Source of the DNA: a virus | Length of the DNA stretch: 43,860 nucleotides | IMG/VR virus record: IMGVR_UViG_3300005861_000343 | Location: 1-43,860 of that record | Direction: 5' to 3' (one strand) | Shown here: piece after piece, positions 1-43,860 of the stretch | Position numbering within the stretch: the stretch's first letter is position 1 | Layout: every line of letters begins with the position of its first letter | Position numbers and translations under genes: made by a program | The notes under the pieces: model-generated | Seen by the model: the letters and a program-made list of their open reading frames with translations, nothing else | Told to the model about the DNA's origin: nothing | The model's database searches: none

Positions 1-735
1 TCAAGCCGCCGTCGAGGCAAGTGCGCGGCGAACACACCTGGCGAGCGCCCGCGCCATCGGGAGCGGCACAGCGTTACCGAGCGCACGGATCTTTGCCTCC
101 ACGGTGAACCCAGGCAGATCCCAGTCGTCTGGCAAGCCCTGCAGCCGCCGATACTCACGGAAAACAGCCGCTGTCTTGTACCCATACGCGGACATAGAAT
201 GCGACCGCAGCCGGCCGCCGCGGCCCAACTTCGGGCGCCAACCGCCGCGCGCCATGCAACGCCGGCTAAATGCTGCACATTCGAGGGCGACCTCCTCGGC
301 ATGCGTATTTAGCGAGCGCCCATCGCGGGTCCCAAAGCTGAAGCGATGTAGCCGACTCTGCTCGCCGCCGATCCATCGGTTGTCGAACAGCGGCGCATGG
401 ACCTTGTACCCTGTGACCAGTGGCAACGGCGCGCGACGGACGTTCTCCATCACGAACCAATCGGGTTGCGCTTCATCGACCACCCGACAAAATTCCGGTA
501 TGAGGTCTTCCGCCAACTTCCCGTGCACTTTCAGGATCAGCGGCCGCAACGTAGTGAAAGGTTGGCAGGGAGTTCCGCCGATTACACCATCGAAGCGCCC
601 GGCGGGCGCATGAAAGCGCTTGACGTTGCCGCCCCACAGAAGATCGGGACCGCGCACGATGGTGAAACCCTCTTCCTCGAACCCGCGATCCAGCAGCCCG
701 ATCCCCGGGAAGAGAGACAGCACCAGATAGCTCAT
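1..735 (-). CDS. DNA (cytosine-5)-methyltransferase
   Basis: This 244-residue protein should methylate cytosine C5 in DNA using S-adenosylmethionine. Visible motifs in order: FPGIG (motif I, about residues 9-13), GGTPCQPF with catalytic Cys57 (motif IV), MENVR (motif VI, about 96-100), QSRLHR (motif VIII, about 126-131) and ALGNAVPLPM (motif X) near the C-terminus. It is short for the family, with a very small target-recognition region. The ATG overlaps the mor stop (ATGA), so it is the last visible gene of the early operon. No partner endonuclease is visible, so it is probably a solitary phage methyltransferase that protects against host restriction; that role is inferred. Confidence 0.93.
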   Translation of the reverse strand: MSYLVLSLFPGIGLLDRGFEEEGFTIVRGPDLLWGGNVKRFHAPAGRFDGVIGGTPCQPFTTLRPLILKVHGKLAEDLIPEFCRVVDEAQPDWFVMENVRRAPLPLVTGYKVHAPLFDNRWIGGEQSRLHRFSFGTRDGRSLNTHAEEVALECAAFSRRCMARGGWRPKLGRGGRLRSHSMSAYGYKTAAVFREYRRLQGLPDDWDLPGFTVEAKIRALGNAVPLPMARALARCVRRALASTAA

Positions 736-1070
736 CGGGCAGCGCCGTCATCGTGGAGGACACGGCGCGCGTGCCGCTCCGTAATAGCCAATTGCCGCGC
801 GATTTCGCGGCATGATAGCCCCTGGCCCAGAAGTGCCCTCACGCGATCCTTGAGACGCGCGGTCTTGCCGGGCCGCGCCGGCACGTCGATCTGCTCGGCG
901 CCCCACGCGCTACTGAGCCGCGCGGCCGCCTCCGCGCCCACTGCCTCCACCAACTGCCGGTCCGGTACTACCGGGACGTAGATTCGCGTGCCCCCGAATT
1001 TTATCGACAGTTGAAGAGCCGCCTCGTCTCCCGCCACCCTACCGATCTCTTCCCACCTGGGCATCTGCAT
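732..1070 (-). CDS. mor: Mor-family transcription activator
   Basis: This 112-residue protein matches the Mor/C activator family of Mu. The N-terminal half has the family signature FGGTRIYVPVVP (about residues 25-36) and the C-terminal part (about 68-108) is a helix-turn-helix of the type CREIARQLAITERHARRVL. Mor dimers activate middle transcription in Mu and C activates late genes. Only one family member is seen here, so it may cover both steps. It starts inside the gemA end (32-bp overlap) and its stop overlaps the methyltransferase start. ATG codons at 1070 and 1064 are both possible. The operon-end position next to gemA matches Mu. Confidence 0.9.
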   Translation of the reverse strand: MQMPRWEEIGRVAGDEAALQLSIKFGGTRIYVPVVPDRQLVEAVGAEAAARLSSAWGAEQIDVPARPGKTARLKDRVRALLGQGLSCREIARQLAITERHARRVLHDDGAAR

Positions 1071-1500
1071 CTCCTACGCGTTTGTGCCACGCCTTGAGAG
1101 CCTCGATCACCACGTTCGCCTGCGGAGGAGTGAGCCAGCCTGGCGAATCCACCTTCACCACGCGCTTCACGAACGCCCGCAGAGCGCGCTCCGAGGAGTC
1201 GCGCAGCGCGCCGGCGCTCTTGAGATCCAACCAGCAGGCGCGGATCTTTCTCAAGATTGCCGATTGCTGGAGCTTTTCGGCTTTTGCTCCTTTGGCCGGC
1301 GCGGGCTCGAATCCGCGACGCCGGAAATGTTCTATGACCGCCGCTCGCTGGGGCGCTGTCAGTTCCGCCGCGCTCGAGTGCCCAGTGAGGTTTGCCAGCA
1401 GCGTGCGGTACGTATCGTCGTCGAGGCGCAACTGCTTCTTGGCGACGTGGATCGCGGCGAGCTGCGCGCGGCGCAGAGCGTCCTGATTTTGATTACTCAT
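1039..1500 (-). CDS. gemA: GemA-like regulatory protein (Mu gp16 family)
   Basis: This 153-residue protein carries the GemA signature: an N-terminal segment of the type KKQLRLDDDTYRTLLANLTG (about residues 21-40), a selection for Ser plus an AELTAPQ turn, and a C-terminal half rich in basic helices with GWLTPPQANVVIEAL. In Mu, GemA modulates host gene expression and DNA topology and lies just ahead of mor, as here. The ATG overlaps the stop of the upstream Gp37/Gp68 gene (ATGA), which fixes the start. The biochemical activity of the family is poorly defined. Confidence 0.9.
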   Translation of the reverse strand: MSNQNQDALRRAQLAAIHVAKKQLRLDDDTYRTLLANLTGHSSAAELTAPQRAAVIEHFRRRGFEPAPAKGAKAEKLQQSAILRKIRACWLDLKSAGALRDSSERALRAFVKRVVKVDSPGWLTPPQANVVIEALKAWHKRVGDADAQVGRDR

Positions 1501-2363
1501 AGCGCGCCTACTGGATATTCACGCACGCGCAGATCCTTGGGCAGTTCGTCTAGATCAGCACCCTTGGGGTCCGAGAATGAGAGCCCGACGCAACCCACAG
1601 GAACTCGGTCGCGCGTTCGCGGCGTAAGAAGCGGCGTGGGAAACGTGTTCCGCCAGAGCGACTCATCCATCGTCGGCACCGCGCCAACCTGCTTCATAAA
1701 GGGCGCGACTTCAGCGGCGCGGCATTGCCGAATCAGGTCGCGCGCCCATGCGAGGTTGAACGGCCGCGCGCCGGCGCCACTCTCGCCGCCGATGATTACC
1801 CAATCGATGCCACGCAGATCGATCATGCCCAGGTCTTCGATCAGCGGCTCGACAGAGAGAAATCGCAGCGCCGCCGGTGTTTGGCGCAGATACTCGATCC
1901 GCGGCAGCGCGGCCCGGTTCTCGACCGACACGCCGAGCCAGACGTTGGGGAGAGCGACGCGCCAGACCGGGCGCTCAAGCAACTCAAGCATTCTTTGTGG
2001 GCGCTTCGTGAGCACCTGGAAGGTATGACGCGGAGCTTGCTCCATCACGCCGAATACCTGCGCGACGAAGCTATCGGGAACATCCTCATGGAACAGATCG
2101 CTCATCGAATTGACGAAGATGCGGCGTGGCCGACGCCAACGTAGGGGCAGATCCAGCGCCTCGGGCACCAACTTGATGGCGTTCGACCATCGCGGTCCTG
2201 CGGTCGTCTGCATGATCAACCCTTCGTAGGCCTTCCGCGGTCCTGAGAAGCGCGCGGCAAGAGCCTCGGCGTAACAGTGCTCGCAGCCGGCGGAGACCCG
2301 CGAGCATCCGCGCACCGGGTTCCAGGTCGCGTCGGTCCATTGAATGCCGGTCTTGTCGCCCAT
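1497..2363 (-). CDS. phage Gp37/Gp68 family protein (DUF5131, radical-SAM-like)
   Basis: This 288-residue protein begins with the family signature GIQWTDATWNPVRGCSR and the cysteine cluster C-x6-C-x2-C in GCSRVSAGCEHCYAE, which resembles a radical-SAM iron-sulfur motif. Later blocks include FVNSMSDLFHEDVP, FQVLTKRP, LGVSVEN, FLSVEPL and IIGGESGAGARP, all typical of the Gp37/Gp68 family found in many phages and islands. Its reaction is not established. ATG at 2363 is chosen because the family starts with this sequence and a GAGG lies about 10 bases upstream. It sits 4 bases after the small TubC-like gene and overlaps gemA. Confidence 0.85.
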   Translation of the reverse strand: MGDKTGIQWTDATWNPVRGCSRVSAGCEHCYAEALAARFSGPRKAYEGLIMQTTAGPRWSNAIKLVPEALDLPLRWRRPRRIFVNSMSDLFHEDVPDSFVAQVFGVMEQAPRHTFQVLTKRPQRMLELLERPVWRVALPNVWLGVSVENRAALPRIEYLRQTPAALRFLSVEPLIEDLGMIDLRGIDWVIIGGESGAGARPFNLAWARDLIRQCRAAEVAPFMKQVGAVPTMDESLWRNTFPTPLLTPRTRDRVPVGCVGLSFSDPKGADLDELPKDLRVREYPVGAL

Positions 2364-2367
2364 AGAT

Positions 2368-2577
2368 CTAATTCCTCGCGCCCAAGGCAATCACAAGCAT
2401 CATGAGGCGCCCCCAGTGGGCGCGGATATCGCCGAGTCGCGCATGCGCCAGTTTGCGAGCGCCGTCGCAAGTCGGAATGATCGTCAGCCAGAGGCCAGGA
2501 GAGCCCACACCGTCGTGCACGAACAGGTAGCAACCAGCGCTGGTAAGCTCTTCGAGCAGCGCAGCGGCGGTCATCAT
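2368..2577 (-). CDS. small TubC-docking-domain-like protein
   Basis: This protein of about 69 residues has the pattern of the TubC N-terminal docking fold: MTAAALLEELTSAGCYLFV at the start, a central beta stretch, then LGDIRAHWGRLMMLV matching the usual 'LR..IR.HK..LL' end. In polyketide synthases such domains dock partner modules, but free-standing versions occur in phage and mobile DNA with unknown function. Start: a TTG at 2595 opens the frame, but ATG at 2577 has GAGG six bases upstream, so it is preferred. It lies just after the preceding winged-helix gene. The similarity is from pattern only and moderate. Confidence 0.6.
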   Translation of the reverse strand: MMTAAALLEELTSAGCYLFVHDGVGSPGLWLTIIPTCDGARKLAHARLGDIRAHWGRLMMLVIALGARN

Positions 2578-2579
2578 CG

Positions 2580-3026
2580 TTATCCTCGCACCCAAATGAT
2601 GGCGGACTTGCCCGAGGCATTGCGCCCTCGCCGCCCGCTGTCTTTCACCAGGCCGCGCCGGCGCAACTCGCTCAAGCGCGGGCGCACCGTGAGCGGGTTA
2701 CGCCGCAGAGCCACGGCGATGTCATCGGCGGTCGCGCCTTCGGAGTGACTATCGAGCCACGCCAGGACCTCCTGCAGCACCGCGATCGCGAGCGCGACTC
2801 CCGAGCTGGCGCGCCGCTTTTGGGCATCGCGAATCTGACCCATCAGCGCGCCAGCGAGCGCGCCGATCGATTCGCCGGCCGCCAGAGAAGTATCGGTCGC
2901 GCCCTTGGAAGCCGGCGGGAGACGGCGCAGCGGGCTGCGCCCGTAGAGCGGCAGCCCGAGCTGCGGAGTAGGACCGCGATTGCTCACTGGGCGCGCCTCA
3001 AAGTCGCGCTTGAGAGTACCACTCAT
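2580..3026 (-). CDS. winged-helix DNA-binding protein, early region
   Basis: This protein of 148 residues has a low-complexity, proline- and arginine-rich N-terminal third and a C-terminal winged helix (about residues 90-148). The helix-turn-helix pattern is GATADDIAVALRRNPLTVRP followed by RLSELRRRGLVKDSGRRGR, the usual wing region. It probably binds DNA and may act in regulation or replication. The ATG overlaps the ASCH gene stop (ATGA) and so fixes the start. It is one of three small winged-helix proteins in this operon (see 3558-4004 and 6078-6509). No named family was recognised. Confidence 0.72.
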   Translation of the reverse strand: MSGTLKRDFEARPVSNRGPTPQLGLPLYGRSPLRRLPPASKGATDTSLAAGESIGALAGALMGQIRDAQKRRASSGVALAIAVLQEVLAWLDSHSEGATADDIAVALRRNPLTVRPRLSELRRRGLVKDSGRRGRNASGKSAIIWVRG

Positions 3027-3472
3027 CGCGGTCCCCTCCACTCCCACAGACCTAACGCGCCTCGCGCCGGCACGGGGCGATCGAGTGGAACAATGTCGTC
3101 CAGTATCCAAGCGTAGCGGCCCGGTGAATAGTCGCCAAAGGCTTCTTCGAACTCGGCGACCTTCGGCAGCGTGGAAAGGCGATCAAGTCGCGATTTGACG
3201 TCGGCAAATGAGGCGATCCGAATACACGCTCGGAGTTGCGCGGTCGCGACGACGGCGCCCCGCGGCATGTCTACCAGAATCTCGTCACCGTTGAGCAGAC
3301 GGTGGCAAAACGGCTCCGACATGCAGAGTTCCCGATCCCGGTTGGGAAAGACCTTCGCTGCGTGAATCGCGAGTCTCCCCATGTAGCGGGTGCCCCAAGA
3401 GCGCGTTTCGATTCGCTTGGCTCCGAGCGCGATCAGTGTGGCCCAGGGTTGCGTCAAGGTTAGCGCCTTCAT
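3023..3472 (-). CDS. ASCH-domain protein
   Basis: This 149-residue protein starts MKALTLTQPWATLIALGAKR followed by IETRSWGTRYMGRLAIHAAK, the hallmark of phage and bacterial ASCH domains (a PUA-like beta-barrel that binds RNA or modified nucleobases). The fold continues with PRGAVVATAQL and ends with RYAWILDDIVPLDRPVPARG and LGLWEW, both typical closing elements. Family members include RNA-binding and nucleoside-deaminating proteins; the specific role here is unknown. ATG at 3472 has GGAGG about 6 bases upstream (CGGAGGTACGC), better than upstream in-frame starts. The end overlaps the next gene by ATGA. Confidence 0.85.
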   Translation of the reverse strand: MKALTLTQPWATLIALGAKRIETRSWGTRYMGRLAIHAAKVFPNRDRELCMSEPFCHRLLNGDEILVDMPRGAVVATAQLRACIRIASFADVKSRLDRLSTLPKVAEFEEAFGDYSPGRYAWILDDIVPLDRPVPARGALGLWEWRGPR

Positions 3473-3557
3473 GCGTACCTCCGAGCGATCAGAGACGGGG
3501 CGCCGACGCATCGGAGGGCGCCGTGCGATTCGAGAAGATCGGTGACCTGGTTCGAGG

Positions 3558-4004
3558 TCATATCGTCGCCCGCGCGCGGCCTTTCTCCGTGAGTGCCCAG
3601 TCCCCGTTGGTTGTCCTGTCCACGAGGCCTTGTCCGCGCAGCGCGTGCATCGCCTGGTAACCTGCGCCCATCGTGCCGCCAAATTCCTCGACCAACGCCG
3701 CCAGGCTGTAAGAGCCGCCGTCCTGCGCGAGCAGTTTGAGGGCGCGGGCGGCGAATCCCTCCGCCTGTCGGCGGGAAGGCTTCGCTACTCCTTCTTTCTT
3801 CGCGCGCCGAGGTCGAATGAGTGAGAGCAGTTCGCGCTCGATGCGTTTACACTCGGCTGCGGCTGCCTTGAAGGCTGCCTGCGCGTCCGCTAGGGCGCCC
3901 CGCTCCTTTTCCACTTGGCCGCGCGCGAGGGATAGTCGCCGCGCGCCTTCTTCGATCCCGCGCGCCCAATCCGGGGCGGTTGCCGCTTCGGTTGTTTTAG
4001 CCAT
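3558..4004 (-). CDS. coiled-coil plus winged-helix protein
   Basis: This 148-residue protein has a heptad-rich helix at about residues 15-60 (ARRLSLARGQVEKERGAL and following, rich in Ala, Glu and Lys), a basic linker (PRRAKKEGVAKPSRRQ), and a C-terminal winged helix at about 85-145 containing SYSLAALVEEFGGTMGAGYQ and a wing LVDRTTNGDWALTEKGRARA. It probably dimerises and binds DNA. ATG at 4004 is preferred because GAGGT lies 8 bases upstream. It follows the zinc-cluster gene by 10 bases, and an 85-base gap follows before the ASCH gene; that gap shows nothing coding. Family unknown. Confidence 0.72.
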   Translation of the reverse strand: MAKTTEAATAPDWARGIEEGARRLSLARGQVEKERGALADAQAAFKAAAAECKRIERELLSLIRPRRAKKEGVAKPSRRQAEGFAARALKLLAQDGGSYSLAALVEEFGGTMGAGYQAMHALRGQGLVDRTTNGDWALTEKGRARATI

Positions 4005-4014
4005 GGTTCTTACC

Positions 4015-4419
4015 TCAGTCGGGCCATTTCGACCCGTTGCTGATTTGCCACTGGAGCATCTCCATCTCGACGTAGCGCGCGCTGGAGTGCTTTTCGCGCG
4101 ACGCGCCATGCATCAACGCGAGGGTGCGCCAGATGCTCACGATGATCGGAGCCAAGCGGTCCTGGGCGCGCAGGACGAAAACCGGCTCGTCGTGTCCGAG
4201 AGACTCGATTCTTCTCTTTTCTGGAGCGCCCTCGGCGCCCGACGACGTAAGGCCCCAGATCTCATCATTCAGCTGATGGCTCAGAAGCCGGCTCAGAAGC
4301 ACGGCGCATTCGTCGCAGAGACGCAGGCGGACCAGGGCGCCGGGTTCGCTCCGGATGCGGTAGCCGCTCTTCACCACCCGGCATAGCGTGCAGATTCCAA
4401 CATCGACACCGATCGTCAT
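4015..4419 (-). CDS. hypothetical early protein with a CxxC...CxxC zinc-binding pair
   Basis: This 134-residue protein of unknown function carries CTLC (about residues 10-13) and CDEC (about 35-38) in its N-terminal 40 residues, a spacing that suits a single treble-clef or zinc-ribbon site. The rest is mixed helical with a basic middle (APEKRRIESLGHDE) and a tryptophan-rich end (QWQISNGSKWPD). The ATG overlaps the gam stop (ATGA), so the start is secure. It is one of several zinc-cluster proteins in this operon. It could be a DNA- or RNA-binding accessory protein, but no family was recognised. Confidence 0.72.
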   Translation of the reverse strand: MTIGVDVGICTLCRVVKSGYRIRSEPGALVRLRLCDECAVLLSRLLSHQLNDEIWGLTSSGAEGAPEKRRIESLGHDEPVFVLRAQDRLAPIIVSIWRTLALMHGASREKHSSARYVEMEMLQWQISNGSKWPD

Positions 4420-4940
4420 GGCCGGGCTTCCTCCGCATCCGGGCGCTGCAGGTCGGCCTCGAATGGCCGCACGATGAAGTCCTCACCGGCGCTGCGGATC
4501 TTCACGCCGGCGATGGCCTGCGCCTCCTCGGGCGCCGCAAGCATCGCCTGCCGATCGATCGACTCGACCACGCGCAGGAAGCGGCTGCCGACGGCACGCA
4601 TGAGCTCCAGCACCTTCTTGGCGTTGGAGATGACGACCCGCGGCGGCTTGGTGCGCCATGAGATCTCGCCGGCCGCGAATTTGTAGGACTTAACGCGCCC
4701 GCCGCGGGTCAGCTCCTCGCGATTGGCTTCGCACCATGCGCGCAGCCCGCGGGTGAGGATCTCGATCCGCTCCTTGTGCGGCCGCGCCTGCAGCTCGTGG
4801 GCTTCCTTGACGATCGCCAGCGCCTCGCGCATCTCAGTCTCGACCCGCGCGCGCTCGCGCTGCGCGATGCCAATCCGCTTAATGAAGGAGTTGGCCTCGT
4901 AGGCGTCGCGCGGGATATCGACTTTCGACGAAGTAGTCAC
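4416..4940 (-). CDS. gam: Mu Gam-like DNA-end protection protein
   Basis: This 174-residue protein matches phage Mu Gam, a Ku-like dimer that binds double-strand DNA ends and blocks exonucleases such as RecBCD. It begins with a long charged helix (FIKRIGIAQRERARVETEMR and following, residues about 18-60), then LTRGLRAWCEANREEL, the beta hairpin GGRVKSYKFAAGEISWRTKP, and VVISNAKKVLELM, all family landmarks. Length is the same as Mu Gam. GTG at 4940 is chosen: it overlaps the preceding stop (GTGA) and has GGAGG 6 bases upstream. Confidence 0.92.
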   Translation of the reverse strand: MTTSSKVDIPRDAYEANSFIKRIGIAQRERARVETEMREALAIVKEAHELQARPHKERIEILTRGLRAWCEANREELTRGGRVKSYKFAAGEISWRTKPPRVVISNAKKVLELMRAVGSRFLRVVESIDRQAMLAAPEEAQAIAGVKIRSAGEDFIVRPFEADLQRPDAEEARP

Positions 4941-5143
4941 AAGGAACCTCCGATCTCGGCGACGAAGGCGCCCTCGACCGTGTAGGGGTCTATGCGCTCT
5001 TCGGACGAGCATTCGATGTGATGAAGCGGCCGGTCGATGGTCAGGGCAATTTCGACGGCAGCATCGGGCCACTTGGCTTTGACGAAAGCCGCCACGGTGG
5101 TGGCCTTTACATGATCGGCGATCGCGTACACTACCTGGATCAT
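4937..5143 (-). CDS. hypothetical small early protein
   Basis: This 68-residue protein has an alternating beta-alpha pattern (MIQVVYAIADHVKATTVAAF, then AKWPDAAVEIALT) and an acidic end (EERIDPYTVEGAFVAEIGG). No family was recognised. The start ATG shares a base with the stop of the DnaA-like gene (TGATG), and its stop overlaps the gam GTG start (GTGA), so it is translationally coupled on both sides and very likely real. Composition suggests a small soluble cytosolic protein. Confidence 0.68.
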   Translation of the reverse strand: MIQVVYAIADHVKATTVAAFVKAKWPDAAVEIALTIDRPLHHIECSSEERIDPYTVEGAFVAEIGGSL

Positions 5144-5673
5144 CAGGCGTACTCCTCTTGGGCGCCGGGATCGTCTTGGACCCGAGCGCGAGTTCTCAAA
5201 TCTGCCTCGAGGCGCGCGAGCTTGGCGCCGAACTGCGGTTGTTCCTGCGCGCGGCGTGCGGTGACCTGGAGCGCGTGTATGACGGTGCTGTGATCGCGCT
5301 CGAAGAGCTTGCCCACGGCGACCGTGGACAGACCGGTCAGCCGATGCGCCAGGGTGATGGCCACCATGCGCGCGCACGAAACATTCTGCCGACGACTGCG
5401 GGACAGCAGATCATCCGGTTGGAGATGATAAAGGCCGCTGACCACCAAGCGGATCTCTTCCGCGCGGCGCACCGCGGGCGCGGCACGACCGGTCCGCAGC
5501 CACGACTTGGATTGTTGCGCTTGCCACTGCTCGAGGAGCCTTGCGCACCAGCGACAGTAGTAGTCTGGCTCGCCGAGGGTGAGATTGCCCTGGGCGTCGA
5601 AGTGCGCGGTATGAATCGCTGCGCCCGTCTCCTGGAGGCGCCCCCCGCAGGCGGCGCAGATTAAGATAGCCAT
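5143..5673 (-). CDS. zinc-ribbon protein with DnaA domain IV (DnaA-box binding)
   Basis: This 176-residue protein joins two domains. Residues 1-50 hold Cys6, Cys9, Cys40 and Cys43, a likely zinc ribbon. Residues about 70-150 match the C-terminal DNA-binding domain IV of DnaA, including CARMVAITLAHRLTGLSTVA and the diagnostic RDHSTVIHAL (about 126-135), the DnaA-box recognition signature. The AAA+ ATPase domain of DnaA is absent, so it can bind but not assemble like DnaA. It may recruit or block the host replication machinery, or regulate genes that carry DnaA boxes; both are inference. ATG at 5673 has GAGG about 9 bases upstream. Confidence 0.85.
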   Translation of the reverse strand: MAILICAACGGRLQETGAAIHTAHFDAQGNLTLGEPDYYCRWCARLLEQWQAQQSKSWLRTGRAAPAVRRAEEIRLVVSGLYHLQPDDLLSRSRRQNVSCARMVAITLAHRLTGLSTVAVGKLFERDHSTVIHALQVTARRAQEQPQFGAKLARLEADLRTRARVQDDPGAQEEYA

Positions 5674-5698
5674 TGGCCTACCTCGTCCTTTCCTACTT

Positions 5699-5911
5699 CT
5701 ACGCGGCCGGATCGTCTCCGGGCACTGCCTTCTTCGAGCCTTCGAGCGTGCGCAGGATTCGATATACAATCCGACCGTGCTTGTCCGGGTGCGCCTTGCT
5801 GCGGTGATCCACGAGCCTGTGCGTTGGACCCGATTTGACAGGACGGCTCAGATCAATCTTTTCGCCGCATAGCGAGCACACGGCGATCTTGTGCTCGATC
5901 ACGGCCGCCAT
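5699..5911 (-). CDS. small C2H2-like zinc-finger protein
   Basis: This 70-residue protein has CSLC (about residues 12-15) followed by two histidines in THRLVDHRSKAHPDKH, a likely zinc finger, then a basic tail. The frame is open further upstream, but ATG at 5911 is preferred because the Cys pair follows it and an AGAGGATC lies 8 bases upstream. It overlaps the preceding small zinc-cluster gene by 13 bases. Probably a nucleic-acid-binding accessory protein; no family recognised. Confidence 0.7.
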   Translation of the reverse strand: MAAVIEHKIAVCSLCGEKIDLSRPVKSGPTHRLVDHRSKAHPDKHGRIVYRILRTLEGSKKAVPGDDPAA

Positions 5912-6081
5912 TGGCTGATCCTCTTGCGAGCCGCGGCCAACGCCCCGCGCCAGCATCGAAAGCACAGATCGTGTTTGTGGTCGCGCTTGAAGCGCCCGTG
6001 GGCCACAAACAGGGCGCGGCGCACCCCGCATCCCAGGCACATTCGCTGTTGGTGGTGATATCTGATTGCCGCGGCTCTCAT
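5899..6081 (-). CDS. small zinc-cluster protein (CxxC...CxxC)
   Basis: This 60-residue protein has CLGC at about residues 15-18 and CFRC at about 40-43, with a basic, tryptophan-containing C-terminus (RKRISQWRP). The spacing suits one zinc site. ATG at 6081 overlaps the stop of the upstream winged-helix gene (ATGA), a strong coupling cue. The function is unknown, but the fold and basic charge suggest nucleic-acid binding. Confidence 0.68.
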   Translation of the reverse strand: MRAAAIRYHHQQRMCLGCGVRRALFVAHGRFKRDHKHDLCFRCWRGALAAARKRISQWRP

Positions 6082-6509
6082 TGATCACGGCTCCCTGGCG
6101 TGCTACCAGCGTCCGTCTCATAGCCCAGGCGCTCCACATAGGCGCCCAGCGCCCGCAACCGCTGGTCGCATCGTCTCAGCTCGGCCAGCAGCCGCGCGCG
6201 TCGCGTGCGTTCCTCCGCGATCACGATGTTGGGGTCGAGCAGCACGGACCGCTCAACGCGCGGAGCAATGGGTCCGGTATCGCGCACCAACCGATAGGTT
6301 TGTCCCTGCCACCCGTGTTTGGGTGTCCCGACGATCTCCACGTAGCCGCCGCGCTGCAGCGCGTTCACGTAGCGCTCGACGCGCTTGCGCGCGACCGCGG
6401 CGAGCTCGGCGAGTTGGGTAATGCGAAAACCGCCAGGCGACATCCGCATCGATGCCCAGACCCTGCGACGCAGCTCGCTCGGCTTGCCGGCCAGATCATG
6501 CGGCGGCAT
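6078..6509 (-). CDS. winged-helix protein following transposition gene B
   Basis: This 143-residue protein has a winged helix at about residues 15-75: PSELRRRVWASMRMSPGGFR, TQLAELAAVARKRVERYVNA and the wing LQRGGYVEIVGTPKHGW. The C-terminal 60 residues form an Arg- and Leu-rich helix. It probably binds DNA. ATG at 6509 lies 14 bases inside the B gene end, as expected for coupled phage genes; the longer upstream frame is arginine-rich and looks non-coding. No family name is assigned. Confidence 0.75.
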   Translation of the reverse strand: MPPHDLAGKPSELRRRVWASMRMSPGGFRITQLAELAAVARKRVERYVNALQRGGYVEIVGTPKHGWQGQTYRLVRDTGPIAPRVERSVLLDPNIVIAEERTRRARLLAELRRCDQRLRALGAYVERLGYETDAGSTPGSRDQ

Positions 6510-7266
6510 GGCTCGCTGCTCGCTCTTCGCTGACCGAGTCCAGGTCAACGACGCTACGCGTCGATCGCAGCGCGTATGCGAACTCGAAGCCTTCGGGGAG
6601 GTCACTCGCGCCAACGCGCTGCTTGCCGCGCCGGCGCGCCAGGCGCTCGATGCGCTCCAGCGCGACCCGGATTGCTCTGGCGCTCCCGCGTGTCTCCTCA
6701 TGGAGGCGCCGAATTAGGTCGTCGGCGAGCTCGATCTCGCACAGCGTGGTTGCCAACGTGCGCACGTCCCGGAGATCGCACGGGCCGAACTCGATCCATT
6801 GCGCCACGCGGCTGGAGAGCTGCGGAAGCGACTGGACGACGCGCGAGAGTTTTGACATGCCGATCAGTACGAGGGGGGCCTGCGTCTGATCGTGGATCGA
6901 GCGCAACGTCTCGACCATCCGTAGCCTATCCACCAGGCGGTCGGCCTCATCGATGAAGATGGCGCGCGGCCGCTCGCGCAGGGCGCCGAGCACCCGCTCG
7001 AAGTTGACGCGCGTGGCGTGCGCTCGCTCGGCACCCAGTTCGATTGCCAGGTCCCCCAACATCCAATTGGGCGACCAGTCCGGCAGGGCCTCGACCCACA
7101 CGGCCGCTTCGAGCAGACAGATATGCTTGGCCGAGGTGGTCTTGCCGAGTCCGACCGGTCCGGAGACCAGGCCGATGCCCGGCGTCCCAGGACTGCGGAA
7201 CAGCAGCCCGTGAGCGGCTTGCAGCAGCCGCTTGAGATTTGAGGTTTGCGCGATCGCGTTACGCAT
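6496..7266 (-). CDS. B: MuB-like transposition target ATPase
   Basis: This 256-residue AAA+ ATPase binds target DNA and delivers it to the transposase. Walker A is GPVGLGKTT (residues 36-44) and Walker B is IFIDE (103-107), followed by sensor-like LVLIGMSKL. The C-terminal part is helical and basic, as in transposon B/C ATPases (Mu B, TnsC type). It is shorter than Mu B because the N-terminal helix-turn-helix domain is absent. ATG at 7266 is chosen because it starts the conserved core and overlaps the Cys-rich mini-gene; the upstream frame is arginine-rich. It sits directly downstream of transposase A. Confidence 0.93.
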   Translation of the reverse strand: MRNAIAQTSNLKRLLQAAHGLLFRSPGTPGIGLVSGPVGLGKTTSAKHICLLEAAVWVEALPDWSPNWMLGDLAIELGAERAHATRVNFERVLGALRERPRAIFIDEADRLVDRLRMVETLRSIHDQTQAPLVLIGMSKLSRVVQSLPQLSSRVAQWIEFGPCDLRDVRTLATTLCEIELADDLIRRLHEETRGSARAIRVALERIERLARRRGKQRVGASDLPEGFEFAYALRSTRSVVDLDSVSEERAASHAAA

Positions 7267-7417
7267 TGGCCTGTTTCTCCGCCGGATGATAAATACCAGC
7301 AGCCCAGGCGTCCGCCTGGCAGCACGCGAGGCATTTGCCGCAGCGGTTGCTGTGCGCCGCGTCCGCACAATAGCGGCAGCGTTTTGTCGCACTCTTCGCA
7401 CTCTTCTTGCGCTTCAT
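7259..7417 (-). CDS. Cys-rich mini-protein between transposase A and B
   Basis: This 52-residue protein contains CRYC (residues 14-17) and a CGKCLACC cluster (26-33), a very likely zinc-binding unit after a Lys-rich N-terminus (MKRKKSAKSATKRC). AAGGAG lies 6 bases upstream of the ATG, and its stop overlaps the B gene start, so it is coupled to both neighbours. Function unknown; the location suggests an accessory of transposition. No family recognised. Confidence 0.72.
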   Translation of the reverse strand: MKRKKSAKSATKRCRYCADAAHSNRCGKCLACCQADAWAAGIYHPAEKQANA

Positions 7418-7430
7418 GGACTTCTCCTTT

Positions 7431-9485
7431 TCACGCTACGCGCCGTCGCAGCGCTTGGATCTCCGGCAACGGCTCGACCATCTTCAGGAAATCGAGATCG
7501 GACTGCGTCCGCTGCTCGCGTGGAGTGACGAGTAGCTTTTGGTAGCGCGCGACGATGGCCTCGGCCTCGGCCTCTTCGTCGTACGCGCCGCGCTTGAGTG
7601 ACAGAATCGATCGCACGGAAGCGTCGAGGCGCTCATGCTCGGCATCCGTCATCATCGGCGCGGCGGCCGCTGGTTCCCGCGCCGCCACGGCATCCGCCAC
7701 CGCGTCCAGCGTCCGCGTCCGCACTTCCTCAGCTTCCCGCGCGGGCACCAGCGTTACCGCCGTCGCCGAATCCGCATGCGCCTGCAGGTAGGCATCCGCT
7801 ACCCGGCGCAGATTGATCTTCTTCTTGAGCCGCGCGCCCTCCGCGCGATGCTCGCGCGTGAAGCGGTCCTGCGCCTCGCGCATCATCAGTGCCATCGTGC
7901 CGCGATCGATTCCCTTGCGTTCGGGATTGATTGCGACACAGACGAACTGATGGTCGCTGGAGTAGACCGCGATCTCACCGAGGTCGCGCGGGTCGAAATA
8001 CGCGTGCACCCGCTGGCCGATGTGCGCAACCAGTTCGTCGGCGATGTAATCAACACCGTCGATAGAGACGCCCTTCTTGGTGACGACGCGCAGTCCGTCG
8101 CCGCCGGGCGCCTGCGCCATCAGTTGGTCGAGCACGCGATCGTCGATGGCGCGCTTGACCGAGCGGCGGAGCAGCTCGGCCGCGACCTCATTGGGCGTAC
8201 GCCGTGCCAACTCGGAATGGGGCGCGTCGCCGTAGATGTTGCGCGCCCAGTTGTCGAGATGGGCCTGGAGCTGCTCGCCGGTGAGCGAGACCTCGAAGAT
8301 GGTGCGGTCCGTTTTACCGCGCCGCGCCGCCATCGAGAGCCGCTCGCGAATCGCCTGAGCCTGGGCCACATTCGCGCCGCGGTATCCGGGCAGGAGTGGC
8401 AGCAGGTCATGCGACATCGTGCCGTTGGCCCGCTCGATGAAGGGCTTTTGCCAGGGCGCGTACGGGAGAGACGGGTTCCAGGCGACCTCCAGCGCGGCGA
8501 GGATGCGCTGGGTATGGCGCGCGACGAACTCCTTCCCGTTGTCGCCGTGGACGGCTTCGGGGACGCCGAACTCGCGGATCCATTCGCGCAGCAGGAGTCC
8601 TACCGCGACGGATGTCACGGTTTTCGAGACGCGCCACCTGGTGGTGCGCGATGCGACGTCGATCATGCCGATGATCGCGTGGCGCCCGTCAACGCAATGG
8701 GCGTCGGCGGGCGTCGCGTCGATCTCCAGGAGCTCGCCGAAGCGCGTGATGCCGGCGGCCGCGTCCGCTACGGCGACGCGGTAGCGATTGTTGAACTCGC
8801 GCGGATTAGTCATCGCGGCCATCTCGGCGCGGTGCTCGGATGTCCACTTCCGGATGAAGCGTTGAATCTGGACTGTCGATGGTGTGGCGCCGTTGAAGCT
8901 CGGCTCGATCAGATGACGGATCTGGCGCGCCGAGAGGACAGGCTGCTGGATGACCATCGCGATGATCGACTCTTGCATATCTACAGATTGCACGACCTTC
9001 CCGCCTTTGGGTCGGCCGCGCTGGTCGATCAGACCCGCGACGCCGTCTTTGAGATAGCGCTTGACCCACCGATGGAGCGTCGGCCAGGGGGTTCCTTCGA
9101 TCGCGGCGAACTGCTTGAGCGCCGCCATCGTGGTGCCTGAGTTGGCGCGCCGGAACTCCTCGTAACGCTGCACCAGCTCGAAGCGCTGATCGAGCAGGTC
9201 CTGCTGCGCTTCGGAGAGCGCCGTGCCGAGCGGCGCGGGCGCGGCACGACCGGCCGGAGCACGGTCGCCGGCGGCGGCCAGATCGCGCGCCGGATCGATC
9301 TCGCGAGATTCGCGACGCATAAGAGCCAGCTTTTGCGCGCCGCTCAGATAGTTGATGCTGAACTCCCGATGCTCCGTGTCCCGTGGAGTCCACTTATGAC
9401 GGTTGACGTAGAGCTGAACGCCGCGCCGGGTGCGCGGCAGGCCGGGCAGGCCGGCCAGTTCTGCCACGGACAACCAGTCCTTCAT
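7431..9485 (-). CDS. A: MuA-like DDE transposase
   Basis: This 684-residue protein catalyses phage integration and replicative transposition. The N-terminus (1-60: MKDWLSVAELAGLPGLPRTR and following) is the Mu-type DNA-binding domain, followed by a helix-turn-helix region (about 95-215). The catalytic core shows LEIDATPAD (D256), VHGDNGKEF (D315) and FIERANGTM (E351), the DDE triad with normal spacing. The C-terminal part is charged and would contact MuB. The frame opens further upstream, but ATG at 9485 has GGAGG five bases ahead and starts with the family motif. It follows a small plus-strand gene in the early region. Confidence 0.96.
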   Translation of the reverse strand: MKDWLSVAELAGLPGLPRTRRGVQLYVNRHKWTPRDTEHREFSINYLSGAQKLALMRRESREIDPARDLAAAGDRAPAGRAAPAPLGTALSEAQQDLLDQRFELVQRYEEFRRANSGTTMAALKQFAAIEGTPWPTLHRWVKRYLKDGVAGLIDQRGRPKGGKVVQSVDMQESIIAMVIQQPVLSARQIRHLIEPSFNGATPSTVQIQRFIRKWTSEHRAEMAAMTNPREFNNRYRVAVADAAAGITRFGELLEIDATPADAHCVDGRHAIIGMIDVASRTTRWRVSKTVTSVAVGLLLREWIREFGVPEAVHGDNGKEFVARHTQRILAALEVAWNPSLPYAPWQKPFIERANGTMSHDLLPLLPGYRGANVAQAQAIRERLSMAARRGKTDRTIFEVSLTGEQLQAHLDNWARNIYGDAPHSELARRTPNEVAAELLRRSVKRAIDDRVLDQLMAQAPGGDGLRVVTKKGVSIDGVDYIADELVAHIGQRVHAYFDPRDLGEIAVYSSDHQFVCVAINPERKGIDRGTMALMMREAQDRFTREHRAEGARLKKKINLRRVADAYLQAHADSATAVTLVPAREAEEVRTRTLDAVADAVAAREPAAAAPMMTDAEHERLDASVRSILSLKRGAYDEEAEAEAIVARYQKLLVTPREQRTQSDLDFLKMVEPLPEIQALRRRVA

Positions 9486-9617
9486 GCATGCCTCCGCGAC
9501 CGGCAGATTCGAGGATCGCGGCCACGGCCGGCGCCACGGACTGGGCAATACCTGTGGCTGCCGGCCGCGCGTTGCCCTCCCCTTGGTGCAGGGGTGCGAC
9601 CAAAGGAGGGAGTGCAG

Positions 9618-9926
9618 ATGTCGGACTCGGCTCTGGAGCGCAGGCTGGCTAAGATCGAAAGGGAGCTATTGGAAACGCACTTTTTGCTGATCGTGCTAAT
9701 CGAGAGTATCTCGACCATCGAAGCCCTGAGAACGCACAGGCCCATCTCTAAAGCGCTCCTTCGGATGCTCGGCAGCGCGACGCGATCGGGCACTCCGAAT
9801 GCTCGGCGACTGGCTGAAGAGGTATACGAGGAGGTCTCTGGGTTTGGCGGCATGAAAGCGCTGCGCCGATCGATGAGGAGGAAGCGCGGAAGAGCTGCCG
9901 GGCCAAGCGGCAACGGCGTGAAATAG
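9618..9926 (+). CDS. plus-strand moron-like small protein in the early region
   Basis: This protein of about 102 residues is read against the surrounding early operon. ATG at 9618 has a near-ideal ribosome site (AAAGGAGGG, 9602-9610) about seven bases upstream. The N-terminal half (SALERRLAKIERELLETHFL and LIVLIESISTIEALRTH) is a helical hairpin or coiled coil, the C-terminal end is strongly basic (RRSMRRKRGRAAGPSG). The codons are less GC-rich than in neighbouring genes. These traits suit a moron: an independently expressed gene inserted between the early genes. Function unknown. A weak hairpin follows (about 9958-9975). Confidence 0.65.
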   Translation: MSDSALERRLAKIERELLETHFLLIVLIESISTIEALRTHRPISKALLRMLGSATRSGTPNARRLAEEVYEEVSGFGGMKALRRSMRRKRGRAAGPSGNGVK

Positions 9927-10041
9927 CACGCGCTCGAAACTGCGTTCCCGCCTTTTGGATCTCTCGGAGGAGATCTTCACGTCGAAGCTTCATTGGGCCA
10001 CCATCATCGATCGCAGGTCCGTTGGCGGTCCTTTCGCTCAT
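9748..10041 (-). CDS. possible ATGA-coupled early ORF opposite the moron
   Basis: This 97-residue frame starts with an ATG that overlaps the stop of the gene at 10038-10310 (ATGA), the coupling pattern used across this operon. The first 40 residues (MSERTANGPAIDDGGP and LRREDLLREIQKAGTQF) look protein-like, but the rest becomes Arg/Ser-rich and overlaps the plus-strand moron, as expected of a shadow. It may be a short real gene whose end has been overprinted, or nothing. Confidence is low. Confidence 0.3.
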   Translation of the reverse strand: MSERTANGPAIDDGGPMKLRREDLLREIQKAGTQFRARAISRRCRLARQLFRASSSSIGAALSCRQTQRPPRIPLQPVAEHSECPIASRCRASEGAL

Positions 10042-10310
10042 TGGATGAACCCTCCGACGTGGGCGCTCTTTAGGAGCGTCTCGCGCAGGCAGCGCGGGCA
10101 TATGCCATCGATTTCGTAGTCAACCGCGCCGCCCCCGGGCTTGATGTCCTCGCGCGCGGGCTTGTGGCCTTCCAATATCCAGCCATCTTCCGACGACTCG
10201 GCTCTCAGTTGATCGATGAGCGTCCGAGGTCGCAGGCATAGATCGAAAATCGCGTAGCTGCGGCCACAGCCGCAGATGATCGTGGCCTTCGTACAGGTGT
10301 GAATCTTCAC
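10038..10310 (-). CDS. small cysteine-containing hypothetical early protein
   Basis: This 90-residue protein has Cys residues at VKIHTCTKATIICGCGRSYA and a C-terminal ICPRC pair, suggesting a zinc-binding unit made from both ends. The frame extends further upstream as an Arg-rich tail; GTG at 10310 is chosen because it overlaps the preceding stop (GTGA) and begins just before the first Cys. The middle (EGHKPAREDIKPGGGAVDYE) is unremarkable. Function unknown. Confidence 0.6.
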   Translation of the reverse strand: MKIHTCTKATIICGCGRSYAIFDLCLRPRTLIDQLRAESSEDGWILEGHKPAREDIKPGGGAVDYEIDGICPRCLRETLLKSAHVGGFIQ

Positions 10311-10597
10311 AGACCGTTGGCCTCGCCATCCTGCGCCCGCGCCTCGACCAGGAACCTGGCGGCCGCGAGCCCGGTCGCCGTCAGCTCCCAGCGCCCACAG
10401 CGCTCCCTGATCAGCCACAGGCGCGAGGCGTCGAGCACCGCCGCCGAGAGACCGGCGAGGCGCGGATCTATCAGCCACGCGTCATCGTCGCAAAGCTCAT
10501 CGAAGGTAAGGCCCTCGCCGGAGTCCTCTTCGTAGAGAATGAGAATGACTGTCGGCCATTGCACTTGCCGTTCGATAATCTGAACTTCGCCGGTCAT
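10307..10597 (-). CDS. hypothetical early protein
   Basis: This 96-residue acidic protein has a beta-rich N-terminus (VQIIERQVQWPTVILILYEE) and a helical C-terminus with a winged-helix-like end (ERCGRWELTATGLAAARFL). It is coupled on both sides: the ATG overlaps the stop of the adenine methyltransferase (ATGA) and its own stop overlaps the next GTG. It could be a small DNA-binding or partner protein of the methyltransferase. No family recognised. Confidence 0.68.
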   Translation of the reverse strand: MTGEVQIIERQVQWPTVILILYEEDSGEGLTFDELCDDDAWLIDPRLAGLSAAVLDASRLWLIRERCGRWELTATGLAAARFLVEARAQDGEANGL

Positions 10598-11559
10598 GGC
10601 TGGGCCTCGCTTGCATACGGGACGAAGAGTGAGCCAATCTCGCGGAAGACGCGCGCGAACTTCTCGCGGTGGGGACCGAGATAAAAGAGCGCGCTGGGAA
10701 AGGGCGCCCCCGTCGCCAGCTTGGAGCCGTCAGCGGCACCGAAGCGCAAGCGCCCGCGGACGAAGCAGATCAGGGCCGCATCGGCGAGCTTGGAGAACCA
10801 GGCCGTATCCGTGCGCGCCGCGACCAGCGCAATCGCTTCTTCCACCTCGCCGGCTTGGAGGTCGCGCGTCAGCTTCGCCACCCAAAGCGAAACGGCATCG
10901 CCGTAGGGCGGATTCATATAGATGCGGCCCAGCCAGCGCCGCGTAAGGCCGTCATCTGTCTTGATGATGTGGTTGCGCGCGGGGACATTGGCCTGTTCGC
11001 GCCGCGCATTGCTGCAGGGGTCCAAATCGATCTCGCCGAGCACGGCGAGCACGGCCTGGACGATCTCCGGCGGCGTCAGCCATTCGTCGGAGTTGGAGGA
11101 CATCGCCGCGCCGCTTGCCAGAAAGCTGTTCGTGCTCGCGGTGCGCTTCATGCCCCGCAGGCGCTGCAGGCGCGCGTCGAACTCTTGCGCGGTCATCCGC
11201 GCGATCTGCTGCCACGCGGCCGACTGCTTCTTGGTGATGCCGAGGTCGTCGAGCGAGCAAAGTTCCGTTTTGGTACTTTGGTCGCCTCCGCGGCCGCGGC
11301 GCTCGCCCTTCTCAAATGCGACAAGCAGAAACTCGCCCGCCTTGCGCTCAGCGTGCAGGCGCGCCTCGCGCGCCAAGCTCTCTAGTTCGCGGGCCTGCGC
11401 CTCGCGGGCGTACTGCCGGATCGCTTCGATCCGATGGCGCACCTCGCGAGTTTCGGCCAGGGTCGCCGCGACGTCGATCGCGGTACGCATCTGGGTGAAA
11501 ACCTGCATTGGCTCCGCATCTAGGGCGCGCGGCCCGAGGGTGGCAACGGCGTGGGTCAC
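10594..11559 (-). CDS. fused helical domain and phage N6-adenine DNA methyltransferase
   Basis: This 321-residue protein has two parts. Residues 1-150 form a helical region with LESLAREARLHAERKAGE and LGITKKQSAAWQQIARM, a module that is often fused to phage methyltransferases and resembles a recognition or partner domain. Residues about 155-320 match the phage N-6-adenine-methyltransferase (DNA_N6_MTase) family: DEWLTPPEIVQAVL, the cofactor loop DLDPCS (about 178-183) and the catalytic NPPY (216-219). It should methylate adenine, likely against host restriction. GTG at 11559 overlaps the ner stop (GTGA). Confidence 0.88.
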   Translation of the reverse strand: MTHAVATLGPRALDAEPMQVFTQMRTAIDVAATLAETREVRHRIEAIRQYAREAQARELESLAREARLHAERKAGEFLLVAFEKGERRGRGGDQSTKTELCSLDDLGITKKQSAAWQQIARMTAQEFDARLQRLRGMKRTASTNSFLASGAAMSSNSDEWLTPPEIVQAVLAVLGEIDLDPCSNARREQANVPARNHIIKTDDGLTRRWLGRIYMNPPYGDAVSLWVAKLTRDLQAGEVEEAIALVAARTDTAWFSKLADAALICFVRGRLRFGAADGSKLATGAPFPSALFYLGPHREKFARVFREIGSLFVPYASEAQP

Positions 11560-11858
11560 CGGCGTGCTCCCTTCGCACAGGGCTTGCGTCTACGGTGGCC
11601 GCTGGGCATCAGGGGCGCGGCGTAACGCGACGGCCAAATCTGTTCGGGTCGCATTCCGAGTGCGAGCGCGATCAGGCGCTCGGCCTTCGGGTAGGGACGC
11701 TGTAACGCCTGTTGAAGAGTGCCGACCGCGTAGCCGTAATGGGCTGACAGCGCGCGCAGGCTTTTTCCGCGCTTCTTTAACGACGCGACAATGTCGGCGG
11801 GATGCATATCCTTGACATAAGCTCTCGGGTCAAATGGAATTGACTGGCGTGTCTGCAC
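11556..11858 (-). CDS. ner: Ner-like DNA-binding regulator
   Basis: This 100-residue protein matches phage Mu Ner and bacterial Nlp: MHPADIVASLKKRG, then SLRALSAHYGYAVGTLQQAL (the helix-turn-helix) and PKAERLIALALGMRPEQIWP ending in the diagnostic WPSRY. Ner represses early and repressor promoters at an operator between them. The frame opens with GTG at 11858; an ATG at 11807 has AAGGAT just upstream and would give 83 residues. Homologues keep residues before HPAD, which favours the longer form, while the promoter position favours the shorter. It is the first gene of the leftward operon. Confidence 0.9.
   Translation of the reverse strand: MQTRQSIPFDPRAYVKDMHPADIVASLKKRGKSLRALSAHYGYAVGTLQQALQRPYPKAERLIALALGMRPEQIWPSRYAAPLMPSGHRRRKPCAKGARR
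11812..11840 (+). promoter_or_regulatory. candidate rightward repressor promoter
   Basis: A perfect -35 (TTGACA, 11812-11817) is followed after 17 bases by TGGAAT (11835-11840), four of six consensus positions. A transcript would start near 11847, cross the palindrome and reach the repressor at 11915. It faces the leftward promoter, the arrangement known for the Mu repressor and early promoters. Inferred from sequence only. Confidence 0.45.
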
Positions 11859-11866
11859 AACGACAA

Positions 11867-11895
11867 ACCTTAGCGAAACATGTTTCGCTCGTCAA
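11867..11895 (-). promoter_or_regulatory. candidate leftward early promoter
   Basis: On the minus strand, TTGACG (11895-11890) is followed after exactly 17 bases by TAAGGT (11872-11867). The 17-bp spacer contains almost the whole operator palindrome, so a bound repressor would block polymerase. A start near 11860 would produce the ner-adenine methyltransferase-A-B transcript. If correct, the GTG start of Ner would be nearly leaderless and the ATG at 11807 becomes more likely. The -10 match is weak. Confidence 0.45.
11872..11889. promoter_or_regulatory. 18-bp perfect palindrome, likely Ner/repressor operator
   Basis: AGCGAAACATGTTTCGCT is a perfect 18-bp dyad between the leftward and rightward genes. 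A second half-site (CATGATTCGC, 11900-11909) matches the right arm at 9 of 10 positions and lies 21 bp further on, about two helical turns, with a weaker left arm (AAGAGACATG). This gives a tandem operator about 40 bp long. Its place between the divergent regulators is as expected for Ner or repressor binding. Confidence 0.75.
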
Positions 11896-11914
11896 GAGAC
11901 ATGATTCGCCTCCG

Positions 11915-12373
11915 ATGAAAAAAAACGATCGCGGGGACCCGGGGCTGATCGCGCGCCTGCAAGAGCTCGAAAAGGAAGAGGGAAGCTTCGCGGCTCTCTC
12001 GCGTCGCACGGACGTCCACGAGGCCGCCTTACGCAGTTACGTGCGCAAGGGGATTCGCATCCCGTCGGATAACATCCTCAAGATCGCGGACTCGATGGAC
12101 GTATCGATCGAATGGCTGGTGGCGGGCCGCGGTCCGAAGAAGTTGCCGCGCGACGAAGAGGGGCGCCCGGTGCGCCCCTTTAACGCTCGCCTGATGCGCG
12201 AAGCGGTCGAGGTGATGGAGATCCTGAGTCGGAAGGAAAAAAAAGGAGAGTACGCTCCCGAGCAGAAGGCGATCGCCGCTCTCAGGCTGTACCGGATCTG
12301 CGATGACAAGGAGCATAGCGGGGAGCGTGTATCCCGGGAAAAGATGATAGAGATCGCGAGAGCGGTAGCATGA
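11915..12373 (+). CDS. phage repressor, helix-turn-helix (CI/c-like)
   Basis: This protein of 152 residues has an N-terminal helix-turn-helix (about residues 8-60): FAALSRRTDVHEAALRSYVR then IPSDNILKIADSMDVSIEWL, a classic XRE-type domain ending in EWLVAGRG. The C-terminal half is charged and may dimerise; no peptidase motif is seen, so it is unlike LexA-type CI. It should keep the early operon off in the lysogen. The frame is open further upstream, but ATG at 11915 is chosen because it follows the operator and starts the domain. The ribosome site is weak (AAGAGA). Confidence 0.87.
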   Translation: MKKNDRGDPGLIARLQELEKEEGSFAALSRRTDVHEAALRSYVRKGIRIPSDNILKIADSMDVSIEWLVAGRGPKKLPRDEEGRPVRPFNARLMREAVEVMEILSRKEKKGEYAPEQKAIAALRLYRICDDKEHSGERVSREKMIEIARAVA

Positions 12374-12400
12374 GTTACCCACTTTGCGCGTTAGCGTGCT

Positions 12401-12550
12401 ATGGTGGCCCATCTCGGCGTCCAGGAGCACCAGGTGGGGGACGAAGATCGGCGCCCGCGCGACAGCGTTCACAAACCGGATTACAAGGCGGAGCTTCTCC
12501 AGTTGTTTGACGGGCAGCCAAAGGACCGTGCGAATCGTGGTGACCGTTGA
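12401..12550 (+). CDS. possible small ORF after the repressor
   Basis: This 49-residue frame (MVAHLGVQEHQVGDEDRRPR and onward) begins 27 bases after the repressor and ends overlapping the next gene's GTG. It is charged and soluble. There is no clear ribosome site. It fills what would otherwise be a gap of about 160 bases, and could be real, but the evidence is thin. Confidence 0.35.
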   Translation: MVAHLGVQEHQVGDEDRRPRDSVHKPDYKAELLQLFDGQPKDRANRGDR

Positions 12551-12767
12551 GGCCCCGCACGGAGATGGACCGAAGCGCGCGCCCAAAAAGAGCTGGATCG
12601 ACGAGCTGGCGCAGATCGTCCTCGACGAGGGGGCCCACCACGGGATGACCAGCGAGGAGCTGATCAGCTTGGCGGCGCAGCAGTTCGGCAAGAAAGTGTC
12701 CGCGCTGGCGGCGCTGAGTGCCGACGAACTGCAACGGTTGTACGAATCTCTCAAGCACCGGCGCTGA
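12537..12767 (+). CDS. small hypothetical protein
   Basis: This protein of about 76 residues has a helical C-terminus (SWIDELAQIVLDEGAHHGMT, SLAAQQFGKKVSALAALSAD and LQRLYESLKHRR). The track frame opens further upstream, but AAGGA (12521-12525) sits 11 bases before GTG at 12537, which is preferred. A GTG immediately after (12540) is also possible. Function unknown; it lies between the repressor and a membrane protein. Confidence 0.6.
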   Translation: MVTVEAPHGDGPKRAPKKSWIDELAQIVLDEGAHHGMTSEELISLAAQQFGKKVSALAALSADELQRLYESLKHRR

Positions 12768-12790
12768 AAAAAACGAGGAGAGGAAGATCA

Positions 12791-13411
12791 ATGGACGCGG
12801 TCGTCGGCCTGATCTTTGTTGTCGCGGCATTTGCGTGGTGGGCGTGGCTGCCGATAACGATGGCGCGGCTGAAGTTGGTCGAAAAGGACGCGCGCGAGTC
12901 CGCGAAGCTGACGGAAGACGAGAAGGAAAAGCTTCCGGCACGTCACGCCAGGGCAAAAAAGGGGCTGGCGCGAGCCTGGTGTGCGGTCGCTTCCCTAACG
13001 GTGGCATTTTGGATCGGGGTCGCGGTCGTCAGCTCCGAGAGAAGTGGCGACTTGGCTGCGACACCCACGGCGAGCGATCAGGATAATGCGCAGACCCCGC
13101 TGAGCGAGAGGCAGATCCGGGATGCACGCCTGGCGCTGTGCGCAGCGGCGGCGGACGAGTATCCGGACGTGCTGGCCGGGAAGGGTCACAAGGACGCGAT
13201 CACGCTCGCCAACCAGTATGCGGTCGGCGAGCGTGCGGGTGGCCGCGCGATTGGGCATGAGTGGGGTAGTTACGAGAACGGCGCGTGGAAGGATGGCGAC
13301 TGCCGCGCGCTCTCGGTGGCCCAGTGGGCGCCTAGCGACGGCTACGCGGGCGATCCGATCGATCTTCCGCGGGGGGCGATTTCCGTGGTCGTGAAATCCC
13401 CAGGATTCTGA
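12791..13411 (+). CDS. two-helix membrane protein, hypothetical
   Basis: This 206-residue protein has two predicted membrane segments: about residues 4-26 (VVGLIFVVAAFAWWAWLPI) and 62-82 (CAVASLTVAFWIGVAVVSS), with a charged loop between. The C-terminal part is soluble, with Cys116 and Cys170 and repeated Trp-Gly patterns (HEWGSYENGAWKDG). GAGGAGAGG lies 7 bases before the ATG. It lies upstream of the lysis genes and could be a holin or superinfection-exclusion protein; neither is supported by motif. Unknown family. Confidence 0.65.
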   Translation: MDAVVGLIFVVAAFAWWAWLPITMARLKLVEKDARESAKLTEDEKEKLPARHARAKKGLARAWCAVASLTVAFWIGVAVVSSERSGDLAATPTASDQDNAQTPLSERQIRDARLALCAAAADEYPDVLAGKGHKDAITLANQYAVGERAGGRAIGHEWGSYENGAWKDGDCRALSVAQWAPSDGYAGDPIDLPRGAISVVVKSPGF

Positions 13412-13461
13412 TCCAGTATGTTAGCGGCGGGCTTGCCGCAGCCGCGGCGTTCGTTGACCTG

Positions 13462-13490
13462 ATCAGCGGACAAATGTCCGCCCTACCGGA
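13462..13490. repeat. 29-bp palindromic repeat, copy 1
   Basis: A 29-bp unit also found at 23743-23771 with no mismatch. Its core is a perfect 16-bp inverted repeat (GCGGACA-AA-TGTCCGC) and it ends in CCCTACCGGA. It sits in the 158-base gap before the lysozyme-like gene at 13570. It could be a host-type interspersed repeat, a regulator site, or an mRNA hairpin. Confidence 0.8.
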
Positions 13491-13569
13491 GGATGGAGGG
13501 CGCGCGTAACCTCGCACGCGTGTCCATCTATGCTGCTCCTATCATAGCCACCATCGCCGGGGTGCTCCG

Positions 13570-13980
13570 ATGAGTGCCCCGGCGAACTGGTCTGAAGAGC
13601 GCGCCGCGATCCGGCGTGTCGCCGAGCGTTTTGGCGTCGATCCGCGTTTTGTCGCGGCTATCCGCAAGCAGGAAAACGGCGGTCCCGGCCGCGAGTTCGG
13701 CGTGCTGGACGGCTACGCCACCACCTACGATCTGCAGCTACAAGAATGCTGCCGCACCGTCGCCCATCGAGTGTTTATCTACCAGGCGCGCGGTCGCCTG
13801 TTCGCCTACAACGAGTCCGGGCTGACCTACAGCCGGGAGTTCTTGCACTATTTCGCGGCCATCTGGGCGCCGATCGGCGTAGCGAACGATCCCACGAATC
13901 TCAACGCGAACTGGCTGCCCGGCGTGACCCAGTTGTATGCGATGTTCACCGGCCCGAACGGCCTGGACGCCCTGGTCTGA
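13570..13980 (+). CDS. lysozyme-like endolysin / lytic transglycosylase
   Basis: This 136-residue protein begins with SEERAAIRRVAERFGVDPRF and AAIRKQENGGPGREFGV, matching lysozyme-fold muramidases and lytic transglycosylases, where the Glu after Gln in KQEN is the likely catalytic residue. The rest keeps LTYSREFLHYFAAIW and LYAMFTGPNG. It is short and has no signal peptide, so a holin would be needed for export. It starts the lysis cassette. Fold assignment rests on the pattern, not on a search. Confidence 0.72.
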   Translation: MSAPANWSEERAAIRRVAERFGVDPRFVAAIRKQENGGPGREFGVLDGYATTYDLQLQECCRTVAHRVFIYQARGRLFAYNESGLTYSREFLHYFAAIWAPIGVANDPTNLNANWLPGVTQLYAMFTGPNGLDALV

Positions 13981-13992
13981 AGGAGACGGCTC

Positions 13993-14085
13993 GTGGCGGA
14001 GATATCTGTGCCCGAGCTTTATTTACGCCGTCCCGTACGCGCTAGGGCCAAGACCTCGGCGCCTGTCGAAAGGAGAGACCCGTGA
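13993..14085 (+). CDS. tiny coupled ORF in the lysis cassette
   Basis: This 30-residue frame starts with GTG at 13993 after AGGAG (six bases upstream) and ends overlapping the next gene's GTG (GTGA, 14082-14085). It is Arg-rich (LYLRRPVRARAKTSAPVERR). The tight coupling on both sides suggests a real mini-protein or a leader that couples translation. Too short for family assignment. Confidence 0.4.
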   Translation: MAEISVPELYLRRPVRARAKTSAPVERRDP

Positions 14086-14696
14086 AGCTTAAGCATTACG
14101 TCACTCTGGCGCTCGCGTTCGTGCTCACCCTGGCGCCTCAGGCAATGACTTTCGTGCCCCCCGCTTATCGCGACCTCGCCAGTGCCGTAATGGCGCTGCT
14201 CTCCTCGATCTATCACCTTTTTCAGGCGACTCCGGCCCCGGCCGCCGCCGTCATTAAGCTGCCCGGCCGCGGCCTGACGGCCCTGTGGGTGGTGCTCGTG
14301 CTCGGCGCTCTGGCGCTCCAAAGTTGCACGTCCTCCAGTCTTGCTACGGCCGAGAGTTCCGCCGGCGAGCTGGTCAGTTACGGGATCCCCTACACCCAGG
14401 CAAAGATGACCGCCGCATGCGCGCGTCCCAGCTCGGACGTGATCGCGGCAACCGCCTGCCTCAATATGAAGACTTTCGCGGCGTTCTGCCTGGCGAACCT
14501 GCCGCAGCAGGCCCAAGGCGTCAACGCCGCGATTGGCGCGGCGGGCGCGGTGGGCGCGGCTACGGGTAATGCCGCTGTGGCGACGGGAGCGGCAGTTGCG
14601 GCGGCAGCAAACACAGCGCTCGTGCCGGCGTTCTCGGCTGCCCAATTGGCGCAGTGCGCTTCGGGCGGCTTTCCGATGGCGAGCGCGGCTCACTGA
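14082..14696 (+). CDS. membrane protein with holin-like start and lipoprotein-like middle
   Basis: This 204-residue protein begins MKLKHYVTLALAFVLTLAPQ, a membrane segment, with further hydrophobic stretch to about residue 45. A second hydrophobic segment at about 66-82 (TALWVVLVLGALALQSC) looks like a lipoprotein signal with Cys82 at the lipobox, followed by an Ala-rich domain with five further Cys. It could be a holin fused to a lipoprotein, or a spanin-type envelope protein. GTG at 14082 has AAAGGAG upstream. Exact function unknown. Confidence 0.6.
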   Translation: MKLKHYVTLALAFVLTLAPQAMTFVPPAYRDLASAVMALLSSIYHLFQATPAPAAAVIKLPGRGLTALWVVLVLGALALQSCTSSSLATAESSAGELVSYGIPYTQAKMTAACARPSSDVIAATACLNMKTFAAFCLANLPQQAQGVNAAIGAAGAVGAATGNAAVATGAAVAAAANTALVPAFSAAQLAQCASGGFPMASAAH

Positions 14697-14705
14697 GGAT
14701 TTCAG

Positions 14706-15266
14706 ATGACGCTGCCCTTCCTGCCCTTCCAAGCAAAGCCCGGCGATATCATGGGCCTGAGGGGATCCGGTTGGATTTCAGACCAAATCTGCGAACTGAC
14801 CCGGCCGTCATCTCCGATCATCTGGGAGGGCGTCGCGATCGAATGGAGTCACGTCGGCATAGTTACCGCGGTGGCGCCCTTCGTCCAGGTGACCGAGGCG
14901 CTGACAAAGGTGCGGACGCGCCCCATCGATGTTTCGATTGCAGAGGCTGAGTTCGCGTGGATCGCCCAGTTGGGGGCTCTGACGGATCAGCAGCGCGCAA
15001 TGCTCGCGCGCAAGGCGCTGAGTTTCTCGGCGGACGATTACGGGTACGCGGATATCGGGCTGCAGGCGCTGGATAGCGTGACGCGGTCGCGCTGGTTCAC
15101 CCAGCATTTTGCAGAGCGTCGATTCCCTATCTGCTCAATGCTGGACGCGCTGGACTACGACTCGATCGGCATCCGGTTGGGCATCAGCGCGAGCAGCGCC
15201 ACTCCCAACGACCTTGCGCGCTATGTCACCACCCACGCGGGCTGGGCGGTCCAGGCGGTGAAGTGA
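14706..15266 (+). CDS. permuted NlpC/P60-like cysteine peptidase
   Basis: This 186-residue protein has the pattern of permuted NlpC/P60 (YiiX/YebB-like) peptidases: GDIMGLRGSGWISDQIC at the start, WSHVGIVTAV with the likely catalytic His (about residue 49), and PICSMLDALDYDSIGIRLG with the probable catalytic Cys (about 140). Such enzymes cleave peptide cross-links in peptidoglycan or related amide bonds. It lies in the lysis cassette and may act with the lysozyme. GAGG lies upstream of the ATG. No signal peptide visible. Confidence 0.75.
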   Translation: MTLPFLPFQAKPGDIMGLRGSGWISDQICELTRPSSPIIWEGVAIEWSHVGIVTAVAPFVQVTEALTKVRTRPIDVSIAEAEFAWIAQLGALTDQQRAMLARKALSFSADDYGYADIGLQALDSVTRSRWFTQHFAERRFPICSMLDALDYDSIGIRLGISASSATPNDLARYVTTHAGWAVQAVK

Positions 15267-15541
15267 CGCCTCGGCGCGGCGCCATCGCGGTACTGATACT
15301 CGCGGGAGCGCTGGGATGCGGCGTGCGTCAGACCTATTACCAGAATGAGCCGGCGCGCGGATGGTGCGTGGTGACACGAGTCTCCGGCTACTTCTGGGAG
15401 CCCATCGCAATCAATCACACCTGCCGCGACGCAAGCGGACACTACACCCAGAAGCTGGGCACGATGTCGGCGAGCATCCCGGGCCTGAGCGGCCTGGCAA
15501 GCGAAGTTGGACCGACGATGCCTATTACTCCGACGCCGTAG
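15263..15541 (+). CDS. small lipoprotein, possible spanin component
   Basis: This 92-residue protein starts MTPRRGAIAVLILAGALGCG, a signal peptide with Cys19 in a near-lipobox position, followed by a beta-like domain with two more Cys (WCVVTRVSGYFWEP and NHTCRDASGHY) and a proline-rich end (VGPTMPITPTP). GTG at 15263 overlaps the preceding stop (GTGA). The location after endolysin genes suggests an outer-membrane lysis protein such as an Rz1-like spanin, but no partner with a coiled coil is obvious. The assignment is tentative. Confidence 0.6.
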   Translation: MTPRRGAIAVLILAGALGCGVRQTYYQNEPARGWCVVTRVSGYFWEPIAINHTCRDASGHYTQKLGTMSASIPGLSGLASEVGPTMPITPTP

Positions 15542-15548
15542 GCCCCGC

Positions 15549-15860
15549 ATGAATGATACGCAGATCCTAACTTTTATCGCGGCCCACCTCTTTGAGCTGC
15601 TGAACCTCTTTATTTGGTTGATCGTCTGGCTCGTGGGCCAGACGATCGCAAAGAAGAAGGATCTGCAACCGCTGCAAGAGCGGCTGCACGAGTTGGAGCT
15701 ACGCTTCGAGGCCGCTCCCGGGTGGCCCACCGCACGGGCATTGGATCGCCAGCTCGCGGAATTGTCGGCTGAGACTCGGGCGATGCGCGAGTCCGTGGTG
15801 TTGCTCAAGCACGCGATTGAGATGATTCAGAATCACTTGCTGGAAAGCGCGCGGCAATGA
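15549..15860 (+). CDS. Mu gp25-like protein (DUF2730)
   Basis: This 103-residue protein has one membrane segment (about residues 6-28, LFELLNLFIWLIVWLVGQ) followed by a coiled coil (KKKDLQPLQERLHELELRFE and onward). This matches the DUF2730 family (Mu gp25), a conserved early-late-region protein with unknown role. ATG at 15549 is preferred over a longer upstream start that adds an Arg-rich run. Its end overlaps the next ATG (ATGA). Confidence 0.78.
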   Translation: MNDTQILTFIAAHLFELLNLFIWLIVWLVGQTIAKKKDLQPLQERLHELELRFEAAPGWPTARALDRQLAELSAETRAMRESVVLLKHAIEMIQNHLLESARQ

Positions 15861-16147
15861 ATTTCAGCGAGCGCATGACCCAAGATCGGCGCCTCATGAT
15901 TCTGCGGCTGCTGGCCGAGTCGGATGACCACGCGGCGACCGAGCCGCTCCTCTGGAACGCGCTCAGCCGGGCCAGGGCGACCCTGGACCAGATCCGGGGG
16001 GACATCGCGTGGCTGCGCGAGCAGGAGCTCGTCAGGACCGATGAGATAGCGGGTATCCAGGTCGCGATAGCAACGCAGCGGGGGCTCGACGTGGCCGCTG
16101 GGCGAGCGAGCGTGCCGGGCGTACGGCGCCCATTCCTCGAGGACTGA
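15857..16147 (+). CDS. Mu gp26-like winged-helix protein
   Basis: This 96-residue protein is a winged helix: ERMTQDRRLMILRLLAESDD, the recognition region DQIRGDIAWLREQELV, and a wing with VAIATQRGLDVAAGR. This position and pattern match the Mu gp26/VpaChn25-type proteins that sit between gp25 and the terminase small subunit. The role is unknown, though DNA binding at packaging is plausible. It starts with ATGA coupling to the previous gene. Confidence 0.75.
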   Translation: MNFSERMTQDRRLMILRLLAESDDHAATEPLLWNALSRARATLDQIRGDIAWLREQELVRTDEIAGIQVAIATQRGLDVAAGRASVPGVRRPFLED

Positions 16148-16150
16148 GCG

Positions 16151-16324
16151 GTGACCATCGCGCAAAGGCAGCGCGAGATAACACGCCTGCGCACCGAGAT
16201 TGGATGGGCGCGCACCCTGCACGATCACGGCGGTCCGAACTGCGAGCAGAAAGTTCTGGAGCTGCAGCGCGAGCTGCGCGAGATCGAGACGATCGAGCCA
16301 AGCGATGCGCAAATCAAAGGTTAA
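16151..16324 (+). CDS. small helical protein between gp26-like and gp27-like
   Basis: This 57-residue frame from GTG at 16151 is a highly charged helix (QRQREITRLRTEIG and VLELQRELREIETIEPSD) with one Cys. It overlaps the next gene by 20 bases, as is usual here. It is not the longest frame in the region, but its helical heptads and position fit a real small packaging-region protein. No family recognised. Confidence 0.58.
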   Translation: MTIAQRQREITRLRTEIGWARTLHDHGGPNCEQKVLELQRELREIETIEPSDAQIKG

Positions 16325-16862
16325 GCGGCTGCCGGCACCGCTGCGCGAGGCGCTGGAAAGCCTGTGGCGCGAGGGGCGCTACACGCTCGATGAGCTGCTG
16401 AACCGCTTGCGCGAGATGGCACCGGCGGTCGGCGCGCGCCCGGAAGAACTTCCCTCGCGCAGCGGACTGCACTCGTATTTGCAGCATTTCGAGAAAAAAT
16501 TGGCGCGCTACCGCGAAGCCCAGCAGGTAGCGGGCATGTGGGTCGCGAAGCTTGGCGAGGACCCACAGGGCGACGTGGGACGACTGTTGGCCGAAATGCT
16601 CAAGTCGATCGCGCTGCAGACGATGGACGCGGCGGGCGAGAGCGGCGAGCCCACGGGCGCGCAGGATCTGATGCTGTTGTCGGCGGCGCTCAAGAACCTG
16701 GCCGCCGCCGAAAAAACCTGGGCGGACCGGGAATTGAGGATACGCAAGGAGCTGGCCGCGCAGGTCGAACAGGTAATCGAGCAGGAAAAGCGGCCTGGCG
16801 GCGGCTTGTCGGAAGATGCCGCGGCACGGATCCGCGCCGCGCTGTTGGGAGGCGAGAAGTGA
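16305..16862 (+). CDS. Mu gp27-like terminase small subunit (DUF3486)
   Basis: This 185-residue protein matches DUF3486 (Mu gp27): basic start MRKSKVKRLPAPLREALESL, the helix-turn-helix-like YTLDELLNRLREM, RSGLHSYLQHFEKKLARYRE, then an all-helical C-terminus ending in the Gly-rich GGGLSEDAAARIR. It is the probable small terminase that recognises phage DNA for packaging, and lies directly upstream of the large subunit with one small gene between. ATG at 16305 begins the conserved start. Confidence 0.82.
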   Translation: MRKSKVKRLPAPLREALESLWREGRYTLDELLNRLREMAPAVGARPEELPSRSGLHSYLQHFEKKLARYREAQQVAGMWVAKLGEDPQGDVGRLLAEMLKSIALQTMDAAGESGEPTGAQDLMLLSAALKNLAAAEKTWADRELRIRKELAAQVEQVIEQEKRPGGGLSEDAAARIRAALLGGEK

Positions 16863-17089
16863 TGAACCCAGGAGAAGAAGTGAGACTGCCCACCATCGGC
16901 CAGATCGTAGTGTTCGTGCAGCCTGAGCACGAGCAACCCTTCAATGGGCACCGGGAGCACCCAGCAGTTGTTACCGCCGTATGGGCTGCCGACTGCGTCA
17001 ACCTGAAAGTGCTCTTCGATTGCGGCCCGGTCGAGGATCGGACCTCTCAGCTTCGTGGCGAGAGCTGGGTCTGGCCCGTGGACGCCTGA
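16862..17089 (+). CDS. small beta-rich protein between terminase subunits
   Basis: This 75-residue protein is beta-rich (GQIVVFVQPEHEQPFNGHRE and HPAVVTAVWAADCVNLKVLF) with an ending WVWPVDA. Its ATG shares a base with the stop of the previous gene (TGATG). It resembles small phage beta-barrel proteins of unknown role found near terminases. No family name assigned. Confidence 0.65.
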   Translation: MNPGEEVRLPTIGQIVVFVQPEHEQPFNGHREHPAVVTAVWAADCVNLKVLFDCGPVEDRTSQLRGESWVWPVDA

Positions 17090-17098
17090 AGAGTCGCT

Positions 17099-18616
17099 AT
17101 GCCTGATAGCCTGGAGATCCTCTTGCCCTACCAGCGCGATTGGATCGCCGATCGCGCGCCGGTGAAGGTGTACGAAAAGTCGCGCCGCATCGGCATCTCC
17201 TGGACCGAGGCCGCGGATTGCGCGCTGAGCGCCGGCACGGCAGGCGTGGCGGGACAGGATGTTTCCTACGTCGGCTACAACCGCGAGATGGCGCGGGAGT
17301 TTATCGACGATTGCGCGTTTTGGGCGCGCCGGATTCACCGCGCAGCCGTCGAAATCAACGAAGAGCTCATCCAGGACGAGGGACGCGACATACTGGCATA
17401 CCGGATCGATTTCGCCTCCGGGCACAAGATCCAAGCGCTGTCGTCGCGGCCGAGCAACCTGCGGGGACGCGAGGGAATCGCGGTGATCGATGAAGCCGCG
17501 TTCCACGACGATTTGCCCGAACTGCTCAAAGCGGCCCTCGCGTTTCTGATCTGGGGCGGATGCGTTCGGGTCATCTCGACCCACAACGGTGCCGACAACC
17601 CATTTGCGGAGCTGGTCGCCGACATCCGCGCCGGACGCAAGTCCTACTCGCTGCATCGGACGGACTTCGACGAAGCACTGGCCGCGGGCCTCTATCGCAA
17701 GATCTGCGAGCGCAAGGGTGACCTCTGGACGCTCGACGGCGAGCGCGCCTGGCGCGCCGAGATCATCGCGCTGTACCGCGACAACGTTGACGAGGAGCTG
17801 TTCTGTATTCCGCGGCGGGGGGGAGGCGCATATCTGCCGTCGCTCCTGATCGAGTCGCGGATGCGCGCGGAGATCCCGGTCATCCGCTGGGATTTCCCCC
17901 AGGATTTGATGTTCGACGACGAGGTAGCGCGCCGGCGCGCCGCCGAGGACTTTTGCGACGAGCATCTGGCGCCGGTTTTGCCGCGGCTCAATGACCAGCT
18001 GATCAGCGTGTTCGGCGAAGACTTCGGCCGCACCGGCGACTTGACCGTCATATGGCCGCTGCAGCTCGGCGCGGGGCTGACACGACGCACGCCATTTGTC
18101 GTCGAGCTGCGCGGCGTCCCGTTCGAGCAGCAGCGCCAGCTCCTGTTCTTCATCGTCGATCGATTGCCGCGATTCGTGGCCGGCGCGATGGATGCGCGCG
18201 GCAACGGGCAGTACCTGGCCGAGCAGGCGGCGCTCAAATACGGCGCGTGCGTGGAGCAGGTGATGCTGTCCGCGGGTTGGTATCGGGACAATATGCCGCG
18301 CTACAAGGCGGCTTTCGAGGACGGCACGATTGAGCTCCCCAAAGACGCGGACATCCTGGGGGACCATCGGATGCTGGTGATGGATCGGGGCATCGCCCAC
18401 ATTCCGGATCGCCGGGAGCGCGGCAGCACCGGGATGCGCCACGGCGACTCGGCGATCGCCGGCGCGCTCGCCTGGTACGCGAGCACGCTCGACCCTCCGA
18501 CCTGCCGCGGTTTTATTCCGGTCGCGCGCATTCGACCTTTCACGGAGAGGCCGAGCGACGACACGCTGGATCGCGGCGCGCAGGGAATCCGGCGCCGCCG
18601 CTTTCGAGCTTACTGA
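17099..18616 (+). CDS. large terminase subunit (Mu gp28-like)
   Basis: This 505-residue protein packages DNA. The ATPase motif is a Walker A variant EKSRRIGISW (about residues 26-35), Walker B is GIAVIDEAAF with D131 and E132, and coupling-type STHNGADNP follows. The C-terminal nuclease region shows GEDFGRTGDLTVIWPL, AMDARGNGQYL and MRHGDSAIAGALAWYA, with the acidic residues expected of an RNase-H-like nuclease. The end is Arg-rich. It matches the Mu large terminase by order and motif. Confidence 0.93.
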   Translation: MPDSLEILLPYQRDWIADRAPVKVYEKSRRIGISWTEAADCALSAGTAGVAGQDVSYVGYNREMAREFIDDCAFWARRIHRAAVEINEELIQDEGRDILAYRIDFASGHKIQALSSRPSNLRGREGIAVIDEAAFHDDLPELLKAALAFLIWGGCVRVISTHNGADNPFAELVADIRAGRKSYSLHRTDFDEALAAGLYRKICERKGDLWTLDGERAWRAEIIALYRDNVDEELFCIPRRGGGAYLPSLLIESRMRAEIPVIRWDFPQDLMFDDEVARRRAAEDFCDEHLAPVLPRLNDQLISVFGEDFGRTGDLTVIWPLQLGAGLTRRTPFVVELRGVPFEQQRQLLFFIVDRLPRFVAGAMDARGNGQYLAEQAALKYGACVEQVMLSAGWYRDNMPRYKAAFEDGTIELPKDADILGDHRMLVMDRGIAHIPDRRERGSTGMRHGDSAIAGALAWYASTLDPPTCRGFIPVARIRPFTERPSDDTLDRGAQGIRRRRFRAY

Positions 18617-18628
18617 GGAGATTCTGCG

Positions 18629-19051
18629 ATGGCCGAGCTGCAAAGCCTGCTGGGACGCCTGGAGGACGCGCGCATTCGACTGCAACGGATGCGCGATCAG
18701 CGCGAGAAACTGGCGGCAGCGATCGCCGAGGGTGAGCGCCAGGTCAAGGCGATTCTCGCCGATGTCCAGCTCGAAGCGCTGGGCAGTAAGCCGGCGGCTG
18801 GCCGCGTTCGGCACCGCACCGGGGAGATGCGCGAGGGCGTGATCCATCTGTTGATGGCCGAGGATGCGATGCGCGTGCCGGAGATCGCGGCGCGGATGAG
18901 CGCCACGACGGCGAGTGTCTACGCGTGCCTGGCGGCGCTCAAGAAAGAGGGCATCGTCGTCGCCCTGGAGGACCATCACTTTGGCCTGACCTTCGAGGAG
19001 CGCGATCGGCGCCGAATCGCCGGCGCGGGAGAATCGCATGCCGCTGTATGA
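18629..19051 (+). CDS. coiled-coil plus winged-helix protein between terminase and portal
   Basis: This 140-residue protein has a heptad helix (about residues 1-48: LQSLLGRLEDARIRLQRM and RDQREKLAAAIAEGERQV) and a winged helix at about 65-125 (EDAMRVPEIAARMSATTASV then ALKKEGIVVALEDHHFGL). It is not part of the usual Mu head order. It may bind DNA or be a packaging-linked regulator. It overlaps the portal start by 14 bases, which argues it is expressed with the head genes. Function unknown. Confidence 0.68.
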   Translation: MAELQSLLGRLEDARIRLQRMRDQREKLAAAIAEGERQVKAILADVQLEALGSKPAAGRVRHRTGEMREGVIHLLMAEDAMRVPEIAARMSATTASVYACLAALKKEGIVVALEDHHFGLTFEERDRRRIAGAGESHAAV

Positions 19052-20822
19052 CGCATATGGGCGTCCCGTCGATACCCAGGCGCTGCGCGGCGAGCAGGCC
19101 GCGCCGACCGTCGCGGGCATCCGCAATATTTATTCTGTCGTGCACCCGAGTCAGAACCTCTCGCCAGAGCGGTTGGTCGCGGTGTTGCGTACGGCGGAGA
19201 TGGGCGATCCGTGGCTGTACCTCGAGCTGGCCGAGGACATGGAAGAGAAGGACCTCCATTACCTGAGCGTGCTCTCTACGCGCAAGCACGCGGTGGCCCA
19301 GCTCGAGTTGAGCGTGCAGGCGGCCTCCGAGGATCCCGCCGATATCGCGGACGCGGATTTCGTGCGCGAGGCGCTGTTGGAGGGTCCGCTGGACCTGCGC
19401 ACTGCTCTTTTCGACATCCTCGATGCGATCGGCAAGGGCTTCAGCGTAACTGAAATCAGCTGGGACACGGGAGGCCGCGAATGGATCCCCGTGCAACTTA
19501 CCTGGCGCGATCCGCGCTGGTTCATGTTCGACTGGGTATCGGGTGAGCAATTGCTCGTACGCACGCTCTCGAGCGACGGCACGCCACTTCCCGCGGCGAC
19601 GGCCAACAGCACTTCGAGCGGCGGATCGCACCTGGCGTCGATCGCGCCGAACCTCTCGATGACGCGCACTGGGGCGGAGATCGGCATACAACCGGCGACC
19701 GCCCCGCTGCGACCATTCAAGTTCATCACGCATCTGGGACGCGCGAAATCGGGGCTCCCGATTCGCGGGGGCATCGCAAGATTGGCGGCCTGGGCGTACC
19801 TGTTCAAGACCTATGTGCTCAAGGACTGGGTCGCGTTCGGCGAGACTTACGGGCAGCCCCTGCGCGTGGGCAAGTACGGGCCGGGGGCCAGCGAGCAGGA
19901 CAAGCAGGCGCTGCTCCAGGCGGTGGCCAGTATCGGCGCCGACGCGACCGCGATAATTCCGCAGAGCATGGTGATCGAGTTCATCGAAGCGAAGGTCACC
20001 GGCTCGATCGATCTATATGAGAAACTGTGCGATTGGCTGGACCGGCAGACCAGCAAGGGCGTGCTCGGGCAGACGCTGACCACCGAATTGCCCAAGGGGG
20101 GCGGCTCGCGGGCGGCGGCCGAGGTGCATGACGCCGTGCGGCGCGATATCGCGGCCGACGACGCCCAGCGGCTGTGCGGGTCGCTCAATCGCGACCTGGT
20201 AAAGCCGCTGATCGATCTGAATCGCGGGCCGCGCGCCCGTTACCCCAAAATCATGCTGGGATTCCCCAGCGATGAAGATCTGGAGACCCTGAGCGCCGCG
20301 ATTACACCATTTATCGACAGGGGTCTGCCGGTCGAGCAACGCGAAGTGCTCAAGAAATTTGGCTTGTCGCTGCCAGCGGCGGGCGCGCCGATTCTGCATC
20401 CGGCGGAGAAAATCCAGGGTCAGGATGCGGGCAGCGCGCCACAACCAGCATCTGAGGTCGGCGATATCGGCGCGGCTCCATTCACCGAGGTGACCGCGGC
20501 GCGCAAGGGCAAGGGCAACGGCAAGAGCGATACGCCGGCGCTGGACGCGATCGATCGGTTCTGCGCGCGGTTGCGGGACGAGTCCGATCCAGCGATGGCG
20601 CCGATTATCCGGCCGCTGCTGGCCGAGATGCGCCAGGCGCGCGGTTATGAGGATCTCAAGCGCCGGATGGTGCGGGCGGTGGCGGCGATGGATCCGGGCA
20701 AGTTTGAGGAGCTGATGGCGCGGGCGGGATTCGCGCTGAACGTCGCCGGGAATCTGGGCCTCAGCGTCGCGCAGGACGCGCCGCGCCGGCGCCGGGCAAC
20801 TAGGATAGCGGGCCGGGAATAA
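19038..20822 (+). CDS. portal protein (Mu gp29-like, DUF935)
   Basis: This 594-residue protein forms the portal ring. It matches Mu gp29/DUF935: YDAYGRPVDTQALRGEQA at the start, VLRTAEMGDPWLYLELAEDM, LSTRKHAVAQLEL, then KGFSVTEISWDTGGREWIPV and LRPFKFITHLGRAKSGLPIR, with a helical stem region LAAWAYLFKTYVLKDWVAF (about 250-280). The C-terminal 130 residues are charged and less conserved. It has the expected place after the terminase and before F. Confidence 0.92.
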   Translation: MPLYDAYGRPVDTQALRGEQAAPTVAGIRNIYSVVHPSQNLSPERLVAVLRTAEMGDPWLYLELAEDMEEKDLHYLSVLSTRKHAVAQLELSVQAASEDPADIADADFVREALLEGPLDLRTALFDILDAIGKGFSVTEISWDTGGREWIPVQLTWRDPRWFMFDWVSGEQLLVRTLSSDGTPLPAATANSTSSGGSHLASIAPNLSMTRTGAEIGIQPATAPLRPFKFITHLGRAKSGLPIRGGIARLAAWAYLFKTYVLKDWVAFGETYGQPLRVGKYGPGASEQDKQALLQAVASIGADATAIIPQSMVIEFIEAKVTGSIDLYEKLCDWLDRQTSKGVLGQTLTTELPKGGGSRAAAEVHDAVRRDIAADDAQRLCGSLNRDLVKPLIDLNRGPRARYPKIMLGFPSDEDLETLSAAITPFIDRGLPVEQREVLKKFGLSLPAAGAPILHPAEKIQGQDAGSAPQPASEVGDIGAAPFTEVTAARKGKGNGKSDTPALDAIDRFCARLRDESDPAMAPIIRPLLAEMRQARGYEDLKRRMVRAVAAMDPGKFEELMARAGFALNVAGNLGLSVAQDAPRRRRATRIAGRE

Positions 20823-20885
20823 AAACGGCCGTACGGGCCATGAACGAAGCGCTAGCGCTTTGTTTGGATGACGGGAGGATGGGTG

Positions 20886-21128
20886 ATGAGGAAATGCAGC
20901 GGGTGCGATGCTCAGTTCGAGCCGAAACGCAAAGATCAGAAGTATCACAGCACGCCGTGCCGCCGGGACCATCAGAACCAGGTCGCCAGGCGCGCACTGG
21001 CGCGCACCACGAAGGCGCGCGCGCGGCGCCTATCCTTCGAGCCGGTGGTCAAGCGATGCGCGGTACGCGGATGTCGGGCGATCTTTCTGCCGGCGATCGA
21101 CGCGACCGGGGCCGACGCAGCGCTCTGA
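20886..21128 (+). CDS. small zinc-finger protein after portal
   Basis: This 80-residue protein begins MRKCSGCDAQFEPKRKDQKY with the pair CSGC, then a third Cys in STPCRRDHQNQ, matching a small zinc finger of the type CxxC...F.P.R..Q.Y...C. A second Cys pair CAVRGC lies near the middle. ATG at 20886 is chosen because GGGAGG lies 7 bases ahead. It is not part of the standard Mu head cluster. Possible DNA-binding role; no family recognised. Confidence 0.7.
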   Translation: MRKCSGCDAQFEPKRKDQKYHSTPCRRDHQNQVARRALARTTKARARRLSFEPVVKRCAVRGCRAIFLPAIDATGADAAL

Positions 21129-21212
21129 TTCAGCCATCGGCGGTCCGAAGATGCGCGTGCGCTTTTCGCCCTATCTAATGATGGGACGAGAAATGCGTCG
21201 GCCGTCGCGCAA

Positions 21213-21320
21213 TTGAATCCGCGCCAGGAGATAGAGCTGGGGCGAATCCGGGACGTGCTGCGCGGGGCCTGCGAAATATGGCACGGCGCGCCCTGCGAAC
21301 ATCAGGGGTGCGCCTCGTGA
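21213..21320 (+). CDS. possible tiny ORF coupled to the next gene
   Basis: This frame would give 35 residues (NPRQEIELGRIRDVLRGACE and so on) ending in a stop that overlaps the next gene GTG (GTGA). The only start is a TTG at 21213 with no ribosome site. The frame is the same as that of the preceding zinc-finger gene, which ends at a TGA (21126-21128), so it could be an old continuation of it. Low confidence. Confidence 0.3.
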   Translation: MNPRQEIELGRIRDVLRGACEIWHGAPCEHQGCAS

Positions 21321-21823
21321 GGACGCGGGTCGAGCCACTGACCGAGGAGTGGCTGAGATCAGTCGGATTCAAGTGGCATCAACTGGAGCGGCAGCCCGAA
21401 AAGCATTGGCTGTTGTGGCTCGGCGACTGCCTCGGAGGGGGTCTGACGAGCTATGAGGACCTGGGCGTCGAGGTCGCGTACGGCTCCTATGATCGCGCGA
21501 CCAGGACTCGCGATCATTGGTTCTGTTGGCTGCGGGGCGACTCAGCCGGCCTGTACCACCGGTTCATCCATGTCCGCGCCCTGTACTATCGCGAGGAGCT
21601 GATCGACCTGGTCGAGGGGCTCACCGGCCACGTGTGGGACCCGACCAATCATCTATATGGCAGTATCCGGACCGCGCGCGCCGCGGAGCATATCCGGCGC
21701 GAGGACGAGCGCCTGGATCGGCAAATGATGCGCGAGCGCCCCTGGGCGCAGATCGAAAGAGACGAGTCGCGCGGACGCGCGCTGCCCGAGCATAAGGAAG
21801 CCGTCGAAGGAAAAAGCAAATGA
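21317..21823 (+). CDS. hypothetical phage protein in portal-F interval
   Basis: This protein of about 168 residues has a beta-alpha N-terminus (LTEEWLRSVGFKWHQLERQP then HWLLWLGDCLGGGLTSYEDL) that resembles small phage proteins with a 'LTEEWL.S.GFK' start. The C-terminus is helical and charged (AAEHIRREDERLDRQMMRER). GTG at 21317 is chosen (AGGGG about 8 bases upstream, and GTGA overlap). It is an accessory insertion, not a Mu core gene. Function unknown. Confidence 0.66.
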   Translation: MRTRVEPLTEEWLRSVGFKWHQLERQPEKHWLLWLGDCLGGGLTSYEDLGVEVAYGSYDRATRTRDHWFCWLRGDSAGLYHRFIHVRALYYREELIDLVEGLTGHVWDPTNHLYGSIRTARAAEHIRREDERLDRQMMRERPWAQIERDESRGRALPEHKEAVEGKSK

Positions 21824-22236
21824 GCGAGCCGAAGCTGATCGATGTCGGAGGCGGCCTGCATATAGTAGATGACGCCGAGGCCCGAAACGGTCCCGAAACG
21901 GAACCGTTTGGACCGCGCCGGGATCCTGCGAGCGAGGAGCTGCGCGAGATCGGCGCCGAGCTGCGCAAGCCGGTAACGGCGCAGCGGCGGGACTATCCCA
22001 ACCTGATGCTGGCGATCGGCTTGGAGGCGCTGTACCGGCAGACGCAGGAACATATCGCGCGGCAGGGTCATATTCTCTCGCGCAAGGAGTTCATGGCGCT
22101 GGGCTTCTCGCTCCTGGTGCCCGCCCCCACCCTCCTGCAGCTCATGCAGCGGGGGCTGCCGTTCATGCTGGTGCAGCAGCCGCAACCGCCGGGTCAGGTC
22201 CCGCGCAATCCGCTGAGTATCATCAAGCGTGGCTGA
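21820..22236 (+). CDS. hypothetical protein before the F-like head protein
   Basis: This 138-residue protein has an acidic N-terminus with a short turn (VGGGLHIVDDAEARNGPETE), a helical middle (NLMLAIGLEALYRQTQEHIA), and a hydrophobic, proline-rich end (ALGFSLLVPAPTLLQLMQ and QPQPPGQVPRNPLS). It overlaps the preceding gene by ATGA and the F-like gene by 8 bases. No family recognised. It may be a head assembly accessory, given its place. Confidence 0.65.
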   Translation: MSEPKLIDVGGGLHIVDDAEARNGPETEPFGPRRDPASEELREIGAELRKPVTAQRRDYPNLMLAIGLEALYRQTQEHIARQGHILSRKEFMALGFSLLVPAPTLLQLMQRGLPFMLVQQPQPPGQVPRNPLSIIKRG

Positions 22237-23575
22237 TTATCGCGGCAATAACGCGGCGGACTTCGACTTCGCGGCGTTGCCGCCGGAAGAGGCGGTCGAG
22301 TTTTTCCGCAAGAAGGGCTACCAGGTCGGTTTCGATTGGCGCGACGTCTGGCAGCAGGAGCATCAGCGGGCCTTCACGGTCGCCAAGGCGATGACGGTCG
22401 ATCTCCTGCAGGATATCCGCGCGGTGGTCGACAAGGCGATCGCCGAGGGGATCGACTTCCAGGATTTCCGCGAGAATCTGGAGCCGATCCTGCGTGCCCG
22501 CGGATGGTGGGGGCGCCAGGAGATGGTCGATCCGCTGACCGGAAAGAAGCGGGACGTGCAGCTCGGATCCGCGCGCCGATTGCAGATCATCTATGACACG
22601 AACCTGCGCACGAGCCTCGCGGCCGGCCATTGGCAGCAGATCCAGCGTACCAAGAAAGACCTACCGTACCTGCGCTACGTCGACCCGGATCCGAATCCGC
22701 GGCCGCAACATCTGGATTGGAGCGGCACGATCCTGCCGGTCGATGATCCCTGGTGGTCGGCGCACTATCCGCCCAACGGCTACAACTGCAAGTGCTACGC
22801 CGACGCGCTCTCCGACGATGACCTGGAGCGCTACGGCTTTGAGCGCAGCCCGGCCGCGCCGCCTTCGCCGACGCACACGTACACCAATCCGCGCACGGGG
22901 CAGAGCTACGAGGTGCCTGATGGGGTAGCGCCGGAGTTCGCATACAATGTGGGCGAGACGGGAATCGTCGAGCCGGCGGAGCAGATGCTGGAAGCGAAGC
23001 TCGCCGCCGCAGACCCGGATATCGCGCATGCGGTGCGAGAGATGGTCGCGCCGAGCGCGGCGCTGCCCGATGATGCGATCGCGCGCAAGCTGGCGCGGCG
23101 TCCCGAAGCTCACCGGATCATGCAACGCGTACCGGCGCGCGAATGGCGCGCGGCGTGGGATTACTGCACCGACTCCGACCCTATCAACGACCCGTGGCGG
23201 CGGCATGGAGAGCTAACACCGCAGGCGAAGGACCTGCTCGCGCTGATGGGCAAGTTGCCGCGATTCAGCGGAGTTACCTGGCGCGGGGAAGAGCGCGCCT
23301 TGACGCCGGGCTTGATCGCAGATCTCACACCGGGAAGCGCTGTGACGCCGCAGGCCTTCTGGAGCACCAGCCGGAGCCGCTATCGGGGTCGCCGGTTTGC
23401 CGGGGCCGAGGGCATCCTCTACGAACTGCACGGGATCCGCGGGCGCCAGATAGAAGCACTGTCGCCGTTCCCGCGGCAGAAGGAGGTCCTCTTTGACCCG
23501 TGGGCTCGCTTCGAGGTAATATCAGCTAATCGCGAGGGGAAAATCCTCCATGTCGTTATCAAAGAAAAGCCCTGA
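22229..23575 (+). CDS. Mu F-like minor head protein fused to ADP-ribosyltransferase
   Basis: This 448-residue protein has two domains. Residues 1-210 match the Mu F/SPP1 gp7-like head morphogenesis family: long helices, then DPDPNPRPQHLDWSGTILPV and WWSAHYPPNGYNCKCYADAL. The C-terminal 105 residues match R-S-E class ADP-ribosyltransferases: TWRGE (R352), FWSTSRS (Ser-Thr-Ser, 379-381), and RQKEVLF (Q417-x-E419) before WARFEVIS. Since Q rather than E comes first, the target may not be arginine. GTG at 22229 overlaps the previous stop. The domain could be injected to modify host proteins; that is inference. Confidence 0.88.
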   Translation: MADYRGNNAADFDFAALPPEEAVEFFRKKGYQVGFDWRDVWQQEHQRAFTVAKAMTVDLLQDIRAVVDKAIAEGIDFQDFRENLEPILRARGWWGRQEMVDPLTGKKRDVQLGSARRLQIIYDTNLRTSLAAGHWQQIQRTKKDLPYLRYVDPDPNPRPQHLDWSGTILPVDDPWWSAHYPPNGYNCKCYADALSDDDLERYGFERSPAAPPSPTHTYTNPRTGQSYEVPDGVAPEFAYNVGETGIVEPAEQMLEAKLAAADPDIAHAVREMVAPSAALPDDAIARKLARRPEAHRIMQRVPAREWRAAWDYCTDSDPINDPWRRHGELTPQAKDLLALMGKLPRFSGVTWRGEERALTPGLIADLTPGSAVTPQAFWSTSRSRYRGRRFAGAEGILYELHGIRGRQIEALSPFPRQKEVLFDPWARFEVISANREGKILHVVIKEKP

Positions 23576-23738
23576 TGCGCGCGCCCGCGAAGCGTCTCCC
23601 AACGAACCGCCCATCTGGCCTCGCGGTAGCGTCGGTCTCGTGCCAGTCGGTAAAGCGCCGAAAGTAACCCCGGAGGTTGCCGAGGAGCTGCTCGCGCTAG
23701 GTATCCGCGTGCCGCCAGATCGCATCGCGCCGCGCTAG
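23550..23738 (+). CDS. small protein after the ADP-ribosyltransferase fusion
   Basis: This 62-residue protein starts 26 bases inside the end of the F/ADP-ribosyltransferase gene, with a GAGGGG upstream. It has a basic start (MSLSKKSPDARAREASPNEP) and a helical end (APKVTPEVAEELLALGIRVP). It is followed by the second copy of the 29-bp repeat. It could be a small head protein or regulator of the enzyme domain; no evidence for either. Ends in TAG, rare in this window. Confidence 0.6.
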   Translation: MSLSKKSPDARAREASPNEPPIWPRGSVGLVPVGKAPKVTPEVAEELLALGIRVPPDRIAPR

Positions 23739-23742
23739 TCCA

Positions 23743-23771
23743 ATCAGCGGACAAATGTCCGCCCTACCGGA
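23743..23771. repeat. 29-bp palindromic repeat, copy 2
   Basis: Identical to 13462-13490 over 29 bases, with the GCGGACA-AA-TGTCCGC hairpin core. It lies in the short gap between the 62-residue ORF and the protease gene (23802), about 30 bases before the latter start. Flanks differ from copy 1 on both sides, so the unit is bounded. Confidence 0.8.
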
Positions 23772-23801
23772 AAGGTCTGATGTCGCGCACAATGCGCGGC
23801 G

Positions 23802-25442
23802 ATGGCCACCGTTCCGACTCGCACGCAGGATAGACTGCCTGATTCGGCGTTCGCTTATATAGCGCCCGGCGGCCGCAAGGACTCGACTGGGCGCACGGTC
23901 CCCCGCTCCAAACGCCATCTGCTGATCGACGACGCCGCTCATGTGCGCGACGCGGCCGCTCGCTTCAATCAGACCCAGTTTCATTCGCTGGCCGCCAAGC
24001 GCGCCGCGTGGCTCAAGATCGAGCGGGCGGCCGGCAAGTTCGGGATCAAGCTGACCAAGCGCTTGGGCGCGAACGGTCAATTAATCGATCGCAAGGTCGA
24101 ACGCGCTGCTTCGGACAACGTAATTACTTCCGCGTACAGCGTCGTGATCGAGGGCAATCCGCCGGAGTGGGTCGAGCTGCTGCCCTGCAACGGGAAGCCG
24201 TTCAAGGCCAGCGACGGAAGGGGACCGTTCACCCTCTCGGACCCGATGGCGGTCATCAAAGCCAGTCTGAGTGCCGCGGCGGGTGAATGCCTGCCGATCG
24301 ATTACGACCATGCGACCGATTTCGCGGCTCCCGAGGGGCGGCCGGCGCCGGCCGCAGGGTGGATCCGCGAGTTGGCCGTGCGCGACGGCGCCATCTGGGG
24401 GCGCGTCGAATGGACGGAGCGCGGTGCGCAGTCCGTATCCGCGAAAGAGTATCGATTCATATCGCCGGTGTTCGACGTGGCGCAGGATGTTGCGTCGGAT
24501 GACGTGCGGGGTGAGATCACCCTGATTCGTCGCGCCGCCCTGACGAACAATCCGGCGTTGGAGCTTACCGCAGTCGCCAGCAAGAGGAGTTTCGCGATGG
24601 CCAAGAAGAGCAAGATTGACGCCCTGGTCGAGCAGATCCAGGAAGCGGCCGATGAAACCGGGCTGCCGGTCGATACGCTGCTGGAAGGTATAAGCCACAA
24701 GCTGGGCGGCGATCTGACGGATCCCGATGGCGGCGGCGAGAATGACGAGCCGGCCGACGATCCGGCCGATGAGGGTGCCGCGGGCGGCGGCGATCCCGCC
24801 GGCGCGGCACCCGACGATGACGATGAAGAAGCGATGGCGCGGGAGCGCCATCGGGAGGCCGCGGCGACCCGCGAGCGCGACGGAATCGTCGAGGCGCCGG
24901 CCGAGCGGATGGAGCGGGAGACGGCCGAGCAGGAAGAGTTGGCCGCGGCGCGCAAGTCGAAGAAAGCCCGGGAGGACGAGCGGCGCGCCGGGCGCCTATC
25001 GAATGCCGAGCGCGACGCGCGCCGGGCTGGGGACCGGAACCCGCGCGAGGACGCTCTGCGCGATATCCATCGGACCTCCGCGCGGGCGATCGCGAGCCAT
25101 CCCACGGTGCTCAAGATGGCGCGTGAGCTGCGCGATCTGCAGCTCGAGCGCGCCCGAGAAAAAGCGACTACCGCGGTCACCGCAGCCATTCGCGAGCGGC
25201 GCCTGCCCCCGAGCCAGCGCGACTGGGCGATCGCGTACGCAATGGAATCGCCGGCCGGGTTCCAGAAATTCATCAAGTCGATGCCGGTGATGATCGACGA
25301 TGCGCCGGCCGCGGCGGGCTCTCCGCAGCAGGGTGTAACGCTGTCGCGTAGCGAGTTGGCCGTCTGCTCGGCCCTGAAGCTCGACCCCAAGCAGTTCGCC
25401 CAGCGGCGCAGCGTCGCGATGGCGCGCGAGCTCGGCGCGTAA
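23802..25442 (+). CDS. Mu I-like head maturation protease with scaffold region
   Basis: This 546-residue protein has three parts. Residues 1-95 are a DUF6582-like domain (LPDSAFAYIAPGGRKDSTGR and LIDDAAHVRDAAARFNQTQF), often seen fused to phage proteases and capsid proteins. Residues about 105-260 are the protease, with ECLPIDYDHATDF (likely catalytic region) and RGAQSVSAKEYRFISPVFDV. From about 266 an acidic, helical scaffold follows, rich in Asp, Glu and Arg, ending in a Gly-Ala-Pro stretch. It cleaves the scaffold and head proteins in procapsid maturation. Confidence 0.88.
   Translation: MATVPTRTQDRLPDSAFAYIAPGGRKDSTGRTVPRSKRHLLIDDAAHVRDAAARFNQTQFHSLAAKRAAWLKIERAAGKFGIKLTKRLGANGQLIDRKVERAASDNVITSAYSVVIEGNPPEWVELLPCNGKPFKASDGRGPFTLSDPMAVIKASLSAAAGECLPIDYDHATDFAAPEGRPAPAAGWIRELAVRDGAIWGRVEWTERGAQSVSAKEYRFISPVFDVAQDVASDDVRGEITLIRRAALTNNPALELTAVASKRSFAMAKKSKIDALVEQIQEAADETGLPVDTLLEGISHKLGGDLTDPDGGGENDEPADDPADEGAAGGGDPAGAAPDDDDEEAMARERHREAAATRERDGIVEAPAERMERETAEQEELAAARKSKKAREDERRAGRLSNAERDARRAGDRNPREDALRDIHRTSARAIASHPTVLKMARELRDLQLERAREKATTAVTAAIRERRLPPSQRDWAIAYAMESPAGFQKFIKSMPVMIDDAPAAAGSPQQGVTLSRSELAVCSALKLDPKQFAQRRSVAMARELGA
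24597..25442 (+). CDS. internal-start scaffold protein (Mu Z-like)
   Basis: An in-frame ATG at 24597 begins residue 266 of the protease gene. It has AGAGGAG (24583-24589) at 7 bases, a strong ribosome site, and yields a 281-residue acidic coiled protein, MAKKSKIDALVEQIQEAADE onward. Mu makes its scaffold Z from an internal start within gene I, so the same design is very likely here. Confidence 0.72.
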   Translation: MAKKSKIDALVEQIQEAADETGLPVDTLLEGISHKLGGDLTDPDGGGENDEPADDPADEGAAGGGDPAGAAPDDDDEEAMARERHREAAATRERDGIVEAPAERMERETAEQEELAAARKSKKAREDERRAGRLSNAERDARRAGDRNPREDALRDIHRTSARAIASHPTVLKMARELRDLQLERAREKATTAVTAAIRERRLPPSQRDWAIAYAMESPAGFQKFIKSMPVMIDDAPAAAGSPQQGVTLSRSELAVCSALKLDPKQFAQRRSVAMARELGA

Positions 25443-25481
25443 GCGGCAATTTAAATCGGTCCATAACCGAGAGGGATTTCG

Positions 25482-26195
25482 ATGGCTCTTCTGACTTCGC
25501 AACGAAACACCGAAATGCTGGGCGACCGGCGCATGTTCAACTATCCGGTCGAGGCGAACACGAATGTCTACCTCGGCGCGATGGTTGCCCTGGACGCAAA
25601 CGGCAACGCGGTGCCGGCGCAGCCCTTTGGCGCCGCGCCGCTCAGCGCATTGACCGTGGTGGGGCGCGCGGACCGGCTCGTGGGCGGTGTCCCCGGCCAG
25701 GACGCGCTGAACAATCCCGGCGTGGCTGGCGCGATCAGCGTGACGGTGCGCCGAGGCGTTTTCAAATACGACAACGACGGCTCGATCGCGCAGGCCCAGG
25801 TGGGGGCGAAGTGCTTCGCGCTCGATGACCATACCGTGGGCGCCAGCGACGGATCGGGCGCCACCGTGGTGCCGAACACCACCGAGATTACCTTTCCCGC
25901 GGCCGCGCCCCTGCTGGTGGTGCTGGGCGGCGAGAATATCGTCAAGGGATCGGTGATCGCGACGAGCCTGTCCGGCGGCGCCGGCACCGTGTATGTCGAG
26001 GGCACTGATTACCTGATCGACTATCAGGCAGGACTGATCACGGCGCGCGCCGGGGGCGGAATCGCCGCCAGCGCCAACGTGTACATCACCTACAAGTACG
26101 GCGCACCGACTCGGCCCGTGGTCGGCCGCGTGGTGCAGCTCGACACTGACGGGGTCTGGGTGGACTTCGAGGACCAAGGCGCACAGGCCGTTTGA
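25482..26195 (+). CDS. head decoration-like protein with a beta-module
   Basis: This 237-residue protein has an N-terminal DUF2190-like decoration fold (MFNYPVEANTNVYLGAMVAL and GVFKYDNDG) and a C-terminal module with YVEGTDYLIDYQAGLITARA. The module recurs in the sheath and gp37-like proteins. It lies between the protease and the major capsid, where decoration or stabilisation proteins are encoded. GAGAGGG lies upstream of the ATG. It may form trimeric spikes on the head. Confidence 0.72.
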   Translation: MALLTSQRNTEMLGDRRMFNYPVEANTNVYLGAMVALDANGNAVPAQPFGAAPLSALTVVGRADRLVGGVPGQDALNNPGVAGAISVTVRRGVFKYDNDGSIAQAQVGAKCFALDDHTVGASDGSGATVVPNTTEITFPAAAPLLVVLGGENIVKGSVIATSLSGGAGTVYVEGTDYLIDYQAGLITARAGGGIAASANVYITYKYGAPTRPVVGRVVQLDTDGVWVDFEDQGAQAV

Positions 26196-26231
26196 TCGCC
26201 TTGAGCGGTCCAATCTAACAGAGGACTAGAC

Positions 26232-27203
26232 ATGGAACTATCGGCTGCGAATCTGAACACGCTCTTTACCGGGTTTGACATGGTGTTCCAGCGCTCGTTC
26301 GAGGCGGCGCCGAGCTACTATGAGCAGATCTCGACGGTCGCAAAAAGCTCGACCAAGATCGGCTCGTATCCCTTCATGGGGCGCACCACCGCGTTTCGCC
26401 GATGGCTGGGCGAGCGCGTGATTCAGAACCTGGAAGCCCACAACTACACGCTGATCAATGAGCACTTCGAGGACACTATCGGAATCGATGTCGACGACAT
26501 CGAGGACGATCAGTATGGGGTGTACGAGCCGTCGATCGCTCAGCTCGGCATGGATGCCAAGGTCCATCCGGATACCCTGATCTTCGGACTGCTCAAGAAC
26601 GCGGTCGCGACTATCGACAATCCCTCGGCTGCCGGCGCCGTAGTGGGCTACGACGGCAAGACGTTCTTCAGCGCGGCCCATCCGGTGGGCAAAGCCGGAG
26701 CTACCACCGGCATCGCCAACGTGAATACGAGCGGCACCGGCGCGTACTGGTTCCTGGTGGACGGCGGCCGGCCGCTGCGGCCACTCATCTGGCAGTTGCG
26801 CAAGCCGTACACCCTGGTGCGGATGAACGCCCTGACCGACGAGGAAGTCTTCAAGGAGCGGATGTTCCGGATCGGGGTCGACGGTCGAGGCGCCGCGGGG
26901 GTGGGTCTGTGGCAGCTCGCATACGCGAGCAACACGGATCTGAGCAATCCCAGCAACTTCGGAGCCGCGATCGCCGCGATCCGCAGTATCACGACCGACG
27001 CGGGGCTACCCTTTGGCGGATGGTCCTCGCCGGCAAACAAGAAATTCCTGTGCGTGCCGCCCTCCCTGGAGGAAGTGGCGCGCCAACTGCTCCATTCGGA
27101 CTTCGGTGCGATTTCGGGCGCCGCCGGTGCGGTGGCCGGAGTGCCCGGCACCAACATCTGGAAGTCCGAATGCACGCTGCTCATCAGCGAGTATCTGGCC
27201 TGA
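26232..27203 (+). CDS. major capsid protein (Mu gpT-like)
   Basis: This 323-residue protein matches Mu-like major head subunits (HK97 fold). It has the spine-type N-terminus FDMVFQRSFEAAPSYYEQIS, then TAFRRWLGERVIQNLEAHNY and TIGIDVDDIEDDQYGVYEPS, YDGKTFFSAAHPVGKAG, and a beta-rich C-terminus with KFLCVPPSLEEVARQLLHSD. Unlike many HK97-type phages no cleaved delta domain is encoded in the same gene, consistent with Mu, which uses separate scaffold. GAGGAC lies 6 bases before the ATG. Confidence 0.93.
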   Translation: MELSAANLNTLFTGFDMVFQRSFEAAPSYYEQISTVAKSSTKIGSYPFMGRTTAFRRWLGERVIQNLEAHNYTLINEHFEDTIGIDVDDIEDDQYGVYEPSIAQLGMDAKVHPDTLIFGLLKNAVATIDNPSAAGAVVGYDGKTFFSAAHPVGKAGATTGIANVNTSGTGAYWFLVDGGRPLRPLIWQLRKPYTLVRMNALTDEEVFKERMFRIGVDGRGAAGVGLWQLAYASNTDLSNPSNFGAAIAAIRSITTDAGLPFGGWSSPANKKFLCVPPSLEEVARQLLHSDFGAISGAAGAVAGVPGTNIWKSECTLLISEYLA

Positions 27204-27220
27204 TTCGAAATGAAGTAATC

Positions 27221-27246
27221 GCGCCGCGGGCCATCCCCCGCGGCGC
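27221..27246. terminator. perfect 10-bp GC hairpin after the capsid gene
   Basis: GCGCCGCGGG pairs perfectly with CCCGCGGCGC around a six-base loop, 17 bases after the capsid stop. It has no T-run, so it is unlikely to be an intrinsic terminator on its own. It could slow decay or reduce read-through, helping to make capsid more abundant than genes downstream. It lies in a 136-base gap. Confidence 0.5.
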
Positions 27247-27339
27247 GTGGCTCAAAGGCACAGCGAACCGAGACGCGAGCGAGAAGTAGAGCAATGGGTT
27301 GGGTAGCGGGGGTGCCCGCGCAATAAGCGCGGTGAAAAA

Positions 27340-27768
27340 GTGATCTACGCGCAGCCATCGGACATGGAAGCCCGCTACCCAGCTCGCGATCTCATCCAGA
27401 TCACCGACCCCGCCGGCCACGCGATTCAGATCGCGGCGCTGACCCAGGCGCTAACCGACGCGTCGGCCGAGATCGACGGCTATATCGAAAGCCGCTTCGC
27501 GTTGCCGCTGAGCGATCCGCCCGCCGTGCTGAACCGGTTGGCTTGCGATATCGCCATGTACCGCCTCCAGGCGCTGCGCCCCCTGCATAATATCGAGGAC
27601 GCGCGGCAACGGTACGAGGACGCCGTCAAAGTGCTGGAGCAGGTCGCGCAGGGTAAGGTCACGCTGGGACTGTCCAGTGACGGGATCGAGCCGCCGATCG
27701 CGCAGGCTGTCGAAATGACCGAGGGCCCGCGCAAGATGTTCACGCGGCGGCGGTTGCGAGGCTACTGA
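27340..27768 (+). CDS. Mu gp36-like protein (DUF1320), head-tail connector
   Basis: This 142-residue protein matches DUF1320 (Mu gp36): start YAQPSDMEARYPARDLIQIT, then LTQALTDASAEIDGYIESRF and LACDIAMYRLQALRPLHNIE, with a helical C-terminus. Such proteins close the head and attach the tail. The start is GTG at 27340, with no strong ribosome site. It is coupled to the next gene (TGATG). Confidence 0.85.
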   Translation: MIYAQPSDMEARYPARDLIQITDPAGHAIQIAALTQALTDASAEIDGYIESRFALPLSDPPAVLNRLACDIAMYRLQALRPLHNIEDARQRYEDAVKVLEQVAQGKVTLGLSSDGIEPPIAQAVEMTEGPRKMFTRRRLRGY

Positions 27769-28301
27769 TGAGCGCCGGCATCCAACTCAAGGTCGATATC
27801 GACGATCAGGAGCTGCGCACCGCCCTGCGCAAGGTCGCGCATCGGGTGACCGGCCTGCGTCCCGCATTCGAGTCGATCGGACAGACATTGCTCACGGCCA
27901 CGCGCCGGCGCTTCGAGACGCAATCCGGTCCTGACGGCCGCGCGTGGAAAGCACTGGCGCCGTCCACAATTGCAGCCCGACAGCGGCGCAACCGGCGCGG
28001 CAGTAAGCGCAAGGCCGCCATGGCGGCACTCTCAGGCGACAACGGATTGCGAATCCTCTTTGTGACCGGGCGTCTGCTCGGGTCGCTTACCTACAAGGCC
28101 ACCGAGCGTGCGGTCGCCGTGGGCACCAACGCGAAATTTCCCGGCGGCAATTACTCCCGTGCGGCGATCCATCAGCTAGGCGGCGAGCCCGGCATGGCAC
28201 CAGGCCCAGCGGCCATACCGGCGCGGCCGTTCCTGGGAGTCAATAGCGCGGATCAGCGCGTGATCGCGCGGCTGCTGATGCGCCATATGGAGGCCGTCTG
28301 A
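27768..28301 (+). CDS. Mu gpG-like virion morphogenesis protein
   Basis: This 177-residue protein matches the phage tail S/Mu G family: VDIDDQELRTALRKVAHRVT, the basic stretch RFETQSGPDGRAWKALAPST then a highly basic RQRRNRRGSKRKAAM, LRILFVTGRLLGSLTYKATE and SRAAIHQLGGEPGM, IPARPFLGVNSADQ. It functions in tail completion or head-tail joining. It is coupled at both ends (TGATG). Confidence 0.84.
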   Translation: MSAGIQLKVDIDDQELRTALRKVAHRVTGLRPAFESIGQTLLTATRRRFETQSGPDGRAWKALAPSTIAARQRRNRRGSKRKAAMAALSGDNGLRILFVTGRLLGSLTYKATERAVAVGTNAKFPGGNYSRAAIHQLGGEPGMAPGPAAIPARPFLGVNSADQRVIARLLMRHMEAV

Positions 28302-29152
28302 TGGCGGTCCAACTCGATACGCCCTGGGCGGGTACGACATACAACCCGCCGGCGCCGGCGGGGATCGCCGCGATCGAGGCCGCGATTGTCGCGCAGCTCA
28401 AGGCGTCATTCGCGACGGTCGCCGGCATGGGCGGGATCGATATCGAGCATTTCCCGGATGCGCCGCAAAAGTACCGGGCGGTCAGTCAGCTCGGGACCGT
28501 GCTCGTGGTTTACCGCGATGATGACTACAAGGACCCAGAGCCGACCGACCGGATCGTGCAGGAGCGCGTGCTGCAATTCGAGATCGACGTCATCTCGCGA
28601 TCGCTGGGATGGGCATACGCCAGCGGCGATCCCAGCGGTCCGGGCGCGTATCAGATGCTGGGTCAGATCCGCCAGGCGCTGATGGGCTATGCGATTCCCG
28701 GGTGCAAGAAGATGTACCCGCGCCGCACCCGCTTCGTCGAAGATGCAGAGGGCGTCAATTACATCTACGCGATGGACTGGGAGATTCCGACCATGGCGGT
28801 CGAAGTCTCTACCGTCGATAACTATCCGGTCCTGACCAAGGTGATGGCCCTGGAGGAGAACGCGCAGACCACGATTTCCGTGCCTGCGATCGACTATACC
28901 TTCAATGCGCAGGACCAGATTCAGCTCCCGGACCAGAATATCTCAAGCGTCGTAGTCAAGAGCCAGGACGGCTCGATCACTTATTCGCTGAATATCGATT
29001 ATTCCGTCGATGCGGTCAACGGCGTCATCACCAACCTCGGGGGCGCCAGCCTCATTCCGGCCGGCGCGACGGTGTCGGTCGGCTACTCGAAGGCGGACGT
29101 CGTAACGGCGATAGCCGGAGGAGGGAACGCGCCGACATGGCCGACCAACTGA
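28301..29152 (+). CDS. Mu gp37-like protein with C-terminal beta-module
   Basis: This 283-residue protein matches the Gp37 family over residues 1-175 (IAAIEAAIVAQLKASFATVA, FPDAPQKYRAVSQLGTVLVV and QERVLQFEIDVISRSLGWAY), a neck or tail-completion protein. The remaining 105 residues form the beta-module seen elsewhere, with DYTFNAQDQIQLPDQNISSV, NIDYSVDAVNGVITNLGGAS and GATVSVGYS. The added module is not in Mu gp37. It overlaps the next gene by 16 bases. Confidence 0.78.
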   Translation: MAVQLDTPWAGTTYNPPAPAGIAAIEAAIVAQLKASFATVAGMGGIDIEHFPDAPQKYRAVSQLGTVLVVYRDDDYKDPEPTDRIVQERVLQFEIDVISRSLGWAYASGDPSGPGAYQMLGQIRQALMGYAIPGCKKMYPRRTRFVEDAEGVNYIYAMDWEIPTMAVEVSTVDNYPVLTKVMALEENAQTTISVPAIDYTFNAQDQIQLPDQNISSVVVKSQDGSITYSLNIDYSVDAVNGVITNLGGASLIPAGATVSVGYSKADVVTAIAGGGNAPTWPTN

Positions 29153-29478
29153 CAGTGACGGTGCAATTCTCGGAGGATGGTACGCTTTACTACGTGCCCT
29201 CGATGGCCGCGAAGCATGCGTGGCTATCGGTCAAGCGGTACGAGGACCGTGCCGCCGTGCCAGCATCCGTGATGCCTTTCTCCGGACTCTGCCGATGTGC
29301 CGCTGGTTACTATCGCACCTTTCTGAACCAGAGTTATTTCGCCGTGCGCCTGGGCAAGAGCGAACCGCGCGCGGCCGGCGATCCAATGGTGATGGATTAT
29401 CGCGACGCGAAGGCCGAGACCCCCGCGGTCGCGCAAGCCAAGCAAGTGTCGCCTCGCGCGAGAGGCGGAAGGAAGTAA
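29137..29478 (+). CDS. small protein before the tail sheath
   Basis: This 113-residue protein has a beta-rich N-terminus (ADQLTVTVQFSEDGTLYYVP), a Cys-containing middle (GLCRCAAGYYRTFLNQSYFA), and a basic C-terminus (SPRARGGRK). It lies where Mu gp38 (DUF2635) would be but does not clearly match it. It is probably a tail assembly accessory. Confidence is moderate because it has a good start and is coupled to gp37 (16-bp overlap). Confidence 0.62.
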   Translation: MADQLTVTVQFSEDGTLYYVPSMAAKHAWLSVKRYEDRAAVPASVMPFSGLCRCAAGYYRTFLNQSYFAVRLGKSEPRAAGDPMVMDYRDAKAETPAVAQAKQVSPRARGGRK

Positions 29479-29481
29479 CCC

Positions 29482-31065
29482 GTGGCTGCATTTTTTCACG
29501 GCGTCTCGATAAACGAGTCCAATATCGGGCCACAGCCGGTCCGTACCACCCCATCGGCGGTGATCGGCCTGGTGGGATCGGCCCCGAGCTGGCTGGTCGC
29601 GTCGCCCGCAGTCGCGGCGCCGCTAAACACGCCCACCCTGGTCTCCTCCCAGGTTGATGCGGCGAAATTCGGGCCATTGATTCAGGGGTACTCGATCCCC
29701 TACGCCCTGGCGGCGATTCAGCAGCAGAACCTCGGGAAAGGCTTCGGTCAGGTGATCGTGGTCAACGTGTTCAACCCGGCCACGCACAACACGGCTGTAG
29801 TGGCCACCGCATTCGCAATGCCGGCCAGCGGCCCGCAGGTCGTCAACCTGGGTCACATGGGGATCCTCGGCCCCGGGCTGCCGGGATTCACCGGCGCGAC
29901 CACCGTGGTGGTGACCAACTCCGCCGCTACGACCACCTATGTCGAGGGCACTGATTACGCGGTCGATTACATCAACGGCCTGGTGACCGGCAAGAGCGGG
30001 GGGTCCATTACCGCGGGCGAGGCGCTGAAGATCGCATTCAGTTACTGCGACCCCAGCAAGGTGGCGGACCCGGACATCATCGGCGCGGTGACCGGCGGCG
30101 CGTACACCGGCCTGCAGGCGCTCCAGCTCGCCTACGGCACGATCGGCTTTTTCCCGTCGATGCTGGTCGCGCCGGGTTATTCCAAGGATGAAACCGTCGC
30201 GGCCGCGATGGACTCCCTGTCGTATAAGATCTACGCCAGAGCGCTGGTGGACGGCGTGCCCGCGACCACCGTTGCTGCGACGATCGCCAATCGCGGCACG
30301 GTGGGCAACGTCTTCGACACCAGCAGTAAGCGCACGGTGCTGTGCGCACCAGGCGCCGATTTTACGGATACCGGGATCATCCCCACCGGGGTCACCGTCT
30401 CTGCCGCGGGGACCGCGGCGCAGAACAGCGCGAACGTGACTGCCGACTCGCCGTTCTCGCAATGGGTAGCAGGCGTTTGGGCCGCGGCCATCCTGCAATA
30501 CGGCTTTTGGGAGTCGCCGTCGAACAAGGCGATCATCGGGGTAATCGGACCGGACGTGGCGATGTACGCCTCTCCTTTCGACGCCGGCGCCGACACCAAC
30601 ACGTTGAACGCGCAGGGAATTGTGACCATCTTCGACGCTTTCGGAACCGGGAACCGTGTCTGGGGGAACCGCAGCGCGGCGTACCCGACCAGCACCGCGC
30701 CCGATAATTTCGTCGCCATCCGCATGGCGATGGACGTGATCGAGCAGACGGTGCAGCTCACGTCGATGCAATACCTGGACGGACCGATCACCAATGCCGA
30801 CATCACCACCGTGCTGCAGGCGGTCAATTCGTATTTGCGATCGCTGGTGCAGCAGGGCGGCTTGGTCGGCAATCCGCAAGCGACCTTCAACCCGGCCGAG
30901 AATCCCGCCAGTCAGCTCGCCGCTGGCCAACTCGTGCTCGACCTGGACGTGATGCCGCCGCCCCCCATGGAGCGGCTGACCTGGAACGTGATGATCGACA
31001 CCAGCCAGCTCGCCAGTCTGACCGCTTCCCAGAGCGCCCAGGCCTCCGGGGTGATCGCCAGCTGA
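29482..31065 (+). CDS. contractile tail sheath protein
   Basis: This 527-residue protein is the tail sheath (Mu L-like). N-terminal HGVSINESNIGPQPVRTTPS and AVIGLVGSAPSW are family starts; the middle has GIVTIFDAFGTGNRVWGNRS and VAIRMAMDVIEQTVQLTSMQ, and the C-terminus ENPASQLAAGQLVLDLDVMP. A beta-module inserted at about residues 140-195 contains YVEGTDYAVDYINGLVTGKS. It slides on the tube and contracts on infection. GTG at 29482 follows GGAAGGAAG. Confidence 0.92.
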   Translation: MAAFFHGVSINESNIGPQPVRTTPSAVIGLVGSAPSWLVASPAVAAPLNTPTLVSSQVDAAKFGPLIQGYSIPYALAAIQQQNLGKGFGQVIVVNVFNPATHNTAVVATAFAMPASGPQVVNLGHMGILGPGLPGFTGATTVVVTNSAATTTYVEGTDYAVDYINGLVTGKSGGSITAGEALKIAFSYCDPSKVADPDIIGAVTGGAYTGLQALQLAYGTIGFFPSMLVAPGYSKDETVAAAMDSLSYKIYARALVDGVPATTVAATIANRGTVGNVFDTSSKRTVLCAPGADFTDTGIIPTGVTVSAAGTAAQNSANVTADSPFSQWVAGVWAAAILQYGFWESPSNKAIIGVIGPDVAMYASPFDAGADTNTLNAQGIVTIFDAFGTGNRVWGNRSAAYPTSTAPDNFVAIRMAMDVIEQTVQLTSMQYLDGPITNADITTVLQAVNSYLRSLVQQGGLVGNPQATFNPAENPASQLAAGQLVLDLDVMPPPPMERLTWNVMIDTSQLASLTASQSAQASGVIAS

Positions 31066-31105
31066 GCGCAGAGCTTTAACGCGGACCCGTAAGGAGAGAG
31101 AGCCG

Positions 31106-31630
31106 ATGCCCGACATTCAAGTGAACTCGCTCAATAATTGCGCGGTGTACATCGATGGGATCGGCTATATCGGTCGCGCCAGCGAGGTCGATGTCGCCCA
31201 TCCCAAACAGGTGATGACCGATTACAAGGGCGCCGGCATGGTCGGCAAACTCGAGCTGTGGGCCGGGGTGGACAAGCTCGAGTCGCGCATCAAGTGGGCG
31301 AGTTTCGACACCACGGCATTGCTCGCGGCCAGCGACTTCACCGTCGCGCATATGTTCCAGGTACGCGGCAACTTGCAGCAATACAACTCGCTGGGCCTGG
31401 CGGCCGAATTGCCCGTGGTCTACCTGATGACCGGAGTCTTCAAGGACGGCGGCAAGGCCGCGTTCAAGCACCAGGAACAAGTCGAGACCGAATCGACGAT
31501 CAGCGTCTATCACACCGAGCTGTGGGTGGCCGGCATCCAGATCTTCTTGTACGACGTGTACTCCAACACCTACATGGTCGGCGGTATCGACAAGCTTGCC
31601 GCGATGAAAGCCAACCTCGGCCTGATCTAA
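31106..31630 (+). CDS. tail tube protein (P2 FII-like)
   Basis: This 174-residue protein matches phage major tail tube proteins of the P2 FII family: IQVNSLNNCAVYIDGIGYIG, EVDVAHPKQVMTDYKGAGMV, GKLELWAGVDKLESRIKWAS, and a closing HTELWVAGIQIFLYDVYSNT. It stacks as hexamers inside the sheath. The type is P2-like rather than Mu gp40-like. GGAGAGAG lies six bases before the ATG. Confidence 0.9.
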   Translation: MPDIQVNSLNNCAVYIDGIGYIGRASEVDVAHPKQVMTDYKGAGMVGKLELWAGVDKLESRIKWASFDTTALLAASDFTVAHMFQVRGNLQQYNSLGLAAELPVVYLMTGVFKDGGKAAFKHQEQVETESTISVYHTELWVAGIQIFLYDVYSNTYMVGGIDKLAAMKANLGLI

Positions 31631-31662
31631 CTCGGGCCGCGAGAAGGGAGCGTAATCCGTAA

Positions 31663-32040
31663 ATGGCCGAGCAACTGACGGTGAATGGAGTGCCAGTCCA
31701 GCGCGCGGCGCAATGGACTGCCGACCGCACTATCACGCTGCCGAGCGGCGCGAGCGCCGAGATCCGCAAGGGCAAAGGCCGCGACCTGCGGCGCGTGATG
31801 ACGCGCCTGGCCGCGGCCGCGGGCAGAGAGGAGGACAGCGCCGGCGCCGACGCGGTCTTTGGGTTGATCGCCGAGCTGGTGCGCGTCGAAGGTGCCCCGA
31901 TCATGCTCGAGGACCTGGAGGAGATGGAGCTGGCGGACGTGTTCATGCTCCAGAATGAGGTAGTTGGCCGAAATTTTTCGCCTGCTCGGCGCCCGGTCTC
32001 CTCGCCCTCGTCGAGCGCGGGTTCTCCCTCGCGGAACTGA
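31663..32040 (+). CDS. tail assembly chaperone, zero-frame product
   Basis: This 125-residue product is the short form of a tail assembly chaperone (P2 E / Mu gp41 type): beta-rich start QLTVNGVPVQRAAQWTADRT then IRKGKGRDLRRVMTRLAAAA, and MLEDLEEMELADVFMLQNEV. After the slippery site the zero-frame tail turns into a low-complexity end (ARRPVSSPSSSAGSPSRN). It should guide tape-measure assembly. It sits between the tube and the tape measure, as expected. Confidence 0.84.
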   Translation: MAEQLTVNGVPVQRAAQWTADRTITLPSGASAEIRKGKGRDLRRVMTRLAAAAGREEDSAGADAVFGLIAELVRVEGAPIMLEDLEEMELADVFMLQNEVVGRNFSPARRPVSSPSSSAGSPSRN

Positions 32041-32138
32041 GCGAGATGGAGCTTGAGGAGATCGCGATGTGGCTGCGCACGTCGATGGCGGCCGAGGCCG
32101 CCAAGGCGCGCGCCATTCGCGACGCCGGGCGCGAGTAA
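31663..32138 (+). CDS. tail assembly chaperone, -1 frameshift fusion product
   Basis: The -1 frame stays open from the slippery site to a TAA at 32136-32138. A ribosome that slips back one base would join residues 1-105 to about 53 new residues: FACSAPGLLALVERGFSLAE, LSEMELEEIAMWLRTSMAAE and AAKARAIRDAGRE. This helical ending resembles the gpE' part of the P2 E+E' fusion. It would be about 158 residues, made at low level, which sets tail length. No separate start serves the extension. Confidence 0.8.
31971..31977 (+). other. programmed -1 frameshift heptamer
   Basis: A AAT TTT in the zero frame has the X XXY YYZ pattern (A, T, T). After slippage the codons AAA and TTT pair in the -1 frame, and reading continues with TTC GCC TGC. 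Near this site the gene overlaps its extension, as in other contractile-tailed phages. A GC-rich stretch follows and could give a stimulating structure. Confidence 0.78.
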
Positions 32139-32169
32139 CGCAAACGCAACACGGGCGGACTAATTGATT

Positions 32170-32481
32170 ATGACCAGAGTGTTTGTCGGCAATCTTTCCT
32201 ACGACGCAGACGAGCATGATCTGCGCGGGCTGTTCAGCGCGGCCGGCGCGCTGGAGGGGATCGAGATCGTGCGCGATCGCCAGACTGGCAATTCACGCGG
32301 TTTCGGCTTCGTCTCCTTCATGATGTCGAGCGACGCCGAGCGGGCGGTCGAGGACCTCAATGGCCAGGATCTCAAGGGGCGCCCACTGCGCTTGGAGTTG
32401 GCCCGGGCCCGCGAGCCGCTGCGCGAGCGCCATGATCGCAGGGTGCATGAGACGGCGACCGCGACGCGCCGCCGCTGGTAA
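32170..32481 (+). CDS. RNA-recognition-motif (RRM) protein in the tail operon
   Basis: This 103-residue protein is a single RRM: VFVGNL (RNP2, residues 4-9), the helix DEHDLRGLFSAAGALEGIE, RGFGFVSF (RNP1, 43-50), and the closing strand RPLRLELARA (71-80), then a strongly basic tail (REPLRERHDRRVHE and TRRRW). Such proteins bind single-stranded RNA. It lies between the frameshifting chaperone and the tape measure, where no RRM protein is expected. ATG at 32170 is chosen over a TTG at 32164. It could bind the phage mRNA near the frameshift site; that is only a hypothesis. Confidence 0.92.
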   Translation: MTRVFVGNLSYDADEHDLRGLFSAAGALEGIEIVRDRQTGNSRGFGFVSFMMSSDAERAVEDLNGQDLKGRPLRLELARAREPLRERHDRRVHETATATRRRW

Positions 32482-32504
32482 GGAGCAACTGAGGGTATCG
32501 CGGG

Positions 32505-34400
32505 ATGTTCGGGAACCTGCTCAATTTCGCGTTGACGATCAAGGCGATCGACCAAGCCAGCCGCGTCATCAAGGGCGTGCAGGAGCACGTCGAGAACCTG
32601 AACGCGTCCGTCAAGGCGACGGGCGCGATGCGGGAATACGCGCAGAATCTGGCGATGGTGGGAGCGGGATTCGGCGCGGCCGGCGCCGCCGGCCTGTACG
32701 CGATCAAGGAAGCGATCGAGCCGTTGATGGAATTGGACGCCGCGCAGCGCCATCTGCTGACCGCGCTGCCCGCCGGCGCCGAAGGGATGCGCCAGATGCG
32801 CGCGGCGACCGAAGCGGCCGCGGCTGCGTCGATCAAGTTCAACGTCTCGCAGGAAGATTACCTGCAAAATGTCTATCTCGGCGTGTCCGCCGGGCTCTCA
32901 TTCAATGCCGCGATCGCCAATGCCACCGACTCGATAGAAGTGGCGAAGGGCACGATGGGGGACGCGGCCGAAACCGGGCGCATCCTCGGTCAAGTGTACA
33001 ACGATTTCGGCGACACGACGCGCGCGGCTGGGCCACAGGTGCAGCATTTCGCGGACGTGGTGGCGTATGCGGTGCGGCAGTTCGCGTTCAAGAATGTGGG
33101 CGAGTTCAACGAGGCGCTGAAGGAATCGATCGGCGCCGCAAAAGCCGCGGGGCTCTCTTTCGAGGAGACCACCGCGCTGGTCGCCGGTTTCCAAAAAGTG
33201 GGAATTACCGGCAGCGAGGCCGGTAGCGCGATCCAGGAGATGATGCAGGCTATCGCGCGAGGCGGATTCGAGAAATTGGGTGTGCCGCTTGAGCGCTTTA
33301 ACAACGGCGCGATCGACGTTATCGGCACGCTGACCAACTTCAAGCGCGCCATGGGCGACGGGGTCATCACGGCGGAGCAATTTCAGCGCGTGTCCAAGGC
33401 GCTGGGCGTGCGCGGCTCGCGGTTGCTCACCCTGGACCCGGCGCAGCTCGCGGCGATGCATGATCTGCTGACGAGCAGCACGGTAGTGGGGGCTGCCGCC
33501 CAGGGCGCCCAGATTGTGAGCGCCGGCGCTATTGAACAGCTCGGGCGACTCAGCCAGGCGTGGACGCAACTGCGCGAGGCTTTTGGGCAGCCGATCTTCA
33601 ATTCGATGGGGCCGTGGATCGCGGACCTGGTGGGCGCGGTCAAGTGGGTGATCCAGCTCGCGAAGGCGCATCCCGAGGTGGTCAAGATGGTTGCGCTGTT
33701 CACCGCGTTCGCCTCGGTGGCGGCGGTGCTGGTGGGGGGACTGTTGGTGGTGGGCGCTGCACTCGCCGCCGCCGCGAGCTTCGGGGTAGCACTCGGCCCA
33801 GCGATAGCGACAATCGCCACCATCGTGGTCGGGATCGGCGCGATCGGCACGGCGGCCGTGATGGTCGGCCCGCGGCTTTATCGCGCGTTCGAGGCCCAGA
33901 TGAAACGGCTGGAGGCGCTGGGCTTCGGCAGCGGGACGGCGTTCGTCCTCGCGATCGCCCACGGAATTACTGCCGTGGGCGCCAAGGTATATGACGCTCT
34001 CGCGTCGGTGTTGCACGATGCGCGCAAACTGTTGCCATTTTCGCCAGCGAAGGAAGGCCCGCTGCGCGATCTCCATCGGGTGCGTATCGTGCAGACGATC
34101 GCAGAGCAGATTCGGCCCGCGCCGGCGGTCCTCGCGATGCGGCGGGTGGCCGCGGCCGTCGCTATCGCGGCGGTCCCGACCTTCGCCGCTGCTCCCACGT
34201 TCGCGCTGGGTACGGCGCCTCGCGCTGGCTCAGTCGCGGCCGCGGGCGGCGCAACGATGAACATTACGGTCAACGCGCCAGTGACTATTCATCACGCGGG
34301 CAGCGAGCAGGACCTGGGCCGGGCGCTGGAACAGCATCGGCGCAAGATCGCTCGCCTGGTCGCGGACGAAGTGGCCACGCGCAATCGGACGAGGTTCTAA
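32505..34400 (+). CDS. tail tape measure protein
   Basis: This 631-residue protein sets tail length. It has a helical start with LTIKAIDQASRVIKGVQEHV, then TP901-like repeats (SAGLSFNAAIANATDSIEVA and FEETTALVAGFQKVGITGSE), hydrophobic membrane-like segments at about 390-450 (VKMVALFTAFASVAAVLVGG and ALGPAIATIATIVVGIGAIG), and the typical LPFSPAKEGPLRDL near 510-523. The C-terminus is Ala- and Val-rich with beta elements. No lytic or peptidase motif was seen. It follows the RRM gene by 23 bases. Confidence 0.9.
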   Translation: MFGNLLNFALTIKAIDQASRVIKGVQEHVENLNASVKATGAMREYAQNLAMVGAGFGAAGAAGLYAIKEAIEPLMELDAAQRHLLTALPAGAEGMRQMRAATEAAAAASIKFNVSQEDYLQNVYLGVSAGLSFNAAIANATDSIEVAKGTMGDAAETGRILGQVYNDFGDTTRAAGPQVQHFADVVAYAVRQFAFKNVGEFNEALKESIGAAKAAGLSFEETTALVAGFQKVGITGSEAGSAIQEMMQAIARGGFEKLGVPLERFNNGAIDVIGTLTNFKRAMGDGVITAEQFQRVSKALGVRGSRLLTLDPAQLAAMHDLLTSSTVVGAAAQGAQIVSAGAIEQLGRLSQAWTQLREAFGQPIFNSMGPWIADLVGAVKWVIQLAKAHPEVVKMVALFTAFASVAAVLVGGLLVVGAALAAAASFGVALGPAIATIATIVVGIGAIGTAAVMVGPRLYRAFEAQMKRLEALGFGSGTAFVLAIAHGITAVGAKVYDALASVLHDARKLLPFSPAKEGPLRDLHRVRIVQTIAEQIRPAPAVLAMRRVAAAVAIAAVPTFAAAPTFALGTAPRAGSVAAAGGATMNITVNAPVTIHHAGSEQDLGRALEQHRRKIARLVADEVATRNRTRF

Positions 34401-34699
34401 TGCACAGCGTAAGTCTGGAGCCGGGATACGGAGAGAGCGCGCGGGTCGATCGCACGCAAGAACCCGAACTGCGCCTGATGAGCGCCGTGTTGAAGGATGC
34501 CCTGGAGCATTACGCGCGCTCCCCACACGGCCCTGGGCGCAAGGCAGCGCTCGCGCGAGAGGCGCGCGCATGGGTCCGTGACGACAGCGATTCCCTCTTC
34601 GGCTTTCGGAGTGTCTGCGAGCATCTGGAGATCGACGCCGCCGCGCTGCGCGCGGCGCTTGCGGAGCGCGAGGCTGCGCGCGTGGAGGGCTCCCTCTGA
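34400..34699 (+). CDS. small protein of a host-like family after the tape measure
   Basis: This 99-residue protein has a helical middle, ELRLMSAVLKDALEHYARSP, then GPGRKAALAREARAWVRDDS and FGFRSVCEHLEIDAAALRAA. The pattern (a leading LL.AVL.DAL, a basic loop, AW..., F.F..VCE.L...) is one I associate with small bacterial proteins of uncharacterised function, seen mainly in host genomes. It sits between tape measure and gpU and is not a standard tail gene. It could be a regulator picked up from the host. No name is claimed. Confidence 0.68.
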   Translation: MHSVSLEPGYGESARVDRTQEPELRLMSAVLKDALEHYARSPHGPGRKAALAREARAWVRDDSDSLFGFRSVCEHLEIDAAALRAALAEREAARVEGSL

Positions 34700-35283
34700 T
34701 GTTCGCGCAGCTCGGCGATATTACCTTCGAGGTCCTCGGCTCGCCGGAATCGATGCGGATCACGCGCGGCTGGCGTTACCCCGAGCATCCCGTTATCGAC
34801 GGGCTGCCCAAGCTGCAAGCGGTCGGCGCTGCGCTCGACCAGATTGAGCTGGACCTGCGATTGCACGCGAGCATCGCGCCGCCGGCGGCGCAGCGCGACG
34901 CGATCTACGCGATGGCGGATCAGCAGGTGGCCGCGCCGCTGGTTTTCGGCAGCGGAGTCCATCGCGGCTACTTCGTCGTCACCGACGCGACCGAGGCGAC
35001 CGCGCTAACCACCGACAGCGGCGACCCGATCGCGATCGAGATGCATCTGACGCTGAAGGAGTGGTCGCCCGGCGCGGCGCTGAATCCGAACGCGCCGCCC
35101 AAGCCGGCGACCGCGCCCCCCGCGATTATCCAGGGTGCCGCGCCAGGCGCGACGAGCACGCGCTCCGCGGCGGGCGCCGGGACCTCGGCCCTGATGAGCC
35201 TGGGCAGCGCGGTGCCCTCGATTCCGGCGACCTCAAACCCGGCGTCGGTGCCGTTAACGACGATCGTCAGGAGCGATAGCTGA
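34699..35283 (+). CDS. P2 gpU-like tail protein
   Basis: This 194-residue protein matches phage P2 gpU: AQLGDITFEVLGSPESMRIT, then PKLQAVGAALDQIELDLRLH and VFGSGVHRGYFVVTDATEAT, IEMHLTLKEW. gpU is a tail terminator or completion protein. The last 70 residues are Pro/Ala-rich and unstructured. It is coupled with the previous and next genes (TGATG). Confidence 0.86.
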   Translation: MFAQLGDITFEVLGSPESMRITRGWRYPEHPVIDGLPKLQAVGAALDQIELDLRLHASIAPPAAQRDAIYAMADQQVAAPLVFGSGVHRGYFVVTDATEATALTTDSGDPIAIEMHLTLKEWSPGAALNPNAPPKPATAPPAIIQGAAPGATSTRSAAGAGTSALMSLGSAVPSIPATSNPASVPLTTIVRSDS

Positions 35284-35510
35284 TGGCTGCTTCCGCGCCA
35301 TACATGATGCACGCCGCGCTGGGCGGCGAGCGATGGGATCAGATCGCGTGGACATATTACGGCGATCCCACGCTGATTAGTCCGATCATCATGGCGAATC
35401 CGAGCGTGCCGATCGTCGCGGCGCTCGACCCGGGGACGCAAATCATGGTGCCGCTCCTGGAGCAATCGCAGCCCGTCGCGAGCGAACTGCCCCCGTGGGA
35501 GACCCTCTGA
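35283..35510 (+). CDS. P2 gpX-like tail protein
   Basis: This 75-residue protein is a LysM-like module of the gpX family: YMMHAALGGERWDQIAWTYY then GDPTLISPIIMANPSVPIVA and IMVPLLEQ. In P2-like phages it helps anchor the tail baseplate hub. It is one of a P2-like run U, X, D, V, W, J, I. Confidence 0.88.
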   Translation: MAASAPYMMHAALGGERWDQIAWTYYGDPTLISPIIMANPSVPIVAALDPGTQIMVPLLEQSQPVASELPPWETL

Positions 35511-36523
35511 TGGCGGCGCTGGCGACAATACCGGTGCGCCGCCCGCGATGGCATCTCAGCTATCAGGGGATGGCGATCACCACGCGGATTGAATCGATGG
35601 TGCGGTCGGTCAAGTACACGTCCAAGCTCGCCGGCGATGCCAGCGAGATGGAAATCGAGGTCGAGGATCGCGATCGCAAATGGCAGGGACCGTGGCTGCC
35701 GCAGCGCGGCGATCGCGTGAGCCTGATGATCGGGTACGGCGGCGAGGCGCTGGCCGACTGCGGCCATTTTCAGATCGACGAGGTCGAGCTCGACGACTCG
35801 CCCGAGGACGTGGTGCACATGCGATGCGTGGCGGCGTATATCACGCCCGCGATGCGCACCGCGAACACGGTGGGCTGGGAGAATCAGAGCCTGCCCGCGA
35901 TCGCGGCCGCGATCGCGGCGAAGTATGGCCTCACGGTGGTGGGAGCGCCGGCGGTGACGGTCAATTTCGCGCGGGTGACGCAGCGCCAGGAGACCGACCT
36001 GGCATTCCTGAAGCGCCTAGCCGAAGAGAGCAACTACGAATTTTCGGTGCGCGGCAACAAGCTGGTTTTCTACGCGCGGCCGGTGCTCGAAGCGCAGGCG
36101 CCGGTGCTGACCATCCAGCGCTCGCACCTGACCCGCTTTCGCGCCAAGACGCAGACCGAGACCCATCAGGTTTACAGCGCCGCGCAGGTCTCATGGCTCG
36201 ACCCCGCGAGCAAGTCGCTGGTCACCGCGACCGTGCAAGCCGACACTCCAGTGCCCACCGGCGACACGCTGGTAATCCGGCGCCGGATGGAGAACGGCGC
36301 GCAGGCCGCGATGTACGCGCGGTCGGCACTGCATCAACTGAACATGCTCCAGACCACGGGCACAATCGCAGCGCCAGGCGAAACGCTCTTCGCCGCGGGC
36401 TCCAACGTGATGCTTTCGGGATGGGGCAGCTTCGACGGCAAATATCAGATTCGCGAGGCGCACCATACGATGACGCGCGAGGCGGGATGGGGAACCGAAA
36501 TGGAGGTGCGCCGTGTCGCGTGA
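35510..36523 (+). CDS. P2 gpD-like tail hub protein
   Basis: This 337-residue protein matches phage late control D/tail hub proteins (gpD, T4 gp27-like): RPRWHLSYQGMAITTRIESM, EVEDRDRKWQGPWLPQRGDR, GGEALADCGHFQIDEVELDD, and QTETHQVYSAAQVSWLD with a closing YQIREAHHTMTREAGW. It forms the baseplate centre with V. The start ATG at 35510 shares a base with the previous stop (TGATG); an in-frame GTG lies upstream. Confidence 0.9.
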   Translation: MAALATIPVRRPRWHLSYQGMAITTRIESMVRSVKYTSKLAGDASEMEIEVEDRDRKWQGPWLPQRGDRVSLMIGYGGEALADCGHFQIDEVELDDSPEDVVHMRCVAAYITPAMRTANTVGWENQSLPAIAAAIAAKYGLTVVGAPAVTVNFARVTQRQETDLAFLKRLAEESNYEFSVRGNKLVFYARPVLEAQAPVLTIQRSHLTRFRAKTQTETHQVYSAAQVSWLDPASKSLVTATVQADTPVPTGDTLVIRRRMENGAQAAMYARSALHQLNMLQTTGTIAAPGETLFAAGSNVMLSGWGSFDGKYQIREAHHTMTREAGWGTEMEVRRVA

Positions 36524-37040
36524 CGAACTGCGCAGCCGATCGCCGCTTCGTTACGGCGTCGTCACCGAGCAGGATCTGACGCTATGCCGCGTGCGCGTGA
36601 AGTTTCCCGACATGGGACAGGTGCAGAGCTACTGGCTGCACGTGCCCCAGCGCCGCACGATGAATGACAAGGGCTTCGAGCTCCCCGATATCGGCGAGGA
36701 AGTCGCCTGCCTGATGGACGATTGGGACGAGAGCGGCGTGGTGCTGGGCGCGCTCTATTCCTCGGCCGATAAGCCGGCGCCGGGCATGACAGCGAACCTC
36801 ACCTATCGGGGCTGGGATGATGGCACGGTGGTGGAATACGACCGCGGCGCGCACGTGCTGACGGTGACCGCTCCCGCGCCGGGAGCGCAGGTAAACGTGG
36901 AGGCGGCGGCCGGCAGCGTGACCATCAACGGGGCCGTGCAGGTGCAGCTCGCGCAAGGGGGCGCGAGTATCACCCTGGTCGGTGACCAGGTGCAAATCAC
37001 GCCGCCGCCAATTCTCTTTGCGCAGGCGACACTGCAATGA
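36513..37040 (+). CDS. baseplate assembly protein V (spike)
   Basis: This 175-residue protein matches gpV (Phage_base_V): LRYGVVTEQDLTLCRVRVKF and WLHVPQRRTMNDKGFELPDI and GEEVACLMDDWDESGVVLGA, YSSADKPAPG. The second half is an OB-fold-linked beta-helix repeat (GAQVNVEAAAGSVTINGAVQ). It is the membrane-piercing spike. GTG at 36513 overlaps the gpD end. It ends with ATGA coupling to W. Confidence 0.9.
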   Translation: MSRDELRSRSPLRYGVVTEQDLTLCRVRVKFPDMGQVQSYWLHVPQRRTMNDKGFELPDIGEEVACLMDDWDESGVVLGALYSSADKPAPGMTANLTYRGWDDGTVVEYDRGAHVLTVTAPAPGAQVNVEAAAGSVTINGAVQVQLAQGGASITLVGDQVQITPPPILFAQATLQ

Positions 37041-37360
37041 ACTTCTCGCCTAACCAACCGCCAACGCTGGGGATGTTCGGGCTGGCTGCGCCCTTCCCGG
37101 TTGTGCCCCCGATCGCCAGCGCGGACTGGTCACTCGAGCTCGACTCCACCGCCGGCGGCGCGCAAGGCGCGGGCTTCGGCCAGGTGGTGCAAGGGATCGC
37201 CGATATCCAGCAGTGCATCCAGATTATTCTGACGACTCCACCGGGAAGCGATCCTTTCCGCCCGGATTTCGCCTGCGATCTGTTTCGATTCCTTGATCGG
37301 CCGCTGACCCGCGCACTGCCCGCGATCGTCGGCGCGGCGGCCGCGGCATTGGCCAAGTAA
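37037..37360 (+). CDS. baseplate wedge protein W (gp25-like), truncated by TAA
   Basis: This 107-residue product covers the N-terminal part of gpW/gp25: GFGQVVQGIADIQQCIQIIL, TTPPGSDPFRPDFACDLFRF and the helix RALPAIVGAAAAALAK. It then stops at a TAA (37358-37360). The frame goes on as EPRIAVLSITAAVDPENIGH to TGA at 37490. The family normally has Trp or Tyr plus EPRI exactly here, so the gene is interrupted inside its conserved core. The product lacks the C-terminal beta-sheet that the wedge needs. Could be a sequencing error, nonsense mutation or read-through. Confidence 0.88.
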   Translation: MNFSPNQPPTLGMFGLAAPFPVVPPIASADWSLELDSTAGGAQGAGFGQVVQGIADIQQCIQIILTTPPGSDPFRPDFACDLFRFLDRPLTRALPAIVGAAAAALAK

Positions 37361-37492
37361 GAGCCGCGGATTGCGGTGCTTTCGATAACCGCGGCGGTCG
37401 ACCCCGAGAATATCGGTCACATGACCGTGAGCGTGCTCTGGCAGCTCAAGACCGCGACCAGCAAACCTGTAACGACAACGGTGAACATCTGA
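37361..37492 (+). pseudogene. C-terminal part of W beyond the in-frame TAA
   Basis: This continuation (EPRIAVLSITAAVDPENIGH, MTVSVLWQLKTATSKPVTT) is in frame with W and has the gp25 C-terminal signature. Its TGA shares a base with the J start codon (TGATG), the coupling used across this tail operon, which argues that the full 151-residue frame is the ancestral gene. No start codon serves it alone. Confidence 0.75.
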
Positions 37493-38892
37493 TGGCGGCC
37501 GCCAATCCGATATGGCTCGCCAATTCGGCGGTGGCAAAGGGCGCCGTGATCGTCGACTCCAACGGCAACGTGCAGCAGGCGTTGATCTCGGGGTTCACCG
37601 GAGGGCAGCCACCGACGTGGCAGGCGGCGGTCGGCCAGAGTACTCCAGACGGCAGCGTCACCTGGATCTGCGTCGCGGTGCTCGCGGCCCCGACCGCGCC
37701 CACGTTGCCAGGCCCCTTGGGCGGTCTGCCGCCCCCAGTGTTCGTTGCCGACGCGGACGGCCTCGACCCGACCTCGATCCTCAGCGACATGATCGCCACT
37801 TTCCAGATCGCTGCGAATCGGACCTTGCAGCCCGCGCAGGTCGAGCGGCTGCTGATCAATCTGTACGCCTATCGCGAGGCGCTGATTCGCAACGCGATCC
37901 AATACGCCGGCCAGCAATGCCTGCTCGCCTTCGCGACCTTTCCGATGCTCGATTACCTGGGCCAGCTCCTGGGCGTGAAGCGGCTCGCCGCGCAGGCCGC
38001 CGTGACTACGCTGCAGTTCACGCTGATCCAGGCGCTCACGGTGTCCTTTACCATTCCCGCAGGGACGCCAGTGGGAACTTCGGATGGCCAGTATCAGTTT
38101 CAGACCGATAGCGACCTGACGATCGTCGCTGGATCGACCACGGGGTCCGTCACTGCCACGGCCACGGCCGCCGGACCTGGCGGCAATGGCTATCTGGTGG
38201 GGATGGTCGATGTTCAGCTCGCGCCCAACGCGATGATTACGAGCGTGAGCAACACCACCACGACGGCTGGTGGCTCGGACCCGGAGACCGACGATCATTA
38301 CCGCGAGCGTATTCAGCTAGCGCCCAACCAATTTTCGGTCGCCGGCCCCAGCGGCGCGTACCGGTTCTTCGCGATCGGCGTGGACCCGTCGATTATCGAC
38401 GCGCAGGTGGTGTCCCCGGCGCCGGGCCAGGTGACCGTCTATGTGCTGACCGGCCCCATCCTCACGCAGCCAGCGGCGAGTCCGAACAACGCGGGCATCG
38501 CGAACTCGGCCCTCCTGGCCGAGGTCCTCGCCGCGCTCTCGGCCGACACCGTGCGGCCGCTGACCGACACGGTCGCGGTGGACGCGGTCAGCGAGGTCGA
38601 TTACACGATTGCCGGCACGATCGAGCTGTTCAGCGATGCGGACGTGACCACGGTGACGGCCGCGGTTAACGAGGCCGCCCAGCAGTTCGCGATCAACCTC
38701 GCCTCGCGCATCCAGCGCGATATCGTGCCCGAGGAAATCATCGCGGCGCTGGGCAGCGTGGCAGGCGTCTATCGATGCACCCTAACCTCGCCGGCGTACA
38801 CGCAGCTCACGCCGGGCCAATGGGCCAACTGCACCGCGATTAATCTCAGCCAGACCGCCAGCTCGGAGCATTCATTAGATGGCGTCGCTTGA
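37492..38892 (+). CDS. baseplate J protein with N-terminal carbohydrate-binding-like module
   Basis: This 466-residue protein has a small module at residues 5-62 (GAVIVDSNGNVQQALISGFT and PPTWQAAVGQSTPDGSVTWI) that resembles CBM5/12-type phage binding modules. From about 85 it is baseplate J: IATFQIAANRTLQPAQVERL, PMLDYLGQLLGVKRL, TTTAGGSDPETDDHYRERIQ, GPSGAYRFFAIGVDPSIIDA and QVTVYVLTGP. J forms the baseplate wedge with W. The added module may sit at the tail surface. Confidence 0.88.
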   Translation: MAAANPIWLANSAVAKGAVIVDSNGNVQQALISGFTGGQPPTWQAAVGQSTPDGSVTWICVAVLAAPTAPTLPGPLGGLPPPVFVADADGLDPTSILSDMIATFQIAANRTLQPAQVERLLINLYAYREALIRNAIQYAGQQCLLAFATFPMLDYLGQLLGVKRLAAQAAVTTLQFTLIQALTVSFTIPAGTPVGTSDGQYQFQTDSDLTIVAGSTTGSVTATATAAGPGGNGYLVGMVDVQLAPNAMITSVSNTTTTAGGSDPETDDHYRERIQLAPNQFSVAGPSGAYRFFAIGVDPSIIDAQVVSPAPGQVTVYVLTGPILTQPAASPNNAGIANSALLAEVLAALSADTVRPLTDTVAVDAVSEVDYTIAGTIELFSDADVTTVTAAVNEAAQQFAINLASRIQRDIVPEEIIAALGSVAGVYRCTLTSPAYTQLTPGQWANCTAINLSQTASSEHSLDGVA

Positions 38893-40357
38893 GCCACAGC
38901 CGTCGATCGCGCCCGACCTGCGCGTGCAGGCGCTGATGAAGCTGATTGCGCGGCTGGACGGGATAGATCTGTCGCCGATGCTGGTCTATCGAATCGATTC
39001 TGCGCCGGCTAGCGCCATCCCATATCTGGCGTGGCAGTTCGATGTTGCGTCACCCCTGTGGCAGTTGATCGAAGCGATCGATCAGCGATCGATGATCAAG
39101 GCGATGGCGGCGTTGCATCAGACGAAGGGGACGCCGGCGGCGATCAAGAGCGCGCTGGCGGCGCTGGGATGGCCGCAGGCGCAGTTGCTGGAGGGGCAAC
39201 AATCGTGGGGCGGCAGCAGCTATCCCAGCAGCCAGGGATGGGCCGCGTGCCGCGTGATGAACCGCATGGGCGTCACACTGAGCACGTACGATCTCGCGGT
39301 GCTCGCGCTGAATCCAACCGCATATTGGAAGCTCGACGATCCGGGTTACGTCGCGCGGGACGCGACGCCGGCGCGCCGAGACCTCCTGGGCTCGCCGGCT
39401 GGCGGTTTCGTCAGCCCCGGGGCGGCTCCGCTTCTTGGGGACGGCGAGACGTCGATGTCATTCAGCCAGGGATACCATCCGCCGCTTTTTCCCTGCCTGA
39501 CGGCTGCGGTCGAAGGCGTGCTGCTCGGCCCTGACACGACCGTCACTGCGTGGGTGAGTCTTGATCCGGCAGCGCTCACTCCGGGCAATCAACTGGCGAT
39601 CGTGTCCCAGCGCGGCTGGGACGGCGACGACGGGTGGTTCGGCCTCAACTACGACACGGGGTCGCCGCTCGGGCTGATGGTAAACTCTTATGTTTCTGGC
39701 CAGTTTTACGCTCCGTTTCCGACAGACGGAGCGGTCCATTTCGTAGGGTACAGCACGGACGGCGCGACCACCCGAATCTACGTCGATGGAAGCCTCGTGG
39801 CGAGGGGATCGCAGCCGCTTGTCGCCGGCGGCGCCACGTACTTCCAGGTCGGCTGGGACCGCGGCACCCCGGGAGCAAACTGGCGGGGGCGTATCGGTCG
39901 CGTCGCGACGTTCTCGGGCGTCCTCACCGACGCGCAGATCGCGGCGCTCTACCAGGCGGGGATCTCCTCGCGCGCAGCGGCTGCGGTGACCCCATCGGCC
40001 GCGCCGGCCGCCGCTCCGGGGCTGATCACCGCGGCCTTCAACTTCTTCAAGCCGGCGCGCGTTTGGCTCGATGCGGTCGTATTCGAGTCGGCGCCGCAGG
40101 CCGACGCGATTAGCTCTCCCGCGGACGCCGCCAGCGGCTTCTCCGGCTACTTTGACATCACCGGCGTCTTCGACGTTCTCAACGCGCCGCGCGATTCCTT
40201 CTCCTTCACTTTGCCGGCGGCGAGCGACCCGTACGCGCTGCCCCTGACCTACGACAAGCGCTCGCAGCATGCCGGCGACAGCTACGCCAATGTGCGCGTC
40301 GGCCCGAGCGACGGCGCCACCACGCTCAACGGAAATCCGGTGGAGGGTAATCGATGA
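38879..40357 (+). CDS. P2 gpI-like baseplate protein with inserted LamG domain
   Basis: This 492-residue protein begins with gpI: LEPQPSIAPDLRVQALMKLI, then IPYLAWQFDVASPLWQLIEA and TPAAIKSALAALGWP (to about 125). Residues about 135-365 form a LamG/concanavalin-like domain (AYWKLDDPGY, TAWVSLDPAALTPGNQLAIV, RIYVDGSLVARGSQP and ATFSGVLTDAQIAALYQAG). The gpI part then resumes at about 385-400 with FNFFKPARVWLDAVVFES. The lectin-like domain is thus inserted inside gpI and may help host binding. Confidence 0.86.
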   Translation: MASLEPQPSIAPDLRVQALMKLIARLDGIDLSPMLVYRIDSAPASAIPYLAWQFDVASPLWQLIEAIDQRSMIKAMAALHQTKGTPAAIKSALAALGWPQAQLLEGQQSWGGSSYPSSQGWAACRVMNRMGVTLSTYDLAVLALNPTAYWKLDDPGYVARDATPARRDLLGSPAGGFVSPGAAPLLGDGETSMSFSQGYHPPLFPCLTAAVEGVLLGPDTTVTAWVSLDPAALTPGNQLAIVSQRGWDGDDGWFGLNYDTGSPLGLMVNSYVSGQFYAPFPTDGAVHFVGYSTDGATTRIYVDGSLVARGSQPLVAGGATYFQVGWDRGTPGANWRGRIGRVATFSGVLTDAQIAALYQAGISSRAAAAVTPSAAPAAAPGLITAAFNFFKPARVWLDAVVFESAPQADAISSPADAASGFSGYFDITGVFDVLNAPRDSFSFTLPAASDPYALPLTYDKRSQHAGDSYANVRVGPSDGATTLNGNPVEGNR

Positions 40358-40863
40358 TCGCTCCCGCTCGCATGAATCGAAAGCCGCGCGGCCACGTGAC
40401 GATCCGCGCATGGCGCCGCGGGAAGCTGCTCTGGACGCGCGAGGGCGACAACCTGATCGTCAACGCGGCGCTGGGGCCGATCGCCAACCTGGTGGGCGGC
40501 GCGGTCGTGGCCACGAACGCGATCGCGGTGGTGGGCTTCGGGAGCGGCACCACGGCGCCCACGGTTAACGACACCGATATCACGGCGCCGGCCTACTACA
40601 AGGCGGTCGCGTCCGTCAGCTATCCGCAATCCGGCTACGCGCAATTCACCTGGGAGATCGTCGGCTCGACCGATACCGGCGCGGTCGGAATTAACGTGCA
40701 GGAGCTCGCCTTCTACGCGAACAGCGGCAGTGTCGCGCTGCCGATCGCGCGCGCGGCCGGCGCGGGCGCGCCGAACCTCACGATGATGGCGCATATACTG
40801 CTCAATGTCGGCGTGATCGCGAGCAACGGCAGCTACACTGGCACCTGGACCTTCGAGGCGTAA
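40354..40863 (+). CDS. tail-fibre-associated hypothetical protein
   Basis: This 169-residue protein has a basic start (ARMNRKPRGHVTIRAWRRGK), a Gly/Thr-rich beta body (VGFGSGTTAPTVNDTDITAP and YAQFTWEIVGSTDTGAVGIN) and an end GSYTGTWTFEA. It resembles phage proteins between gpI and fibres. It could be a fibre connector. It overlaps gpI (ATGA). Confidence 0.7.
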   Translation: MIAPARMNRKPRGHVTIRAWRRGKLLWTREGDNLIVNAALGPIANLVGGAVVATNAIAVVGFGSGTTAPTVNDTDITAPAYYKAVASVSYPQSGYAQFTWEIVGSTDTGAVGINVQELAFYANSGSVALPIARAAGAGAPNLTMMAHILLNVGVIASNGSYTGTWTFEA

Positions 40864-40868
40864 GCGCG

Positions 40869-41435
40869 ATGAGCACACTGACGGATACCCCCGAGTTCAC
40901 GGCGAACGAGATTTACGAGATCGAATCGACCGATCCGGTCGAGGGCGCGGCCGCCGGCGCGAGTTATGGCGGGATCGGGGTGAGCAATCAGCCCCATCAG
41001 CAACTCGCGAATCGGACCGCATTCCTGAAGGGGCGGCAGGACACGAATATCGGCAATATCGCGTCGCTGCAGTCACAGGTCGCCGCGCTCAACAGCTTCA
41101 TGGGCGAGTTCAGCGGGCTGCTCGCGGAAAATGGGTATGCGTGGATCGGCCTGGGCGCGCAAAAGATGCTGGTGCAGTGGGGGATGTTCGCGCCGACCAT
41201 CGGCATCACCGGAGATACGGTCTACACCGTGGCATGGCCGACCGCTTTTCCCACGGTCTGCATCGCTGCCTTCGCGACTCCGATTTACAGCAACTCGGCC
41301 GACCTCGGCGTGGGGGTGCAGGCCGACCAGTACAACAATCCTCAGCTCACGATTGCTCAGGGGACCTTCTTCGTGAACCGCTTCAACGTGAACGGATACA
41401 TCACGGGATTCTACTGGCTGGCGATCGGATGGTGA
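40869..41435 (+). CDS. short tail fibre with gp53-like tip
   Basis: This 188-residue protein has a tail-attachment region (PEFTANEIYEIESTDPVEGA, SNQPHQQLANRTAFLK) followed by a coiled coil (IASLQSQVAALNSFMGEFSG) and a C-terminal tip of the gp53-like type: KMLVQWGMFAPTIGITGDTV, VAWPTAFPTVCIAAFATPI, NGYITGFYWLAIGW. Such tips recognise host receptors. It is shorter than usual fibres. Confidence 0.82.
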   Translation: MSTLTDTPEFTANEIYEIESTDPVEGAAAGASYGGIGVSNQPHQQLANRTAFLKGRQDTNIGNIASLQSQVAALNSFMGEFSGLLAENGYAWIGLGAQKMLVQWGMFAPTIGITGDTVYTVAWPTAFPTVCIAAFATPIYSNSADLGVGVQADQYNNPQLTIAQGTFFVNRFNVNGYITGFYWLAIGW

Positions 41436-41448
41436 CGGCGGCCGCCCG

Positions 41449-43365
41449 ATGAACCTGTACACCGCCAGCTATCCGAGCCTGACCGCGTACCTGAGCACCA
41501 TCCAGTACACGGTGCAATTCAACGCGCCGAACACGGGACCTGCGGAGCTTCAGTTCAACGCGCTGGCCGCGGTCCAGATCGTCAAGCCGGGCGCGACCGG
41601 AAACGTGCCGCTGGCCGGCGGCGAGATCGGCGCCGGCGCGACGATGAATCTCACGTACGACGCGACCGGTTACGAAGGAGGGCCGGCATTCGTGCTGGGT
41701 GCCTCGGTGCCGGTAATCCCAGACCATTCGCTGGGCGCGCAGCAGATGGCGGGCGACGCCAACGCGAACCTGGTCGCGGACAGCGGCTTTCAGCTCGGCT
41801 CCTCGTATTGGGACTTTTCGGGCGCCGGCGCTATCGCGATCGCGCAAGGCGCCGGCGGCGGCGGCCAGAACGCGCTTGAGCTCGCCGGCACCGGCGCCGC
41901 GAGCGGCAACCTGGAGGTGGTGAGCGCGGCGATCCCAGTGATACCGGGTCAGAGCTACGTGCTGAGCGCATATATCGACTCGCGCTTCGTCAGCAGCGGG
42001 ACGCCGGCGTGGCTCCTGATGTCGGTGGACCGCACGACCACGTATGCCAGCGTCGAGGTCGGCGCCGGCGCCCTGGGCCGCACGCCCGGCGCGGCGGTGA
42101 CGATTCCCGCAGGCGTCGCGTCCGTTGTGGTGGTGTTCGTCACCCAGAACTGCACGGTGGAAAGCGGCGAGAAGCTGCTCGCCAGCGCGCCGCAACTCGA
42201 AGTCGGCGCCACCGTCACGCAGTACAAGTCTCAGCCCGTGGGAGCTGCTTTCTCGCTGGATAATCTGCCTGACGGCTCGACTTACGCGCGGATGGTCGCG
42301 GCGGCGCTGCTCGGCGGCAAGTTAGCGAATTTCCTCGCCGGGGTGCAGGGAGGAACGGCGTTTCCGGCGTCGCCGGCGACGGGTGCTGTCTTCTTTCGCA
42401 GCGACACAAACCGCTTCTTCCTGTACGACGGCTCGGCCTGGATTCAGGTATCGCTCGCCTCGCTCGATGAACTCGCGGACGGGGCGACGTACGGGCGCAC
42501 GCTGCTGAGCCGGCTGAGCGCCGGGGTGCCGTACACGTTTCTGGGCGCGTGGAGCTCGACGACGGCGTACAGCGTCGGTGACGAGGTGGTGAGCGGCGGC
42601 AATTACTACATTTGCATCGCGGCCAACACCAACAGCGCCCCGCCCAGCGCCAATTGGCAGTTGGAGGGACCCGACTCGCTGGACAACGTCTCTGATGGCA
42701 CGACCTACCAGCGGATGCCGGTCGCAAACATGGACAGCAATCGGCGCGGGCTGATCGATTTCTCGCAGAGCGGGCACCTGAACAAGATCCTCGACGAGAT
42801 CGCGGACGGCAGCACGTACGGGCGCACCCTGCTGACCGCGCTGACCAGCGGCCAGGTGGATCTTTCGCGCGCCGGGGTGATCAACAAGACGCTGGATAAC
42901 ATCGCAGACGGCGTGGCGCGCGCCGCGCAACTGAAGTTCTCGCTGCCCAATGTAGGCAGCGCACAGTGGGTGCATCTGGGCACGTGGGTTTTTGCTGGCG
43001 AGCCGTCACAATTCAAGGCCGAGCTGGTCGCGGGAGGCGGCTACAACTCCGGCGGCGCGCAACAGGGAACCTGTCTGCTGTACGTGCGCACCGCGAATGG
43101 GGGCACTGCGCCTAACATCTCGGGTGCGTCGTATTTTGGCTTCGGCGGCGGCACGCTGATCGGAGGGTTCAAGGTCGTCGCGACCGGGAGCAGCACGAGC
43201 GCGACCAACACGTCGTGGGAGCTGTACATCTACCAGGAGGGCGCGACCGGCGGCATCGTGTTGGTCGACCTGCAGGAGGGCGACACCTTCACTTATTCGG
43301 GCGCGACGGGGCAGACCGATCCTGGTGCGGCTTCGTCGACGGTGGTGGTCGGCACCGGCGGCTAG
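41449..43365 (+). CDS. modular long tail fibre
   Basis: This 638-residue protein has a beta N-terminus, a CBM4/9-like module (about 105-265, NLVADSGFQLGSSYWDFSGA and LEVVSAAIPVIPGQSYVLSA), and then repeated units of the type LDNLPDGSTYARMV, LDELADGATYGRTL, LDNVSDGTTYQRMP, LDEIADGSTYGRTL and LDNIADGVARAAQ. A CBM5/12-like module (GAWSSTTAYSVGDEVVSGGN) lies between repeats. The final 150 residues are a beta-domain ending in VVVGTGG. It ends at TAG, after which the same frame remains open. Confidence 0.86.
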   Translation: MNLYTASYPSLTAYLSTIQYTVQFNAPNTGPAELQFNALAAVQIVKPGATGNVPLAGGEIGAGATMNLTYDATGYEGGPAFVLGASVPVIPDHSLGAQQMAGDANANLVADSGFQLGSSYWDFSGAGAIAIAQGAGGGGQNALELAGTGAASGNLEVVSAAIPVIPGQSYVLSAYIDSRFVSSGTPAWLLMSVDRTTTYASVEVGAGALGRTPGAAVTIPAGVASVVVVFVTQNCTVESGEKLLASAPQLEVGATVTQYKSQPVGAAFSLDNLPDGSTYARMVAAALLGGKLANFLAGVQGGTAFPASPATGAVFFRSDTNRFFLYDGSAWIQVSLASLDELADGATYGRTLLSRLSAGVPYTFLGAWSSTTAYSVGDEVVSGGNYYICIAANTNSAPPSANWQLEGPDSLDNVSDGTTYQRMPVANMDSNRRGLIDFSQSGHLNKILDEIADGSTYGRTLLTALTSGQVDLSRAGVINKTLDNIADGVARAAQLKFSLPNVGSAQWVHLGTWVFAGEPSQFKAELVAGGGYNSGGAQQGTCLLYVRTANGGTAPNISGASYFGFGGGTLIGGFKVVATGSSTSATNTSWELYIYQEGATGGIVLVDLQEGDTFTYSGATGQTDPGAASSTVVVGTGG

Positions 43366-43398
43366 GTCCTCGGGCCCGGGGGCGCCGGCCTCGACGCC

Positions 43399-43860
43399 GT
43401 GCTCGACGGCGGCATCTACATCCGGATTCCCGCCGGCAACGTGGACGGCAATCGCGCCGTCATCACCGGCGGCATCAGCCCCAACGCCGTCACCGGTTCC
43501 GCGGTCCAGACGATCACGTCGGGGAGTTTCGCCGTCGATGCGTGGACGCACGCGCTAACCGTCACCCTGGTCCTAGAGGCGAGCAGCGACTTACGCCTCG
43601 TGTCGGTCCTTGGGGTGCTGGCAGGCTGCCCGACTGATGCATATTATCCTGTGAAGCTTACGGACTCGGCGGGGAACACTATCATCATGTCATCCGTCGT
43701 GCCCGACCCTAGCAACGAAACCGTGACGTGGACCGCCATCCTAGATCCATCGTACGAGATCCCTGCAGACGGGGCGTATTGGGTCTGGTTTTGGAACGGC
43801 TTCAGCACGGCGCCTGGGATCACGCGACTGTCGGTGTCTATGGTGGACGTCAAGCGATGA
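43399..43860 (+). CDS. fibre-tip-like ORF in frame with the upstream TAG
   Basis: This 153-residue frame starts at GTG 43399 with no ribosome site. Its beta-rich sequence (GGIYIRIPAGNVDGNRAVIT, AWTHALTVTLVLEASSDLRL, VWFWNGFSTAPGITRLSVSM) looks like a fibre tip. It is in frame with the fibre across TAG (43363-43365), so it may be the tip of a longer fibre made by read-through (about 803 residues) or a broken 3' part. Codons are less GC-biased than elsewhere, as in exchanged fibre tips. The stop is the last base of the window. Confidence 0.68.
   Translation: MLDGGIYIRIPAGNVDGNRAVITGGISPNAVTGSAVQTITSGSFAVDAWTHALTVTLVLEASSDLRLVSVLGVLAGCPTDAYYPVKLTDSAGNTIIMSSVVPDPSNETVTWTAILDPSYEIPADGAYWVWFWNGFSTAPGITRLSVSMVDVKR

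What the first reader, a model, noticed from the sequence alone, without database searches (positions are those of the whole stretch)
23264..23575. ADP-ribosyltransferase domain fused to the minor head protein
The Mu F-like protein ends with an R-S-E type ART: TWRGE (R352), STS (379-381) and a QxE motif (Q417, E419). Head proteins with ART domains are reported in some phages, but not commonly in Mu-like ones. The QxE form argues against arginine as a target and toward asparagine, nucleic acid or another acceptor. Being in the head it could be delivered with DNA to modify host targets early.
Basis: partly seen in the sequence, partly recalled or inferred. Interest (0 to 1): 0.78.

Follow-up and report, generated by a model that had tools for sequence, protein, structure and literature searches.

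The report
Mu-like phage MuF-ADP-ribosyltransferase head toxin
A Mu-like phage carries, fused to the end of a minor protein of its head, an enzyme domain that very probably tags molecules with ADP-ribose; such fusions are a known class of phage-borne toxin, and the uncommon detail here is an active-site glutamine (QxE) that points away from arginine as the target.

Summary
The ART model (pLDDT 93.6) matches the T6SS toxin Tre1 at Z 18.8. The domain is about 150 residues (from about 23093-23129), so the given coordinates miss its helical lobe. The phage is a Mu-like transposable myovirus. The one divergent full-length relative (Deltaproteobacteria MAG, 54% identity) keeps R, S-x-S and QxE. A 62-aa ORF (23550-23738) overlaps the gene by 26 nt, is conserved with the same overlap in that relative, and appears in none of the other MuF loci searched: a candidate immunity gene. 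In the relative, both genes sit in a bacterial chromosome without other phage genes. MuF-ART fusions are already described (MuF polymorphic toxins, EFV, Bxa). QxE is the less usual feature; it also occurs in a second, distant group of MuF-ART phages. Most likely: a phage-carried MuF polymorphic toxin that ADP-ribosylates a non-arginine acceptor. Delivery, toxicity, acceptor and immunity are all untested. New member of a known kind, modest interest.

The parts
22229..23575 (+). MuF-ART fusion gene, 448 aa, GTG start overlapping the stop of the ORF upstream (21820-22236)
   Evidence: identical copy in IMG/VR contig 3300025503_000166 (8,534 of 8,534 bases identical over L002)
22229..23044 (+). 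N-terminal MuF / minor head part (PF04233 at res 61-190; PHROG 220 at res 10-272)
   Evidence: invariant residues across 44 relatives
23093..23572 (+). C-terminal R-S-E ART domain including its helical lobe (res 289-448)
   Evidence: AlphaFold2 pLDDT 93.6; Tre1 Foldseek E 1.2e-12, Z 18.8
23282..23284 (+). R352, the R of R-S-E
   Evidence: aligned Arg in 18 of 18 MuF-ARTs of the panel
23363..23371 (+). S379-T380-S381 motif
   Evidence: first Ser in 18 of 18 of the panel, third position S or T
23462..23485 (+). ARTT loop S412-P-F414-P-R-Q417-K-E419 (QxE form)
   Evidence: pattern per PMC7827354
23550..23738 (+). 62-aa ORF overlapping the MuF-ART gene by 26 nt, GAGGGG ten bases before its ATG; candidate immunity gene
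   Evidence: homologue with the same 26-nt overlap only downstream of the L077 MuF-ART (phmmer E about 1e-6, 40% identity); pN 0.41 vs pS 0.75 outside the overlap
17099..18616 (+). terminase large subunit
   Evidence: PHROG 2
19038..20822 (+). Mu-type portal protein
   Evidence: PF06074 E 4e-104
23802..25442 (+). Mu-like head maturation protease (I)
   Evidence: PF10123 E 9e-48
7431..9548 (-). MuA-like transposase; the phage is transposable and so temperate
   Evidence: PHROG 310 E 1e-92

Best explanation
It is a MuF-type polymorphic toxin of a Mu-like transposable myophage. The N-terminal MuF part places the protein at the portal inside the head (inferred from MuF/SPP1 gp7 biology). The C-terminal R-S-E ART uses NAD+ to modify a host macromolecule after entering with the phage DNA (inferred). 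Because the ARTT loop is QxE rather than ExE, the acceptor is more likely an asparagine/glutamine-type side chain or a nucleic-acid base than arginine (inferred from C3, ScARP and iota toxin). The overlapping 62-aa ORF probably encodes an inhibitor protecting the producing cell (inferred). Shown here: the fusion, the fold, the catalytic signature, its conservation in a 54%-identical relative, the phage context and the linked small ORF.
For: MuF domain between portal and protease genes of a Mu-like phage. ART fold and R-S-QxE signature. R, S and QxE kept in L077 at 50% identity in the ART; pN well below pS in MuF, ART and small ORF. Close MuF relatives carry other C-terminal domains (PBECR2, PBECR3, MuF_C, lethal-factor-like ATLF, ART), the swapping expected of polymorphic toxins. 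The small ORF is linked only to the two MuF-ARTs of this type. In L077 the two genes occur together in a bacterial chromosome with no other phage genes. Literature: MuF toxins (PMC5576092), Bxa MuF-ART kills E. coli and has two immunity proteins (PMC11699363), Alt/VIP2-type ARTs fused to MuF (PMC9503650).
Against: No activity, packaging, delivery or immunity was or could be tested. Only one divergent relative of this exact type was found. The small ORF has no recognised family and its linkage rests on two phylogenetically close cases. Published MuF toxins with an identified toxin domain are concentrated in Firmicutes (PMC5576092). A temperate phage could use a mild ART for host takeover rather than killing. 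The full-length model is poor (pLDDT 69.7), so the placement of the ART relative to MuF is unknown.
Confidence: 0.6

Rival explanations
1. Alt-like host-takeover enzyme: the ART is injected with the DNA and modifies host RNA polymerase or other proteins to favour early phage expression or lysogeny. It is not a toxin needing immunity, and the 62-aa ORF is a small head or morphogenesis gene.
For: Fusion to a head protein next to the portal; T4 Alt is head-packaged and injected, and Iyer et al. favour this role for many MuF-ARTs (PMC9503650). The phage BFVD matches include head, portal and Alt-like proteins.
Against: T4 Alt is reported to modify arginine (own knowledge), whereas QxE argues against arginine. 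The small ORF is tied to this ART rather than to MuF genes in general, and travels with it in L077 without other phage genes.
Confidence: 0.25
2. NAD glycohydrolase: the domain hydrolyses NAD+ without a macromolecular acceptor, acting by NAD depletion.
For: ART-fold effectors that only deplete NAD(P) exist (Tne5, PMC13285283). Loss of the first Glu of ExE is known to favour NAD hydrolysis over transfer in arginine ARTs (own knowledge).
Against: QxE enzymes with known acceptors (C3, ScARP) are true transferases (PMC7827354). The whole R-S-E signature and ARTT aromatic are kept here, whereas Tne5 lacks a canonical ART active site and its Glu is dispensable.
Confidence: 0.1
3. Inactive ART fold kept for a structural role in the head.
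For: XopAI, one of the nearest solved relatives, has 'ftgE' where R352 aligns, so degenerate ART folds occur; the classical Mu F carries an inactive PBECR domain (PMC5512222).
Against: R, S, Q and E are all kept in window and L077 while half of the ART residues changed. Most MuF relatives lack an ART altogether, so the head does not need it.
Confidence: 0.05

Closest known systems
MuF polymorphic toxins (Jamet et al. 2017, PMC5576092), incl. E. faecalis EFV toxin (MuF-ART)
   Same: N-terminal MuF (PF04233), C-terminal toxin-type ART, temperate phage, small ORF downstream, swapped C-termini in relatives
   Different: Mu-like phage with proteobacterial relatives, rather than a Firmicutes prophage where published MuF toxins concentrate; QxE ART
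Bxa of Bacteroides stercoris prophage (PMC11699363)
   Same: MuF fused to an ART, adjacent small ORFs, one a non-enzymatic binding immunity protein
   Different: Bxa modifies arginines and has an ADP-ribosyl hydrolase neighbour; here QxE, and no hydrolase or macrodomain among the window ORFs scanned
Tre1 of Serratia proteamaculans (T6SS; PDB 6DRE/6DRH)
   Same: Closest solved relative by sequence and fold (E 1.2e-7; Z 18.8, 25% identity)
   Different: Tre1 is ExE, arginine-specific (FtsZ) and PAAR/T6SS-delivered; this one is QxE and MuF-linked
C3-like and ScARP-type QxE ARTs
   Same: ARTT loop phi-x-x-Q-x-E; R-S-E fold (C3bot2 Z 15.5)
   Different: Only 16-19% identity to C3 over the domain; nearer to the ExE Tre1/Vis group, so QxE may be convergent
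Phage T4 Alt
   Same: R-S-E ART carried with a phage head
   Different: Alt is a free internal protein, not a MuF fusion; arginine acceptor (own knowledge)

Membership tests
R-S-E class ADP-ribosyltransferases | Arg on strand 1 | tested here: met
   R352; aligned Arg in 18 of 18 of the MuF-ART panel
R-S-E class ADP-ribosyltransferases | S-x-S/T on strand 2 | tested here: met
   S379-T-S381; S-A-S in L077
R-S-E class ADP-ribosyltransferases | [E/Q]-x-E in an ARTT loop with aromatic at position 3 | tested here: met
   SPFPRQKE (F414, Q417, E419); Y, Q, E in L077; pattern PMC7827354
R-S-E class ADP-ribosyltransferases | ART fold | tested here: met
   (predicted model)
R-S-E class ADP-ribosyltransferases | NAD-dependent transfer activity | not testable with these tools
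   needs an assay
MuF polymorphic toxins | N-terminal MuF domain encoded near the portal gene | tested here: met
   PF04233 62.6 bits vs cut-off 29.6; portal at 19038-20822, three small ORFs lie between
MuF polymorphic toxins | variable C-terminal toxin domain among relatives | tested here: met
   ART, PBECR2, PBECR3, MuF_C, ATLF among 44 relatives
MuF polymorphic toxins | small downstream ORF as immunity gene | tested here: inconclusive
   ORF present, conserved and specific to this type; neutralisation untested
MuF polymorphic toxins | temperate phage | tested here: met
   MuA-like transposase
MuF polymorphic toxins | antibacterial toxicity | not testable with these tools
   needs expression
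Arginine-specific ARTs (Tre1, Vis, Bxa) | E-x-E in the ARTT loop | tested here: not met
   Q417-K-E419; QRE in L077
C3-like ARTs (Asn of Rho) | phi-x-x-Q-x-E ARTT loop | tested here: met
C3-like ARTs (Asn of Rho) | sequence membership closest to C3 proteins | tested here: not met
   Tre1, Vis and XopAI score better than C3 by profile; Tre1 and Vis also by fold
T4 Alt-type injected ART | packaged in head and injected | not testable with these tools
   needs virion proteomics and an entry assay

The most novel reading that the evidence does not exclude
A head-carried, phage-delivered ART of QxE type that modifies a bacterial acceptor other than arginine (an Asn/Gln side chain or a nucleic-acid base), with a new 62-aa immunity protein, and whose toxin-immunity pair can leave the phage and persist alone in a bacterial chromosome.
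Probability: 0.3. Interest if true: 0.6.

Novelty: new member of a known kind. Interest (0 to 1): 0.36.

Why it matters
Whether MuF toxins enter cells with phage DNA, and what they do there, is open. The characterised MuF-ART (Bxa) modifies arginine. A QxE member in a Mu-like phage, together with a second QxE group in other MuF phages, gives a clean comparison: same delivery part, different predicted chemistry, with a small overlapping gene as a testable inhibitor.

Tried and rejected
Chance motif: rejected by fold and profile matches. DNA-targeting ARTs of the pierisin type: not among the 50 rows shown by either PDB fold comparison, which does not exclude such an acceptor. More relatives of this exact type: scans of viral contigs, plasmids, phage records and 148 class-mates of the L077 genome gave only the identical contig, distant types and a degenerate fragment; genome contigs gave L077 and L078. 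Neighbouring hydrolase or macrodomain immunity: none in the window ORFs scanned, though not every window ORF was scanned. Clean empty site for the L077 gene pair: not obtained; relatives G053 and G054 carry a different 278-aa ORF between the same flanking genes. Full-length model is poor in the ART, probably because most aligned relatives have other C-termini, so it was not used. Conservation of the middle T of STS: not kept (A in L077, variable elsewhere). PADLOC: no match for the window protein or the small ORF.

Full report
Observation. The 448-aa ORF at 22229-23575 (+) begins with a GTG that overlaps the stop of the previous ORF. Its N-terminal half is a Phage_Mu_F domain (PF04233, 62.6 bits, cut-off 29.6) and it matches PHROG 220, 'minor head protein and DNA pilot', at E 2e-87.

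The C-terminal domain is an R-S-E ADP-ribosyltransferase. Pfam ART and ADPrib_exo_Tox match just below their curated cut-offs (21.6 vs 22.3 and 17.4 vs 23.4 bits), which is why a standard annotation could miss it. A single-sequence phmmer against the PDB gives Tre1 (6dre) at E 1.2e-7 and Vis at 1e-4; a profile gives Tre1 at 2.7e-28 and reaches C3, VIP2 and iota toxin. The AlphaFold2 model of residues 289-448 has pLDDT 93.6 and pTM 0.85. Foldseek puts Tre1 first (E 1.2e-12) and VIA-align gives Z 18.8, rmsd 2.0 over 150 residues, then Vis 17.0, ExoS 16.1, HopU1 16.0 and C3bot2 15.5. The domain therefore starts at about 23093-23129, earlier than the given 23264.

Context. The genome is Mu-like: MuA-like transposase, a TniB/MuB-like ATPase and Gp27, Mu portal and Mu-like protease, contractile tail sheath and baseplate. 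The record is a 43,860-base virus contig with no host named. A second contig, IMG/VR 3300025503_000166, is identical over the 8,534 bases compared.

Relatives. Of 44 MuF proteins with long C-termini (window included), three match Pfam ART at E up to 0.01; others carry PBECR2 (7), MuF_C (4), PBECR3 or an anthrax-lethal-factor-like ATLF match. So the head part is shared and the tail part is swapped. The only divergent relative of the same type is L077, in a Deltaproteobacteria MAG (JAKBMB010000032.1), 54% identical over the full length. It keeps R, S-A-S and QRE, and pN is well below pS in MuF, ART and the small ORF.

QxE. Tre1 and Vis read E-x-E at the same loop, as do L078 and the MuF-ARTs of Elanor-like phages. 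A second, distant group of MuF-ARTs (human faecal phage MT835752 and IMG/VR L137-L145) reads Q-x-E, with a six-residue longer loop. In the 18-sequence panel 9 are QxE and 9 ExE by the printed alignment, but the panel is small, was gathered by queries of both kinds, and its members are not independent. The loop S-P-F-P-R-Q-K-E fits the published ARTT pattern. In that work Q at position 6 goes with asparagine (C3) or guanine (ScARP), E with arginine, and changing Q to E in C3 switches asparagine to arginine (PMC7827354). That makes arginine the less likely acceptor; it does not tell which other one.

Small ORF. ORF 23550-23738 (62 aa) overlaps the fusion gene by 26 nt, has GAGGGG ten bases before its ATG, and has a 40%-identical homologue with the same overlap after L077's MuF-ART. 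No homologue was found in the other MuF loci held at that point (L004-L097), including L078, whose MuF part is about as close. Outside the overlap pN is 0.41 and pS 0.75. This is what a linked immunity gene would look like. With two related cases it is not proof.

The L077 gene pair lies between a HhH-GPD glycosylase gene and a 480-aa gene followed by MoxR, DUF58 and VWA genes. A tblastn of all window ORFs found no other convincing phage gene in 34 kb around it. Relatives keep the flanking order but have a different 278-aa ORF between. So the pair is found without the rest of a phage; whether it is a remnant or a retained unit is open.

Comparison with the known. MuF proteins with C-terminal toxins, ARTs included, were defined as MuF polymorphic toxins in 2017; 14% of the 191 toxins were putative ARTs, and delivery with DNA was proposed (PMC5576092). 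The 2022 survey states that many Alt/VIP2-type ARTs are fused to MuF (PMC9503650). Bxa, a MuF-ART, kills E. coli when expressed and has two immunity proteins (PMC11699363). A Microbacterium phage protein is already labelled 'ADP-ribosyltransferase domain and MuF-like fusion protein'. The finding is therefore a new member of a known kind. Its less usual points are the Mu-like transposable carrier, the QxE loop, and the overlapping specific small ORF.

What is shown and what is inferred. Shown: fusion, predicted fold, signature, conservation, phage context, linked ORF. Inferred: packaging, injection, enzymatic activity, non-arginine acceptor, antibacterial effect, immunity.

Noticed in passing
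L111:14118-15639 (-), G001 contig C24: The L077-type MuF-ART and its small ORF sit together in a bacterial chromosome with no other recognisable phage gene in about 34 kb.
   Followed up: partly
L137-L145 and L099: A separate group of MuF-ART phages with QxE and a six-residue longer ARTT loop.
   Followed up: partly
L078:1509-3800 (+): A 764-aa stop-to-stop frame with MuF at the N-terminus and a divergent ExE ART at the C-terminus, with about 250 residues between them that look kinase-like by eye (not tested).
   Followed up: no
window 13466-13481 and 23747-23762: Near-palindrome GCGGACAAATGTCCGC present twice inside an about 29-bp repeat, one copy just after the small ORF; 4 strand matches vs 0.83 expected by shuffling. 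In viral contigs it was found only in the identical phage.
   Followed up: partly
window 10594-11559 (-) and 1-735 (-): Dam-type adenine methyltransferase and a C5-cytosine methyltransferase, the latter at the window edge.
   Followed up: no
window 20840-22236 (+): Three ORFs of 112, 181 and 138 aa between portal and MuF without a convincing Pfam or PHROG match.
   Followed up: no
relatives of the window's MuF, alignment A1: One MuF relative matches an anthrax-lethal-factor-like domain (ATLF, E 6e-5), seven match PBECR2.
   Followed up: no

Follow-up and report, generated by a model that had tools for sequence, protein, structure and literature searches.

What does an RRM protein do in the tail operon of a phage, and does it act on the genes that flank it? 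RRMs are among the commonest RNA-binding domains of eukaryotes, and to our knowledge their roles in bacteria are little understood. The gene considered here lies on a 43,860-nucleotide stretch of viral DNA (IMG/VR record IMGVR_UViG_3300005861_000343, hereafter the window) in which a Mu portal, Mu F, a Mu-like protease, a major head protein, a Mu-type transposase and GemA point to a Mu-like (transposable) phage. Its tail genes follow the order sheath, tube, tail assembly chaperone (TAC), RRM, tape measure protein (TMP), gpU-like, gpX-position, gpD-like hub, gpV-position and gp25-like (Table 1), the names gpX and gpV being presumptive assignments of ours from position and general knowledge. The RRM gene starts 31 nt after the stop codon of the TAC extension and ends 23 nt ahead of the TMP start. 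An earlier note on this DNA had placed it between the tail chaperone and the tape measure of a Mu-like phage, and both parts of that description hold; the note had also put it 32 bases past a -1 frameshift product, of which the frameshifted neighbour stands and the distance is corrected by one base. Elsewhere in the structural region, the Mu F-like head protein (22229-23575) shows weak similarity at its C-terminus to an ADP-ribosyltransferase family (PF01129, just under the cut-off), and a decoration-like protein (25482-26195), a head-tail protein (28301-29152) and the sheath all match both phrog_807 and phrog_20240; the three seem to carry one common inserted repeat, perhaps an Ig-like domain.

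Table 1. Features of the tail operon around the RRM gene, in window positions
Feature	Position	Strand	Evidence or remark
Tail sheath	29482..31065	+	phrog_23 E=3e-78
Tail tube protein	31106..31630	+	Phage_tube E=6e-33
TAC, zero-frame product	31663..32040	+	PHROG 21320 E=9e-14; Phage_TAC_7 below cut-off
-1 slippery heptamer AAATTTT (A AAT TTT in zero frame)	31971..31977	+	
TAC -1 frame extension, stop codon (32136-32138) included	31971..32138	+	extension conserved in relatives
Spacer ahead of RRM start, 31 nt	32139..32169	+	
Single-RRM RNA-binding protein gene, 103 aa	32170..32481	+	Pfam RRM_1, AF2 model, Foldseek
RNP2 motif VFVGNL, residues 4-9	32179..32196	+	F5 aromatic
RNP1 motif RGFGFVSF, residues 43-50	32296..32319	+	F45, F47
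TMP, 631 aa	32505..34400	+	PhageMin_Tail E=2.1e-25; phrog_28 E=7e-36
gpU-like tail protein	34699..35283	+	Phage_P2_GpU E=5e-25; directly after RRM in TMP-less relatives

Profile and model agree in predicting that the gene product is a canonical single-domain RRM protein whose RNA-binding surface is intact. The open reading frame, 103 codons from an ATG, matches Pfam RRM_1 (PF00076) over the whole profile (1-70 of 70) with 82.2 bits and an E-value of 2.5e-23, above the curated cut-off of 20.7 bits, and matches 326 distinct PDB sequences at E<=1e-3. All three RNA-stacking aromatics, F5, F45 and F47, are present. In an AF2 model generated from an alignment of 32 RRM relatives, residues 1-80 adopt the beta-alpha-beta-beta-alpha-beta order at a pLDDT of about 89-95, and the basic C-terminal tail (residues about 82-103) is disordered; Foldseek searches with this predicted structure returned HuR, TIA-1, RBM39 and the bacterial PG1 at a probability of 1.00. 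The two RNP motifs and basic tail reported earlier are thus confirmed by the reading frame, the profile and the model, and the RRM fold, for which structure prediction had been proposed as a check, is recovered. A chance match is ruled out by the RRM_1 E-value and by the same gene order in divergent relatives. These relatives, together with a letter-for-letter copy in a second IMG/VR contig, where 33,024 bases of the window recur without mismatch, also speak against an assembly join.

The decisive expectation of the earlier note, that the arrangement should recur in related phages, is borne out. A scan of IMG/VR with the RRM alignment yielded 158 relatives; among the 80 of these 158 loci that were listed and the contigs added by a scan with the sheath, at least 58 further contigs have an RRM gene within this tail operon, in most cases right behind the TAC, and they provide at least 45 distinct tail RRM coding sequences, the window counted in. 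All are metagenomic contigs, often with short loci, and kinship among them inflates the raw counts. To avoid selecting on the RRM itself we also scanned with the tail tube, taking as usable any locus with at least 900 nt beyond the tube gene. The RRM was present in 52 of 63 usable loci and absent from 11, or, with identical tubes collapsed, present in 42 and absent from 10; counting all tube-scan loci, the clade contains 50 distinct tubes with the RRM and 12 without. None of 60 more distant tail tubes had an RRM beside it. On the tube tree the presence of the RRM requires 3 changes, against 26 with shuffled labels, and although this tree alone does not distinguish gain from loss, one gain and few losses would most simply suffice to explain the distribution.

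The tree of the RRMs themselves, a short alignment of 90 columns from which the host's own RRMs were left out, unites the tail RRMs, including the window as its identical copy L016_2, in one group (support 87/90) set apart from the sampled plasmid-borne, bacterial and other viral RRMs. A profile scan of genome contigs returned only two distant Bacteroidota RRMs. Read most simply, these data suggest that an RRM entered the tail operon once, in the ancestor of a Mu-like contractile-tail lineage, and has been inherited with the operon since. Viral contigs of 155-470 kb (L017, L027, L046, L048, L080, L093 and L094) also encode RRMs, which fall into separate sequence groups; none of the window's tail genes lies beside them in the stretch fetched.

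The gene is under strong purifying selection. Its median pairwise dN/dS is 0.058 for the 27 sequences of group A, the largest group; group B, with just four usable pairs, gives 0.109, and a group lacking the TMP gives 0.119. These values are close to those of the tube (0.04-0.05) and the sheath (0.06-0.10) and indicate tighter constraint than on the TAC (0.18-0.21); gpU stands at 0.12-0.22. Among the 45 distinct tail RRMs, F45 is conserved in all, F47 in 44, and position 5 is F or Y in all, so that 44 of 45 retain the three RNA-stacking aromatics, the exception being L097, where F47 of RNP1 is replaced.

The earlier note had suggested a role in TMP translation. The RRM gene lies directly ahead of the TMP in the window, and its product might, for example, bind the TMP start region. 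The relatives make such a role very improbable. A full-length TMP is present in the window (631 aa), and G047/L099 has one of 693 aa; of 27 contigs tested for a Mu-type transposase domain, these same two have it. In the other loci examined the reading frame after the RRM is short and of low complexity, with only about 60 C-terminal TMP residues left, and in group A this remnant evolves at a dN/dS of 0.6 in its N-terminal part and 0.29 in its C-terminal 65 residues. The RRM beside the decaying remnant stays at 0.06. In six distinct contigs it adjoins gpU with a gap of about 40 nt or less and no TMP between, and its dN/dS is still about 0.12. In one contig, G054 (L197, read as L271), the RRM lies directly between tube and gpU, and the TAC is found together with a tape-measure-like reading frame (weak phrog_167 match, E=3e-4) about 5 kb upstream, flanked by the major head protein gene and the head gene that follows it (L271:960-3359). 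Since TAC and TMP moved there as a pair and the RRM stayed, the RRM was not part of that pair.

The loss of the TMP can be followed step by step, down to its complete absence between RRM and gpU, in L018, L021, L025, L032, L054, L065, L077, L078 and L092. Around the decayed genes the head-tail cluster is otherwise constrained, and no transposase was found in these contigs; the decay and the lack of a detectable transposase give the clusters the look of domesticated elements, perhaps of a gene-transfer-agent-like or tailocin-like kind. Three contigs carry the same ABC-type ATPase gene beside the protease-head-tail block (L177:1-567, L181:17562-18533, L188:12423-13244), adjoining a large beta-propeller or Cep192-like surface protein, and in G005 this ATPase gene parts the portal and terminase from the remaining cluster, a placement that suggests a fixed chromosomal site. 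TAC, RRM and TMP are all absent from the tail position in L100-L102. In L100 (8682-9062) and L102 (2963-3412) one unrelated reading frame of about 120 aa (WIFGEY..FSF..VC..LGLD..FVRRRL) takes their place, and the sheath reading frame of these two contigs exceeds 700 aa.

The other neighbour is the TAC. Its Pfam Phage_TAC_7 score is 17.2 bits against a cut-off of 25, and -1 frameshifting is predicted from its slippery heptamer, which lies in the right frame, and from an extension conserved in relatives; the relatives have AAATTTT or AAATTTC at this site, and L078 and L092 have GAATTTT. The earlier note had also proposed control of frameshifting, and the RRM could tune the frameshift ratio by binding the mRNA near the slippery site. 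Proteins are known to stimulate frameshifting in some eukaryotic viruses, which offers a precedent; in nearly all members, moreover, the RRM gene comes immediately 3' of the frameshift extension, and where an RRM-bearing operon has its TAC region on the contig, that TAC is almost always slippery. Against this, a sister subclade (L193, L205, L206, L208, L210, L211, L215, L216, L245) and L262 lack the RRM but retain the slippery TAC and its extension, the TAC left the RRM behind in G054, and many phage TACs elsewhere frameshift without any such protein (PMC5009743). Nor does the RNA after the window's slippery site fold better than shuffled sequences (z 0.12), which gives no signal of a stimulatory structure; Rfam elements were absent across the window. 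Control of frameshifting or of the chaperone ratio is weakened to an improbable reading, and TAC frameshifting seems, from these comparisons, to be independent of the RRM.

The short spacer between TAC and RRM may hold a signal of its own. Across group A, the 55-70 nt that separate the stop of the TAC extension from the RRM start have a mean column identity of 0.74, compared with 0.56 at 4-fold degenerate sites of RRM, tube and sheath, a difference that 0 of 5000 resamplings reached, neighbouring columns being taken as independent. In this group the spacer is a conserved non-coding element, and an RNA operator or a promoter would both fit. A conserved leader reading frame of 20 codons was rejected (it is closed in about ten of 25 sequences, with a pooled pN/pS of 0.8), and a specific UGACUA operator is not claimed; the heptamer occurs at many other places. 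Outside group A no such element was found; the window has none that can be recognised, and its spacer also lacks a good Shine-Dalgarno sequence by eye; L197 keeps only the ATG-proximal end. In L021-type loci the spacer has repeated GTGACTA-like words, and the stretch GTCGAACGCGGCGGAGG before it shows hardly any synonymous change.

Taken together, the constant location in a late operon, the purifying selection and the preserved RNA-binding surface suggest a late-made RNA-binding protein. The RRM persisted where TMP and TAC were lost or relocated, which speaks against a switch devoted to one of them and favours a chaperone or regulator of late mRNA acting in trans. The protein would be made alongside the virion proteins and would bind single-stranded RNA stretches, most likely of the long late (head-tail) mRNA, serving as an RNA chaperone or as a regulator of translation or stability for the structural genes in general; by binding its own leader, the conserved upstream spacer, it may also curb its own synthesis. 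We regard a trans-acting RNA-binding protein on late (virion) mRNA, inherited after a single capture, as the best explanation, at a probability of roughly 0.45. Counting against it, the L193 subclade, L262 and L100/L102 manage without the gene, the spacer element is confined to group A and one aromatic is lost in L097. The fuller proposition, that in Mu-like contractile phages and their apparently domesticated, particle-producing descendants the captured RRM is an important late RNA regulator of virion genes with autoregulation through the leader, we put forward as doubtful, with the odds clearly against it.

Two further readings were weighed. The protein may be directed at the host, shutting off or stabilising host mRNA or countering defence, and its gene a passenger in the late operon. 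Passenger genes turn over fast as a rule, however, and the RRM is fixed at one place under about the constraint of structural genes. Its separability from TAC and TMP and the tolerated losses agree with a host-directed function, as does the ordinary occurrence of single-RRM proteins among the RNA-binding proteins of bacteria; one from Acinetobacter has nanomolar affinity for AU-rich RNA (PMC9313427). We consider this reading unlikely, though it leads the remaining alternatives, followed by frameshift control in trans and then by a component of the particle or its assembly. That last reading, in which the RRM fold would serve protein contacts or bind DNA or RNA in the particle, would account for the tail-operon location and for a dN/dS near that of tube and sheath. 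RRMs used for protein contacts need not retain the stacking aromatics, yet here these are conserved, and many tails of the same type do without an RRM, which leaves a particle component decidedly improbable.

Among known systems, those closest to the window RRM are the single-RRM proteins of bacteria (the cyanobacterial Rbp type, NF058537 Rbp_regulator, PG1 of PDB 7jly and AB-Elavl of Acinetobacter), in which a short tail likewise accompanies one RRM_1 domain, about 80 aa long, that has both RNP motifs. Structural similarity to them is high by Foldseek with the predicted model, and identity to plasmid-borne and phage single-RRM examples is 34-43%. Unlike the bacterial proteins, the window RRM resides in a phage tail operon, belongs to a sequence group of its own and has an arginine-rich basic rather than a glycine-rich tail; its score against NCBIfam NF058537 is 76.9 bits, below the cut-off of 100. 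Virus-encoded RRMs also occur in Microcystis phage MaAM05, Acinetobacter phage MD-2021a and giant eukaryotic viruses, but in different sequence groups. Two kinds of phage RRM occur in the reference collection, each in a genome larger than 200 kb; no tail genes are annotated beside those of MaAM05 and MD-2021a, and none of the reference phages searched has an RRM at the tail-operon position. The viral structure library gave twelve rows at E<=1e-3, from eukaryotic giant viruses (one row unnamed), and PHROGs has no family for the window RRM.

A search of the open-access literature for RRMs together with phage tails, prophages or jumbo phages found no relevant paper, so that a fixed RRM in a phage structural operon has no precedent in that literature or in the reference collections searched; a late RRM regulator, if real, would add a post-transcriptional layer of particle assembly undescribed in those papers. 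In the lambda G/GT- and P2 E/E'-type cases known to us the TMP gene comes directly after the TAC. The window shares with them the slippery TAC and conserved extension ahead of the TMP (PMC5009743), and differs in the RRM gene inserted between the two, which a whole lineage retains under strong selection even as the adjoining TMP decays. Its loci with RRM and TMP, with RRM and no TMP, and with TAC and no RRM provide a clean comparative system for what a prokaryotic RRM regulates.
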